Shown here piece by piece: positions 1 to 64,000 of a stretch of DNA of 64,000 bases. A model generated the notes under the pieces. It saw only the letters and a list, made by a program, of their open reading frames with translations, searched no databases and was not told the origin of the DNA. Positions within the stretch are counted from its first letter, which is position 1, and every line of letters starts with the position of its first letter. The position numbers and the translations under genes are program-made. This DNA is from a virus. The stretch covers positions 62,001-126,000 of the IMG/VR virus record IMGVR_UViG_3300033153_009093; one strand, 5' to 3'.

Positions 1-1
1 G

Positions 2-85
2 TCTACTTAGGGTTATATAGATTAGTTTTTTTCTAAAATAAACGTTGTTTATGATAACGATAAACGAATTATTACAGATTTTTAA
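2..85 (+). CDS. C-terminal end of an upstream gene (partial)
   Basis: A reading frame enters from the left edge and runs 27 codons to a TAA at 83-85. It reads through two in-frame TAG codons, as the neighbouring plus-strand genes do. The visible residues end in DNDKRIITDF and are too few to assign a family. It has the same strand as the next gene, which starts 22 bases later, so the two are probably co-transcribed. The chance that a 27-codon open frame is accidental is real in such AT-rich DNA. Confidence 0.5.
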
Positions 86-107
86 TAAAAAATTAAATGG
101 TTTTTAA

Positions 108-2423
108 ATGAAAAATTTAAGAAATATTCCTTCAAATATATATTTTTCAAATTTATTATCTGATATAGAAAATAAAGATTGTACCTCTGTATTTAAACTA
201 AATAATAAAAATTATTTAGATATAACTATTCCTGTTTCCGAATTATTGCAAAATAATAATAAAGCGATAACTAATAGGCATATTCCTATACAAGATGACA
301 ATACTTATAATGCCTTTTATCAATATTATAATTATACTGACAATGATATAAAAGCAATCCCTGACATAAAAAATGAATATCCGGTCACTTCTTAGTATCC
401 TGAGAATCATTCTGATTAGGTAGGGTCGGATGGTACTATTGCAATTGATATGAAAGACTATCCGGTTGATAATTTAGAATTGACATTGTATAATAGTTAT
501 AATACGGTACCTAAAGAATAGTAGGATGATAGTCCACAAAATTATATATCCACATTAAGAAATATATCAGGAGCGGAAACTTTAAATGGTTTTAAAATTG
601 TAAATGATAGTTCCTTTGATACTCATAGTAAATTAGCAAATTATGATTATTAGGTTAATAAATATTCTTATAGCTATACTTATAATAATATGTATAATCC
701 AGTAAATCTTTATGAATTAGAACCGGGGTATTTTGATATATCATGTTCTAGTTACGCAATGAAGAATCATATATCAAAGTAGGATGAAGAAGGTTTATAT
801 ATTTATTATAAACTTATTGACACTAAAGAAATAAGTAAAAATAATGATATTTTTGAATAGGATATTTCTTATAATTTTAATGATAAACAGTAGATAAATA
901 CTATTCAAGGATTTTTATATAACTTTAAATAGTATGCAGTTGATGAAAGTAGAATTTCTACTCCTGTATATGATAGAAATTATTATGGCACATTTAATTA
1001 TCTCCATTGTGATACTTCGTATTTTTTAAATGATTATAATGAAGATACTGATCATTTTGATGAGGTAATTTTAACAGCATATTCATTTAACGAAACATTA
1101 AATGAATAGATACCTATAGGAAATCGTAGTTTATTTTCCCCTGATGTAATTGATTTAGAAAAATTATTACCAATTAAACCAACATATACAAATAAAATAA
1201 AACTGACTATAACTCAAAAATATACATTTGATGGAGTTGAAACTGACAATACTGCATTACTTGACGATATCGTTTTTAAGAATATAAATGGCGAATTGAT
1301 AAATGAAAAGTATGCGGTAGATAAAATTACCAATACATTACAATATAAAAGATGTGCAGCATGTAGTAAATTTTTACCCGGCTTTAATATTGATTTATTG
1401 AATAATAATAAAAGTGTATTTCATACTCAATATGATAATAAAACATTTGCCCGTTTCAAAGATTATGAAATAGTAGTACCTTTCACCTCTTTTATTACAG
1501 AAAGATTATTTATAAAAGATAATGATTATTATCCCTATTTATATGATGTAAATTATAATGATAATAATTTACAATTTTATGTAAACTCAGATAGTTACAA
1601 ACATAGTGATATTTTATATAAAGGTATTAATAATATAGATGTATTATTAGTAACTTACGATTATAATAATATTATAGATTACAATGATTCAACTATTATA
1701 GAGTCCTACAATTATAATAATATTAATAATAAAATTATTTCTGATTTCACAACAGATATCAGTTCCGTTATTGATAATTATTTTATTAATATTAGATTAA
1801 ATTATCAACAGAGTATAGAAAACATTGTAAATTTTATGACTAAACTAAACTATTATACTGATGTATATAATAATTATGATTATGATTTTAAAATACCTCA
1901 AATAAATAGTATTACGGCAATTAAAAGAATTCTTACATATAAATATGACAATGACTCAACAGTGACAAAAGAAATAACAAAGGAAAATACTAATAATATT
2001 TTCATTAATAAAAATATTAATGAAATATTATTAAATAATTCTAAAGATATTTCAGAAATATATATTCAAATTTCTGAAATATCTAATAATAATATAATAA
2101 ATGAAAAGTGGTTTGACGGAACAACTTATGTAAGCTCTTTTAATGAATCATTTCCTTATTCATTAAATAATGGTTTAAATGCAATAACATTTACAGATTT
2201 TACAGCTAATGAAAATACTGATTATATATTAATATTTATAACAAATAATAATTGCAATTAGTCAACGTCTTTTGATTATACAGATACTGTTAAAATGAAT
2301 ATGTCATATAATATTCCTATAGAATTTACATTGGCCGATATAAATTCTATTTCAGAGGTAGAGGTTATACTTCAAAACGTTGATATATTTGCTTATAAAA
2401 TATAGTATATAAAAAAGGTTTAA
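108..2423 (+). CDS. Large virion-type protein of unknown function (771 aa, TAG-recoded)
   Basis: A single frame runs from the ATG at 108 to the TAA at 2421-2423 if about a dozen in-frame TAG codons (for example 393-395 and the one ending at 2261) are read as sense. Under the standard code it would fall into many fragments with no gene-like starts. The protein is rich in Asn, Asp, Tyr and Ile and looks beta-strand-rich. No signal peptide, membrane segment or catalytic motif is visible. I do not recognise the family. The length, composition and position next to other long TAG-rich genes suggest a tail or baseplate structural protein. The stop overlaps the next start as TAATG, so translation is probably coupled. 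Confidence 0.75.
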
Positions 2424-5089
2424 TGATGTTTTATCCTAATAAAATAAAAGAAGCACCGAAATCTAATATTAATGAATATTAGATAAATACTATAGAACTT
2501 TTCCCGATAGATTCAATTGATAATGATTTTATAATTGATAATGATTTTATAAATCGATATTATAAAAACTGCAATAAAGTTATCAGAGTAAATGAATTAT
2601 TTGATAAATATTTAAAATGTATCGGTGTAAATCAAATTACATCGGAGGAAGAATTTGAATTTTACGAAGAACTGGATAATATACCTTTAACTAAAAAATA
2701 TTATTATAAATTAAATGCTATTAATAGCATTGATTCTTCATCTAATTATTATAATATCAATCTTGATATAGATATATATGATTTAATTTATAATAATTAT
2801 TTAAAACATAATCTATATAGTAATGGATATTTAACTAATGATGAGTATTTAAACTCTTTAATATTAAATTCAACCATAAATTTAAATATTATATTTGATA
2901 AAAATTTATTTTTCGATTATGCAGAATGTATAGCGTATGTAAACTCTTCCAAATTTGAAACAGATTTTTTAGGTCATATAAATTGTATCCTATTCAATGA
3001 TACTATTACATATAACATTATCAATGAAAATATTACTTTAAATATTATATCAGATATTTTCTTTGAAAATAAATTTATATTAAATGTTAATGATAATGAT
3101 TTTTATATAGAGGGTGAAATAGAATCGTTATTATTTGAGCTTACTAATATTATTAGTGATTCGACAATAAATAATATGGAATTAAATATATCCTATACAC
3201 CTTTTTATAAAAACTTAATGTTTTTAAAACGTTACGATGTTGATAATTTAAGTATTATATTTGATATGATTTTTTTAACTAATTTTATTCCTGTAATCCA
3301 AGGAGATGTTGAATATAATAATTTATCTTTAGGTAATGATTATTTTTTAAAATCTTATAAATATTAGAACTCTGCGAAATTATCTAATAAAAAGAATTTT
3401 GTGACCGCAAAAAATTATACACAGAATTTGTTTAATAATATTTATTAGGTAGAAACCATTGATAATAATAATGTAGGCGTTATTAATATATATTCTTTAA
3501 TAAACAATGAACCTATTATAGTTCAACGATATCCATTTTCAAATATAGAAGAAAAATTTAAAATAGCCACTGTGTTAGAACATAATATTTCTATTCATAA
3601 TGTTAATGAGTATATGGCTAATGAAAATATTTTTATTGAATATGACTATACAGGAGGTGGTAGTTTTGAAGATATCAGTATTGAAGATCAATGGGATTAT
3701 ATTGATATTGATTCTCGTAATTTAAAAATTAATACTAATACTAAATTAAACAGTTTTGAAAATAATGGAAATATAACACATACTGAAAATATTAGTGATG
3801 ATCATATTCCCTATCATGGTGATAATAATAATATTACAAATACTTACGGGAGTTTTGAAAATAATATTAAATTTATTAATAGTTGTATCAATTCAACTGA
3901 AATGCAAGGCGATTTATTAATATGTACTTTCAATGGATATACGTCTGTCTTGGATGAAGAAAGGTCAATGGCTGGGAATGTGCCATGTATAAATAATTCC
4001 AATATTTCTCAATCAATTTTAACGAAGTTAAATAATAATTCAAATGAATTCACTTTTGTTTTTCTTACAAATAAGTAGGGATTTAAAAATAATTATTTTA
4101 AAATTGGCAATTTTTAGAAAAATGTCTATGGAAAAATAATTATAATGGAAAAAGAATTAGATTCTATTAATGATATGGTATATCATGTAGATATAGATAC
4201 TTAGGATAATACAGGTTCCTATGATTCTATTTTACATATAATAAAATATAATGATGGTAATTTAAATTATACTGCTTACAATGACAGTACATTATACGCA
4301 TCATTAGATTTGACATCCGTAGATATATCCAATTGTAATATATCTTCATTTAATATTTATAACCATAAAAAAACAATAAACAATACTTCATATACTGACA
4401 GCAGTATAATTGACCCAACTTATGAAGATATAAAATATTATTGTAATACTGTAAATTTAGAAACTCCGATAGAAGGAACAAAGTATAATATAGACATTGA
4501 TCAATATAGAAAAAATTTATCAATACCTGCTGAATACGGAGTATATTCTAATTTTCCCACTGATAAGCATAGTAATTAGGATAATTTTCCTGTGATGATT
4601 TTTGAATTAACTATTCCATCTGATTGCAGTTCATGTAAAATAACATATGACAAATTTCAAGAATCAGTGTTATACTTTTATGAAGGGTCTTTTCCTGATA
4701 ATGTGGATCTAACTTATAATTTCGGAGACTTTTTTGAGTCTGAAGATTTTTCCAATTAGGAAATAATATCAGGCAGAGGAGGAGAAACGATAACTATTAT
4801 TATAAAAGATAAATATTATAGAGAATTAGATATAGATGGAAATTTTTATTTAACAATAGAATATAATGGAGTTTCATATACTGCTGAAAAAGTATTACCT
4901 TCCCCTTATGGAAAAAATAAATAGATATCAGATAAAGGTTTAGATTTACATAAAACTAAAACTGATGAATTTATGGCTGTAGGAAAATATCATATATATA
5001 ATCAATGCATTTCCGATTAGAGAATAGATAAAATAAAGCAGTGTTATGTAAATAATAAATTGTATAACACTGCTTTATTTATAGATTAA
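2423..5089 (+). CDS. Large virion-type protein of unknown function (888 aa, TAG-recoded)
   Basis: The ATG at 2423 overlaps the previous stop. The frame runs to the TAA at 5087-5089 through about ten TAG codons, including 3365-3367, 4076-4078, 4577-4579 and 5018-5020. The composition matches the preceding gene (Asn/Asp/Tyr-rich, probably beta-rich), and no domain is recognised; a structural role is inferred from context. The last 23 codons lie in and beyond a perfect 17-bp hairpin and overlap the end of the convergent minus-strand gene by four bases. The TAG at 5018-5020 may therefore be the functional stop, giving 865 aa and leaving the hairpin untranslated. Confidence 0.72.
5031..5080. terminator. 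Bidirectional hairpin terminator between convergent genes
   Basis: A perfect 17-bp inverted repeat (5031-5047 with 5064-5080, AAATAAAGCAGTGTTAT and its complement) surrounds a 16-nt loop. The arms carry A-rich and T-rich outer ends, so either strand forms a stem followed by U-rich RNA. It sits where the plus-strand gene pair meets the minus-strand kinase-like gene, the usual place for a bidirectional intrinsic terminator. Confidence 0.8.
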
Positions 5090-5931
5090 ATCTGAATAGC
5101 TGATTTTATTTTATTTGATATATCTCGTTTAAAATCATAATTATTATTTATAATGGCGGTGGAAGCTTTCTTTATATCCGCCATTTCTTTTTTATAATTA
5201 ACATCATTAAGTAATTTTAATTTATCAGTTTCATTGTTAGTAGCTAATATATTACTTCTGATAACATGATCCATGTCAATCCATATAATAGGCGAATTAT
5301 ATTTTTCTTTAAAAAACAGTACTTCATTTAAAGAATATGCATAGTAATTTATTCGCTTACTATAGTCTTGTATACATTTGTAAGGTTCAATAACAGCGGA
5401 AAGATATTCGAACATGTCATATTTATTACTGAAGTCGTATATTTCGCAAATGACTTTATTATAAAATTCCACTGTCATGTTAAATAATAAATTCATATCA
5501 GGTGAATGGTTATGATTATATATAACAGTCGCCATATCATAAAAATCTTTTAATTTATTATCATTGATATGATCAAAATTCTTATTCTTTATTTGAAATA
5601 TATTTTCTAAAACATATTTAATAATATCCTTATTTACTCCCTTATATAACATTATGCTATCTTTAGCGTAATCAAATATATGTTTATTGTAATTATTATT
5701 TATAACTTGATAATCTATATAATTTTCATCTATCCAATTATAATTAGTATCAATGGGATTTATATTAAATAAATATAAAAATATTCGAGTGATAAAATCA
5801 TATTTATTTAAATTCACCGCTATGTCTAAATCTTTTCTTATCAATTTGGCGGAATAAGATTTTCCGCAATAATGATGACCGCAAAATACAATAAATGGAT
5901 GCTTTAATTTTTTAATAGCTTTTTTAACCAT
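5086..5931 (-). CDS. P-loop kinase-like protein (281 aa)
   Basis: A Walker A motif GHHYCGKS lies at residues 18-25 after a hydrophobic strand (FIVFC), as in deoxynucleoside, nucleotide or polynucleotide kinases. The remainder has no motif I can assign to a substrate class. The frame can be extended to a TTG at 6021. I prefer the ATG at 5931 because AAAGG precedes it at suitable distance and it places the P-loop near the N-terminus. It has no TAG codon, unlike the structural genes upstream on the same strand. It ends with TAA just beside the bidirectional hairpin. Nucleotide metabolism or end-healing are possible roles; the substrate is unknown. Confidence 0.65.
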   Translation of the reverse strand: MVKKAIKKLKHPFIVFCGHHYCGKSYSAKLIRKDLDIAVNLNKYDFITRIFLYLFNINPIDTNYNWIDENYIDYQVINNNYNKHIFDYAKDSIMLYKGVNKDIIKYVLENIFQIKNKNFDHINDNKLKDFYDMATVIYNHNHSPDMNLLFNMTVEFYNKVICEIYDFSNKYDMFEYLSAVIEPYKCIQDYSKRINYYAYSLNEVLFFKEKYNSPIIWIDMDHVIRSNILATNNETDKLKLLNDVNYKKEMADIKKASTAIINNNYDFKRDISNKIKSAIQI

Positions 5932-5971
5932 GCAATTTACCTTTAATAATAATAGGTTTCTAAAATTAACA

Positions 5972-5987
5972 AAAACAGGCCTGTTTT
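5972..5987. repeat. 16-bp perfect palindrome upstream of the kinase-like gene
   Basis: AAAACAGGCCTGTTTT is a perfect palindrome 41 bases upstream of the preferred start at 5931, in a 131-base gap between genes. It could be an operator or a short hairpin. If the gene instead starts at the TTG at 6021, the palindrome is coding. I see no adjoining U-run, so it is not an obvious terminator. Confidence 0.4.
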
Positions 5988-6062
5988 CAATTTTAATTTT
6001 AATGTACGCCCTACTATTCAATTTTAATTTAGATTGAAATTTGGCCCCATATAACGATTATT

Positions 6063-7703
6063 TTAATACTGTCTACTAAATATCTTTATAGAGTATGAAT
6101 CGAAACTATTAGAGGGTACTATATTTATTCTTCCTCTACTCTAATTCAACTTAGTATTTAAAGATTCATTAGTATAAAGGTGCTCTTCATTCCAAGTACC
6201 ATCAAGAATATCCATATATTTTATTGAAAATGTTATAGCTGTCGAATCTGATAATAGGTAGACATCACTATCACTTCTTAGGGTTATGTGTTTATCTCCT
6301 GTAATATTCTCATATTCAAGGGGTATAGAAATCTGTATATTACCATCATCATCTTTATATAATTTATTGTCATTTATCAGTACAAAGGGTATAGTATTTA
6401 TATTAGGCTGAACTATATCTATATCATAATAGTTATTTATTACTGTCACTGTATTATCAGTAATATCATATATTTGTATCTCTGAATTATCAATAGAAGT
6501 CTTATCTGTCTACTGATAATTTATATCAACCGTATCAGTAACCCCGGTATTTTCAGTATTTATAATATTATTATAACTAAATTTTAGATATTCTACTAAA
6601 TAAGAATTATTATATTGACTGTTCATTATTATCGCAGATTCATTAGAAAAATTTATTTCCTAAGAATTCTTTGTTTCTAATTTAACAGTATTTTCTATAT
6701 TTATATCAGTATCAGTATATTCATATTCAATAATAAATGAACCGCCCCCTAAATCTATTGTAGTATCAGTATAATTAACTTCCGCTGTAAATAAATCTTC
6801 AGTACAATTTATATTAAATAATTTATTATTTAATAAATCCTTTTTCTAATCTTTAATAAAGAAAGAATCTTTCAATATAAATTCATCAGGATTCAACTTC
6901 TAAGGAAAATCTAGTTCTAATTTAGAGTTATTAAGTTTTATATATCCATTTTCATTATTTGTATTGATATCTATATCATCAATTTCTTTAAGTTTATGAT
7001 AGTGATAGGGTAATTTTCTATAATTATCTATATTAGTTGAATCTTCAAAAACAAAATTATTAACCGTAATTTCTATTATATTTACATTAGTCAAATCACT
7101 TAAGGTTGATTCATTATAATCATTATCTAAATATACAGTTAACTCTTTTGTTTCTATATTCCATAATAATGAATCATAGTAAATCATATATACGTAATCA
7201 TTTAATAAAACATCAACCATCTCTGTTCTTACCGGTATGCTATATGACGAATATTCTGTCAGTTTAGTATATAATGTATCTCCTTCTTCGACATTGTTCA
7301 ACTGAATGACAATAGAAGGAATTGAAGTGGAATCCTATACAGTGGTAACATCATATGTACTATTTATATCATATTGCTTAAATTCATCTTCTTGTAAATT
7401 TATTTCTTCATTAAACGATCCTGTATCAGTCTTATCAAAATTCATAAATTCATCAAAGAAAATTTCAGAAGTCAATAATGATTTTATAACATCTGGATTA
7501 TGTATATCAAGTAATTGTATTATATCAGTATTACCATCAACTACATTTACAGCGTTCGCTTCCATAAATAAATCAGCATATTCATAATCAGGTAAAGATC
7601 TCCTTATAGGGATATTAAGTTTATCCACCGCTGATAATTTATAAATATCAGCTTCATTGGACACTTCCGCATTTGTAAATAATTGATTACCTGTATGTCT
7701 CAT
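6063..7703 (-). CDS. Virion-type protein of unknown function (546 aa, TAG-recoded)
   Basis: The frame joins segments separated by in-frame TAG (minus-strand codons at plus positions 6141, 6510, 6900, 7335 and others) and ends in TAA at 6063-6065. The ATG at 7703 overlaps the TGA stop of the upstream gene as ATGA. The N-terminal quarter is mixed in composition; the rest is acidic, Asp/Ser/Thr-rich and looks like repeated beta-rich units (many DST and DSTAI-like tripeptides, also seen in the next genes upstream). This resembles tail-fibre or appendage proteins, but I cannot assign a family. Confidence 0.72.
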
Positions 7704-8944
7704 ATTATCATAACCTTCCCTGTTAAATATTCACCAAATGTTATTGTGATAGTGTCAAGCATATTATAATGCGTATTCTCCGGTACTATCTGAGCACCTT
7801 CATCATCATAAACAACTATAGAAGGAATAGCATTTTCGTATTCAATAACCAATTCTTCTACATTGGTAAAATCTTCCGTTATCTTTTCTACATTAGAAGT
7901 TCCACCGCTGCCGCCTCCTGCTCCTGTATTATAAAGATATATATCCGTAGGAATGAATGTTGTTATATTATTTAATCCGATAATAAATCCATAATATGTT
8001 CTTTCTTTTCTTATATTATCCAGTGAATGATTAGATATACTGTCAATCAATAATGCATAATTTGTTTCATTTAATATAGAATCATATAACAGGTCATCAT
8101 TATCATCAATATATATTCCTAATAAAGAATACCCTACATTTAATTGAGCGGGGTCTATTATTACATTCTGGGAATTTATATATTTTAACTTTGAACCATC
8201 CTTATATAATTTGGGTTCTGTTATTATAAGCTTACTTGCACTTTCATCGTATTGTACAAAACTTTGAGCATTAACCCTATATAAATCATTTATAGTCGAT
8301 GATCTTAAAATAGAGCCATAAGTTTTTAATAATACATTTATCTCTTCATTTTGATATTTATTGTCAAATACCAAAGCATTATTTATTTTATCAAATGAAC
8401 AAAGAAATTTGTGTACTGCGGGTTCTTCTGTTACATGCACTGAATATATATCATACTCTATGTATTCATCAACATCTAAATATAAAGGCTATGTAATGTT
8501 TATATTTACTCCTATTGATTCTGAATATAACTGCACTGTTTTATCATTGTATAATTTGACATTATCATCATATTCAATTTCTTCCACTAAATTATTATTA
8601 TTATAAACTGCTATTTTATAAAGATCATCCCCTGATATATCAACATTGATAATCTTTATTTTAATTTTATTTTCTGTATTATTATCCAGTGATATAAAAT
8701 TATTATATACTGTTCTATAATTATTTATAAAGAATAAATGATTTCTACATTTTGCTATTCCTGATATTTCTATATTACTTAAAGAATATGAGATATCAGA
8801 AAATGACTTATATTTATATTGAACGTATATATCTGTCGATGTGTTTTTAATAATATCTTCAAGATGTAACACATTCTCAAAAGTAGATTTATTATAATAA
8901 TAATTCTCCACACTTTCTATTAAGTTTTCATAAAATATTCTCAT
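7700..8944 (-). CDS. Probable tail fibre or appendage protein (414 aa)
   Basis: It runs from the ATG at 8944 to the TGA at 7700-7702, with one TAG at 8489-8491. Residues near the C-terminal third include a glycine-rich linker (GAGGGSGGTS). This precedes a compact beta domain of the type PSIVVYDDEG...ITITFGEYLTGKVMII, which resembles small immunoglobulin-like or fibre beta-sandwich modules in phage adhesins and collar proteins. The linker-plus-module layout is seen in the sequence; a receptor-binding or fibre role is inferred. The stop overlaps the next start (ATGA). Confidence 0.65.
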
Positions 8945-8973
8945 TTAAAATCCCGAAACGTTTTAAAAATTAA

Positions 8974-10800
8974 TTATTTCTTGTTATTAATAATATGTAC
9001 AACATCTTCCGGTAAATAATACTTATTATCTTCTGACATTATGTTATAATATTTATCAACTTCGTTTTTATTATAGACATTATTTATTTTAAGTATATCG
9101 ACATTAGTAATATTATACATATAAGTAATATTATTTTCATCATCGGTATAACTGTTTATGAAATTTTCCCTTTTAGGTTCAAATAACATAACCTTTATAA
9201 ATCCAGTATCATAATCCTAATAAGTCAAGCTTAAAGTAATATTATCAATAATCAAATCTATTTCATTATTTCCAATGTATCTATATAACTAATTGTACAT
9301 ACTATGCTGTTTATACTTTATATATATTATAGTATTAAATTTATTTATCTTTCTCCAAAATACATTGATGCTTAAAGAATCTGCCAACATATTAAATACC
9401 GATGTGATATCAGAAATATTAACCGCTGTTGTATTTATTTTTTTAGAATTAAATATCTTTGAAACTACATATTCAGTATTTAAATTTTGAGAAGTAAAAT
9501 CTGTTCTTTCGGATGCATACGTATATTGAAAATTATTTATTAATATATCCGTTGATTGGAATGTATTATAGGAAGGGTAATAAGAATTAAAAGATATCAA
9601 TTGGCTCATTAATGAAAATTTTATATCCTTTGATACATTAAAAGATTTTATATCTTTTATATCTTTTAATGTTATGCTTAATAAATTATCTCTATCATTA
9701 TATAACTCTAAAGGTATAAAATTATTATCCGTTATATAATTATCGCTTATCAATAATGACCTATCAAAATCAACATCAACATAATTAAATCCTATATTAT
9801 TTATGTTGAATAATATTTTTTCTCTTTCTTTTGAATAATACGTTTCTAATTCCGAAGAATTGTATTTTAAATAAGATCCTCTGTTTAAATAATATTCTTT
9901 ATTATCTACAAGGGAATTTATGCTATCTATATTTAATTTAAATATAAATTTACACCCCATATACCAATTAAAATAAAGATTATTATTATATATTTTAATA
10001 TTATCAGAAGATGACTAATTTTTTATATTAAAAAGAATGTGAATATCTTTATAACCATTTCTCAAATTATCTAATTCTTCTTTAAATCTATCACTGTTTA
10101 AAAGAACTGGTAAATTTTTACAAGAATGCTATATATCAGTATTATAATTATCATATTCGGTTGAAGTCATGTCGTAAAAAGTAGAAGAAATTATATTCCC
10201 TTGCGAATATTCTAAATCAATAAGATGCATTTTATAATAAAAAATATTATTACTACTATCAGTACATTTTAAAGTATATTCAGGAAAGTATTCAATGTCA
10301 ACATACCCAGTAAATTCTTCTTTTTCTATCACATCCTATAATAAATCATTATATAAAAATTTACCTTCAGTATTTAATACATAATCATAAATAATATTAT
10401 TATTAACAATATTTCTATATTTATTTATAAATATAGCTTCATTATTCTATTCAGCATTGACGTAACCTGAAATAATAAAATTAAAGTCGTCTAATTTATA
10501 TTTATAATCATCATTGCATAAATCATTGCAGTAATGTTTCATACGGTCATCATGTATTACCATACTTATTATAGCTGTAGAATCCGGTAATATTTCTATA
10601 TTATCAACATTTATAACTGTAGATGTTATATCATATATCGTTGAATCGGATAAAGAAGGCGTATTATTATTGTAATTTAATACATATGAATCCGTTGATG
10701 TTGAATCATCTATATTCGTCTGTTTATAATCGTCATTTTTTAAACTAACAAATATGGCCGATAATAGGTCATTATCGGGATAATATGTCATATTTAGCAT
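8974..10800 (-). CDS. Virion-type protein of unknown function (608 aa, TAG-recoded)
   Basis: One frame from the ATG at 10800 to the TAA at 8974-8976 passes about six TAG codons (among them 9289, 10015, 10129, 10447). The N-terminal part carries the same Asp/Ser/Thr-rich style as its neighbours; the C-terminal part has alternating hydrophobic and polar stretches. No motif or membrane segment is recognised. The start overlaps the previous gene's stop by seven bases, consistent with one structural operon from 15.1 kb down to 6.1 kb. Confidence 0.72.
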
Positions 10801-11945
10801 TTTAATTATACCTAATTTATAACAAAATCAATATTTCTATATGATACATATCGTTTAGTTAATTCTTTATTATAAGGTAACATTATAAAATAGATATTTT
10901 TAGGGAAATATATTAATGCTTCTGCGCTATTATGGTCATATGCGATAGTATTTAATTGACCCCTTTCAACTGTAAAGTTTACATTAGAATTTACTTCTGT
11001 TATTTTTACAATTTCCACACCTGAAGAACTTTTAACAGTTAAATAGGAATATATATCTAAGTCTATATTAGGAGGGGAAGTAAGTTCTAATATAGTATCA
11101 CTGATAGTTAAATTACTATTCAATGCTATTGTGTCAGAGTATGTAATATCTACATTATCAGATAATGATACTAATTTATCATCGCCCTATAAATCAACAA
11201 TTTGATCATACTCATTATTAACCAATGTATATGAATCTTCTTTCCCTAATGAATCGACCATATACTAATTTTTTGTATCAAAGGTATCAATGAATTTAAA
11301 CTTGAAAGGTGATAAATCATTTATTGTTGAATCAGTGAGAATATTAGAATTTATCTGCAATTCATATTTATCATTTTTAAATAATAATAAATCATTTTTA
11401 TAATAATCTTGGTCAATGTCCCTATCAAGATGCACAGTATACGTTGTAGGGTTATCATCAACCGTTTGAATAGTATACTCTTCGTTATAATCCTTGAATA
11501 AAATAACCTTTCCAGTTTCCAAATATGCTAAATCCTTTTCGGCATTTTCAGAACTCTTATCAAATGTAATAATATCTGTTCCTGTTGATATGTTATAATC
11601 CAATAATAATGACGGCCTTTCATATAATTTAAATTCTGGATAATATAAAAAATCATACCCATCATATATTATTTGGAATCTAAATGTAGGAATTTCATCG
11701 GTGCATAATATATTTAACTAACAATCTTTATTATAACTTTTTATTTTTTTATATACAGTATCAATGTCTTTATCTTTTATCTATATCTCCGATGGAATAT
11801 CATTTTGTTCCATCGGAGGTATATTCTTATAAGAAAGTGACATATTTTCTTTACCGCCAGTATTGCAAAAAATTATATCATTAAAAGAATACTATATAGG
11901 ACTATTTATTGTATTACCTACATTTCCTTGTAAATTTACTAACAT
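10794..11945 (-). CDS. Virion-type protein of unknown function (383 aa, TAG-recoded)
   Basis: The frame runs from the ATG at 11945, preceded by a good AAAGGA ribosome-binding site, through TAGs at about 11892, 11781, 11718, 11265, 11187 and 10812 to the TAA at 10794-10796. The only fragments visible under the standard code are those between the TAGs. The protein looks beta-rich, with no recognised motif. It overlaps the downstream gene start by seven bases. Confidence 0.7.
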
Positions 11946-11968
11946 ATTTCTTTCCTTTATAAAAACTA

Positions 11969-13780
11969 TTATTTAAAAACTGTTGTCCTGCAAGTAAAAG
12001 TTGTTGTATTTTTTCCTATGTCCCAATTTACTTTATCGAGTATAAATTCTCTTTCTTTAAAAAAATCTTCCAAATCATCTATTGTAGCAGTTCCTTTAAA
12101 ATTAATATTCATACTTGCTAAATGATTATTAATCATAGCAAAATTATCTGCTATTAATTGAACATCATTATCGCTATAATATACAGCATTGCTATATCCT
12201 ACTGTAGAAAATCTATCGTTACCATATCCAGAAGCTTTAATATCAGAATCTGAACCTGATGAAGCTTTTGAAATATACGTAGGTACTGTGTAAGTTTTTA
12301 AAGGAACCCCTCCCCCTATAAATTCTTTAGAATCATAATCCTGCGAAATTTCTCCTACCTTTTCAGAATGTAATATTCTATGAGAGTTTGTTTTACCTAA
12401 TGGAACCATTTTTATAGTTGACCTTTCAAATCTTTCTCTGCTTATGGATATATTGGCGATATTATTTAATATATGAAGAGAGCCGCCTTTAGCTAATATA
12501 TCTTTTAAAGGTATCATTTCCGTCCCGGATTTGGTATAATAATTTTTTGATGTTTCAAAATCTAACAAAGTTGCATTTTTTATTAATTCTTCTCTATCAA
12601 TAGTTTCTAATAATTGTATTATACTTGATAATCCTTGCTATGTCGTGGCGCCTTTTATGCATTGGTATAGTATTTTTTTATCATCAATATCAGCAACTAA
12701 ACAATCTTCCTACCTGGACTTAACTACTGATGTCTGTTTATAAAATGGTACATTGTCTACTATTTCTTTTTGATAATTATTATGAGTTCTTTCTGTATGA
12801 TTTACAGATTGTATACCATTTCCTTTATTAGCAATAAATACACGTTTAAAATTATTATTATTGCCTACGTGTGCTATTACAATAAAATCATTTAAGTTAA
12901 TATAATTTTCACCATACATATGAGTATTTGTTGTAATTTTCTTTTGCAAAGGATCGGCTCCGATATGAACATATTCATACTCTGTTTCTGTTTTTAATTT
13001 TGTTGAAAATGATTTTTCAGTATAACCACCATCTCCATTATTTTCATAATATAAATTTTGCACAGGGCCGGTATGTTTAGAAGTTATTTCTGATGTAACT
13101 TTATATGGTATTATAGATTTATTATAATAGTCTATATCGTAACCTTTTGAATCATAGGATATTCCTTCTATATACGCATCGCTGCTACCCCCATAATATA
13201 CTTCATGTTCAGATATGACATTTCCAGTTACATAGAATATTCTGTTTTGTTTCGATTTATTAGTTGTAACAGATGCTAATGTACTACATGTGCTATTCAA
13301 AATACCTGATTCCTGATCTAATGATTCCGCAATAACTTCATATTTTTTATCATACTATTTATCTTTATAAACTAAACCGAATCGTTGAGCTATAGTATTT
13401 TCTGATGTTGACGACTATAGAATACTGACAATATTAGGGGGTGTTCCTAATAAAATATTGTCTTCATTTATACTAAATTCCTTATATTTTACATTTTTAT
13501 TTAAAATAGAATATATTTGAGACGGAGGAAACTGTTTTTCGTATGAAATATAAGTAATTACTTCAGTTAATAAACTTTTTTCATCTACCTATAATTCACT
13601 TACATCGTATGTCAATTCTTCTGATGCTCGTGAAGGATATCGTTTTACCATACCCCCAAATTCTTCTTCTAAAATATCATTTGAATCAATTTCAACTAAA
13701 GGTATACCCCGGGGTTCTACGTATATATCAACCTTTTTATTTTTTTGAAGGTCATATATAATTTGTTTAAGGATTTTCAT
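11969..13780 (-). CDS. Probable baseplate or tail protein (603 aa, TAG-recoded)
   Basis: This runs from the ATG at 13780 (AGGA upstream) to the TAA at 11969-11971, with TAGs at 13589, 13415, 13355, 12710 and one near 12638. It is less Asn-rich than its neighbours and looks like a folded multi-domain protein. Its C-terminal end has alternating strands (NWDIGKNTTTFTCRTTVFK), as is common at the end of phage hub-type proteins. That similarity is weak, and I give baseplate as context-based inference only. It overlaps the end of the upstream small gene by 14 bases. Confidence 0.68.
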
Positions 13781-14150
13781 TATTTATTTCCTATGAAATA
13801 ATTTCATGATATTCATTAGTATTATCAATGATTATTAAATCTAATTTATTAAAAGTTCTATTTAAATATTTTAAATTAAACTCTTCAATACTTAAGATAT
13901 CATTATTAATAATAATATCCCTTTTGCCTATTAAATTAGTAAATTTTACTTCTGTAAATAATTTACAATCTTCATAATATACTTCATTATTATTTGTTGC
14001 AGGTGTAAATATAGACGATAATATAACTTTTATATTATCGTCTATATTTAATTTAGCGATGTCAATAAAATTATAACTAAATATAGAATAAAAATTTATT
14101 ACATTGCCATAAAAATAAATTTTACTTGTAGTGTTATTAAAATATATCAT
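13767..14150 (-). CDS. Small structural-operon protein (127 aa)
   Basis: It starts at the ATG at 14150 and reads through one TAG (13791-13793) to the TAA at 13767-13769, which lies inside the start of the next gene. I recognise no domain. The tight overlap with the 603-aa gene suggests coupled translation and a role in the same assembly. Confidence 0.65.
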
Positions 14151-14158
14151 ATTGTATT

Positions 14159-15118
14159 TTATATAAAAATTAAATATAAATTTTTATACTCTCCTGAATT
14201 AATATTATTTATAAAATCTATATCCGAAGGGAAATCGTTGATTATTATCTTGTAATTAAATTTATTATTTAACAAATTAGTTGTATTATTAATTAAATGA
14301 TTGAACCTATACATAAAATTTAAAGGAAATTTGAGTTCTGTATTTATATCAAACATTATTTTAAATGTTATTTCATATAATGAATTGGTTTCGCTAATGA
14401 ATTTATTTTTTGATGACTTTGTAACTATTTTACTTAAAATGTTATTATTAAAATTTATTGGAATCTTTATCAAAAAATTATTTAAATTCTAATTATCTTT
14501 TATAAATATATCATTATTATTTAAATCTAATGGCAGTTCATTAAAATGATTTAATAAAAATCTTTTTCTATTTTCAGTATCGGAAGATTTTAAAACCTTT
14601 TCTGATATTAAATAATTAATAATATTACTATTGTATAAATTATTTATGATGTAGTCTTTTGAATATATCATAGTTTCTTCAAAATTAAATAATTTTAATT
14701 TACCATTATGATTTATAGTTTCTTTAATTGTATTATCAAACCCGGAAGGTTTATTGATGAATATTATTATATTATCTTCTTTTATTGCAGAATTAAATGA
14801 AATAATTTGTTTTTTTATAAAAGAATTTTTATTATTAACATTACTAGAATTGTAATAATTTGTTTCAATATCCCCTGTATAATCTGGAAACAATGAAGCT
14901 TTTTCATCAAAGGTGGATAAATTATTTAATTGGCTGTAAGGTATATTATTATCTGATAATTTATTATGACAATTAAATGATATAGGATTTTCAATATTGA
15001 TTACTATATTTTGTTGCAATTTAATATCATTATCATTATCCTTTACCTATGATACATTTTCTGAAAAATTTAATAATGAATCATAATTCTCTAATATCTT
15101 CAGTGCATAATTTTTCAA
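14159..15118 (-). CDS. First gene of the minus-strand structural operon, unknown function (319 aa, TTG start)
   Basis: The frame ends in TAA at 14159-14161 and passes TAGs at 14489 and 15047. There is no ATG or GTG in the upstream part of the frame before the stop at 15149. The best start is the TTG at 15118, giving MKNYALKILENYD, with AATAGG about eight bases upstream. The protein is Asn/Ile-rich, with no recognised motif. It is transcribed divergently from the gene at 15184, with only 65 bases between them. Confidence 0.62.
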
Positions 15119-15183
15119 AACAATACCTATTAATTTATAATTTATAAATTAATTTATAAATTAAATATACATGGTAATAATGA
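15119..15183. promoter_or_regulatory. AT-only divergent intergenic region
   Basis: The 65-base gap between two divergent operons is almost pure A/T, with overlapping short palindromes built from TAATTTATAAATTA-like units. It must hold promoters or ribosome-binding signals for both sides. I cannot pick out a clear -33/-7 Bacteroidota consensus in it. Confidence 0.45.
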
Positions 15184-16128
15184 ATGAGTATAGATAAATA
15201 TAATTTATTTATAAATAAAAGCTTTAATACTTATGATTTTTCAAATAATAAAGATATCAGCATATATAATACTGTAAACGGTAATTTTATAGAAAATACT
15301 GTATATATTATTCATAATAATAAACCTACTTCAAGTACTTCATTTATAACAATGAATGTAGACGATGTACTTGAAGTATATTTATTTCCAACAATGAATA
15401 CGAATATAACGTTTAAAGTAAACGAAATATTACATACTGTTGACAATAATTCAATTTTTATTATAACTAATCATATTGAAGAAAATAGATTTGCAATAAA
15501 GTTAGTATAGAGCAAAAATGATACTGATTATAATTTATATAATAATTTTCCATCATTATTATATAACAAATCTATTGAAGATTTATTTTATAAATTAAAT
15601 ATTAATAAAGATGCTATTGCTGAACAAAAATCCAATTATACTTCAATTTTAAATTCAGGAACAGAATTAAGTGAATTTATAAATTCCAAAATTACAATAT
15701 CTACCGATTATACTGATTCTTATACTTTAAATTTTTCTTTTTCGTCTACAGAAGATTTTTCAAGAATAGCTTCAGTGATAGATAAATTTTATTTAAATAT
15801 ATAGGTATATGATTATAATGAATTTAAATATATTTATTGTAAGGATATTATAGAATCTTCTGGAAACTATACATTATCTAATACTAATCATATTACAGGA
15901 ATATTAAAAAATTCTTATACAAAAATATTACCTCATGCATATTTTAAATTGCAACAAGGAAAAGATTATGTATATTCTGATAATATATTGAATAAATATA
16001 CTTCATATAATAAAAATTATACCGGTCAAAAAATATTGATACTATTTCAATTGTCAATTAATGATAAAAGTACAATTTATGATATATCAAATAATATAGA
16101 AAGTGATTCAATATACATCATTGCATAA
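15184..16128 (+). CDS. Virion-type protein of unknown function (314 aa, TAG-recoded)
   Basis: ATG at 15184 to TAA at 16126-16128, with TAG codons at 15508-15510 and near 15804. The N-terminal 60 residues look like a small beta domain (repeated V/I-x-V strands); the rest is Tyr/Asn-rich. No family is recognised. It is followed 12 bases later by the next gene. Confidence 0.68.
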
Positions 16129-16140
16129 GGTAATATTTTC

Positions 16141-17319
16141 ATGAAGTATAAATTAAAACCAAAGAATAATATTCTTAAATATTTATTAGGTGATATTGAT
16201 TAGATTGATATTTCATATACACTTAATTCTACATATAATACATTACTATTATGTTTAAATGAACCGCTATTAGATATATTATATAAATATGACCAATATT
16301 CTATAAATTATTCCTCTGATTAGACAGATACAGGGCATGATGAATGTCTATCGCTGGAAATGGAAATAGTATCTGATACTATTATGAAATTTAATATTAA
16401 ACAAAAATTTGTTAGATGTTTTTCATATTATAAAGAATATACTAATACTACTAATACTAATGATATTGGTATATATACTAATACAAAAAACTTTATAAGT
16501 TTATATCCTAAATTATTTTTAGATTCCGAAAATTCAGAAATCAATAATTTATTAACTACAGAGGAAAAAATAAATTTACAAAATTCTAAATTAATAAATG
16601 CCGAATTTACTGATTCTGATAATTTTTAGATTCCTACTATTAATAATAATGCATCAAAAGGAAAATCCCTTCCTGCTCATATAGAACTCATATCATTCAT
16701 TGATTCAAATTTAGATTATATAAAAAAAGAATATAATTTAAGTGATTCTATAACTGATGAAAATCATATAATAGATATATAGTATGATGAAAATCCTAAT
16801 GTAGATAAATATTCCACATATGCGAAGTCATTTAATATTATTAATGATTCTACTATTATATTTGATTTTGAAATTTATATTAATATTAATCAGTATAATT
16901 ATTTATTAGATATTAATGATATCAATATTGATTATCATATAAATGTCACAGGTGATAATGTAATAACCGGAACTACATTTAACCTTGATATATATGAAAA
17001 TATCAACAATTATTTTAACATCAATGACATTGTATATATTAAAAATATATACACCGATACAATAGTCAGCATTTGTAAAGTTACAAATATTATAAATAAT
17101 AAATTAACTTTATCTAAATTATAGGCCGAAATATCAGGAGATATTAATATTGATTATATGGATAAATATATACTTAATAAAATAAAAAATTTAGAAAATT
17201 GCAACGATGTTCAAGAAAAAAATAACATTTTAAGAAAATTGCTAATTAATAATTTATTTGTTATAGACGATATTGAGTTTAATGAAAATGATTATTTAGC
17301 TATAAATAACTTTGGTTAA
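16141..17319 (+). CDS. Virion-type protein of unknown function (392 aa, TAG-recoded)
   Basis: ATG at 16141, with AAGG upstream, to TAA at 17317-17319 through five TAG codons (two before 16325, one ending at 16629, one near 16780, one near 17125). The sequence is acidic and Asn/Asp/Ile-rich, with no recognised domain. It lies in a compact plus-strand operon ending in the tail assembly chaperone, so a tail or sheath-proximal role is plausible but unproven. Confidence 0.66.
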
Positions 17320-17325
17320 TATTAT

Positions 17326-17979
17326 ATGGCAACTTATAGATCAGTGTCTAATTTTCCTAGTAATATTAAATCAATGACCGATTTAATAGGAGATAATTAG
17401 AATTTAAAATCTTATGGATCAAAAACTATAAAGTTTACTGCTGACAATACTATACATTTACAAAATGCAACTTAGACAAAAATGTACAAAAGGTCTATGT
17501 TTAATTTATCGGCAAAACTTTCAGGAGTCGAAAAATATTTTTCTTCGTGCTATTCTCCAAATATATTTAATGTTGGAATTACTCTTAATTGTGAAGGTTT
17601 ATATATGGGAGAAAATGGAGATTTTTAGAAAACGGAATTGTTAGAACCTATACAAAGTTAGTTTACTTCTGCTGTAATTTCAAGAATATTTTCTCCCACA
17701 GATTTAATTCAAACATCTAAAACTATTTCTGAAGATGAAGATGGAGAAACTACATTGGTTAATTCAGATGGTACAATTGATAGTTATAAAAAAACATTCT
17801 TTAATAAAAGTGAACAATATAAACTGTATTTTCCCGCTGCATCTAAAGGAGGCGTAGGTGATAAATCGATAGAACAAGAAGATGATATAATCGATGTAAT
17901 TAATTAGAATAAGATATAGTCTTTATCATTAAGTTGTAATGATAAAATTTATACATTAAATGCTACCGCCCTAACATAA
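17326..17979 (+). CDS. Candidate tail tube-type protein (217 aa, TAG-recoded)
   Basis: ATG at 17326 to TAA at 17977-17979 with six TAG codons. It is a mid-sized, well-folded-looking protein with balanced composition, unlike the Asn-rich fibres around it. It sits directly upstream of the tail assembly chaperone, where tailed phages usually carry the major tail or tube protein. The tube assignment rests on this position and on size only; I see no diagnostic motif. Confidence 0.6.
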
Positions 17980-17993
17980 ACCAAGGATGAACA

Positions 17994-18458
17994 ATGATTG
18001 AAAGAGTTGATAATATCAATATGGTACCGGAAGATATTAAAGAGTTATTATTTACCGAAAAAGGTGAATTTATTGCTATAGGAGAAGAAGTTTATCGATT
18101 AAAACCTTTTGGTGTAAAAAAATACTTCGAATTATTACATTTTATTTCAATATATTATACATTATATAATGACGTATTTGCAGAAAGTAATAATTTAAAA
18201 ATTACTTCTTTCTTTGGAAGTTTAGCAAAAAAATTAATTGATAATGAATTAATTGATGATTTTATGAAAACTTTCTTTCCTGAAATTCCAGAAGGTGCCG
18301 AAAATATAAACAAACCTCAATTGGATTATTTATTGGGGGTAATATATAAATTAAATTTTTTATTAAAAGATCGCCCGATTCAGGATCAGGCGACTCGACT
18401 GTCGATTCACAAAATGCAGGAAATGTTAGGCTTAAATCTAAATCAGACGACAAATTAA
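17994..18458 (+). CDS. Tail assembly chaperone, short (unshifted) product (154 aa)
   Basis: ATG at 17994, with AAGGA upstream, to TAA at 18456-18458. The protein is small, acidic and helical, beginning with residues such as MVPEDIKELLFTEKGEFIAI, and lacks TAG codons. Three things point to the phage tail assembly chaperone family (lambda gpG-like): its place just after a candidate tail-tube gene, a slippery heptamer 40 codons after which a -1 frame opens, and tape measure in the neighbourhood. In this family the short form is made in excess and coats the tape measure protein during tail assembly. The frameshift evidence is direct; the family name is inferred from it. Confidence 0.72.
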   Translation: MIERVDNINMVPEDIKELLFTEKGEFIAIGEEVYRLKPFGVKKYFELLHFISIYYTLYNDVFAESNNLKITSFFGSLAKKLIDNELIDDFMKTFFPEIPEGAENINKPQLDYLLGVIYKLNFLLKDRPIQDQATRLSIHKMQEMLGLNLNQTTN

Positions 18459-19534
18459 TAGTCGATGATTCTATAATATAGAATCAATATATTTATTTAA
18501 ATCTTATAACTTTTATAATATATAAAACTGGTTAGTCAATAGATTACATTTTTGGTGATTATATTAAAAAATGTAACCAAACAAATAATAAATGTAATTG
18601 GGGGAGTTGTTTATATTTTCATAATACTATAAAAACAAACTCATCAATAGATTGTGATAATATAAAAAATGAATTAAATGGATTAACAATTAGACAAATA
18701 GTTTTAATAGCTATGTTTTTTAGATATTTTGATTATGAATATTTACTTAATTCAAAATATCAGTTAACTGATATTATTAATGTAGTTTTTTCTAAAGAGA
18801 ATAAATCATTGGATTTTAAAAACATTTATTCTAAATCATTGTTAAGTACAATATTTTCTCAAAAAGAAAATATTGTTATAAATGAAAATGATAAGATGGA
18901 AAATTTAATAAATGAAATATTATTAACAAAAAATAAAAATGAAAAATTTATTAAATTTAATAAATTACGATCATATATAAATTCAACATTTTATAATAAA
19001 GAAAATAGTTTATATATATTCTTAAGATTTATTAATACAAGTTTTGAAGATTTTTTCCAAGATTATTATATACAAAACTCTATATTGCCAAATGATGAAA
19101 GTAAAGATTTTTTCATAAATATATTAATAAATATTTATAAATATATTATGGTTTTTCCTAATCATACTAAAATATATAATGATAAAAATAATTTAAAAAT
19201 GTTAAGAACTAAAGCTAATGCATTAAAATTAAGTAAACGAGAGCCTGATTATTTAAAAGGTGATTAGGATGATCAAAGATTAATGGATTATACTTCAGAT
19301 GATAATGTAAAATTATATATTACATCTATAGATTCTTATTATTATATCTATAAAAAATATGACTCTATAGATGATAAAAATTTTTAGTTAATGATAGAAA
19401 TATTTAATTATTTAGATGATTTGAACAATCTTAAATATAAATCTTTACGAAGCGTTATTATAGAATTAACTAAAATATTAAAGTATAACATAAACCAACA
19501 ATATGATATTGATATAAATGACATTTTTAATTAA
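17994..19534 (+). CDS. Tail assembly chaperone, -1 frameshifted long product (513 aa)
   Basis: Translation of 17994-18362, then slippage back one base, then 18362-19534 gives a 513-aa protein (123 residues before the shift, 390 after). The -1 frame is free of TAA and TGA from 18350 to 19532. It has no ATG, GTG or TTG in its first 120 codons (first ATG at 18713), so it cannot readily start by itself. After the junction come a Ser/Gly/Asp linker and then a mostly helical Lys/Asn-rich domain with four TAG codons. This corresponds to the gpGT-type fusion of other tailed phages, in which the extension binds the tape measure. It ends overlapping the convergent gene by four bases. Confidence 0.72.
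18356..18396 (+). promoter_or_regulatory. Programmed -1 ribosomal frameshift site (slippery heptamer plus stem)
   Basis: T TTT TTA at 18356-18362 is in the correct zero-frame phasing (codons AAT TTT TTA) for tandem -1 slippage. Six bases downstream, 18369-18375 (GATCGCC) pairs with 18389-18396 (GGCGACTC, one bulged C). This makes a seven-pair, GC-rich stem in an otherwise very AT-rich gene. Heptamer, spacing and stem are the three classical elements of such signals. Confidence 0.82.
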
Positions 19535-20064
19535 GTCTAATTAATAATTGACCATTGTATATTAACTGTATAAATATTAGCATTAATTTTTAATATTGGA
19601 ACTATAGAATCTAAATAATTCAGTTCATCATATACTTCATCTTTATATAAAAATGAACTGGTTTTCTAAAAAATATTACTGGTTAATTTCCAATTATTAA
19701 ATTCGTTCTATAAATTAGAAAATATATCCAGTGGCAATCCATCAGGTGCGATTAATAGTATATCATCAATTTTATTCTGAATTTCTGATATTACATCTGA
19801 TGATATATCTATTCCTATATCATCATATGCTAAATTAGCTTGCCATGAATACCCTTTTAACTTATACGAAACCGGTTCAATTGTAGGGGTGGCTTTAAAT
19901 GAAAAAGAATATTTAAAGCCACCCTAATCAGCGTCACAGCCAACTTCGTTACATACACATGCAATTTCCTGATAATCACTTTGAACCTTTCCTACATATT
20001 TCAATGATTGGGATTCTACATTAAAATATGGCATTTTATATAACGATGAACTTTCTTTTATCAT
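19531..20064 (-). CDS. Tail-region protein of unknown function (177 aa, TAG-recoded)
   Basis: ATG at 20064 to TAA at 19531-19533, with four TAG codons (19537, 19675, 19708 and 19924 in plus coordinates). The protein starts MIKESSSLYKMPYFN and has no recognised family. It directly follows the tape measure gene, where small baseplate or tail-completion genes are usual. A perfect 14-bp hairpin lies inside it and encodes an echoing peptide (GGFKYS...FKA). The end overlaps the convergent chaperone fusion by four bases, and no terminator lies between them. Confidence 0.68.
19887..19924. repeat. Perfect 14-bp inverted repeat inside a coding region
   Basis: GGGTGGCTTTAAAT (19887-19900) and its exact complement (19911-19924) flank a 10-base A-rich loop. 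No U-run follows on either strand, so it is not a standard intrinsic terminator. It lies about 350 bases past the point where two convergent genes meet without any intergenic terminator. Confidence 0.7.
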
Positions 20065-20073
20065 TTTAAATCC

Positions 20074-23000
20074 TCATGGCATTAAAATAAACGATTCTTC
20101 ATTATCAGCAGGTGCTATAGCAGGCGATTTATTTAGTAATCCTTCTAATGCCGCTGCATTACTAACTGCTGCTGCCCCTTCCGCTGTTCTATCTCCTATA
20201 TCTGTTTGATGTGTATCAATTGTAATAGGCTCTTGTTGAGTGGCAGTTTTACTAACATCACTATCAATCACAGCACTGCTTATTGTAGCAGTGGCAATTT
20301 CTGACTGTTTGGATACTGTATCAATTTGATGAGTAGATGCTTGTCTAAAGTTATTAACGGCAGAATCAAATTGTTTAGTATCTACCGTTTGAGAAATTAC
20401 ATTACCTAAATTTTCAACTACTGGAATTGCTGCCGCCCCTCCTTTTATTTCCGCCCCAACTTCATTGCCTATTTCAGTTGATAAATTGGGCTGCATTGCT
20501 TGCGCAACACCATCACTACTTACTCTATTTGATGCGTCAATTACAGCTTCTCCCATAAATTTACTATGTTCTTTATTAAAAGTAACATCTTTTCCACCGG
20601 CAGAAATAGCACCATATCCTTTCGATTCCATTAAATATCTACTACGTTCTTCAGAACTAGGAAGTTTTGCGTATTCCATTTTTTCAGTGGCACTTAATCC
20701 TGCGAGTTCTGGAGTTGTTCTAACATCTCCGCCACTTAATAATGATAACATAACATCGCTATTTGTTTTTGCTACTAATTGATCTACTCTTTTCGATGCA
20801 ACTCTATCATATGACCCCGTATCTCCACCTGCAAATTGTGCAACTCCCGCCCTAATTTGATAATCATTTAATCCTAATTTTCTTTGAGATGCTATATTAG
20901 CATCAATGAAGGTAGAGAATTTTTTTCGATCCTGTGGTGTCTGTGCTCCTTCATAACCTTCAAATGCGGTTTTTAATTCTTCAGCGGATGATTGTCGTAA
21001 ACGTTGACGTTGTTGCTAATTAGTACCTAGCATAGTACTTGTAACATTCTGAAATTCTTTACTACCTACAGATGAAGCTTGAAAAGCTAATTGTGCTGTT
21101 TGTTCAGCACCTTGTAAACTCATAGTCTTAGCTTTTAAAGTATCTTTTTCACCTGCTTCATATTCGCTTCTTAATGTTGAAACCTGACCAAATTGTTCAT
21201 CTGATAAAGTTCCCATTTGTCGCAATCTATCAATTCCGGTCATTCCTTCATCATCGACTTTAGATAGATCTTCAACACTTTTAATATCAGTTAAACCGAA
21301 CGCTAATTGTGCCATAGGATCTTTTTTCATTTCTTCAAAACCCTGAGCAGCGGCAAATTGTTTCCCTTTTCCTGTAATATCCATAGTTTGAATAGAATCA
21401 TTTAATGTATCTATAAATGCCATTGTTGTCTTTGAAAAATCACCGGAAGTGGTTAACCCTTCAGAAAATACGTTTACCGCCTTGCCAGCGTTTTCTAATG
21501 AAAAATTAAATTTCTTTTCAACCGATTGACTAGTTGCCTCAAATACTCTACCTAAAGCCAAACTACTTTTTTCAAATTCTTCTGAAGCCATTCTCATTTT
21601 ACCGAATGTATCTAACTTCTGAACACCTTCATCTTGCATAAGTTCAGTTATCTGTACATCTGATAAATCTTTTAATGCAGTATCTTTGCCAAATTTTTGC
21701 TGTGCTATTTCAGTTAATTCATCGCCTCTAATATCACTGACAGATTCTTTTCTACGTTCCATCGCATATTCTAATTCCTGCTTTTTTCCTTTGGAAAGTT
21801 TACTTAAATCTGCACCGGTATATATAGATTGTTGTTTAGCTATTTTTTCAAATGTTTTTTCATTATCAGATATAGCACCAACAAATCCTTTGAAGGCACT
21901 AATTTGTGTAGTATTATAATCTTTTTCTACTGATTGTACCTTTTTTGATGATTCGCTAGTTTTTTGTAATTCTGCTAACTCTTCTTTATCAAATTTACCA
22001 GACTTCTGCGCTACTTCTAAACCTGATCTAAGAACTGGTAATCCTAAAACTGTAGTGGACATTTTTTGATTTAATTGATTAGCACTAGTTATTCCTATTT
22101 CTTTTAATTTGTCAGATGTTGATTCCGCAAGGCCGCCCATTTCGTCTTTAGGAAGTTCAATGTCTCTTTTTTTGAAATATTCAGATTTAGTATCGCCAAT
22201 GGTTTCATAAGGATCTTTTATACCAATTTCCGCTAATTTTCTACCGGTTTCCATTTCAAGAGTAGAATATAAATCCCTTTCTCCTTTAGAAGTAGCTAAT
22301 GAGCTTCTGACTTGCGAAAACATTTTACTTTGAATTAAACTGCCTTGATTTAATTCTTTAAATAACGCCATTCCTTTTTCATCACCTAAAGGAGCAACTA
22401 AAGAATTCAATCTACCTTTTTCAGCTTGTAAAATTGTTTGTGTCTGGTTTTTATCTTCAAAATCAACAACTTGTAAGGTATCAATAAATTTGCCAGTCAT
22501 TTCTTTATTAATTTTAGCAGAGTTAACAATTACTCTTTTTACTTTACTAAAATCTTTTTCTTCAATACCTTCCTGCATCACTTCATTTAAACCTTGCGAT
22601 ACTTGCGAACTTACCGCAGCCGATCCAAGATATTCAGAAACTGTATTTCTAGGGCGAATATCTTGATCTTGTTTTAAATAATTAATCAATCTATATGAAG
22701 CCGAAGACCTTTCATCATCGTAGTTTTCCAAATAGCCTGTATCAGAAGTGCCATAAATATCAGCGACTGTATTAATAGCCTTTAGTTGAACATTTTTATT
22801 TCTTTCTGCATCTGTTTTTAATTTCCTAGTTGTTACTAATTTTGTTTCCTCCGCTCCGGTTAGGCCGCCTCCTGCAATTTCTTTATATTCTAATTCTGCC
22901 ATATCGACATTTAAATCTTCAATTTTTTTATTATAATATTCAGCCCCGCCCATGAATCCAGTAGTTAACCCTTTTAATCCTGTTGCTTCTGTTGTCATTT

Positions 23001-26000
23001 TACTTTTACCAGAAAAATAATCTGAACCTGCCTAAGTAGTACCCATTCCAGCAGCGGCAAGACCTAATAAAGGTAATAGTGTCCCGCCTGACATTATAGC
23101 CGCTGTAGCCCCGCCCCCAATTAATAATGTTTTTAATAATGCATTATCCATCATTGATTTCTTTCCGGCTTGCTTTCTTAATTTTTCATTACCCATTACA
23201 GATCCACCGGCTTTCATTAAAGCTGTTCTATCAACCCCTGCAAAATCAATAGACTCCATATCTAACATATAAGATCCTTGTTGTTCGCTTATTTCTCTAT
23301 CTGATTTTAATTTTGATCTGTATAATTCTAAACCTGTAGTTAAAACTGCAAGGCCTCCGCCTAATCCTCCTACTTTACCCAATGAAGCGGTAAATGCTCC
23401 TACTCCCATTAATGACCTTGCACCTAAAAGGCCCCCGCCTAAAAGGCCAGTGGCTCCTATACCTGCTCCCATTGCTTGGCCTTTCGACATACCGAGTTCT
23501 TTAGCAATGTCATGACTTTGCATACCTACAAGTAAAGGGTCTATGAATGATGCCAACCCGCCTGCAACTCTCCCTATATTTCGCATTGTACCAGAACGTC
23601 TTATTAATGAACTTAATCTATTAACATTTCTTAATGCGCCTAATCTTTTTCCGCCTGTTTCCATTGTCCCTGTAACTTGCCTAAGTAATGAGGGGTCACT
23701 TTCTAACGCCTGTAATGCAACATTTCCGGCTAATGCTCGTTGTTGCTGCGAAGGTGACATTTGCATTAATGAACTTACGCCCCCGGCTCTATATCTTGTA
23801 AATTGTTCACTGCCAACAGCTTCCATTAAATTTAATTGCCGCCTTCCTCCTAATGCGGCTCTTACATTACTAGGAACATCAACAGAAATATTTGCCAACG
23901 CTTCTTTATTTCTAGTTAATAACCTTGTCATTTTATCAGCAATTTTTGGGCTTGTTAATGTACTAAAATCATATGAACCTATACCTTTTAAAGTATCTCT
24001 TGTTTTTGCGGTTGATATCATTTTATCTATTCCGGGCATTACCCGCGAAACTCGTTGTTCCATTGTTGTAACGGCTTTGAATCTATTATTTCTAAATCCA
24101 TCTAATAAACCTCGTGTATGATCAGAAGATTCTCTTAACTATCTTCCATTCTGTTTCAATAACCTCAATTGATCTGTTGATATATTGCCTGTTGATATGT
24201 CAGCTATATTTACATTTAAATCTTTTGCAAACCTCGTTAAAGCTCCTGTATCAGTAACTCTTGATAAATCCCTCACAGATGAAATATTCGCTATTTTAGT
24301 ATAATCTTTTGCGGCTCCTTGAAGTTTTGAAACCATACCGGACGTTATTTCATCGCCTATTTTAAAAGTATCACCGTATGAACTTTTCCCACCTGTATAC
24401 CTAATGGCTCTTTCGGTAGAACGAGCCATGTCATAACCATAGGAAACTCCCGATAACTCTCTTCTTAATGAAGAAACGTCTGTTCGTTTGGCAGCCCTAA
24501 CGCCTTTATTCATATATGTTTGATTTTCTAATGATTCAACGCTTCCCATTTTTAATGTATCAGATAATTTATTTATATCCGATTCCTTAAACCCTACACT
24601 CTTTAATCTATCAAAATAGTTAGTAAATGCCTTTTGATTACTTCTTGACATTGTAGATAAATCCATTGATCTATCTAATGCGCCTCCAATGACATTCATT
24701 CTTGTACTGGCTCCTGCTCCTGCCCGTCTTGTTGAAATGTCACCGCTTACTGATTCAATTTGTTTAGTTGCTCTTGTAATATCACTTGTAAGAATATTGT
24801 CCAATTGAGTTCGTTGAGTTTCTAATAAACTGCCAATATTTCCCCTTGTTATTTTTCTAGGCAAAACTTGTCCCGCACCAACACTATCAGCGAGATTATC
24901 TATAGCTGTTATACTACCGCCAGTACGTGCTCTAAATGCCTCTGTAGTGGACGATGGAGTACCCTACATACCTCCGCCTGCCTTTCTACTCATTCGATTA
25001 AATAGGCCTTGTTCAAACCCTTTTTCAAGCAAGGCAGGTATCAATCTTAATCCACCTACAGCACCAAGAGCCGGTAGCGCTAAATTTGCCATGGAACCCA
25101 TTGTGCCCATGGGACTTTCCATAATAGCACTACCGATTCCAGATATGATACCAGATGCCATATTAGAAAAAGTTTTAGTCGCGACCGCAGCAATATCACC
25201 TCCTATTAATCCTAAAACGTCACCAAATTTACCAGATATGACTCCGTCTATTTTTAATGTGGTATCTTTCTATATTCCTCCCATATCATCAATGAGAGTT
25301 TCAAATCGTTGACCTATCTCATCCATTGACAAGCCTTCAAAGTTTTTTTCCATAGCATCCATAACTTGAGTCATTGGCATAGATTTATATGTACCAACTC
25401 CAACACCCATAAATTTAGAAACCGCCTGATCCATTCCGCCTTGAAATGGTTTAAACATACTGCTGGCGTAATTTAAAAATTCTTTATTGGAACTTAATGT
25501 AGAAAATCCCGTTTGAAATGCAGTAGCCGCACCGGTTACAGTTTTATATAACCCTGTTCTTTCCATAACTTCTTTTGTTACCATTTGTAATGAATCTCCG
25601 AAGTTATCTACTTGTTTACTAAATGTATATTTTTGTTTTTCTAATACATCTAGTCCAACAGCTTTACCAATAAATCTATGCAAACCTTCTACTAATTTTG
25701 TAGGATCTGAAGACATTTCTGCTTTTGTCATACCACTCAATGACTCAATGACTTCGGGCGAAACGTTAAATCTCATTTGCATTGATCGCCATGAACCCGA
25801 CATAGCTTCGACCATTGAAAACATTGCACCTTGCATGCCTTGTTCAGGTGCAATTAAAGATAACCCTGATACTGTTTCCATTAATTGATTTTGAAATTTT
25901 TCCGATGTTAAATGAGGTTTAACTTCGGGATATACTGCCATTTTAGTTAATGCACCTAACGCTTCTTCTGTTTTAATAGGGTAATCTCTTGCCATTTTTA

Positions 26001-26715
26001 AAGCACTTTTCAACGCTTTATCAGCTTGTTTTTCGCCTCCTAATGCAGAACCTAACATTGCCTGACTTTGATATAAACCTTCGTACATATCAAAAGGGGA
26101 AGTTAATTGTGATTTGAAACCTTCGACAGCAGAACCAATCCCAGTAAATCCCTTTGCGAAACTTTTTACAGGAGTAAGAGCTTCATTCATTCCAGTTATA
26201 GGCTCTATAACAGTTTCGGCCATTTTCATTTGAGCAGGAAAAACAGCACCAAACATCATCGCATCTTGTACAAATGCCGCAGGGTTTAATGTATCTTTTG
26301 CCCTGCTTATTGCCGATGGTGCTTGAAAATTACCCATTCCTTTATTTATTCCCGACCCTATAGCAGATGATACATTTCTTGAAATATTATTACTAAAAGA
26401 TGGGTGCTGAAATCCAGACTGAAATAAATCGCCTATATCGGGAACTCTTGGTCTTGATATATCATAACTTGGCGCACGGCCTCCTTGTTGTTGTCTAACA
26501 TTTCTAGTACCCTGAGATATCTCACTTAAGCCAGAAATCAACCCGGTTGTATTTTTACCTAAAGAGGTATCTATTTTTCTTACAGAATTTACTAGTCCTC
26601 CTAAATGTGATACAAAATCATTAAACCCATTATTTGCGTTACCTAAATGTCCACTAAAATCATCTAAGTTATTTAATAAAGTATCATTAGGTAATATATT
26701 TCTATTATCGGCCAT
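20074..26715 (-). CDS. Tape measure protein (2213 aa, five in-frame TAG codons)
   Basis: One frame runs from the ATG at 26715 to the TGA at 20074-20076. It is interrupted only by TAG at 25270, 24964, 24139, 23032 and 21016. The protein is long, mostly alpha-helical and Lys/Glu/Gln/Ser-rich. It has central glycine/alanine-rich hydrophobic segments (for example GIGATGLLGGGLLGARSLMG and LLIGGGATAAIMSGG) between coiled, charged regions. That is the hallmark of tape measure proteins, which set tail length and help DNA pass the host membrane. The composition gives it clearly higher GC than its neighbours. It carries fewer TAG codons per length than other virion genes. It is on the opposite strand from the chaperone gene, although the two families are normally adjacent and collinear. 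No lytic domain is recognised. Confidence 0.82.
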
Positions 26716-26740
26716 ATATTTTTACCAAATTTTTTTATAT

Positions 26741-28393
26741 TTAATTAATTATTTTTTCAAAATATCCTCTGATAGACTATTCTGGCATTATTTCCGTTAA
26801 AATATTTGGAATTTGTAAATAATCTTTAACGGAATTTATATTATAATTATTCAATTCTTCCTAATTCTATGAAGGTTCTTGTAATTTATTATCCTAAGAA
26901 TAATCTTCTTTTAATAAATTTATTAAATTATCAGTATTTTTACAAAAAATATTCTATACTGAAGTATATCTTAGCTATAACATAGCCATTGAATTTGAAT
27001 AATATCCTTTTATAAATCCGGCATTTAAATGTAATGGTTGTAAATAATTTCCAAAAAAAGGAGCAAATATATCATAACCCTTTCCGGATTTTAAATTACT
27101 ATTTATATGAGTTAACTTGCCTAAATTATGTTTACTATTCGATGAAGGATTTAAAATTGTATCAATATTATTTATTTTATCATCGTAGTATTGATATTTA
27201 TCATTCAATGCAAAACTACTTTTTATTGTACATTCTGATTTTTTTACATCTGACATATATTCATTATATAAATTAAATATATATTCAGCAGTGTTAATAA
27301 TATTATCATATAATGAAACAGTATTTTCGTTATATAAATCATTATTAATATTAATATCTAACAAATCTTGTTGGTCTCGTTTTTTAACTTCTACTAATAT
27401 TTCAATAATATTATCAAAACTTATTTTATTTACTTCAATTTCATTTAATTCATTTATTGTAGTAGTATCAAATATATAATCATTAAACACTTCACCACTA
27501 CTAGCTCTTATTTTTTTTGAAAATTGATATACTGTATCATAATTAGAAAATTGTGAATGAAATAAATATCTATATGTTAATGCTATATAATTATTAAACG
27601 TAGAATCTTTTCTAAATAACGGCATCGCATTCCTGAATAATATATTATGCACATTATAATCTATAGATTTTATAGGAAAAGTATAAAATTTGATATTAGT
27701 ATACTGGCCCCTTTCTAGTAAACATCTAGGCAAACCTAAAGATAATAAATAATTACACATATATAAACTCCTAGATATATTATAATCCATTGGGTAACAT
27801 AGATTTTCTGTAAAAGCAAAACTGGTTATATTATATGCCACTTTAAATAATTCAAAATATTCAATATCAGTTATTTCTTTTTTCATCTTATCAAATAAAT
27901 ATAACGATCCTAAAAAAATAGGTATAGAATTAAATAACTATTTTTTTATTACATATTTCCTACTATATTCTTCAGGATCAGCTAAATTGATTTTTCTAAA
28001 ATAATAATCATAAGGGTTATCATATGGAAAATCAATACTTGTATATAAATCCGAATCGGTTTTTATTATAGCACGATGAAACGAATTCAAATTAGACCTA
28101 TATGTCACGCTCCTACTTTCTATATTTAATATAGACATGCATGTCATTACGCTTAAAAAAGATGGAGCAGGATTAGATATATTGGACATTAGTCCATATA
28201 ATGTACCAGTGGAAGAAAGTACTGCATTTGTCAATGCTGTACCCAATTTAGAATTTAATGAAGTTGTCAAATATCCATAATCAACCGTACTCTATCTTTC
28301 GGAAAGATAGTTATAATACATATAAATATTATCTTCTGTAGTAGAAAAATATGACTCTTCGTAATGGTGTGCATACAAAAATGTATCATCCAT
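26741..28393 (-). CDS. Structural-operon protein of unknown function (550 aa, TAG-recoded)
   Basis: ATG at 28393 to TAA at 26741-26743, reading through about eight TAG codons (28292, 27938, 26975, 26954, 26894, 26867, 26861, 26777). Six of them cluster in the last 80 codons, so the C-terminal tail is Gln/Asn/Asp-rich and probably disordered. The middle 300 residues look like a folded alpha/beta domain without TAG. The start overlaps the end of the 2092-aa gene by eight bases, and the gene ends 26 bases before the tape measure start. The function is not recognised; a tail or neck component is likely from position. Confidence 0.7.
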
Positions 28394-31300
28394 TTTTAAA
28401 CCATTCTAAATCAGGAAAAGATAAATCGCAGCCCGCTGTTCCTTTATATACATCTGTTAATATATTAAGCGATTTGCCGTTTACAGAATCTCCCATATCT
28501 TCCTCTCTAATATTTCCAAAACTATCGGTTTTTTTATACGTAGGATTTTTAACATAATCTAACCGCTTTACTTCAGCTATTAAATATTCATTATCAAGAA
28601 CATCAATCAATTCTACTTTATATCTAATATCCTTTGTTATTGTATAATTTTCACCATTAAATGTATAGTAAATTATTAACGTTGTATAATATTCGCCTGT
28701 TTGATTCGGTACATTAAATCCTCTTATTAATATTTTTAAATTATTTTTATCATATTTATAATAAGTTTTATTTATTATTTTTTCATTATTAGATTTAATA
28801 TTATAAATTTCATTAGTATCTCCGAATATAATACAATAATCTGTATCATTAATAAAATTATCCGCTATTCTTATTTTATCTATAACTAAATACGATTGAG
28901 TCGCTTTAAATATTTGAACCGGCATTTCAAATATCATTTTATAATTTGAATCTGATACAATGGTTATAGGATTTTCATTATAATCTACCGTTTTAATTAT
29001 CAAAGGATTTTCTAATACTTTTCTTTGCATAGCACTATGCAATTTATATGGCGAATTTGGCAAATTATATTTAGTATTATCTATAACTAATTGTAATGTA
29101 TTCTATTTTAAATTTTCAAAAATTATAGATAAATAATTATCTTCAGTATTAAATTTTATAGTATTATCACCCTTAAAATAAAATTCATATCCATTATTAT
29201 CTACTAATGAACTGTTAATAGAAGCGGATATAATATTATCATAATGACCATCGCAAGATAATGAGATATAATGAGATATTTTTAAACCATTATTTAATTT
29301 CATTTTTATATTTGTCTTAAAGTACCCACTACTATTAAAAGTATTAGATAAAAAGTTTGTATTTGTCAAGATATCATTGACATCATCAAATAGCCAATTT
29401 TCCTAATTTATAGTATCTTCTATAGGAATATTACCTGTTTCATTAAATAACTTTAAATGAAATTTTAAAGCTTCATCCTACATACTATGATTAGATTCAT
29501 TTTCTTTAATAGACGGAAATATAAAACTATTAGTATATGTACCACTTAAATCATTATTATAAATTTCCAGTGTTCCAGTATCCATTAATTTTGAAACTTT
29601 TTCATAAGATATTTCTGGCAATATATATTTATGAGATTTCCCAACTAAACTTAAATTTTTTGTTAATGATTTTGATTTTGGTGAATTTTCAATAGCTAAT
29701 TCATCTACTAAATTTGATAATATTTCAATAGTATTGCTAGGTATATTTTTATCTTTTCCTACAAAACTATTAGCTATACTTATGGCTAAATTTTCGCCAT
29801 AATCTCTAAAAAATAAACTTAAAATAGTTACAGGGTCAACTATTTTAAAATTCAATAAAATTCCAAATGTTTTAAAATCTTCTAAATCAAAATCATTATT
29901 TAAAATATATGATAGCAGCGTTTCATTTTTTACAGAAATAATACCATTTAATGAAAAAGAGAATTGATCAATGTTAGTTTGTTTACCTATTAAATATAAA
30001 TAATTTTGGTCTGTATCGATCATATTATTAACTTCTGTAAGTGCTGTCTCATCAGATGGTGAATTTACAAAATTACTAATATCATCTATAATATATTTCG
30101 ATGATGATGGATGTATTAGAGGTATCTTTATATAAATAACATCACCAAATTGAGTAGTCTAATTTATTATATCTGTTAAATTTGATCTATCTATTACAAC
30201 TTTATATGTTTCATTTACGTAAAATAAATAATCAATATCAACTAATGCATTATTATTTTCAACTTGCAAAATTGAAGAATTTATAAAAGATATTTTACTT
30301 GATGAAAATGTCTTTTCTATTTTATATTTATCGTTTTGATTTGATTCGTCTATATAAAATTGATTTTGTTCAAAATCAATTTGTACAATTTTAGCTGTCT
30401 TATCTATAAAGTTCATTACAGCCCTCAAATAATCATCTAATGAAGGTATAGGCAATTCAACTGTATCAATTATCGATGTCACATCAGTTTCTAAATCATG
30501 TTCAATTAAATCATATATAGCTATTCCACTTTCATAACTATCACTATAATCGGTCGCATCTATATCTTCTGTTAAAGATAATATTTTAAATTCTAAAGGA
30601 GCAATATTATATTCTTTATAATCATTAATAATTGTCTTTGGTGTATTATTTTCTTTTAATGAAAATGCTATTTTTTTATTATTGAATGATGAATTAAATA
30701 ATAATAATGTTGATTTTGATTTTGTGGGTTTGTCAATATAATTAACTAAATCCTTCTTATTATTACTACCAGAAAATAAATCATAATAATTTGAAGTATG
30801 GCTATCTTGACTATCCTAAAAAGCATTCTTTGCTAATGATGACAGCTCTTCCTTAGTTTTTTCTACCGAAACTTTTTTATCTATAACAAAAACAGTATTT
30901 GCCGATTCTTTATAAAACATATATGGAACAAACTATTCCAATTTTATATTATGAGAATAACAACCTAATAGCAATGAAGCTATATTAAACCCAAAATATT
31001 TTGGTTTATTTTTTATATTTAAATTTAAAGTAGTTGTAATACAATTATTACATTTATATCTTATTAAATAATTAAAATAATCCAATACTTCATATTTTGA
31101 ATTAGACTAAATTACATTATTTAATTCATCTTCTGGATTTTCTAAATCTTCATAATCCAATGGAATAGCAACGTATAAATCATCTGTACAGTTAAATATA
31201 TCAAAATATAATTCTGATACTTTTACGGCTGTTGAATCTATTGTTGATAATTTTATTTCTAATTCTATATTATGTACTATTTCTTTTTGCTATGAATATT

Positions 31301-34300
31301 CTGGATAAATGTCATAATATTCAATATAATCTAATAATTTAGGTGAATAAGTTGTTGCTGATTCTATATACTCTCCTCTATTTTTTACGTTCATTAAAAT
31401 GGAGCTTTCTTTTGATGAACTAAAATCAGGGTTATAACCAATATAATTATTATAATTATTATATAATTCATAAGTTAAATCAACATCTATAGGTATAACA
31501 ATATTATTATTAACATTATTTGATATAATAAAATTCATATTTATTTTGTATTCTTTTAAAATATCATCAATAGTTGTATGATCCGCAATATCAGTTATTT
31601 TACCATCTAATAATAATGCACCTTTACTTTCATCATAATATTCAATGTTATATAAATTTGTATATTCAAAATCTTCTACTAAATCTGATAATTCATTTAA
31701 TGAAAAACTTGCATATATTCGTATATATTTATTTTGATTATCATTTACTATATAAGGTAATACATTATTTTGATTATCAAATTTATTATATATAGTGCTA
31801 TTTTTATCGATAACGCTTATATCATCAATATCATAAATTGTAGAATCTGTTAATTCATAAAACCCTGTATCAGTATTGCCTATATAATTATTAAAAAATA
31901 AGCATTTCTTATTATCTGGTACATAATTCTATATATCATCATCTATATCAAATAACGAAAGTGATATATTTTTAGAATATATAACTTGAGGTAATATATT
32001 ATCCAATTCTGTATTATAAACTCCTACATTTACATCTCTGATGACTTCATTTATAATATCACTATAAAATATTCCTATTAAAATTACAGCAGTCGTAGAT
32101 ATAAAATTATCAAAATTGGAATAAAATTTTATTGATAAATTATTAAAATATGTAAATGTATTATATTCCATATTTACATATAATTTCTATTCTAATTGAT
32201 CTACTATATGTTCATTGGATGTAATAAGATTTTCTATATTGTAAATTAAATCATTTCCGGAGGTAGTGAAGTCCTCCATTAATATTTCAAATTGTACATT
32301 ATAAATATTATATGTATCAATATTATATACTTTACAATATAAAACCATTTTTGAAATATCGCCATGAATATTGCCGCCATTTTTTATTTCTAATTCTTTA
32401 TAATATATAGGCTTATGTGTGATATCATAACCGGAGATTAAATTCATTGCTCCGTTGATATATGTTATTTTATCAACGGGGTTACTGTCATAAAATCTTA
32501 CATAATTTCTTATATATTTATTACTATTATGTAATTCTAATTTATTAACATGATAATCTATATTTTCTAAATCGTAAATATTTACAATATCATAACTTTC
32601 AGAATATGTATCATAAATCATATAAATATATTCCATACGATTCTTATTTATTAGCGTAAAATCATTAAAATTCCACTGGAAAGTATTAGAATTATATGCA
32701 TTATAAACAACTTTATCATATTCTGTAAGTTCATTATCGCCATTGACATAATTATTTATAATATCTTTATATTGAGTGATATTATAATCCGTAGAATCGC
32801 TAGTTATAGAATGATTTATTATTTCTAATCCTATATAATTATTAATATCATTAATAGAATTATATGAACATATGTTCATATTATTGGAATTTAATAACAT
32901 AGGAACCGGAAAAGGTAATAATTTTATTTTTCCAGAATTAACATTATTAATAAAAGTTGTATAGTTTGTACTATTTAAATAATTAGAATTGCTATTATCT
33001 ATATCTATTGCTAATCCGTAAATTTTAAATCTATCATTGTCTACAAAGTTATTCGTTATTAGAATATTATTTATATTATCCGTAGCGTGTAATTTATATT
33101 CAAAATCATTTAAATTATCATAGTCTGATACAAAATTTATTTCCTCCTTTGACATTATATCAGTATAAGGAGTTAAAGCTACTGAAGAATCTAATAACTC
33201 TTTTCCTAATATTTCACCATAATGATAATTGTCTGCATTAGTATAATCAGATTTACTATAAGTGTAAATTTCTTGATATCTTTTTTTATAATACGGATAG
33301 GATAATATTACATTATCATTCTCTATTAAATCATTATCTATTTCTGAAAGCCTTATAATAAAATTATTATTTATATCTGACCTAAAAAAAACATTATTGT
33401 CTAATAATCTAAACCCACTGACATTCAATAAATTAGCTGTTGTTACATCTATATATAATTCTTTAATTGAGCTTTCTGAATTTTCTATTTCATTTTTTAA
33501 ATTTAGGGCGTTTAATTTTGTAGTAATATCTATTAATTCTAAATATTCCCCTATATTTAGAATTATATCATCATTTATAATACCAGTTTCAGTTATTTCG
33601 ATATTAGAATCTATTAATTTAAATATAAACTCCAACCCATAATAGATATCATCACCTAAAACAATTTTGTAATTTTCTAAAGTATATTCATCAAATACAA
33701 TATCTTTGCCATACTGAGTTGAATGTATTTGATTTGTAGAATCATTATTTATTTCATCAGGTTCATAACTATAATTATAATTCATATAATAAATATCATT
33801 AAATGTGCCGCTATATTTTTTTAATTCACCGGCTATTATGGAGTATTCATTATTAATAGTAATGATATCATATTGAACTTCATCAATATCATTATTATTA
33901 TAGTAATTATAAATGTTTTCTATGCCTAAATATAAATGATGAGTAGATAAACTATTAGGAATACTATAATTATATATTAATTTATCGAAAGAATAATAAA
34001 TTTTATCTATTTCAGTAATATTATTTTCTAAAAAAGAAGGTGTGTCAATATTATATTTATCTATTTTCAATATATGAGTATCATTATTATATAAATTATA
34101 ATTATCAATGTCAGTATATTGTTCATCGAAGTGTCTTTCAATTGATAATAATGATAATGGTAAAATTTCATTACCAAATTTTTCATAATATATTGAATCA
34201 TTATAATCTGATGTATTATAATATTTGTATTCATTTAATGTATATACAGTATCGTAATATAAATCTAACTATATAGGATTGAACCCCGGTGGGTTTCCGT

Positions 34301-34664
34301 TTATATAATTAGAACCTTTCATTAATTGTTGTCCAAATATATAAATACCGCTGATAAAGGGTTTATCTATTCCGTAATTGTCCCCATATAATATATTATA
34401 TTCGAACTGTTTTAAAAATACCGTTAAATATTTTTCATATTTTGGCGACTAATAAAATATGGCAGTATATTTATTTTCTTTATCATTTGCAATATTATTA
34501 CAAATGAATTGAACTTTATCATTAATTAGTCCATAATAAAAATTATTATCCATTAATGTATTGCTAGTTAAAAATAACTGTTTAATATATTTATCTAAAT
34601 ATAAACTTTCATAGTTAGTCAAATAATTATAATAAATATCTTCCAATTTGTAAAAACTTTCCAT
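28386..34664 (-). CDS. Giant virion-type protein (2092 aa, TAG-recoded)
   Basis: ATG at 34664 to TGA at 28386-28388. I followed the frame through TAGs at 34449, 34269, 32187, 31929, 31290, about 31107, 30933, 30816, 30159, 29478, 29403 and 29103 and found no TAA or TGA. The protein is extremely rich in Asn, Ile, Asp, Tyr and Ser, with many short beta-strand patterns and no catalytic motif that I recognise. The size and position ahead of the tape measure suggest a large tail, baseplate or fibre protein. The region 32187-34070 alone is a 627-aa stretch without any TAG, so TAG use is uneven along it. Confidence 0.74.
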
Positions 34665-34744
34665 AATGAAACCAATTATATTATATTGTTTTTTGAAATT
34701 AATTATACAATTACAATATTAAATATTTTTTATGGTATCAAAAT
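34665..34744. promoter_or_regulatory. Divergent intergenic region
   Basis: Eighty AT-rich bases separate the starts of two very large divergent structural genes. It presumably contains both promoters. The plus-strand side ends in a T-rich tract just before the start codon, and no convincing consensus or strong ribosome-binding site is visible. Confidence 0.4.
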
Positions 34745-37700
34745 ATGCTTTTTAAAACTAATTTATATAATAGAAATTATTACCCTATAAAGATTTTTTC
34801 TATTAATGAAAATATTCTCAATGATGATAAATCTACTATTTCAAATGATTAGATTATAACCAGTTCTACTTTCAATAATGATGAAGGAAAATTAATTAAA
34901 CCTTTTCAAACCACATCATAGATAACATCTGTGTCATTAAATGAAAATGTAAATAATTTTAAAGGATATATATATTTAGATTCTACTATATACACAGATT
35001 CTATTGATTATGGTACATTTGGAATATTATCAGGTTAGGAAGCAAATATAAAACATCACTTTGTTACTTTAAAAACTGGTAAGATTTTCAATAATAAAAC
35101 AGGGGGTGTATTTACAAAAGATGACGCTGATAGTTTATCGGAAGAATCTAATATCTCTTTAAAATTTAGTATGAAAGATATATCAGATTAGAATGAGATA
35201 TTAAATCATTTAGAAATGTCAGGATTTAGTGGATATGATATAGAAGATTATGATTTTTTTGGAGATGGAATAAATTCATTAACTATCAACTCTCCGCCTG
35301 ATGACAACTGCACTAATCAATTTGTTAGAGGAAGTGTAATAAATGATTAGGACACATTAACTGAATTTATTGAAAATAATAATGGCACATTGAAATTATA
35401 TAAAGAAAATGACAATATATAGTTTGACATGGAGCTACCCGGAAGATTATTATCTGATATATTTACTTCACTAGATACAAGTTATAAAAACATGATAACT
35501 TCAGAAGATTATGAAAAAAGTTCTAACTCTTCTATTGATTTGCCTATGTTACAATGGTCTATAGGCATGACAGTTATTTTGCAGTTAAAAAATAAAAATA
35601 ATAATACTCCTTATAAAATAAATTTAAAAATTGTTACGCCTTTAATATTCCTTTTATTATTACCTGAAAATGATATAATTGAAGCAAATAAAAGTGATAT
35701 TAAACCATTGCTTAATTTAATTAATAATCCTTCTGATCTTGATAAAAATACATTATTAGTTATACCAACAAAAACAAAATTATTAACTAATCCTTCCAGT
35801 TATTATTCATCTAATATAAAAGTATCACCCTTATCATTAAATACTTTATCGTTTGATACTAATGTAAATAAAGATACTTTTTTTACTATTAATAATGTTC
35901 AATAGAAAGCATCAGATTATTATACTGATAATGACTTAATAACTTTTTCGTCCGAATCGTTTCCGATAAAAAGAATTATACCATCCAGTGCAAATAAATT
36001 GATAAATAATAATTTTGACATATTTATAGATACTACTGGAATAACAGAAAGTTATATCAATACTCTAATTATTAATTATTCTTATGATGGTACAACTTAT
36101 GATATTGAAACTGATATTGAAATAATTCCTACTCTAAATGAAAATGAACCAGAAATAATATATTTACCAAATTCTATACTTGTTGAAAATTCTCATAAAC
36201 ATAAAGTAATACAAAAAGATTTATATAGTAGCAAATTTATTGACTGTATTCATTTTTCAACATTAGGAGAGGATAAACTTAATTTTCAATTAAAAAATAT
36301 AGGCGAAGCGAATGCGATAATTGAAAATGTCGAAATAGAAAATGCCTATAAATAGTTAGACGATTTAGCTAATATAGAAAATAAAACATCTAAGGATTTA
36401 GAAAATATCGAATTACTTACAGAATGTACTAATCATCACATTAGTGCTATGAAATATGTGAATAATTCTTTAACTGATATAGAATTAGAAAATTTAATTG
36501 AAAGATCTTCTATTAAAAAATATATAAATTTTACATTATCAAACATTAATCAATCTTCATATAATGCATATGGGACATCTAATTTTAAAATATTTTTTAA
36601 TATAAATAGATTTAAAACGGATATAAATTATTTAAATGGTATACCTTTAATATTTAAAATAATTTATAGAAAAAAAGATTCACCAATTAAATATACTAAA
36701 TATATATTCAATAAATCTGCTTTTAATTTAAAATTTGTAGTCGGTAAAATGGAATTATTGTATAATAATGAAGTGGAAGATATAAAATATATTAGACCTT
36801 CATCAAGAAATACTTTATTTGTTGATTTATATAGAAATATTAAATTTGACAATATTTAGAATTCTATGAGTAAATTATTATCGACCGGAGTTTCTATAAA
36901 AGATTGTAAAATATTAAATATAAATAATATTAATAATATATCGACTAATGAATATTTTATAGATCGTTCACAATTTCCATTAAGTGTATCTTCATTAAAT
37001 AATATAAATATTAATACGTTATCATTTGATTTAAATTTACAGAATGAAAAATTTTATAAATTTAAATTAAGAATATATACATCTTATGAATATATTCCTT
37101 TCATTGATATCCCTTTAAATGTAATAGCAACAAATGTGGATGTTGAAAGTATAATAAAATTTGATTCTAATGATTTTTATGTAAAAAATAATAAATATTT
37201 TTTATCATTAATAAAATTACAAACAAAAAATAGAAAATTATCTATAGTTAATACTTCTAATATAGATATTATGATATTAGATATAGACATTTACACCATT
37301 TCTGATCATTTTGGAAATGATAATTTTGATATTACATTAAATAATAGTTTTAATTTTCCGTTCAAAATGACTAATAAGAATTCTTTAAAATTAGATATTG
37401 ATTTTATTGGTAAAGATTTTGGACACTATAACAACTTTATAATATTAAAAACAAATTTAGGAGATATATATTTAAGCATTTCTTCTTTCGTAAATACAAA
37501 GTATAAAGATGTATATGTATTAATGGAAAATAGAAAGGGTACAAAATTTACATCAACATTAACTGGCAGTGATGTAGATTATATTAAGTTAATAAACTTC
37601 GGAGATGATAAATGTTTTACTGAAATAACTAAATTAGGAGGATAGAATTTAAATAATTTTAAAATATCCGAAAATGCAAAACTATTACCGAATACTACCA

Positions 37701-38620
37701 ATTATATAGAAAATGTATTTACTCCTACATCAACGGGTAAAAAAATAAGTTAGGCTGATTTTAAATTAAATGATATGCTAGAAACTTATAAATTATTAAT
37801 AGACGAAGAGACTTACATAGCTAAATTACAAAATAGTCATATAATTGCTGAAATGATAGGAACCGCATTAAGTGAAACGGCAGTGCCAGTATTTAGTAAA
37901 AGTATTATAGATTTTGGATATATCTCTACTGATAATAAAAATAGATTAACTAGAGTAGATACCTTTGATATTGAAAATTATGGAATAACTCCTTTTTTAA
38001 TAACAAAGATATCAAATGTAAATTCTAAATCTCCTTTTAAAATATCTTTACTAAATGAAAGTTATCCTATAAAGGTAAATAAGAAAATATCAATTCCAAT
38101 ATATATTGATAATACTTTATTAGATGACAATAATAAAATATATTATGATATATTTAAATTTGAATTGCAAGATTTAAAAACAAAAAATGTTTTTAGTAAT
38201 GATATTATTGTTAAATTAGAACTTACTGAAGATGATAAAAAATATATATCATTAAATTCAGAACTAATAGAATTTGGATATTGTGAAATAAATAATTTTA
38301 AATCTGATTCCGTATCCATTAAAAATTTTTCAACAGATAAGTTATCATTAGATATATCTTATAGTGGCGATATAGAATTACAAACATTGAAAGAATTCGC
38401 TATCAATTTATAGCCTAATCAAACCTTCGATTTGCCTATTTATTTCTATCCTCATGGAATTGATAATTTTGAAGGTATAATACAATTAAAATTTGATGAC
38501 GATTATATTAAAAATATAAACCTTTTTGGGTATGGTGTAGATTTTCAGTTACCTTTGATAAAAATCGAAAATGAATTATTAAAGTATACTAACAATATTC
38601 AACAATATTTAAATAAATAA
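34745..38620 (+). CDS. Large virion-type protein with ASH/HYDIN-like beta-sandwich repeats (1291 aa)
   Basis: ATG at 34745 to TAA at 38618-38620, through about twelve TAGs (including 35903, 36353, 36857, 37643 and 38411). The last 250 residues contain two tandem modules, about 1045-1155 and 1160-1275. Each opens with an I-x-FGY strand and an N-rich turn (IENYG; IKNFS). The second closes with a proline-led strand pair (LQPNQTFDLPIYFYPHG) and a terminal LFGYGV. This is the signature of ASH/SPD-2/HYDIN or choice-of-anchor-D immunoglobulin-like domains. Such domains mediate protein-protein contact and are frequent in Bacteroidota surface proteins. A fibre or baseplate role is inferred. The domain call rests on pattern, not on a search. 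Confidence 0.68.
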
Positions 38621-38664
38621 TATTTTACGGAATCGGTTATTTATCGCCTATTCCGTAAAATATT
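38619..38664. terminator. Bidirectional hairpin terminator
   Basis: A perfect 15-bp inverted repeat, AATATTTTACGGAAT (38619-38633) and its complement (38650-38664), surrounds a 16-nt loop. It begins in the stop codon of the plus-strand 1291-aa gene and ends in the stop codon of the convergent minus-strand gene. Its geometry matches the hairpin at 5031-5080, including the 16-nt loop. Confidence 0.8.
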
Positions 38665-39061
38665 ATAATCCAAATTCCTATAATATTTTATATAAGTTCA
38701 AAGGTTTCTTAACAGGGTAGTATACATTATCAAAATATACCACTAAACTAGAAATGTTATTCAATATTTGCTCAGACACTTCATCATACTTAACATATAC
38801 CATTAATGAATATTCTGTTCCTAATTTAGTATCATTTTCTTGCACAAATAACTTATTATAAGTATATATACATTTCATGCTATCTATATGAATATAGTCG
38901 TCCTGTGATATTGTAGTCATATCAACTGCGCTGTCATCAAAGGGGTTATTGACATTATTATAATTTGGCAAACATAAATCGCACATCGGATTATCAATCA
39001 TATTTGCTATTAAGTCAAACGCTTTTGATTGTATTGCCACTTTTAATTTCGAATATTCCAT
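38663..39061 (-). CDS. Small structural-operon protein (132 aa)
   Basis: ATG at 39061 to TAA at 38663-38665, with one TAG at 38678. The protein has a CDLC pair near residue 30 and a C-terminal half of alternating strands (SLMVYVKYDE, LVVYFDNVYYPV). It is not recognised. The start overlaps the previous gene's stop as TAATG, so it is translationally coupled to the 867-aa gene. Confidence 0.68.
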
Positions 39062-41664
39062 TATTCCACCATAACAACATCGTCTAAGGTAACATTAAAT
39101 ATATAATCACTGTTATATGATATATATGAATATTTTAAATTAATATCATATTCATATATATGATTATACTTTCTATAATTTATTAACATTTGGACATAAC
39201 CTTCAGATGATATTTGATAAATTGTTGAGTCGCTTAATAAATCTTTATTTAATATAACAGGATTATTATTATTAGTATTAAATGATAATTCATTTACAGA
39301 TAGATTAATAAATTTATTATCATCAATATTATATAAAGTAATTAAATCATTATAATTATTTATCGAATTTATAAAATAATCAGAAAATGTATAATCATTT
39401 TCATCTGAATATAAACTATAATATGCATACTAATCTATTCCTATTACTTTATTAAATATAATAAATTTATTATCTGTATCCATGATATCATCATATTTAA
39501 AAAATGTTACAAGAAATGTTCCGGTCGTATCTGTTATATTTACTTTGTAAATATCTTCCCCTATTAATACTGACATCACATCTTCATATTCCGCAACATC
39601 TGTATTATCCATATCATAAGATTTAATAATATTAACGTCTGTTAAAATAAAATCTTGTAAATTTTCATAATTAGTTGTATCTATAGTTAAAATATCTTTA
39701 ACATAAGAAAAGGTATAATCGATTACTATAGGATCTTTATATATTTCAGTTAACTGTAATTGTTTTATTTCATTATATAAATGATAAATCAAATCATAAT
39801 TCAATTTATCATTTATATAATATTTATTAGATAATAGATAATAGTAATCAAATGAAATTGTTTGAATATAATCGAAATATAAAAATTTATACTTATAAAA
39901 GCTTTCATCCAATACCGTATTATTTCTAATAAAATGATTATCTAAAATATCTAATGCATCATTTTCATTATCAATCGCTATAATAGATAGCATATTATGA
40001 GGTAATATATTTATATCATCATTTATTAGTATAACATTATCTATTCCATTAGTATGTATATAATAAGATAATGAGTATTCTTCGCTTTTTATAAAGTCGT
40101 TATAGATTACATTTGCAGTATCAAATGTTTTATTAAATTTATACAAGTTATCAAAATCCTAAGATAAATTATATATATAATTATGCAATTTATTATAGTC
40201 CTACTATTCATCCATATAATCATTTACTACAAAATCAATTTCATAATGATCTACATCCAAAGAATATGAGTAATATAATTCATCATTATTTATAGGTATC
40301 AGTCCACCTATAGCAACTTTATATTGTCGTAAATAAAATGTTTCGTAGTTTATATTATCAGACACATATAAAACTATCGGCAAATTTGTAGTAGTGTCAA
40401 ATCCTTGGATATCTATAAATTCCGCTGTCTCTATACTTCCAATATTTGAATCTACAAAATCACCATGAATATCCTAAAATTCTATTTGCTTTGTTAAATA
40501 ATTTCTATACTTTTTAATACTATTATAGCTACTTATAAATTCATCATAATCTTCATCTAATATAACTGTAGAATCATTATTGTAAGCTGTTTTTATATAG
40601 TTATATAAATAATTATTATATGATTTAAATTCTATATTGACTATCTCTTCTTGTTTATATAACTTTAATTGATTTGATGTTATCGAATTACTTGGTACCT
40701 AATCTGATAAAGTGCTTTCCTCAATATCATTAAATGTAAATTTTAAATCCTATCTAACAAATGGATGCGGATAATTATCCACATATTCACTATGTCCATT
40801 TTCTGTTACTTTTATACTATAAGGATATTTATCTGCGCTAGTTACAATATATGAATATTGCTCAAAACTAAATATTGCCGATGGAATGTAACTTTTAACA
40901 TCATTTAAAATATCATATAATGTATTTTTTAATTTATAATTATCTTGGCTTCCGTAAATATATACATACTTTTCATATCCATTAAAATTTATTTTAAAAG
41001 TAAATCCATTATAGATAACTTTATATGGTAAATAATTTGAATATATATATAATTCTTTGTATGATAACGAATTTTGCAATTGTTCAAATTCCGATTCATT
41101 TAATCCTTCAGTTTTTATTAATACTAAATCAGGATATTCTATATTTGATTTAGGATAATATACTGTTGTAGGTGTCTCTATTTTCTTTTCAACTATATTA
41201 AATAAATAATCATCAATGGGATCTATTTCTATTCTATTATACGAAATAGATTTTATCGATGATAAGTAACCGGAGTCCTTTTCATTCTTTATAATATTAT
41301 CTACAAATATACCCTTAGTATCAATATCATTTGAATAGGTCTAAATAAATTTTATATTATTAGGATACTTTATAGATGTTATTATAAATATTTCACAAGC
41401 ATTGAATTTTGATAATATCATCTAATGAATAAGCTATAATTTTTCTACATTAGATAAATTGGCATCAATTTTTACATCATCAATTTTATCATATAGCCCA
41501 TATACATATTTTATTATTGTTGAGCTTTTATTTTCTGAATACTTATGATATAGATATGTTGAAAAAATATAATCCATTTTTTCATTAACGGCATATTGTT
41601 GCATACCTATCGTATCGCTGAATATGTATTCTATATTTAGATTATTAGAATTAAATCCTAACAT
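39061..41664 (-). CDS. Large virion-type protein of unknown function (867 aa, TAG-recoded)
   Basis: ATG at 41664, with GAGG upstream, to TAA at 39061-39063. About ten TAG codons are passed (41434, 41422, 41341, 40750, about 40699, about 40474, 40204, 40201, 40159, 39430). It is Asp/Tyr/Ile/Asn-rich and beta-looking, with no recognised motif. It belongs to an operon of five overlapping minus-strand virion-type genes (44.1 down to 38.7 kb). Confidence 0.72.
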
Positions 41665-42281
41665 TATATAGACCTCTATAAAAATTTACTTAATTCTAAA
41701 TTATTTATATCATTAGATATAAATAATTTTATATCACTATCGACTATTTTATTCTTTATTACATTATCTTTAAAAATATAAGCTATTTTATTATTAGATA
41801 AATTGTAAATTGTAGGAAATATATATACCAATTCGTTATCAACTGATAATAATATTATAGAAGAAAAGTTATTTATATCATTATCAGAATCTATGGTAAG
41901 AATTAACATATTATTAATATAACTAATATTCTTTAATTCAATAATTTGAGTATATGTATTATATAATATAGATGAATAATTTATCCAGTACCTATAAATA
42001 TCACTGTATTCATCATTACCATCATTGTATGATACAGTTAAATCAATATAATCCTTATTTATAGAATTGCCTATATTAATAATTTTAATATACCCTTTCA
42101 AGTTATAAGAAGTGTCCTTTACAATTGTAAAAGGTGTGTTTATATATTCTATATTTAGATTATCCGTTGACGTAATATCGTCAATTTGGAGGTCTGCGGT
42201 TCCTTGATTAATAATATCAAATCCGAAATTTTTTAATGTATATAATTCTTTTATACCAAGTTCAACACTGTATTCATTCAT
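41664..42281 (-). CDS. Small protein with an ASH-like beta-sandwich domain (205 aa)
   Basis: ATG at 42281 (ATAGGA upstream) to TAA at 41664-41666, with one TAG at 41676. The N-terminal 90 residues show the pattern of an ASH/HYDIN-like domain: a strand, then IINQGTADLQIDDI, a loop, a partial strand, and a gly-containing strand (NLKGYIKI). The remainder is a second beta-rich region. It resembles the C-terminal modules of the 1291-aa gene in design, so both may contribute to the same outer structure. The call is by pattern only. Confidence 0.58.
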
Positions 42282-42292
42282 ATCAATTCCTA

Positions 42293-42814
42293 TTAAATAT
42301 TTGTAACATTAGAAAAATTCGTTAATAGATTATCTTGATCTTTTGTATCATTTAAATATTCAAAAAAATTATCTAATTCAATATATCTATTAACTGAAAC
42401 CAAATAATTTAAATCTAATGATAGCATATTAGGAATGATATAGTTTGTATCATCAAATTTTTTTATCTACACTGCTATTAATGTTTTAGTGGATGAAGGT
42501 TCATTCTATTTATAAGCACTATCGGTATTGATAGTAATATTATTAATAGGTTTATAATTTAAATTGTACTCTTCTATATTTAATGATTCTGATAAATTAG
42601 TAACTATTTGATTAAATATATATACATTATTATTTTCAATAAAATTTGAAATATTTATTTCATTAATAATTAAATCATTCTATAAAGTATTAATATATGC
42701 CAAATCTTTTTCTTCGGTATATCTAATGATATATAAATCAAATAACATAAACATCTAAGTAGATAAGCATAATTTAAAATTATCATTCGTGTACTATTTC
42801 ATAATATTACCCAT
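42293..42814 (-). CDS. Small structural-operon protein (173 aa, TAG-recoded)
   Basis: The frame ends in TAA at 42293-42295 and is open through several TAGs (42470, 42509, 42683, 42755, 42794). Starts are possible at the ATG at 42814 or the in-frame ATG at 42802; I chose the first because it overlaps the preceding gene's stop by eight bases, the habit of this operon. I recognise no family. Under the standard code this gene would be invisible. Confidence 0.6.
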
Positions 42815-44069
42815 TCACTAACATTACAGGGATTGTTAAAGTTTCACCTGATTTAGCTATATCAAAAATTAAATCATTAAAATAATTAGCATTGCTACTT
42901 AAAAATGAAAGATTATATAAATTATCTATATTTTTTAATGTACTCTATGGAATATTCTTCCTATCTTGTAATATTCTTCCTATTGAATTTGTTTCAATTG
43001 CTATCGGCATAGAATTTTTAAATCCATCAGAATATTCTTTATATTTCTTTATCTAATAATATCTGGATGAATATTTCGTTTCAATTAGATTTTTAGGTTT
43101 AGCTCCATTATATAAATGAAACAATCCATCATGTTCTAATTGTATTTTATTAAAAATAATATCAAAAAACTTTTTAGTAAATTCAAAAGGTATATATCTA
43201 TAAATGCCATTATTTTTATTTAAAAAAATTCCAACAGTAAATAGTGACTGAACAATAAAATAATTATCATTCAAATTTTCAATATCTGATTTAATAGTTG
43301 TCTAATTAGAATTGTATATAGAATTTAAACTGATATCTATAATACCGCTACTTGTTATTGATGTTAAATATTTATTATTATAATATAATTTAATATTATC
43401 TACGTCATCAGTGGTAGTATAAATAAAAAAATGAACAGGATAATAAACACCATTTAAATAAAATAAATAAAAATTGCTATGGTAAACTTTATGAATATTT
43501 GATTTTATTATTATGGTAGGATTGAAAATTGTTCTGATGTTATCTTCATCATCGATATAATATTTTCCAACTAATTCTTTTATCGAATGAATATTCCCTG
43601 ATAATGTTATTAGTTTTTCTACATTTTCTATTTCATAAAAAGGATAATATTCATTAGAATGAATATTATCATTTTTTAATGTATTATATCGTTTATAATA
43701 ATTATCATTATTAATAATAGAATACTATTCATCTAAAGTTAAATTATCATTATATAATGATAATTTTATTGCTTCATTTGCAGCATCTATTGCAATATTA
43801 TCTGTTTGAGTAGCGGATTTTATAAATCGATCTTTATAAAAATTTTCCTAAGATTCTGATAAATCTCCTGTATAAGAAAATAAATCTATAGGATTTTTAT
43901 TATACATTACATTATACAATGGCATATCGGATTCAAGATATATTAAATTACCAGAATTGATATTTTGTAAATTGAATTTATAGCTCTATAATGTTGGATG
44001 ATTTGATACGGCTTTTATATTATAATTTGATAATATATGCTGCACTTTATCGTAAGAAGAATATAACAA
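42807..44069 (-). CDS. Virion-type protein of unknown function (420 aa, TTG start)
   Basis: The frame ends in TAA at 42807-42809 and passes at least six TAGs (including 43302 and 43053). The upstream limit is a stop at 44070-44072. The first usable start is the TTG at 44069 (MLLYSSYDKVQH), preceded by ATAGG at ribosome-binding distance; a GTG at 44045 is an alternative. The C-terminal half looks like a folded domain (VQSLFTVGIFLNKNNGIYRY). No family is recognised. It is the first gene of the 38.7-44.1 kb operon. Confidence 0.62.
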
Positions 44070-44091
44070 TTAATAAACCTATACAACGAAT

Positions 44092-45402
44092 TTAAACATT
44101 TTCAAATATACAATCATCAAATTCGTTTTTTAGTATATTAATTTTAATTTTAATACTTTTAATAAATACATTATTGAAATATTTACTATTATCAATTAAA
44201 TCATATACAATGGCATCTTTTTTATTATCACTTTTTCGTACAATCCGCCCTATTGTTTGAATAAGAGATTTTCTTCCCATTATAGGAGTTGCCAATATTA
44301 ATCGATTTAAAGCGGCATAATCAAAGGCATGCGAAGCATATTTATAAGTTGCTACAATTACGTTATCATTTATTTTATCAATATCATTTTTTTCAGAAAA
44401 TAATTTAGCAGAAGTTATATTTTTTTCTTTTAAATAATCATACACAAAATTAAGTTGTTTTTTTGTTAAACAAATAATTATTATTTTATTATTTTGTTCT
44501 ATTTCTTTTTTTGTGATATTATAAATATTAGATATCCATTCTTTAGATTCATGTAATTTTGAATTATATATCGATCTTGCTTGAATAAAATTTCTATTCC
44601 ATAAATACGAAATCCTTTTACCGTACTTTTCACCTAACCCACTATCGAATTTTATAAACTTTACAGTAGGTTGATAATCATATGAGCCATAAGTAACTAA
44701 TATATCATCGAATATAGATTTAACTAAAATATTTTTTTCTTTATCAAGATAAGGCGTAGCAGATAATCCTATTACATTTTTAGTGTTGAATAACAATGAA
44801 GCTGATGCATATTTAGTACCCATCTTATGCGCCTCATCCCAAAATATTAGATCGATTCCTATTGATCTAAATAATGGATAAAATTCTTTTATATTATTTT
44901 TTACTTTTGAAGCTAATGTCTGAGGTGTTGTGATGATAACTTTTTTATTTTCGACATCAAAAATTTTTCCTTTTATTAATCCAATTTCAGAATCTGTAAT
45001 ATTTGTATGTCGTAAAAATTCTTCTCTCCATTGTTCGACAATTTTTTCAGTATCAATAAGAATTAATGTTTTTTTATTTAAATAATGTGCTAAATATATT
45101 GAACAAACAGTCTTACCAAATCCAGGCCTTGCGTGCAATATACCATTTATACATCCAGTAGTAGTATAAACATTCAATAAATTATCAATTATACTTATTT
45201 GTTCCTTTCTTAATTTAGAAACAAATTTATATTTTAATATTTCTTCAGCTTTAAATTTTTTATCACTATAAGTTAAAATATCTTTATTATGTGCATATTT
45301 TAATATATTTCTAGGAAGGTATATATAATCATCTGTAGAATGTAAAGTATAAGGTTCATACTTTTCAATAAACGGACTATCTTTATTCAATAAACAAAAC
45401 AT
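44092..45402 (-). CDS. SF2 DNA helicase, UvsW-like (436 aa)
   Basis: ATG at 45402 to TAA at 44092-44094, with no TAG codon. Motif I RPGFGKT is at residues 92-98, the DEAH box at 189-192 (FWDEAHKMG), motif III SAT at 214-216 and motif VI QTIGRIVR near residue 390. The order and roughly 440-aa length match phage superfamily 2 helicases such as T4 UvsW, which unwind branched DNA during replication and recombination restart. It lies at the downstream end of the replication module. The superfamily is certain; the UvsW subgroup is likely. Confidence 0.9.
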   Translation of the reverse strand: MFCLLNKDSPFIEKYEPYTLHSTDDYIYLPRNILKYAHNKDILTYSDKKFKAEEILKYKFVSKLRKEQISIIDNLLNVYTTTGCINGILHARPGFGKTVCSIYLAHYLNKKTLILIDTEKIVEQWREEFLRHTNITDSEIGLIKGKIFDVENKKVIITTPQTLASKVKNNIKEFYPLFRSIGIDLIFWDEAHKMGTKYASASLLFNTKNVIGLSATPYLDKEKNILVKSIFDDILVTYGSYDYQPTVKFIKFDSGLGEKYGKRISYLWNRNFIQARSIYNSKLHESKEWISNIYNITKKEIEQNNKIIIICLTKKQLNFVYDYLKEKNITSAKLFSEKNDIDKINDNVIVATYKYASHAFDYAALNRLILATPIMGRKSLIQTIGRIVRKSDNKKDAIVYDLIDNSKYFNNVFIKSIKIKINILKNEFDDCIFENV

Positions 45403-45405
45403 AAA

Positions 45406-45609
45406 TTAATACAAACTCACAGTTAAATAAACAACTTTATTATTCTTATCTATTATTACAGCCTTATTTATTCCATCAATTATATTTGATGTTGTACTTT
45501 CGTAATTATCAATCGATAAACTTATATTATATGTCAAAAACTCTTCTCTTTCAATTTCATTATCCATTGCCGCCTCTGCTATCATTGACTAAATTTCCGC
45601 AATTTCCAT
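45406..45609 (-). CDS. Small conserved-looking protein (67 aa)
   Basis: ATG at 45609 to TAA at 45406-45408, with one TAG (codon 7). The protein begins MEIAEIQSMIAEAAMD and ends in a strand (KVVYLTVSLY). It ends three bases before the helicase start and begins 13 bases after the previous gene's stop, so it fits the operon tightly. The function is unknown. It is one of the few genes in the replication block that need TAG decoding. Confidence 0.6.
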
Positions 45610-45622
45610 ATTAACTAAACCT

Positions 45623-46666
45623 TTAATTATATAATTTTGATATACTATAATCAATAAACGTTGTTGAATCGTTAATATTAATTACATCATTAATAATTCT
45701 ACTTTTACTATATAATTCTAATGCTATATTTTTCAATTCTCTATTATATTTGTTCTTTAAATATATTATTAATTTATATAATCCTATAGAAAAACTAATA
45801 AAATCAAATTTTTTAATTGAGATTAAAAAATAACTATTTATAAAATTATAATCCGTCAATTTCATAGAATTTATTTCTTCAACAAAGAATGTATCAAATA
45901 TTTTGCCATTTATCATTTGATAATTAGTAAAATATTTAATTATTAAATTTTTTATAATATTATCAAATAGTAATATCGTAATATATTTCGCTTCTTCCAA
46001 TTTATTTAATTTTATTAATATATATGCCGCTATTAATATATTACTATAACTAAAATAATTAAAAGGGTATATTATTTGAATATCATTTAAATATTCTTTA
46101 AATTTTTTACTTTTATAATAAGAATAACTATTTAACATTATAGAAAATAATATTTCCGAATTATAATATATTTTTAAATCTTTTTTTAATTCAATAGTAA
46201 TATTTTTTAAATCTGTATCTATTTTTGTTATAAGGCTGTTTACATTTGAATCTTTTTTTAATTCACAACCTAACACCCTTTCATTTGTTTTTGTATATTT
46301 TATTTTTTTTGGGGTTTTATATTTCGATATCAAAATTTCATAAGGATAATAATATTTATTAAAATCAGGAATAATTGAATTTTCATCTTTTATCATTTCT
46401 GGGGCTGGTTTCCCTACAATAAACTTATTCTTATTATAAAAAATATTACAATTTTGCAAACTAACCTTTAATTTACTATCCCTTTTTAATAAAGTATCAA
46501 CATATATAAATTTATTTTTTCTTTTTAATAAATAAGAATTTATTTTTAAACTATCAAAGATTTTTTCTTTTATAATATTATAATCAATTTCTGATTCATC
46601 TAATAATTCTTTTAATAATAATGTTGTTACATAATTTATAACATAATCTTTATTTATTTTTTCCAT
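45623..46666 (-). CDS. Unknown protein of the replication module (347 aa)
   Basis: The start is set at the ATG at 46666 (MEKINKDYVINYV). A longer open frame reaches 46747 but would run into the tRNA gene. It ends in TAA at 45623-45625 and has no TAG. The protein is very Lys/Ile/Tyr/Asn-rich, with a helical C-terminal half of repeat-like units (SYSNILIAAYILIKLNKLEEA), which suggests helical repeats. I do not recognise it. The operon context implies a DNA-metabolism accessory role. Confidence 0.65.
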   Translation of the reverse strand: MEKINKDYVINYVTTLLLKELLDESEIDYNIIKEKIFDSLKINSYLLKRKNKFIYVDTLLKRDSKLKVSLQNCNIFYNKNKFIVGKPAPEMIKDENSIIPDFNKYYYPYEILISKYKTPKKIKYTKTNERVLGCELKKDSNVNSLITKIDTDLKNITIELKKDLKIYYNSEILFSIMLNSYSYYKSKKFKEYLNDIQIIYPFNYFSYSNILIAAYILIKLNKLEEAKYITILLFDNIIKNLIIKYFTNYQMINGKIFDTFFVEEINSMKLTDYNFINSYFLISIKKFDFISFSIGLYKLIIYLKNKYNRELKNIALELYSKSRIINDVININDSTTFIDYSISKLYN

Positions 46667-46713
46667 ATAAATTCTTATTATTATATTGTAAATAATTGAT
46701 ATTAATAAAGAAA

Positions 46714-46787
46714 TGGACTCGGTTAAGAGAATCGAACTCCTATACACAGATTTAGAGTCTGTTATCTTGCCATTAGATCAAACCGAG
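46714..46787 (-). tRNA. Amber suppressor tRNA, anticodon CUA (reads UAG)
   Basis: The minus strand folds into a full cloverleaf. The acceptor stem CTCGGTT pairs with AACCGAG. A four-pair D stem (ATCT/AGAT) closes a GG-containing loop. The anticodon stem ACAGA/TCTGT holds the loop CTCTAAA, and the T arm AGGAG closes the loop TTCGATT. The 3' CCA is encoded (46714-46716). The loop places C34 U35 A36 as the anticodon, complementary to UAG. The discriminator base is U73 and the first pair C1-G72, so sequence alone does not fix the amino acid; Gln is expected from known table-15 phages. Its presence explains the TAG-interrupted frames across the window. Confidence 0.92.
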
Positions 46788-46839
46788 TTTTATCTAACAT
46801 ATTTAATTAATCTATATCATTTTTTATTTTAATATACAA

Positions 46840-47379
46840 TTATGCATATTGCCAAGTTAATTTTAATTTTTTGTCACTAGGATGTTTCCCGGCAGATTCT
46901 CTTTTTCCTCTACAACATTCGGAAATGTGTTGATGTCTTGTATTTGCATGATTACCAGCTTTTCTTAATGAAAGAAACATAGAATTTAATTCAGGACAAT
47001 AGACTTTTTTTCTAGGTTTATTATGTAATCCATTTTCAAAAGCATGATCGCTATTTTCTTGATTAGTCATCCATTCCAAATCTTTCCAATAGTTATTTAA
47101 CTTATTACCATACTTATGATTTACTTGTGGTTTATTTTTAAAATTATCAACGAAATGAATAGCAACTAATCTATGAATAACATACGACTTCCCTTTTCCA
47201 TTATTACTAAACCATACATTAGCATATTTATTTCTAAAAGATGTTTTTAAAATAACACCTTCGGGGTATCTATGAAAACTTTTAACATTTCCCCATGATG
47301 ATATTTGATACAACCCTTCGTATCCTTTTACATCCTTCCACGTTTCAGACTCTCTATTTTTTATTTTTGTATCTGGCAT
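46840..47379 (-). CDS. HNH homing endonuclease with NUMOD4 domain (179 aa)
   Basis: ATG at 47379 to TAA at 46840-46842. Residues 11-35 (ETWKDVKGYEGLYQISSWGNVKSF) form a NUMOD4 DNA-binding motif. The HNH core spans about 66-110: IHRLVAIHF, then VNHKYGNKLNN and LEWMTNQEN, with H69, H88 and N95/N96 as likely active-site residues. The C-terminal part resembles a NUMOD1-type helix-turn-helix (SLRKAGNHA). Such free-standing genes are mobile in phages and cleave cognate sites. It uses no TAG and is richer in GC than its surroundings, as expected for a transferred gene. It sits between the suppressor tRNA and the replicative helicase. Confidence 0.9.
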   Translation of the reverse strand: MPDTKIKNRESETWKDVKGYEGLYQISSWGNVKSFHRYPEGVILKTSFRNKYANVWFSNNGKGKSYVIHRLVAIHFVDNFKNKPQVNHKYGNKLNNYWKDLEWMTNQENSDHAFENGLHNKPRKKVYCPELNSMFLSLRKAGNHANTRHQHISECCRGKRESAGKHPSDKKLKLTWQYA

Positions 47380-47411
47380 AATTATAGTATTATTTTAATT
47401 AAATTATTTAT

Positions 47412-48929
47412 TTAAAATAGCGAAACATTTTGTGATACTTGATTATTAGATTTTGTTTTCTTTTCAAATTGACCTAACATTCCGCCCCCTTCTTCGGCAC
47501 TACACTTTTCAAATCTTGCAAAATTAGGACGATATCTACAATTTATTATAGTACCATCTTCATGATATCTATGTTTTTCATTATATAATACGACCATATT
47601 ATATCCTAAATCTTTATAAGTATCTTTTACCTGCATTGTAATAACGATATCGGCATTTTCATATTTTGACCAACCGCCTCCAATGTCCGTACCACTTGGC
47701 ATTTCGTCATCGCTTTTACTTTTTCTTGCGCCTTCTCTATTAAACTGCGATACAGTTAACCCGCAAGTGTCATATTTTTTTGAAACAGCTTTGAAATCAT
47801 CTACAATATTCCCTACAACTTCATCACTTCTCAATGTTTTTCTATTATCAATAGGTAACATTTTATCTACATAGTCAAGCATAATAGAATATACAATAGA
47901 ATCTTTAAACTTTAATAGAGTTCTATCAATGCATGCTTCTATAGCTAACATATTATGACGTTTAGGTGGCAATTCAACTACGACTAATATAGTATTTTTA
48001 TCCTTTTGTTTTAAATATAATTTTATGATTTCTTTTCTTTTCTGATCATCCAATATATCATACTTTAATTTATTAATATCTATATCAGTTATATTTGAGA
48101 TAATCCGTAAAAAAGTTTCTGTTTTAGAATTTTCAAAAGTAAAATAGAAAACAATATTTTTTTTATTACCAGTTTTTTTAGACCGTAAGTGTTCTGCCGT
48201 TGAATGGCACAGAAACATTGATTTCCCGGCCCCGGAAGCCCCGATTAATATACCTATTCGTTTCTTCTCTATAAATCGAATTTCGCTTAATATTGAAACT
48301 TCTCGACACTCTTCTTGAACTACAGCCGATTCTTGTAAAGCTTCATCAATATCATCGATATCATTTTCTAAAACAAAATCGTCATTTATTAAAGAATCAT
48401 CATATGTCAAAAATATTTTTGATAATCTTTGTTCGTATTCTATTGTTGGGTCTTCTATTGTATAAAATTTATTATATAAATCATATAAATCAATAATAGA
48501 TTTATGAAGAGATAAAAATTTAATAACTTTATCAAATTCTATATTTATTGAACTATTATTAAATCTATTTGAATCTTTATTATTAACAATGTAATTTATA
48601 AATTTTTGTACTTTATTAAATGTATTATTATCTATTGTGTTTTCTATTTTATTTATAATACTTTGTTTTATAGAAACAATATCAGCATTTATACTTATTG
48701 TTTTTGATTCTATAATTAAAGATAATATTTTTATGAAGGCAGGATTATCCGTTTCATATACTAATGATAGTGATTTATAGGACTGTTGTTTTGTAGTAAA
48801 AAAATAATTTAAGAAACTATTTATATTTAATAATGATGCGTCTTTAAAATTAGTAATGTCATATCTTAATAAACCTATACATAATAAAGATATATACTCA
48901 GGTGTTAAATATTTTTTATCTATAATCAT
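47412..48929 (-). CDS. Replicative DNA helicase, DnaB/SF4-like (505 aa)
   Basis: ATG at 48929 to TAA at 47412-47414, without TAG. The C-terminal RecA-like domain has Walker A GASGAGKS at 230-237, a Walker B-type strand (SIVYSIMLDYVDKM), motif H3-like LTVSQFNREGARKS and an arginine-bearing end, as in hexameric DnaB/T4 gp41 helicases. The N-terminal 200 residues are helical, as for the DnaB N domain, though without close resemblance. It would unwind the fork together with the primase encoded at 55.8-56.8 kb. Confidence 0.88.
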   Translation of the reverse strand: MIIDKKYLTPEYISLLCIGLLRYDITNFKDASLLNINSFLNYFFTTKQQSYKSLSLVYETDNPAFIKILSLIIESKTISINADIVSIKQSIINKIENTIDNNTFNKVQKFINYIVNNKDSNRFNNSSINIEFDKVIKFLSLHKSIIDLYDLYNKFYTIEDPTIEYEQRLSKIFLTYDDSLINDDFVLENDIDDIDEALQESAVVQEECREVSILSEIRFIEKKRIGILIGASGAGKSMFLCHSTAEHLRSKKTGNKKNIVFYFTFENSKTETFLRIISNITDIDINKLKYDILDDQKRKEIIKLYLKQKDKNTILVVVELPPKRHNMLAIEACIDRTLLKFKDSIVYSIMLDYVDKMLPIDNRKTLRSDEVVGNIVDDFKAVSKKYDTCGLTVSQFNREGARKSKSDDEMPSGTDIGGGWSKYENADIVITMQVKDTYKDLGYNMVVLYNEKHRYHEDGTIINCRYRPNFARFEKCSAEEGGGMLGQFEKKTKSNNQVSQNVSLF

Positions 48930-48931
48930 TT

Positions 48932-49780
48932 TTATTTTAATAAAGGAGAGAATTTTGTCATTATGTTAGCTACAAATAAATATTTAATATTATTTGTAAT
49001 TAAATCTGTCGGATCTAAACTATTGCTTAATTTATCATGTTCATATCTAAAAAAATCTGTCGGATCAGCATATTCTACATAATCATATAAAATTTCATTT
49101 AATTCTTTTAAACTATTAATATTTCCTATTATAAAATTAACAACATAATTTAAAATTTTACGATACGCTGGAATATTTACCCAACCGCCTGTATATTTTA
49201 TATTGACTATTTTATTATCATTTAAATAATATACTCCATTTTTTTTATTTAATACAATGACATGGTCGTACTTTTTATACTTTGTTATCTTTAAAAATCT
49301 ATCACTCACATACATTTCGGCAGAAACATTAGTATCTAATGTAGAAAATTCAATATCATCATAATTCATTCTTTTTATTATCAATGATTTTGTTGACATT
49401 TTATGTAATTTAAAAAAATTCAAAAAAAATACATTTCTTATAGCTACCATATATCTATTTAGTTTTATATTATTACATAATAATCTTTTATAAAATAATC
49501 CAAACTCTACAACTCTTTTTTGTTTAGACATAGAATTACAAATTGAAATATATTCATCGATAATGTTACTTTTAATAATGTTATTACAAGCTATTAAAAA
49601 ATTTACATTAAATGAAATGATATCAATAGAGTTAATATCATTTAATACCGACTCTTCTTCATAGAAAAAATCAGAATTTTTAGGATATATATTATAATAT
49701 TTTTTTAATAAATTTAAACATGATATATTATTTATAAATTCTTTTGCGCTTGCCTCTCTAATATCATTTATTACGCTCAT
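48932..49780 (-). CDS. Unknown protein adjoining the replicative helicase (282 aa)
   Basis: ATG at 49780 to TAA at 48932-48934, two bases before the helicase start. No TAG. It is helical, Lys/Asn/Ile-rich, with no motif I recognise. The tight coupling to the DnaB-like gene makes a helicase-loading or fork accessory role a reasonable guess, but nothing in the sequence proves it. Confidence 0.62.
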   Translation of the reverse strand: MSVINDIREASAKEFINNISCLNLLKKYYNIYPKNSDFFYEEESVLNDINSIDIISFNVNFLIACNNIIKSNIIDEYISICNSMSKQKRVVEFGLFYKRLLCNNIKLNRYMVAIRNVFFLNFFKLHKMSTKSLIIKRMNYDDIEFSTLDTNVSAEMYVSDRFLKITKYKKYDHVIVLNKKNGVYYLNDNKIVNIKYTGGWVNIPAYRKILNYVVNFIIGNINSLKELNEILYDYVEYADPTDFFRYEHDKLSNSLDPTDLITNNIKYLFVANIMTKFSPLLK

Positions 49781-50282
49781 AAGTTTTTATTATTTCAGTT
49801 ATAGGTAATAATTTATAATTATTATTATCGTAGCCTACGTCAATAGCTCTATCATTATATTTAATTTTTCCATGAGCATGTCCGTGTAAATGAATAGAAT
49901 TTTTATAATAATCAGGCTATTCGTATAACGGATAATGAAATAAATTAAATATATAATTATTATAATTTAATGTACAAATAGTATTATTTAAAATAATTAT
50001 TTTATTACTAATAGTTATATTATACTTTTTGAATTTATCATGATTACCAATCAATAAATAAATTTTTCCATTTAATTTATTCATTAGATTTATAGTATCT
50101 TTAACTTTCGCAGAACTAAAATCGCCAATATAATAAATTTCATCTGATACATTTATTTGATTGTTCTATTGAGAAATTAAAGATTTATTTACTGTTTTTA
50201 CATCTTTCCCTAATTGATATCTATTATTATGATATAAATAATTACTATCAAAGAAATGATGATCTGCGCTTACATATATCAT
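49764..50282 (-). CDS. Calcineurin-like metallophosphoesterase (172 aa, TAG-recoded)
   Basis: ATG at 50282 to TGA at 49764-49766, through two TAG codons, so it is hidden under the standard code. The metal-binding signature is complete: D7-x-H9, GD at 53-54, GNHD at 79-82, a lone HY near 116 and HGHAHG at 133-138. This is the small phage/bacterial phosphoesterase type related to YfcE and to crAss-like and T4-like phosphoesterases. The substrate is not predictable. It overlaps the next gene start by 17 bases. The intact motifs on both sides of the TAGs are strong evidence that UAG is translated. Confidence 0.85.
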
Positions 50283-50286
50283 ACTG

Positions 50287-50502
50287 TTATTCCTTAGTAA
50301 ATATATAAATTCCATCCTTATATTTATCAGAAAACGAAAAAGGAAAATAACTTCTGCTAATTTTCCGATAAATATATGACGTGTAAAGTATTATAGATTG
50401 TTCAGGTCTTGGCATAACTTGTACAACTATCATAAAATTTTTATCTAAATTAGCAGGAAATCCATGTTCGTGTATACAATCTTCTAATTTTAAGTCTTTC
50501 AT
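50287..50502 (-). CDS. Small protein of unknown function (71 aa)
   Basis: ATG at 50502 to TAA at 50287-50289, packed between the polymerase fragment and the phosphoesterase with gaps of 9 and 4 bases. It has a C-H pair near the N-terminus (CIHEHGF) and a beta-looking centre (FMIVVQVM). No family is recognised. Confidence 0.6.
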   Translation of the reverse strand: MKDLKLEDCIHEHGFPANLDKNFMIVVQVMPRPEQSIILYTSYIYRKISRSYFPFSFSDKYKDGIYIFTKE

Positions 50503-50511
50503 AGTTTAAAA

Positions 50512-51564
50512 TTATTTCTTATCCTCTAAAATTGAATATTCATAAATAGCATCTTCGCTAAAAATTGAATAGTTATTAGGGAGGTTATTGTTTTTTTTCT
50601 TTAATAGATTATCACAAAATTCAGGATCAAAAGGATTATACATTAACTTAACCTTTTTCAATAATAATTCTGTATAATAATCATAATTTATTTCCAATAC
50701 CTGAAATAAATCCTTAATGGATGAAGTTTCTTTCTGCAAAACTTCATCTGGTATAGTTATATCTTTTATAATATCATCTATTTTTTTATTTTCAGTTTTA
50801 ATATGGTCATACTTAGCAAAGCGTTGTAGTATATCAGGTACATATGACTCATCTTTTAATTTAACACATAACCATTTACCTTTCCCTGTCCGGTTTTCCC
50901 AAAAATTTTCACCTGTTATAGCATCGTATATAACTGTCCCTTTATAATAACCTGCAACATTCTTTAATTCGTCAAGTTTTTTGTTAACGTTGACAGGTAA
51001 CGAAAAGTATGATAAAATATCATAAATATTATCAGCATCTATTTTATAAAAATCAGAAATATACTTCTTGATTATCTTATACAAAATATCAAATCTATCA
51101 TAAACATTACTATCAGCATCTATGTTTTTTATATAAGATATTAAATCTTCTACAAGTATTTTTACAAATTTATTTGTTACCCGTTTTCCTTCTACACCTT
51201 TAAGATCAATATCATAATAGGACGTACCATCATCTTTATATTTTATGATAACAGATATGTATCTTTTTTTTGCATATAATATCATAGACTTAATAAGATA
51301 TTCATTTTTAAAGTCTACTTTCAGTAATGGCTTTTCTTCTTTTTCTCTTATTTGAATATTATGTTTATGTAAGAAATCTAATAAATAATTATCATTAATT
51401 TCATCTTGTAAAATATTTACATATTCTAATGCTTTTGTATTATTAGATTCTATGTCAAACGGCAGTTTTAAAAATAAACTATCCGTATCAATATAAATCA
51501 AATTCTTTAAATTTGTATTTGAATCTATATTTAATAAATCGTCTACTTCTTTAAAATATATCAT
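50512..51564 (-). CDS. DNA polymerase family B, C-terminal part (split gene, 350 aa)
   Basis: ATG at 51564 to TAA at 50512-50514, with no TAG. Residues 24-29 are the polymerase motif C (YIDTDS, metal-binding D26 and D28). Residues 99-102 give the KKRY motif, followed by the LKGVEGKR segment at 121-128 and a thumb-like helical region. Exonuclease domain, motif A and motif B are absent: the gene begins just ahead of motif C. The missing part is not found in the 12 kb upstream. A separate N-terminal gene elsewhere must complete the enzyme, or this is a remnant. The break falls where polB genes are commonly invaded by introns, inteins and homing endonucleases. Confidence 0.85.
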   Translation of the reverse strand: MIYFKEVDDLLNIDSNTNLKNLIYIDTDSLFLKLPFDIESNNTKALEYVNILQDEINDNYLLDFLHKHNIQIREKEEKPLLKVDFKNEYLIKSMILYAKKRYISVIIKYKDDGTSYYDIDLKGVEGKRVTNKFVKILVEDLISYIKNIDADSNVYDRFDILYKIIKKYISDFYKIDADNIYDILSYFSLPVNVNKKLDELKNVAGYYKGTVIYDAITGENFWENRTGKGKWLCVKLKDESYVPDILQRFAKYDHIKTENKKIDDIIKDITIPDEVLQKETSSIKDLFQVLEINYDYYTELLLKKVKLMYNPFDPEFCDNLLKKKNNNLPNNYSIFSEDAIYEYSILEDKK

Positions 51565-51673
51565 AATGATTATTATTAAAATTTATTTTTAATTTAAAAT
51601 ATAAATAGCTATTTCAATATTAACACATTTTATCATCAAATTCATTAACTATTTTTCAAAGCTAATCAGTAAT

Positions 51674-52105
51674 TTAAATAATAATTTCGCTAGAATTAAA
51701 ACTATTAATTAAAAAACTTATTATATTAATATTTCTTGTTTTGGAATATTCTACTTTATTATCATAAATATCTGATATGATTAGTTTATTATTTCTAATA
51801 TAATAAACTAATCTGTATATTATATTTTCTTTTTTATAATTAGTGCAATGTATAAAATTTTTTACAATTTCATGATTATATACTAATTGATTTATCGCGC
51901 CCTGATATTCTGATTTTATAAAATTCTTATGACTCTTTAACTCTAACTATATAGCTTGATTACTCTTTTGAGCAAATATATCTATGCCAGCTGTGGAACT
52001 CCCTTTAGAGTAAATAAAATATCCTTGGGATCTTAAAGCTTTACGTATATCGCCTTCAAATCTTGCACCTGTCCTTTTATTATTAATAGCTTGTTTTCTA
52101 CTCAT
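51674..52105 (-). CDS. Hjc-like Holliday junction resolvase / PD-(D/E)XK nuclease (143 aa)
   Basis: ATG at 52105 (a second ATG at 52108 is possible), with GAAGGA upstream, to TAA at 51674-51676, passing one TAG. The N-terminal 60 residues follow the archaeal-type Hjc pattern: basic start, E17 in ARFEGDI, KGSSTAGIDIFA with D42, then QLELKSHK with E55 and K57. These are the catalytic E-D-ExK residues. Such enzymes resolve branched intermediates before packaging. It partners functionally with the RecA-like and SbcD-like genes. The start is embedded in the end of a decayed homing endonuclease gene. Confidence 0.72.
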
Positions 52106-52648
52106 CATAAATCCTTCAATTGTAATATAATTTTTAACAAGTTGTCAAATTCTTTTTGTTTATCTTTGGTCTAATTTTCTTCAAAAATGTGTAGTAATCT
52201 ATACCCTTTCTCATTACACATATCAGTTTTCATTTGATGATATTCTTCAGCGTTCATCTTTACTTTAGTTCTTTTCAAAATCATGTCATTAGAATGTCAG
52301 TACTTACCGTTAAATTCAATTGCGAGCATTAAGGAAGGTATCAATATGTCTAGTTCATAAGGCTTGATTATAGAACGATCTGACTGTATATAATCAATAC
52401 TTTTAGAATCAAGAAAAGTGTATATTTCTAGTTCTGCTTTTGAAATGTTATGAGAACATTTTGGACAACCTTGTTTTGAATTTAAATGATTCATCGGAGC
52501 CTGCTCAAATTCTCCATGAATAGGGCAAATAATTTTAACCTTAGTGTTTGTATTAATATAATTTACTAATGAATAATTATAAAAATGATTATGAACTTTA
52601 TCTTCTCGTTTACTGAACTTTCTTTACTTTTTCAATATTTATAGCCAT
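52105..52648 (-). pseudogene. Decayed Vsr-like homing endonuclease
   Basis: The segment is a diverged copy of the intact gene at 54207-55103, with one zinc-ribbon repeat and the Vsr-like C-terminal domain. It starts MAINIEKVKK but shifts frame by one base near 52620. It also carries a TGA where the intact copy has the Trp codon of the SYWHS motif (near 52300). It keeps a TAG at the same place as the intact copy (HIFE...TAG). Two independent lesions make it a pseudogene. It lies directly upstream of the resolvase and close to the truncated polymerase gene. Confidence 0.8.
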
Positions 52649-52728
52649 TAATATAATCCTTTATTTTTACAATTTATTAAAACGGCTGTAATGGCCGCTG
52701 TATTCAATTGTAATTCTTTTGGGGGCAT
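52648..52728 (-). CDS. Possible 26-residue small protein
   Basis: An ATG at 52728 opens a short frame (MPPKELQLNTAAITAVLINC...) that ends in TAA overlapping the pseudogene start as TAATG, the overlap style of real genes here. AAAGG lies about 13 bases upstream. Codons include GCG, GCC and CCC, rare in the window. It could be a genuine small gene, a fragment left by a mobile insertion, or chance. Confidence 0.35.
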   Translation of the reverse strand: MPPKELQLNTAAITAVLINCKNKGLY

Positions 52729-52794
52729 CGCTATATATAATCCTTTTCCGTTCAAAATAGAACGGCCTGACAGCCTGCATTAACAAATAGTTTA

Positions 52795-52989
52795 TCAGTT
52801 CTTAAAAGAGTCTATTGATATTTTTTTAAATTTATTTGAAGTAGATGAAAAACTTTTTAGTAAATTTCTAACTTTTAATGCATTTGATGAATTACTTTTA
52901 TCTCCAAATACTTGTATACGATATTCCAATTCTCTTACTGAAGATAATACTTCATTTGTTATCTCTTCTAAGTTTGAATAATTCCTCAT
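52795..52989 (-). CDS. Histone H1-like (Hc1-type) DNA-binding protein (64 aa)
   Basis: ATG at 52989 to TGA at 52795-52797. After a helical N-terminal half (two predicted turns around LEEITNEVLSSVRELE), the second half, NSSNALKVRNLLKSFSS..., follows the pattern of the short Bacteroidota Hc1-like proteins. These have a basic turn, then a helix with KxRxLLKxF and a Lys-rich end. It resembles the gene at 63716-63910 in size and layout. These proteins compact or organise DNA. It is less basic than usual, so the call is moderate. The start overlaps the previous gene's stop by three bases. Confidence 0.55.
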   Translation of the reverse strand: MRNYSNLEEITNEVLSSVRELEYRIQVFGDKSNSSNALKVRNLLKSFSSTSNKFKKISIDSFKN

Positions 52990-53171
52990 TATTTATCCTT
53001 ATCTTTTTCAAATTGATTATTTTTATTTTCGGCAACCTTTCTAATTTCATCAGCAATTTCAATATCATTAACTAATGCAATACAATACTCATCAATAAAA
53101 AGATTTAACCATCCTTCACATCCTTTAGTATTAATATTTACATAATTAAAATCCATATCATTACTCACCAT
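52989..53171 (-). CDS. Small protein of unknown function (60 aa)
   Basis: ATG at 53171 overlaps the preceding TGA (ATGGTGA); the TAA at 52989-52991 overlaps the next ATG. The protein is acidic in the middle and ends in a Lys/Glu/Asp-rich tail. No family is recognised, but overlap at both ends supports it as real. Confidence 0.58.
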   Translation of the reverse strand: MVSNDMDFNYVNINTKGCEGWLNLFIDEYCIALVNDIEIADEIRKVAENKNNQFEKDKDK

Positions 53172-53779
53172 TTAATGATATATTCATTTCTATTATTAGA
53201 AAATACTTTATCTTTAAAATCGTGATAGTGATATGTGCAATCATTTTTAATTATAGATACAGCATTTAATGCATCGATATCATTTTTATCATTTGGAATA
53301 TAAACTAAATTATTATCTTTACAAAGATCTTCGAGATATTTATTACATTGAAAATTTGAGTTTGATATAATATATTTTGAATGAATTTTATATAAATCTT
53401 CTTGTTTTTTTCCATTATCAGATAATTTAATTATATAATAATTACTTTCGCCTATATATTTATATATAAGACCTTGAAATATTTCATTATTATAATTAAC
53501 TAATACAATTTTATCATCCCCGTAATCATATTCAGGATCACGTACTATCTCAGTATCTACATTAACAAAATGCGGCATAGTTGCATACGAATCTTGTATA
53601 ATATTTTCAATTCCTTCCATCAACTTATCAGTCAGTATAGTTTTTTGAAAATAGCTATAAAAGTGTTTTTTTTGAATATCGATAATTCCTTTGTCATTAT
53701 CTATATTAATATTAATGGCACCTTCCTCGTTATCAATTTTTGTACCATCATCTATTCTCATATATACTGTAAATTTCAT
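53165..53779 (-). CDS. Unknown protein (204 aa)
   Basis: Ends in TGA at 53165-53167. A TTG at 53803 opens the frame, but the ATG at 53779 has GAGGAA at suitable distance and is preferred (MKFTVYMRIDDGTKI). No TAG. Residues around the middle contain a YDYGDDKIVLVNYNNEIFQGLIYKYIG segment, reminiscent of a small SH3-like or Tudor-like barrel, but this is only an impression. The function is not recognised. Confidence 0.6.
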   Translation of the reverse strand: MKFTVYMRIDDGTKIDNEEGAININIDNDKGIIDIQKKHFYSYFQKTILTDKLMEGIENIIQDSYATMPHFVNVDTEIVRDPEYDYGDDKIVLVNYNNEIFQGLIYKYIGESNYYIIKLSDNGKKQEDLYKIHSKYIISNSNFQCNKYLEDLCKDNNLVYIPNDKNDIDALNAVSIIKNDCTYHYHDFKDKVFSNNRNEYIIKW

Positions 53780-53805
53780 ATAATAAATTTCCTCTATTCT
53801 CAATT

Positions 53806-54202
53806 TTATAATTGTTTTATTTCTTCGATCAATTTAGTAGTTGAATATTGTTTATAATGATTTATTGTCATAGTTACTTTTGCAATATCTGAACCAATTA
53901 TTTTATTATGGTCATAATCAGCACCTTTAACAATTATATCCGGCTTAATTTTTTTTATCAATTCATAAGGTGTATCTTCTTCAAATATATAAACTTCGTC
54001 AATATAAATTATACTATATAACATTTCCAATCTATCAATATCATCCATTACAGCACTTCTATTTTTTAATCTATAAATTGAATCATTGGAATTTATACCA
54101 ACTATCAATTTATCATTTGGAAATATATTTTTTATTTCTTTAAATAATGCGATATGTCCTGGATGAAAAAAAAAAAAAACATCCATTAGTGAATATTTTC
54201 AT
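53806..54202 (-). pseudogene. RfaE2-like nucleotidyltransferase, frame broken or switched by a T14 tract
   Basis: An ATG at 54202 with AAAGG upstream starts MKIFTNGCF, the classical first strand of RfaE2/HldE-C and glycerol-phosphate cytidylyltransferase enzymes. A run of 14 T then replaces the expected F-D-x-x codons and shifts the frame. The frame carrying HPGH and the rest of the domain (LKNRSAVMDDIDRLEML, EDTPYELIKKIKPDIIVKGADYD) runs to TAA at 53806-53808. Exactly 12 T would restore canonical spacing, and 15 T would also be in frame. An internal ATG at 54186 could give a 126-aa protein lacking strand one. The gene may be off, phase-variable, rescued by slippage, or mis-assembled. The enzyme family is clear; the reaction is probably sugar-phosphate nucleotidyl transfer. 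Confidence 0.72.
54166..54179. repeat. Homopolymer tract (A14 on plus, T14 in the gene)
   Basis: Fourteen consecutive A on the plus strand lie exactly over the active-site motif codons of the nucleotidyltransferase gene. The tract is flanked by GGATG and CATCC, which are inverted copies of each other. Tracts of this length slip readily in replication and transcription. Confidence 0.9.
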
Positions 54203-54206
54203 TACT

Positions 54207-55103
54207 TTACCTTTTTAATAAACTTTTTATTTTATCTAATTGTTTTTGTTTATCTTTAATCTAATATTTCTCAAAGATATGTAATAACTTATACCCTTTT
54301 TCTTTACATATATCAGTTTTCATTTGATGATATTCATCAGCGGTATAATTTTTCTTATATTTCTTTTTTATCATCTCATCAGAATGCCAATAACTGCCAT
54401 TAAATTCAATCGCAAAACTCTTTGAGGGTATTACTATATCCAGTTCATAAGGCTTGATTATAGACCTATTGGACTGTTCATAATCAATATTTAAAGAGTC
54501 AAGAAAAGAACATATTTCTTTTTCCGGTTTTGAAACTTGATTTGAGCATTTTGGACAACTTCTTCCGCTTAAATGACTATTTGGTGTTTGTTTAAATATA
54601 CCATGCTTAGGGCAAATTATTTTTATTTTAACCAGACTACCTTTATATTTTATTAATGAGTAGTCGTATTTATTATTATGTAATTTATTTGATTTATTAA
54701 TAAAAGTATCATCTGTTATAGTTCGTCTATTACATTTTGGACAACCTGAGCCATATAAATGAGAATTTGCTTCTTGCTAAAATATACCATGAACTTTACA
54801 AATAATTTTAATCTTTTTATGAATGGTTATATAATTAACTAACTTATAATTATATTTCTAACAATGTACTTTAATTGCTTTTTCAATAAATTCTTCTGTA
54901 GTTAATTTTTGAAAACCTGAACACTTTAGACAACCTTGTCCGCGTAAGTGTTTATTAGGAGTTTGATTAAATTCTCCATGAATAGGGCAAAGTATTTTAA
55001 CTTTTACATGAGCATTTACATACTTAACTAATTTATAATTATATTTCTAACCATGAACATTTATAGCTCGTTCTATAAATTTTTCAGTCGTTAATCTCTT
55101 CAT
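54207..55103 (-). CDS. Vsr-like (EDxHD-type) homing endonuclease with zinc-ribbon repeats (298 aa)
   Basis: ATG at 55103 to TAA at 54207-54209 with four TAG codons. Three repeats of about 60 residues (about 1-62, 66-125, 128-187) each carry HGxKYxYxLVxY, then CPxHGxF and a CxxC. The C-terminal domain (about 190-298) has KPYELDI, IEFNGSYWHS with H240, EYHQMKTDIC and GYKLLHIFE. This is the layout of Vsr-like homing endonucleases such as the I-Bth0305I type, with DNA-contacting repeats. In the first two repeats TAG falls where the third has Asn, compatible with a polar residue such as Gln. It is intact and depends on UAG decoding, so it is adapted to the recoded genome. Confidence 0.82.
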
Positions 55104-55109
55104 TATTAA

Positions 55110-55835
55110 TTATTCTCCGCAACTTGCACTTAAATTAACAGGTTCGGTATTTCCGGTGATTTTTTCTAATATTATATCCACTGTCATAATTCTAGCAGTT
55201 AATTGAATAGAAAGACTTCCTCCGTCCTTTTTACATTCCAAATTAAAACTTTCTAAAAATTGCTGATTATCATATAATGGTAAAGAATCAAATTGAAATA
55301 ATTCCTATTTTCTTAATTTTTTATACGTCATTACTCCGCTGTTAATATCCATTGTTTGATATAATTTATCATTATAAATAACTGAAAGATTAGACATTAC
55401 ACCTATAGCAATATTATAAATAGTATCAACTATAGGGTTCATGTCTTCTGTTAATGTCGCAGCTAATAAAATTTCATCCAATATATAATCAAAGTGTATA
55501 AGTTCTTCCATGCAATCTATATATGAAAAAGTTTCATTCAATGAAATTTTATTAATAAATGCTCTTATGCACTTTTCATCTACATTTCCATCTTGATCCG
55601 CTATCTAATTTAAATTATGGTATGCTTTCATTTGAGCTTGATAACTCGAAGGTAAACTAGTTACATTTAATATAGTATCATCGTCATCATAACAACCTTC
55701 TAATTTAAATGATACTTCGCATACAATTGTATCATTAATATGCTATATATCAAACATATTATATTTTAATGCTCTTGTCATATACGCAGGAGTTTTATTA
55801 GTATTGACATCATCTGATATTACAACTATATCCAT
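55110..55835 (-). CDS. Unknown protein, TAG-recoded (241 aa)
   Basis: ATG at 55835 (AAGGTAAGG upstream) to TAA at 55110-55112, with TAGs at 55743, 55605 and 55305. The protein is acidic with a folded look and a C-terminal beta region (SLSIQLTARIMTVDIILEKI). No family is recognised. It stands out among the TAG-free replication genes, which suggests late expression and perhaps a virion or assembly role. Confidence 0.65.
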
Positions 55836-55846
55836 ATACCTTACCT

Positions 55847-56839
55847 TTATACAATTTTCTTAATTAATACATCTGTCAATTTATAATTATTATTAATATA
55901 TTGATCATTTAAATCTATAAAATTTTTACTAGGGATAATGGCATACACATTATTATATAATTTATATTTATATATTTTTTTATTATTAGATAATGTATTG
56001 ATAATATTGGTAATAAACTTTAACTTATTAATATCATTATCAATAATTAAATATATATTATCATAAAAAAACTTTCCTGTATTCAATAAAAAATGAAATA
56101 ATTTTTTATAATTCTTGCTACATAAAGCTAAATAATTTGAACTGGTTCCGTTTTGTAAAATGTCAGATACATTAATAGTTATTAAATCAAACAAGCTTTC
56201 AGATATATATAAGTTCGAAAATCTATAATCATTTATCAAATAATAATAATCCAATTTATCATTATTTAATATTGAATAATTTATTTCTTTTATCTTTTTA
56301 TAAGAATTCTTAGATTTAATATCATATTTATATAAAAATTTTGAATAAAAACTTTTATATATTAAAGTATTTTCAATGCAATCAATATTATAATTCTTTA
56401 ATATATTATATGTCCTATTATCATTGCATCCTAATCGATACTTTACAAAATGATAGGCAATGCAATCAGTATTTATAGTATTTTCATTGTTAAATATATT
56501 TACAATATCATATTTATAATCAACATTTATTTTTATTTTATTTCCTTTTTTAGAGAAATCGTAAGTATAAAAATTAAAATACTGATCTAATAAAGTATTT
56601 ATGTATTCTTTATTATTACCACTTTTTAATTCTTTTAATAGATTATAAACTATTCCACCTTCATTACATTTATAACAATAAAAAAATCCATTATTATAAT
56701 CTATTCTCATATGAGGTTTATTGTTTTTACTTCTACCACATAGAACGCAATTATATTGATTTACATTATCGCTGATTTCCTTTTTATTATCTAAATATTG
56801 TTCTATAAAGGAAATTACCTGATATATATATTCATTCAT
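55847..56839 (-). CDS. DNA primase, zinc-finger/Toprim type (330 aa)
   Basis: ATG at 56839 to TAA at 55847-55849. The N-terminus has a CHC2-like zinc ribbon: C31-x2-C34 and C55-x2-C58 (FYCYKCNEGG). A Toprim-like region follows, with an acidic strand end (LYISESLFDLIT) and YLIIDNDINK as the DxD-like element. The length matches stand-alone phage primases such as T4 gp61. It would prime lagging-strand synthesis with the DnaB-like helicase. The start overlaps the end of the nuclease gene (ATGA). Confidence 0.82.
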   Translation of the reverse strand: MNEYIYQVISFIEQYLDNKKEISDNVNQYNCVLCGRSKNNKPHMRIDYNNGFFYCYKCNEGGIVYNLLKELKSGNNKEYINTLLDQYFNFYTYDFSKKGNKIKINVDYKYDIVNIFNNENTINTDCIAYHFVKYRLGCNDNRTYNILKNYNIDCIENTLIYKSFYSKFLYKYDIKSKNSYKKIKEINYSILNNDKLDYYYLINDYRFSNLYISESLFDLITINVSDILQNGTSSNYLALCSKNYKKLFHFLLNTGKFFYDNIYLIIDNDINKLKFITNIINTLSNNKKIYKYKLYNNVYAIIPSKNFIDLNDQYINNNYKLTDVLIKKIV

Positions 56840-57939
56840 ATTAAATATTTTTTAACAACGGATATTACATTTTCTACATCTATAGTAGACGTATTTCTAT
56901 TTTCAAACATGACCATTAATAATGTCATTAATACTTCCATCTTTTCGCTATTATTTGTATCAATAAATTCATCTAACGTTATATCAAATTTTTCACATAT
57001 ATCATCAATTGATAAAGTTGAATCCATATCATTATTATTTTTTGCCAATTTTAATAATGAATTCAGTTCATATTCTATTTGTATTTCGCCTATAGAATAA
57101 TCTTTATATAGCTCTTCTTTAAAAGTATTATCTATAACTACTGAAGGATCATGAATAATAAATTTTACATATGAATGGTTATTAATATTCAATTTTGCAA
57201 TATTATGATAGACATCACTATCTTTCCAAATATGAAAAGTATAATACTTTATAGAGTACTTATTTTGTAATATTTTAATATTATTCTTTTCTATTAATAA
57301 AAAATTATTGTTATCATAAGAATCATTATAATTCGAATTTATAGCACTGCCTATATTTAATATATTAAAATTATTCCTATTTTTAAAAAAAGGAACATGA
57401 TTATGTCCATTTATTAAATAGACAATTTTATCAACCTTTTCAAATATAGGAATTATATTAAAAAAAGTTGATCGGAATTTATATATTTCAGAAAAATCAT
57501 TATGAGAATACAAATAATAATTCTTATATGATGTATCATTTATATATTCTTTAACATTATTAAATAAGATAGAATAATCTATACTGTTAAAAATATAAGG
57601 AATATAGATATTATTATTTTCAAAAGTTAATTCATTATATATTTTTATGTTATCATTTAATAATAATAATTCATAAATACTTTCTGTTTTAGTTATTAAA
57701 TCATGATTACCAACTAAGATATTAATATCTTTAATATCTTTGTATATCAATATCAACTCTTTAAATAATTTTAAAGAGGCATTATCTATTGTAGACGATG
57801 TAAAAATATCCCCTAAAAAAACAACTGAATCAATATCATATAACCGATTCATTTGTTTAAGAAAAGGATATAGTAATTTTGAATAAAAACTAACATTATT
57901 TTTATTTAAATGAACATCGCCTATAATTAATTTACTCAT
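56836..57939 (-). CDS. SbcD/Mre11-like (T4 gp47-like) recombination nuclease subunit (367 aa)
   Basis: ATG at 57939 to TGA at 56836-56838, without TAG. The metallophosphoesterase motifs are D8-x-H10 (GDVHLN), GD at 43-44 (FLGDIF), GNHD at 77-80, a YSHNDF element and GHNHVPF. The size and C-terminal extension fit the Mre11/SbcD/gp47 family, which processes DNA ends with an ATPase partner (Rad50/SbcC/gp46). No SbcC gene lies in this window. It sits among recombination and replication genes (RecA, primase), which supports the assignment over a generic phosphatase. Confidence 0.82.
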   Translation of the reverse strand: MSKLIIGDVHLNKNNVSFYSKLLYPFLKQMNRLYDIDSVVFLGDIFTSSTIDNASLKLFKELILIYKDIKDINILVGNHDLITKTESIYELLLLNDNIKIYNELTFENNNIYIPYIFNSIDYSILFNNVKEYINDTSYKNYYLYSHNDFSEIYKFRSTFFNIIPIFEKVDKIVYLINGHNHVPFFKNRNNFNILNIGSAINSNYNDSYDNNNFLLIEKNNIKILQNKYSIKYYTFHIWKDSDVYHNIAKLNINNHSYVKFIIHDPSVVIDNTFKEELYKDYSIGEIQIEYELNSLLKLAKNNNDMDSTLSIDDICEKFDITLDEFIDTNNSEKMEVLMTLLMVMFENRNTSTIDVENVISVVKKYLI

Positions 57940-57956
57940 ATTTTTAATATTTTATT

Positions 57957-58268
57957 TTATATTATAATTTCTACTAATGTAGCAATATTCATACCATCAA
58001 TCTTAATATGATACAGCGGTTTATACTTTTTGTCAACTATGAATATGTTTTTAATTCCTAATAGTATGTAATTAAAAAAATTAAATAATTGTTGTTTATT
58101 GATCATTCTATTATTGATAAACTTATTATATTCCACTTGTTTCCATTCTGTTAATATATGCTCTAAAAAAATATAAATATCATCAATATTTGACATATCG
58201 TTATAAATATTAATAATTATATAAATATCATTATCATATAAACTTATAGTGTTATCAGAAACATTCAT
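57957..58268 (-). CDS. Small protein of unknown function (103 aa)
   Basis: ATG at 58268 to TAA at 57957-57959, between the RecA-like and SbcD-like genes with gaps of 8 and 17 bases. Helical and Ile/Asn-rich, with no TAG. No family is recognised. A recombination accessory role (mediator or loader) would fit the position but is unsupported by motif. Confidence 0.6.
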   Translation of the reverse strand: MNVSDNTISLYDNDIYIIINIYNDMSNIDDIYIFLEHILTEWKQVEYNKFINNRMINKQQLFNFFNYILLGIKNIFIVDKKYKPLYHIKIDGMNIATLVEIII

Positions 58269-58276
58269 TTATATCT

Positions 58277-59410
58277 TTACCTTTTTTTAGCACCTTCATC
58301 TATCTTATCGATAATAGTTTCTATATCTTGTGATTCTGATGCATTTTCTGAAATTTTCATTGCGGTTGAAATTGATGTAAACCTATCTAATTGAATCTTA
58401 TCATTTTCAAAATAATAATTAAAAATTCTTTCTTTTGATTCTTCTACAAATTTTTTATCATCATCGGGGTAAAACTCATTGAAGATGCTATTAATAGCAT
58501 ACTTCCATTTATTGACACATTTATCGGTTAATAAATATTGATAAAAATCTTTTAATCGATGTTTATTATCTTTATCATCTGCAAAGAAATACCAACCTGA
58601 CCTTGATCCTATATCCTTTTTTGATTTCAAATAATTAATAAGTGTCAACGGGGAGTCGTATCCTGAAGTATTTGTAACTTCGAATTCTATTTTTCTATGC
58701 GGTGATATTATTTTACTTTTTTTAGTTTGTATAGTTGACACAAATCCAAATTCAGGATTAATCAATTTTGACTTCTTTCTTGTTGCATATAATGTCAAAA
58801 ATGATTTATGTTTTACAGCATTACAAGAAGGTGGTTCAACGGGCATATATTGACCTTGCATACTTTCCCTATGCTGATTCAAAGCAAACATAGTTAAATT
58901 ATTATCATAAAATTTTGTAATTCTAAATAATTTAGTAAATGCTCTTGCTTGCATCCCTATCTTTTCATATCCATCCAACTCTTCATTGGCGGGAGTTTGT
59001 TGTAATGTATCCCATATAATAAATAAATCTACTCCGGGATTATTTTCTTTAACCTCGAAAATAATTTGTCCCGCTCTTTCAATTGATTCGGGATTAAGAA
59101 TTATAACATTATCTAGGTTTTCTATTCCTAATGATTTTAATCTCATACCTGTTACTGATTCTTCTGTATCAAAATACAAAGCGATATATTCTTTTGATTG
59201 TTTTATATATGATGATAATATTTGTATTGCCAATGTCGATTTTCCAACTGATGAAGTTGCCCAAATATATTCCAATTGATATTTTGGCATACCACCTGAA
59301 CCAATAAAAGCATCAAATATAGGATTTCCTGTTAAAAAGAAATCATAATTATCATCTATTTTTATAATGTCCTTTTTTAATGTTTTGCGCAAAGCATCTA
59401 AATTTACCAT
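58277..59410 (-). CDS. RecA/UvsX-like recombinase (377 aa)
   Basis: ATG at 59410 to TAA at 58277-58279. The Walker A region is ATSSVGKST at 51-59, with Ala in place of the usual first Gly. It is followed by YFDTEESV (the RecA FIDAEHAL equivalent), VDLFIIWDTLQQTP (Walker B) and LTMFALNQHRES (L2-adjacent Asn-Gln motif). The length and order match UvsX-type phage recombinases. It would catalyse strand exchange for recombination-dependent replication. No TAG codon. Confidence 0.88.
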   Translation of the reverse strand: MVNLDALRKTLKKDIIKIDDNYDFFLTGNPIFDAFIGSGGMPKYQLEYIWATSSVGKSTLAIQILSSYIKQSKEYIALYFDTEESVTGMRLKSLGIENLDNVIILNPESIERAGQIIFEVKENNPGVDLFIIWDTLQQTPANEELDGYEKIGMQARAFTKLFRITKFYDNNLTMFALNQHRESMQGQYMPVEPPSCNAVKHKSFLTLYATRKKSKLINPEFGFVSTIQTKKSKIISPHRKIEFEVTNTSGYDSPLTLINYLKSKKDIGSRSGWYFFADDKDNKHRLKDFYQYLLTDKCVNKWKYAINSIFNEFYPDDDKKFVEESKERIFNYYFENDKIQLDRFTSISTAMKISENASESQDIETIIDKIDEGAKKR

Positions 59411-59432
59411 TTCATATCCTTTTTATTTAATA

Positions 59433-59954
59433 TTATAGCGTATCAGGAGAAAGCATATTATCAATATCATCAATATCCTCACCTGATGATAAGTCCATTT
59501 TTATTCTATCATTATCTAATTTTTGTAATTTTAATAAATTATTGGTTATATCATTTAAAATTGTTCTTCGGTCTGATATAACTTGTCTAATTAAATCTAA
59601 CATCTTTACAATATTTTCTTCATTAGTCATTTCATTATGACTATCAATATATTTTTTAAATAATAGTTTTTGATACTTATATTCCTTAATAGCCAATTTA
59701 AGCATTAGAATTATTGATCTGAATGTTATATTTTTAGACATTGAATCAGTGAGACTTGTTATATTATCTATATCAGAAATTACATCATCTGCATAAATAT
59801 TTAATTCATCATTCTCTTTTAATAAATCAAAAAAGAGTTTAACGCTAGATGTATTATTATAACTGTTACTGTTAACATTTTGTTCGGGCCTTAAATTTTG
59901 AATATTATTTTTTATATTTTCAAAATTCGTTAGTGGTATATTTTTTTGTTCCAT
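59433..59954 (-). CDS. Unknown coiled protein (173 aa)
   Basis: ATG at 59954 to TAA at 59433-59435, the promoter-proximal gene of the long minus-strand replication operon. The first 45 residues are Asn-rich and disordered-looking; residues 60-160 form long amphipathic helices (IILMLKLAIKEYKYQKLLFKK). No TAG. The function is unknown. Confidence 0.62.
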   Translation of the reverse strand: MEQKNIPLTNFENIKNNIQNLRPEQNVNSNSYNNTSSVKLFFDLLKENDELNIYADDVISDIDNITSLTDSMSKNITFRSIILMLKLAIKEYKYQKLLFKKYIDSHNEMTNEENIVKMLDLIRQVISDRRTILNDITNNLLKLQKLDNDRIKMDLSSGEDIDDIDNMLSPDTL

Positions 59955-60023
59955 GTTTATTTACCTATAATAAAATTATATATAATTAATTTCATAATCT
60001 AATACATAAAAAGGATTATTATA
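59955..60023. promoter_or_regulatory. Divergent intergenic region (replication operon / TnpB-like operon)
   Basis: Sixty-nine AT-rich bases between divergent starts. The plus-strand side has a good ribosome-binding site (AAAAAGGATTATTATAATG). Both promoters should be here, but I cannot locate boxes with confidence. Confidence 0.4.
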
Positions 60024-60518
60024 ATGCTTCGGATACCTAATATATTTATAGAAAATATTACCCATATATCAGCTAAACCTTTCTTTGATATAAAATTTGA
60101 TTCCATAAAAGGAGTTAATATAAATAATGATTTTTTAGACATCATTTTTTACAGGTCATTAATAGGAAAAGTATCTTCTAAAAAAAATGGAATCAAAATA
60201 AGATACTTTGATGAAAATAATAATATATTACATAATTCTAATATTTCAAAATTTAAAAAAACTATTTATGAAAACAAAAAAATAGTATCAAATAAAAATA
60301 GTATCAAAATTAAAAAAAGTAATAATTGTAAATACCTAACTCGATTAGAAATTATTTTTACATATAATAGTATAGACACTATTATATTTGATACTAAAAT
60401 TCCACAGAATACAATATTTTCTGAAAACACTAATGGAACTATTAAAAGTGGCATAGCTATTCCTTTAAATGAAACTAATATTGAATTGTATAATAAATTT
60501 CAAATAATATATAAATAA
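60024..60518 (+). CDS. Unknown protein co-operonic with the TnpB-like gene (164 aa)
   Basis: ATG at 60024, with AAGGA upstream, to TAA at 60516-60518, one base before the TnpB-like start. No TAG. The protein is basic, Lys/Asn/Ile-rich and beta-looking, with no motif I know. The one-base spacing predicts coupled translation, so it may be a functional partner of the TnpB-like protein, or only share its promoter. Confidence 0.65.
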   Translation: MLRIPNIFIENITHISAKPFFDIKFDSIKGVNINNDFLDIIFYRSLIGKVSSKKNGIKIRYFDENNNILHNSNISKFKKTIYENKKIVSNKNSIKIKKSNNCKYLTRLEIIFTYNSIDTIIFDTKIPQNTIFSENTNGTIKSGIAIPLNETNIELYNKFQIIYK

Positions 60519-60519
60519 T

Positions 60520-61851
60520 ATGAAAAAGTGTATAAAAAATTATTCTATAAACATATCATCATCTAATTATAATAAATTAACCAATTATTTATTATACTAT
60601 AATAAGTGTAAAAATTTATTTTATAATAAATATTAGAATGATATCGGTACAATATATTTACCATATAAATATGAACTACGAGATACATTAGTTTCAAATA
60701 TAAAAAATAATGATTTGAATATTAATGAATTGGATTTATTAAAAAGCGTTCCCGCTAAATTATAGAAAAACGCATTAACTGAATCTATAACTAATTTAAA
60801 ATCTAATTAGTCTAATACAAAAAATAGAATTAGACAAAAAATAAAAAAGAACAAAAATTTTTCTGAAAAAGATACTCATTATTTATATTATGTACTTAAA
60901 TCAAATAACATATTACATAATATAAATAATGGAGATTTGAATATAACCTTAGAAAAATTTGATGTAAATTATAAAAAACTTAATTCATATTTATATCGAC
61001 AAATAAAAAAAGAAAAAAGAAAACCTTATTCTAAAAGTAATAGTTATATTATAGATAGTAGCTCGCAAATATTATACAAACAAATAGATAATAATTTAAT
61101 TTGTTTCCTATCAACATTAAAAAAACGAGAAAGGATTTTAATCCGTTTATCAAATAGTATAAAATATAAAGGCGATATTCGTATAGTATTAAAAAATAAT
61201 AAAATGGAACTACATAAAGTTATTAATATTAAACCTCAATTAAATAACAACAATTCTATTACTGGAATTTATATTGATTTTAATAATTTATTCACAACCC
61301 AAAATAATATTTATGGTAAAAATTTCGATAAACTATTAAAAAAATTTGCACATATTATTCACTGTAAATCAAATAAAAGGGAAATCCTTAAATCAATGAA
61401 TAATATACTAATACAAAAAAATAACTTAGGTACAAAAAAATAGCACAGTAAAAAAAGAAAATTTATTAATGAATTAAATTCCTTTATAAATTTGAATTTG
61501 AATTTATTAATTAAAGAAGAGCGGCCTAAAACTATTATTATAAAAAAAATAAATAAATATTTATTATATAATAATAGAGATAATTTATTTAATATTCCAA
61601 ACCATCATTTATAGATCTTAAATAATTATATAATAAATTACATTTATAAACGATTAGAATACAAAACACAATTAAATCAAATTAATATAATATTAGATAG
61701 TTCAAATTATACAATCAAAGTATGTAATAATTGTAAAAGTAGAAATACTATTATTACAAAAGGGTACTTTAAATGTAATAATTGCATGGTTAGTATAACT
61801 AAAACATCTAATACAATAAACAATATGATTGAGCATCACGGTGTTAATTAA
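60520..61851 (+). CDS. TnpB-like protein with all RuvC acidic residues lost (443 aa)
   Basis: ATG at 60520 to TAA at 61849-61851 through five TAG codons. The architecture follows IS605-type TnpB: a helical N-terminal lobe with an AKLQKNALTESITNLKSN segment, a wedge-like barrel (IRLSNSIKYKGDIRIVLKNN), a RuvC-I region and RuvC-II after ERPKT. Then comes a helix (LQILNNYIINYIYKRLEYK) and a zinc ribbon with C402, C405, C419 and C422. The catalytic positions are changed. RuvC-I GID-x-G reads GIYID with Y251 at the Asp position. RuvC-II IVxEDL reads IIIKKI with K342 at the Glu position. The final D-x-N-A-A-x-N-I reads TSNTINNM with T429 at the Asp position. It should bind guide RNA and DNA but not cut, like TldR repressors. 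No transposase gene is adjacent. Confidence 0.78.
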
Positions 61852-61962
61852 TGTTGTTTACCTAACTGGTTTTTGGAAAATGTATATTTATATACATTAC
61901 TGGTTTAACCTAACTTCACGGAAAGAGAAATTTAAATTCAGTTAATAGTAAATTCCCTTATA
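61852..61962 (+). ncRNA. Candidate guide (omega-like) RNA downstream of the TnpB-like gene
   Basis: Between the TnpB-like stop and a strong terminator lie about 110 bases with no open frame but with structure. There is an 8-bp hairpin AATGTATA/TATACATT, bracketed by repeated ACTGGTTT and ACCTAAC elements. A further AATTTA/TAAATT pairing follows, around 61930-61953. TnpB and TldR genes carry their guide RNA at exactly this place, overlapping or just after the 3' end of the gene, with the guide at the RNA's 3' end. The guide boundary cannot be set by eye. It could alternatively be a plain 3' untranslated region. Confidence 0.5.
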
Positions 61963-61992
61963 CCGGAGAAGATTTTCTTCTCCGGTTTTTTT
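61963..61992 (+). terminator. Strong intrinsic terminator
   Basis: CCGGAGAAGA (61963-61972) pairs perfectly with TCTTCTCCGG (61976-61985) around a three-base loop and is followed by seven T. It is the most GC-rich hairpin in the window. It ends the plus-strand TnpB-like operon just where the convergent minus-strand gene stops. Confidence 0.92.
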
Positions 61993-62443
61993 ATAGATAC
62001 TTTTCAATTTTTTTATTAGTACTTTCATGTAAAATCATATCACTTTTATTTTTATTAAAATATGATTTTGGTGTGCCTTCAAATTTTCTCGACATTCCCC
62101 TCTAATCGGCAATCATTTGAAGTATGTATTTTTTTGGCATTTCAATAGGAATTATTTCATTTTTCCTTGTTACAGATACCTAGTAATTCTAATGATGTTT
62201 ATTTCTTTTTTGATGTTTATTCTACCCTTGTTGAAATAATTTATCGTTTCCATCAGATTTACAATAATTATTTAAGCTATCTTTCTTTTCAAAAAAGATA
62301 GCAGATGGTATAAATTCGGATGGTAAAAATTTTGATAAGTCATGAGTAATTGCATGATAATATAGTCCCATGTTGATACATTCTATTCCTACATTCTTTT
62401 TATGCTCAATAATATATTTAAAATATTTCTAATATTTATTCAT
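61991..62443 (-). CDS. DUF5662-type / HD-like protein (150 aa, TAG-recoded)
   Basis: ATG at 62443 to TAA at 61991-61993 with five TAG codons, so it is invisible under the standard code. Motifs YHAITHDLSKFLPSEF and, later, KRNKHHQNYQ match a family seen in phages and bacteria with HDLSKF and an HH-x2-Y element (DUF5662). It has HD-hydrolase-like metal ligands. The usual Trp after the HH-x2-Y is replaced here by a TAG codon. The enzymatic function is unknown. Confidence 0.6.
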
Positions 62444-62453
62444 TTTTTAACCT

Positions 62454-63458
62454 TTAATTAAATAATTTATTATTTAACTTAATAATTTTTGATTTCATAT
62501 TAGCAATAGAAAAGTTTATACTTTTACTTATATCTTTTTCAACGAATATATAATAATACATTACCATTGACATAAATATATCTCCGCATCCTGAAGTAGT
62601 ATTTATATTATTTATAATAGTATGACTTATATCTATTTTAAATTCTTTTATTTCTTTTTCATTACTATTATCAAAATAAATAATATCTTTAATGCCTCTA
62701 GTTATAATAAGGTACTTATAATCATACGCATATATTAAATCTTTTACCGGTTCATATTCTTTTTCATTTAGTTGTATTATAGTTTCGGTATTATATACGC
62801 TCTTTAATTTAGAAATCAATTCTTTAAAATATAATATCTTATGAGGTTTTGTATTTAAAAATAATGTATCTATTTTCCATTCATTATAAATAATATCATT
62901 TAATAAATTTTTTATAGATTCTTCAGTAAAGTACCCCTTATCATAATCTATAAGTATTAAAGAATTATTTTTTTCTTTAAACGCATAATTACAATTGATA
63001 TGTTTCATTTTTATATCATTATCAATATCAAACCGATAAAAAATTTTGTTTTGTTTTTTTGAATAGAATCTAAATTTTACTGTCGGTTTAATAGTATCAT
63101 TAAGATAATATATCGGCCTCATTTTAATTATATCAAAATGGCGATAGTTCTTATTGCTTAGATATTTTATACTTCTATCAAATATCTCTTGTAAATTAAA
63201 TCCATGCAATTTATCGTCATAGTTCACGTAATTAAAATTTGGTAATAAGTATTTAACATTATAGTCAAAATTTAAATCGTTGTTGATAATATCTAATAAA
63301 TTTTCTAATATAAATCCACAACCACCGGGGTATACCGATAATGAATTATAATAACCTTTATATGATTCACTATTTACAATTTCTTGATTTTGTGATATAT
63401 TTACATTATCAATATAAACATCTGCAATATAGTCACCTAAAATTACACTATTATTCAT
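62454..63458 (-). CDS. PfkB-family sugar kinase, RfaE1/HldE-N-like (334 aa)
   Basis: ATG at 63458 to TAA at 62454-62456, without TAG. Ribokinase-fold motifs appear in order: PGGCG at 44-48, LIDYDKGYFTEE near 170 (compare the SDYGKG strand of RfaE1), NTKP at 202-205, LNEKEYE near 230-235, ITRG at 251-254 and the catalytic TTSGCGDIF at 287-295 with D293 as base. The DYDKG and NTKP elements favour the heptose-phosphate kinase branch over ribokinase or fructokinase. With the RfaE2-like gene at 53.8 kb, the phage carries both halves of an HldE-like activity. The substrate is inferred. Confidence 0.72.
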   Translation of the reverse strand: MNNSVILGDYIADVYIDNVNISQNQEIVNSESYKGYYNSLSVYPGGCGFILENLLDIINNDLNFDYNVKYLLPNFNYVNYDDKLHGFNLQEIFDRSIKYLSNKNYRHFDIIKMRPIYYLNDTIKPTVKFRFYSKKQNKIFYRFDIDNDIKMKHINCNYAFKEKNNSLILIDYDKGYFTEESIKNLLNDIIYNEWKIDTLFLNTKPHKILYFKELISKLKSVYNTETIIQLNEKEYEPVKDLIYAYDYKYLIITRGIKDIIYFDNSNEKEIKEFKIDISHTIINNINTTSGCGDIFMSMVMYYYIFVEKDISKSINFSIANMKSKIIKLNNKLFN

Positions 63459-63624
63459 TTAATTCTCTTTCTTCTTTTAATAAATTATCATGTCGCTGAG
63501 AAATATTCTTTTCACATTCTTTAAAATTGGTGATTAATAGTTTCAATATTTCTTTTTTTTTATTTACATTATCTATTACATCATATTCTTGTATTAACTT
63601 AATAATGACATCAATGTCTATCAT
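63451..63624 (-). CDS. Small helical protein (57 aa)
   Basis: ATG at 63624 to TAA at 63451-63453, overlapping the kinase start by eight bases. It is charged and helical (KECEKNISQRHDNLLKEERELNE), possibly a short coiled coil. It lies downstream of a terminator that ends the histone-like gene. The function is unknown. Confidence 0.58.
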   Translation of the reverse strand: MIDIDVIIKLIQEYDVIDNVNKKKEILKLLITNFKECEKNISQRHDNLLKEERELNE

Positions 63625-63659
63625 AATATATTTATATCATTTTTTATCTTAATAAATAA

Positions 63660-63688
63660 AAAAGGCTGCGCTAAAAGCACAACCTTTT
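63660..63688 (-). terminator. Intrinsic terminator after the histone-like gene
   Basis: On the minus strand AAAAGGTTGTGC (63688-63677) pairs with GCGCAGCCTTTT (63671-63660), using two G-U pairs, around a five-base loop. A T-rich run follows (TTTTTTATTT). It lies 28 bases past the stop of the 64-aa gene. Confidence 0.82.
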
Positions 63689-63715
63689 CATCTTTAATTA
63701 TTTTTCTGTCTTAGT

Positions 63716-63910
63716 TCAGAATGTTTTACAATCAGCAACTGATTGACTTCTAAAATCTTTAAACAACTTTGCCAATTCTAAAGTTTGTTTTCTAGCTCGC
63801 TTCGCTGCCACCTTTTTCTTTTTTATCGCATAATCGTCCAGTTCAGCAACTAATTCTTCAATAAGACCTTTAATACCACTTACGATTTCGACAGATTTTA
63901 ATTCTTCCAT
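63716..63910 (-). CDS. Histone H1-like (Hc1-type) DNA-binding protein (64 aa)
   Basis: ATG at 63910 to TGA at 63716-63718. The N-terminal half is an amphipathic helix (SGIKGLIEELVAELDDY). The second half KKKKVAAKRARKQTLELAKLF is the typical basic turn and RxRKxxLELxKLF helix of short Bacteroidota Hc1-like proteins. It should coat or bend DNA. It has an unusually strong ribosome-binding site (AAAGGAAGGTGAT), its own terminator and no TAG, all pointing to high, independent expression. It is a likely paralogue of the 64-aa gene at 52795-52989. Confidence 0.75.
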   Translation of the reverse strand: MEELKSVEIVSGIKGLIEELVAELDDYAIKKKKVAAKRARKQTLELAKLFKDFRSQSVADCKTF

Positions 63911-63947
63911 AAATATATCACCTTCCTTTCTATTTTAATAAGTTAAT

Positions 63948-64000
63948 TTAATCACATCTTGAATATCCACAGGATATACATTTTATACAGCCGCCTTCAT
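63948..64000 (-). CDS. C-terminus of a probable class II ribonucleotide reductase (partial)
   Basis: The frame enters from the right edge and ends in TAA at 63948-63950. The 16 visible residues, EGGCIKCISCGYSRCD, carry four cysteines in the CxxCxxCGxSxC arrangement. This is typical of the redox-active tail of adenosylcobalamin-dependent ribonucleotide reductases (NrdJ). These cysteines re-reduce the active site. Only the tail is visible, so a different cysteine-tailed protein cannot be excluded. Confidence 0.55.
   Translation of the reverse strand, partial: EGGCIKCISCGYSRCD

Follow-up and report, generated by a model that had tools for sequence, protein, structure and literature searches.

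A probable −1 frameshift producing a tail assembly chaperone-like fusion in a large phage with sense UAG codons, compared with two relatives

The window analysed here is a 64,000-nt stretch (positions 62001-126000) of a 180,374-bp virus record (IMGVR_UViG_3300033153_009093; G000), and in it a −1 slip at U UUU UUA near the end of a short ORF is likely, in our judgement, to yield both a short protein and a 513-aa chaperone-like fusion. Most ribosomes would finish the ORF at 17994-18458 and release the short form, most likely a tail assembly chaperone, while a minority, aided by a hairpin at 18369-18396, would move back by one nucleotide on U UUU UUA (18356-18362) and continue in the −1 frame to 19534, giving the fusion. 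Phage lambda uses G to coat its tape measure protein and the T part of GT to bring in tube subunits (PMC5009743). On the G/GT analogy, the window phage would have a plentiful short form that covers the tape measure protein and a scarce long form whose extension draws in subunits of the tail tube. The UAG codons of the extension would be decoded by a phage CUA tRNA, probably inserting Trp, and because the extension holds four of them the full-length fusion would also need this tRNA.

The comparative case comprises three sequences in all: the window phage; G001 (IMGVR_UViG_3300039008_000120, 232,818 bp), found via its major head protein (67% identity); and G002, a 197,384-bp contig in a Neomarinimicrobiota MAG, presumably a mis-binned phage, found via a tape measure fragment (87% identity). 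Initial searches for relatives that started from the chaperone, the tube, the tape measure, the terminase or a chimeric query returned none, and the terminase alignment had no usable stretch. Among 50,697 phage records, tblastn found no hit to the chaperone, the extension or the tape measure fragment. One further candidate, G221 (E 5.6e-4), was dropped, as it resembles bacterial coding sequence.

Slip site, hairpin and start-less frame in the window phage

The features of the region are the following:

17326-17979, plus strand: upstream gene, probable tail tube, so named from position only; homologs adjacent in both relatives
17994-18458, plus strand: short product of 154 aa, probable tail assembly chaperone (G-like); homologs at 45% (E 1e-36) and 46%
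18347-18349, plus strand: final TAA in the −1 frame, which is open from 18350 to 19534
18356-18362, plus strand: slippery heptamer U UUU UUA, in phase (0-frame Phe-Leu), read from the sequence
18363-18368, plus strand: six-base spacer, read from the sequence
18369-18396, plus strand: GC-rich bulged hairpin, probable frameshift stimulator, about −11 kcal/mol; absent in the relatives
18362-19534, plus strand: −1 extension (T-like), 390 codons after the slip; homologs at 47% (E 6.5e-106) and 44% (E 4.7e-99)
18713-18715, plus strand: first ATG in the −1 frame, 121 codons in and 257 nt past the start of the 0-frame stop
19531-20064, minus strand: convergent conserved gene, 177 aa, between extension and tape measure; present in the relatives
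20074-26715, minus strand: probable tape measure protein, 2213 aa; 2450 and 2771 aa in the relatives

The short ORF reads TTT (18357-59) and TTA (18360-62) at the heptamer and ends at TAA 18456-18458, with TAG directly after. The hairpin pairs GATCGCC with GGCGA.CTC in seven pairs plus a bulge and has an inner GATT/GATC helix (−11.0 kcal/mol). The initial annotation was accurate on the position and phase of the heptamer and its six-base spacer (18356-18368), the seven-pair GC-rich stem, the 390 codons of the −1 frame, the lack of a start in the first 120 of them and the junction peptide NFLIKRSP. The fusion adds 390 residues to 123 and is joined as YKLNFL/IKRSPDSGSGD.

A distance of 6 nt places the hairpin within the 5-9 nt spacing of stimulators at canonical −1 sites, and an effect on slippage is predicted. 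It is the strongest of 2174 36-nt folds in 17326-19534, and about 0.2% of 36-nt windows across the 64 kb attain its fold strength. Over 40 nt its z-score is −1.96, with equally good folds in 10 of 200 shuffles; over 78 nt it is +0.22, and the structure is therefore local. In-frame X XXY YYZ heptamers number 842 in the ORFs of the window phage (1.8% of codons), and six of these, two of them overlapping at the 18356 site, are followed by a 40-nt fold of about −11 kcal/mol or lower; among the 41 in-frame T TTT TTA heptamers, the 18356 site alone has a 40-nt downstream fold at or below −9 kcal/mol. The heptamer by itself is common in such AT-rich DNA, and the combination with its location is uncommon. 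The case consequently rests on combination and place, not on fold energy alone, because the z-score is modest and vanishes over longer windows. HIV-type sites have the same U UUU UUA, a spacer of about 6 nt and a downstream structure, but the context here is that of a bacterial phage, and in E. coli U UUU UUA is weaker than A AAA AAG (PMC5009743). Inspection by eye for a Shine-Dalgarno-like stimulator 5' of the slip site found only GGGGG about 17 nt upstream in the window phage and none in the relatives, and Rfam gave no match. The sole homopolymer of at least 10 in window-phage ORFs is a T14 run near the start of an ORF at 53806-54186 (minus strand).

The −1 frame has no ATG, GTG or TTG in its first 121, 107 and 116 codons in the three phages, respectively. 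Over the 67 codons that begin with KLIVD at the 0-frame stop, the pairwise differences at codon positions 1/2/3 in the −1 frame are 13/14/35, 15/13/30 and 6/3/30, and the other frames contain 2-10 stops. As the differences concentrate at the third position, this start-less stretch is translated in the −1 frame and under protein selection. Direct computation yields the signals, the open frame and, for three phages, selection for coding in the frame that lacks a start, and we infer from sequence that frameshifting is the mechanism, as we do its efficiency and the chaperone role. Upstream, in the overlap, the −1 frame is stop-free in all three phages, with a chance of 0.038, 0.12 and 0.39, respectively, under random synonymous codons, and clear conservation in that frame begins only at KLIVD.

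This last feature would also fit non-AUG reinitiation at the 0-frame stop. On that rival view the extension is a protein in its own right, whose translation is coupled to that of the short ORF and begins at a non-AUG codon overlapping the stop (ATA 18458-18460 in TAATA), or else at ATG 18713. Strong conservation does start exactly at KLIVD, and its Ile codon overlaps the stop in the three phages (ATA, ATT and ATA). ATA and ATT are very rare start codons, however, and a consistent Shine-Dalgarno sequence is absent; a coupled start would also leave unexplained both the slip sites and the −1 frame held open upstream in three phages, and with initiation at 18713 translation would miss 85 conserved codons. 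We regard independent initiation as quite improbable, and return to frameshifting as the preferred reading.

Within the extension, C75, C82, C87, H91 and C102 are invariant in the three phages (−1 frame 18350-19534, residues 75-102), a Cys/His pattern that may possibly form a zinc site.

Slip signals in the two relatives

Both products are preserved in the relatives: the short ORF is 43-46% identical to that of the window phage in G001 and G002, has 153-154 aa with a similar end point in the three phages, and is followed by an extension of 43-47% identity over its whole length (about 390 aa; window phage vs. G001 and G002). The slip region is different. Where the window phage reads TTT TTA TTA AAA GAT CGC CCG, G001 reads TTC ATG ATT AAA AAA AAA ACT and G002 reads TTC TTT TCA AAA AAA AAA CCA; the heptamer and hairpin of the window phage were sought in both and are absent. 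Each relative instead has an A10 run, in phase for A AAA AAA and located about three codons downstream of the window heptamer position, which is the only A-run of at least 10 inside the examined ORFs of either genome (ORFs of at least 120 codons, the genome being read in 20-kb pieces). No hairpin comparable to that of the window phage follows it, the best 40-nt downstream folds reaching −5.5 and −1.9 kcal/mol.

The conservation of heptamer and stem that was expected initially is thus contradicted, and relatives lacking them had been named as an observation against the frameshift; the fusion is nonetheless conserved, because the relatives use another slip site. The proposal of a −1 programmed frameshift holds for its architecture and for the start-less coding extension, while the signal named for it is particular to the window phage. 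The simplest account of the aligned sequences would be that the two-product output was kept while the slip signal was exchanged. Since heptamer and hairpin are unconserved, the comparison cannot show that the exact site of the window phage works.

The A10 runs raise the alternative of transcriptional slippage, in which RNA polymerase would add one base in a homopolymer (A10 in the relatives, T6 in the window phage) and the fusion would arise by ordinary translation. Such slippage requires no stimulator, and in the relatives the uniqueness of A10 among the examined ORFs and the lack of a downstream structure favouring ribosomal slippage are both in its favour. The window phage, however, has a run of only T6, which is short for transcriptional slippage, and this run is a canonical in-phase heptamer followed by the strongest hairpin of the region. 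As a general explanation we find it improbable; ribosomal frameshifting is most likely the mechanism in the window phage, and the relatives possibly use either ribosomal slippage on A AAA AAA or transcriptional slippage on A10. It could also be argued that an assembly or sequencing error in a homopolymer split one fused gene, given that the slip sites are homopolymers and that A10 runs are error-prone. Yet the same frame relation recurs in three independent assemblies at different homopolymers (T6 vs. A10), and the short ORFs all end at a similar place (153-154 aa), which makes an error highly improbable.

Gene neighbourhood and the chaperone assignment

The relatives keep one gene order, i.e., two structural genes, the probable tube, the short ORF, the −1 extension, the convergent gene and the probable tape measure, which in G002 was followed from the probable tube onward. 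Position and architecture, the two grounds for the assignment, suggest that the short ORF probably encodes a tail assembly chaperone. The initial identification as such is upheld by both in three phages, but finds no counterpart in the databases, as neither the short ORF nor the extension matched PHROG, Pfam or PDB. Profile searches likewise gave no family match for the probable tube and tape measure. Known tail assembly chaperones are themselves very divergent. AlphaFold models of the two domains were poor (mean pLDDT 50 and 43), too low for a structure search, and no significant similarity was found to T4 gp26, T4 gp51 or Immutovirus gene 231. A likeness to T4 gp26 consisted of a short local match (VRVGSKIINCRAFTLKEYLELI vs. 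IAIGEEVYRLKPFGVKKYFELL; hhalign probability 1.5%), which is not significant and was discarded.

The arrangement resembles lambda G/GT, whose gene order is tube, G/GT, tape measure, in having a short product and a −1 fusion, a slip near the end of the short ORF and a place next to the probable tape measure gene. It differs from lambda in the lack of detectable sequence homology, in the length of its extension (390 codons), in the use of U UUU UUA with a hairpin and in the UAGs of the extension; the location of the tape measure gene on the opposite strand, with one convergent gene in between, is a further difference and speaks against the chaperone model.

The window is 24% GC, and its phage has matches to phage families of terminase, major head protein, DNA polymerase, rIIA and ribonucleotide reductase, and its TerL, major head protein, family B polymerase and rIIA are T4-like. 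At 26% identity, the terminase (TerL) of the T4-like Flavobacterium Immutovirus is the nearest in phage records, and the head and replication genes thus seem to be of T4 type, though far diverged. T4 has been described as an exception to the G-T frameshift rule (PMC5009743), and T4-like phages are characterised, in the passage of PMC10885494 that cites Vladimirov, Gautam and Davidson (2022), as having separate short and long genes and no frameshifting. Their head and replication genes are akin to those of the window phage, while their chaperone arrangement differs.

Two further observations were made on these genomes. The family B DNA polymerase ORF (714 aa; G000:C1:39814-43416; L003/L004) breaks off past motif B, and a homing-endonuclease-like ORF comes next, as in a split gene, an intron or an intein. 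ARAGORN reported tmRNA-like genes in two phages (L008:6981-7339, minus strand; L036:16162-16529, plus strand).

Meaning of UAG in the three phages

The features bearing on UAG are listed below, the synthetase of the window phage lying outside the window:

18479-18481, plus strand: TAG 1 of the extension, opposite TAG in G001 and Tyr in G002
18533-18535, plus strand: TAG 2 of the extension, opposite Tyr in both relatives
19265-19267, plus strand: TAG 3 of the extension, opposite Phe in both relatives
19385-19387, plus strand: TAG 4 of the extension
46714-46787, minus strand: tRNA with anticodon CUA, C1-G72, discriminator U73 and encoded CCA
G000:C1:134073-135023, minus strand: class Ic synthetase (TrpRS/TyrRS-like) of the phage record, weakly nearer TyrRS
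G001:C1:63496-64365: class Ic synthetase of the phage record, TrpRS-like (TIGR00233, E 2.5e-22)
G002:C67:20674-21693: class Ic synthetase on another contig of the same MAG, TrpRS-like (TIGR00233, E 1.6e-18)

The evidence for UAG as Trp is the most surprising thing near the frameshift site. The extension has four TAGs in the window phage, two in G001, the second of which stands opposite Trp in G002, and none in G002, so that the dependence of the long form on both frameshifting and suppression, claimed initially, applies to the window phage and is not conserved. The short form terminates at TAA and has no UAG dependence. TAG is also present in many other structural genes, with 289 in-frame codons in the main ORFs of the window.

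Opposite 632 TAG codons, the orthologs of the other two phages have Trp in 133 cases, Tyr in 122, Phe in 72 and Gln in 3, although these sites are not independent events, because both directions of each pair were counted and sites are shared between pairs. At the 180 TAG sites in well-conserved context the counts are 76 Trp, 44 Tyr, 21 Phe and 0 Gln. Compared with the substitution patterns of sense residues, TAG is fitted best by Trp, with Tyr 241 and Gln 847 log units behind. Sense Trp codons are found mainly opposite Trp, then Tyr and Phe; TAG faces Tyr more often than they do, which gives a mixed assignment, or Tyr itself, some plausibility. TGG (0.43%) and TAG (0.61%) together make up about 1% of codons, a usual Trp content. 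By these alignments UAG is a sense codon in all three phages, probably read as Trp and not Gln; the phage is thus recoded, as had been noted, though the usual Gln assumption does not fit. Our translations were made with TAG=Q, which leaves the frames unaffected, and such residues are probably Trp.

By ARAGORN, the CUA tRNA is the sole tRNA of the window phage, and the relatives have CUA tRNAs at L042:14764-14839 and L028:14160-14236. C1-G72 and U73, unusual for a bacterial tRNA, are common to the three, and their tRNA bodies differ. The MAG contig phage has about 20 tRNA genes (L033, L034; G002:C208:100001-140000). A class Ic synthetase gene occurs in all three sequence sets, adjoining the same neighbour gene, and its product is a candidate for pairing with the CUA tRNA. 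Among PDB entries a TrpRS matches the G001 enzyme best, and the synthetase is divergent, as all matches are below curated cut-offs.

Code 15, with UAG read as Gln, has been experimentally validated in crAss-like phages (PMC9523058). The phages described here share with code 15 phages a CUA tRNA and in-frame UAG in many genes, structural genes being prominent, but their UAG aligns with Trp and other aromatic residues and they carry a TrpRS-like synthetase. In the searchable papers UAG is given as Gln or an unknown residue in phages, and a short search of open papers found none describing UAG as Trp in phages. If true, UAG as Trp would call into question the routine choice of code 15 whenever a phage has recoded UAG, and these phages may offer a natural UAG/Trp tRNA-synthetase pair.

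Taken jointly, we lean slightly towards a large-phage lineage that would read UAG as Trp via an orthogonal-looking pair of CUA tRNA and TrpRS-like synthetase and would also have exchanged the slip signals of its chaperone, A10 (possibly transcriptional) for U UUU UUA with a hairpin (ribosomal) or the reverse, with the products unchanged. If the chaperone reading is right, a frameshifted chaperone-like gene would stand beside T4-like head and replication genes, a notable finding because T4 is the described exception to the frameshift rule. The three phages would allow ribosomal frameshifting and homopolymer slippage to be compared as a natural pair, and would indicate that a tail gene can go on yielding its two products after its recoding signal has been replaced.
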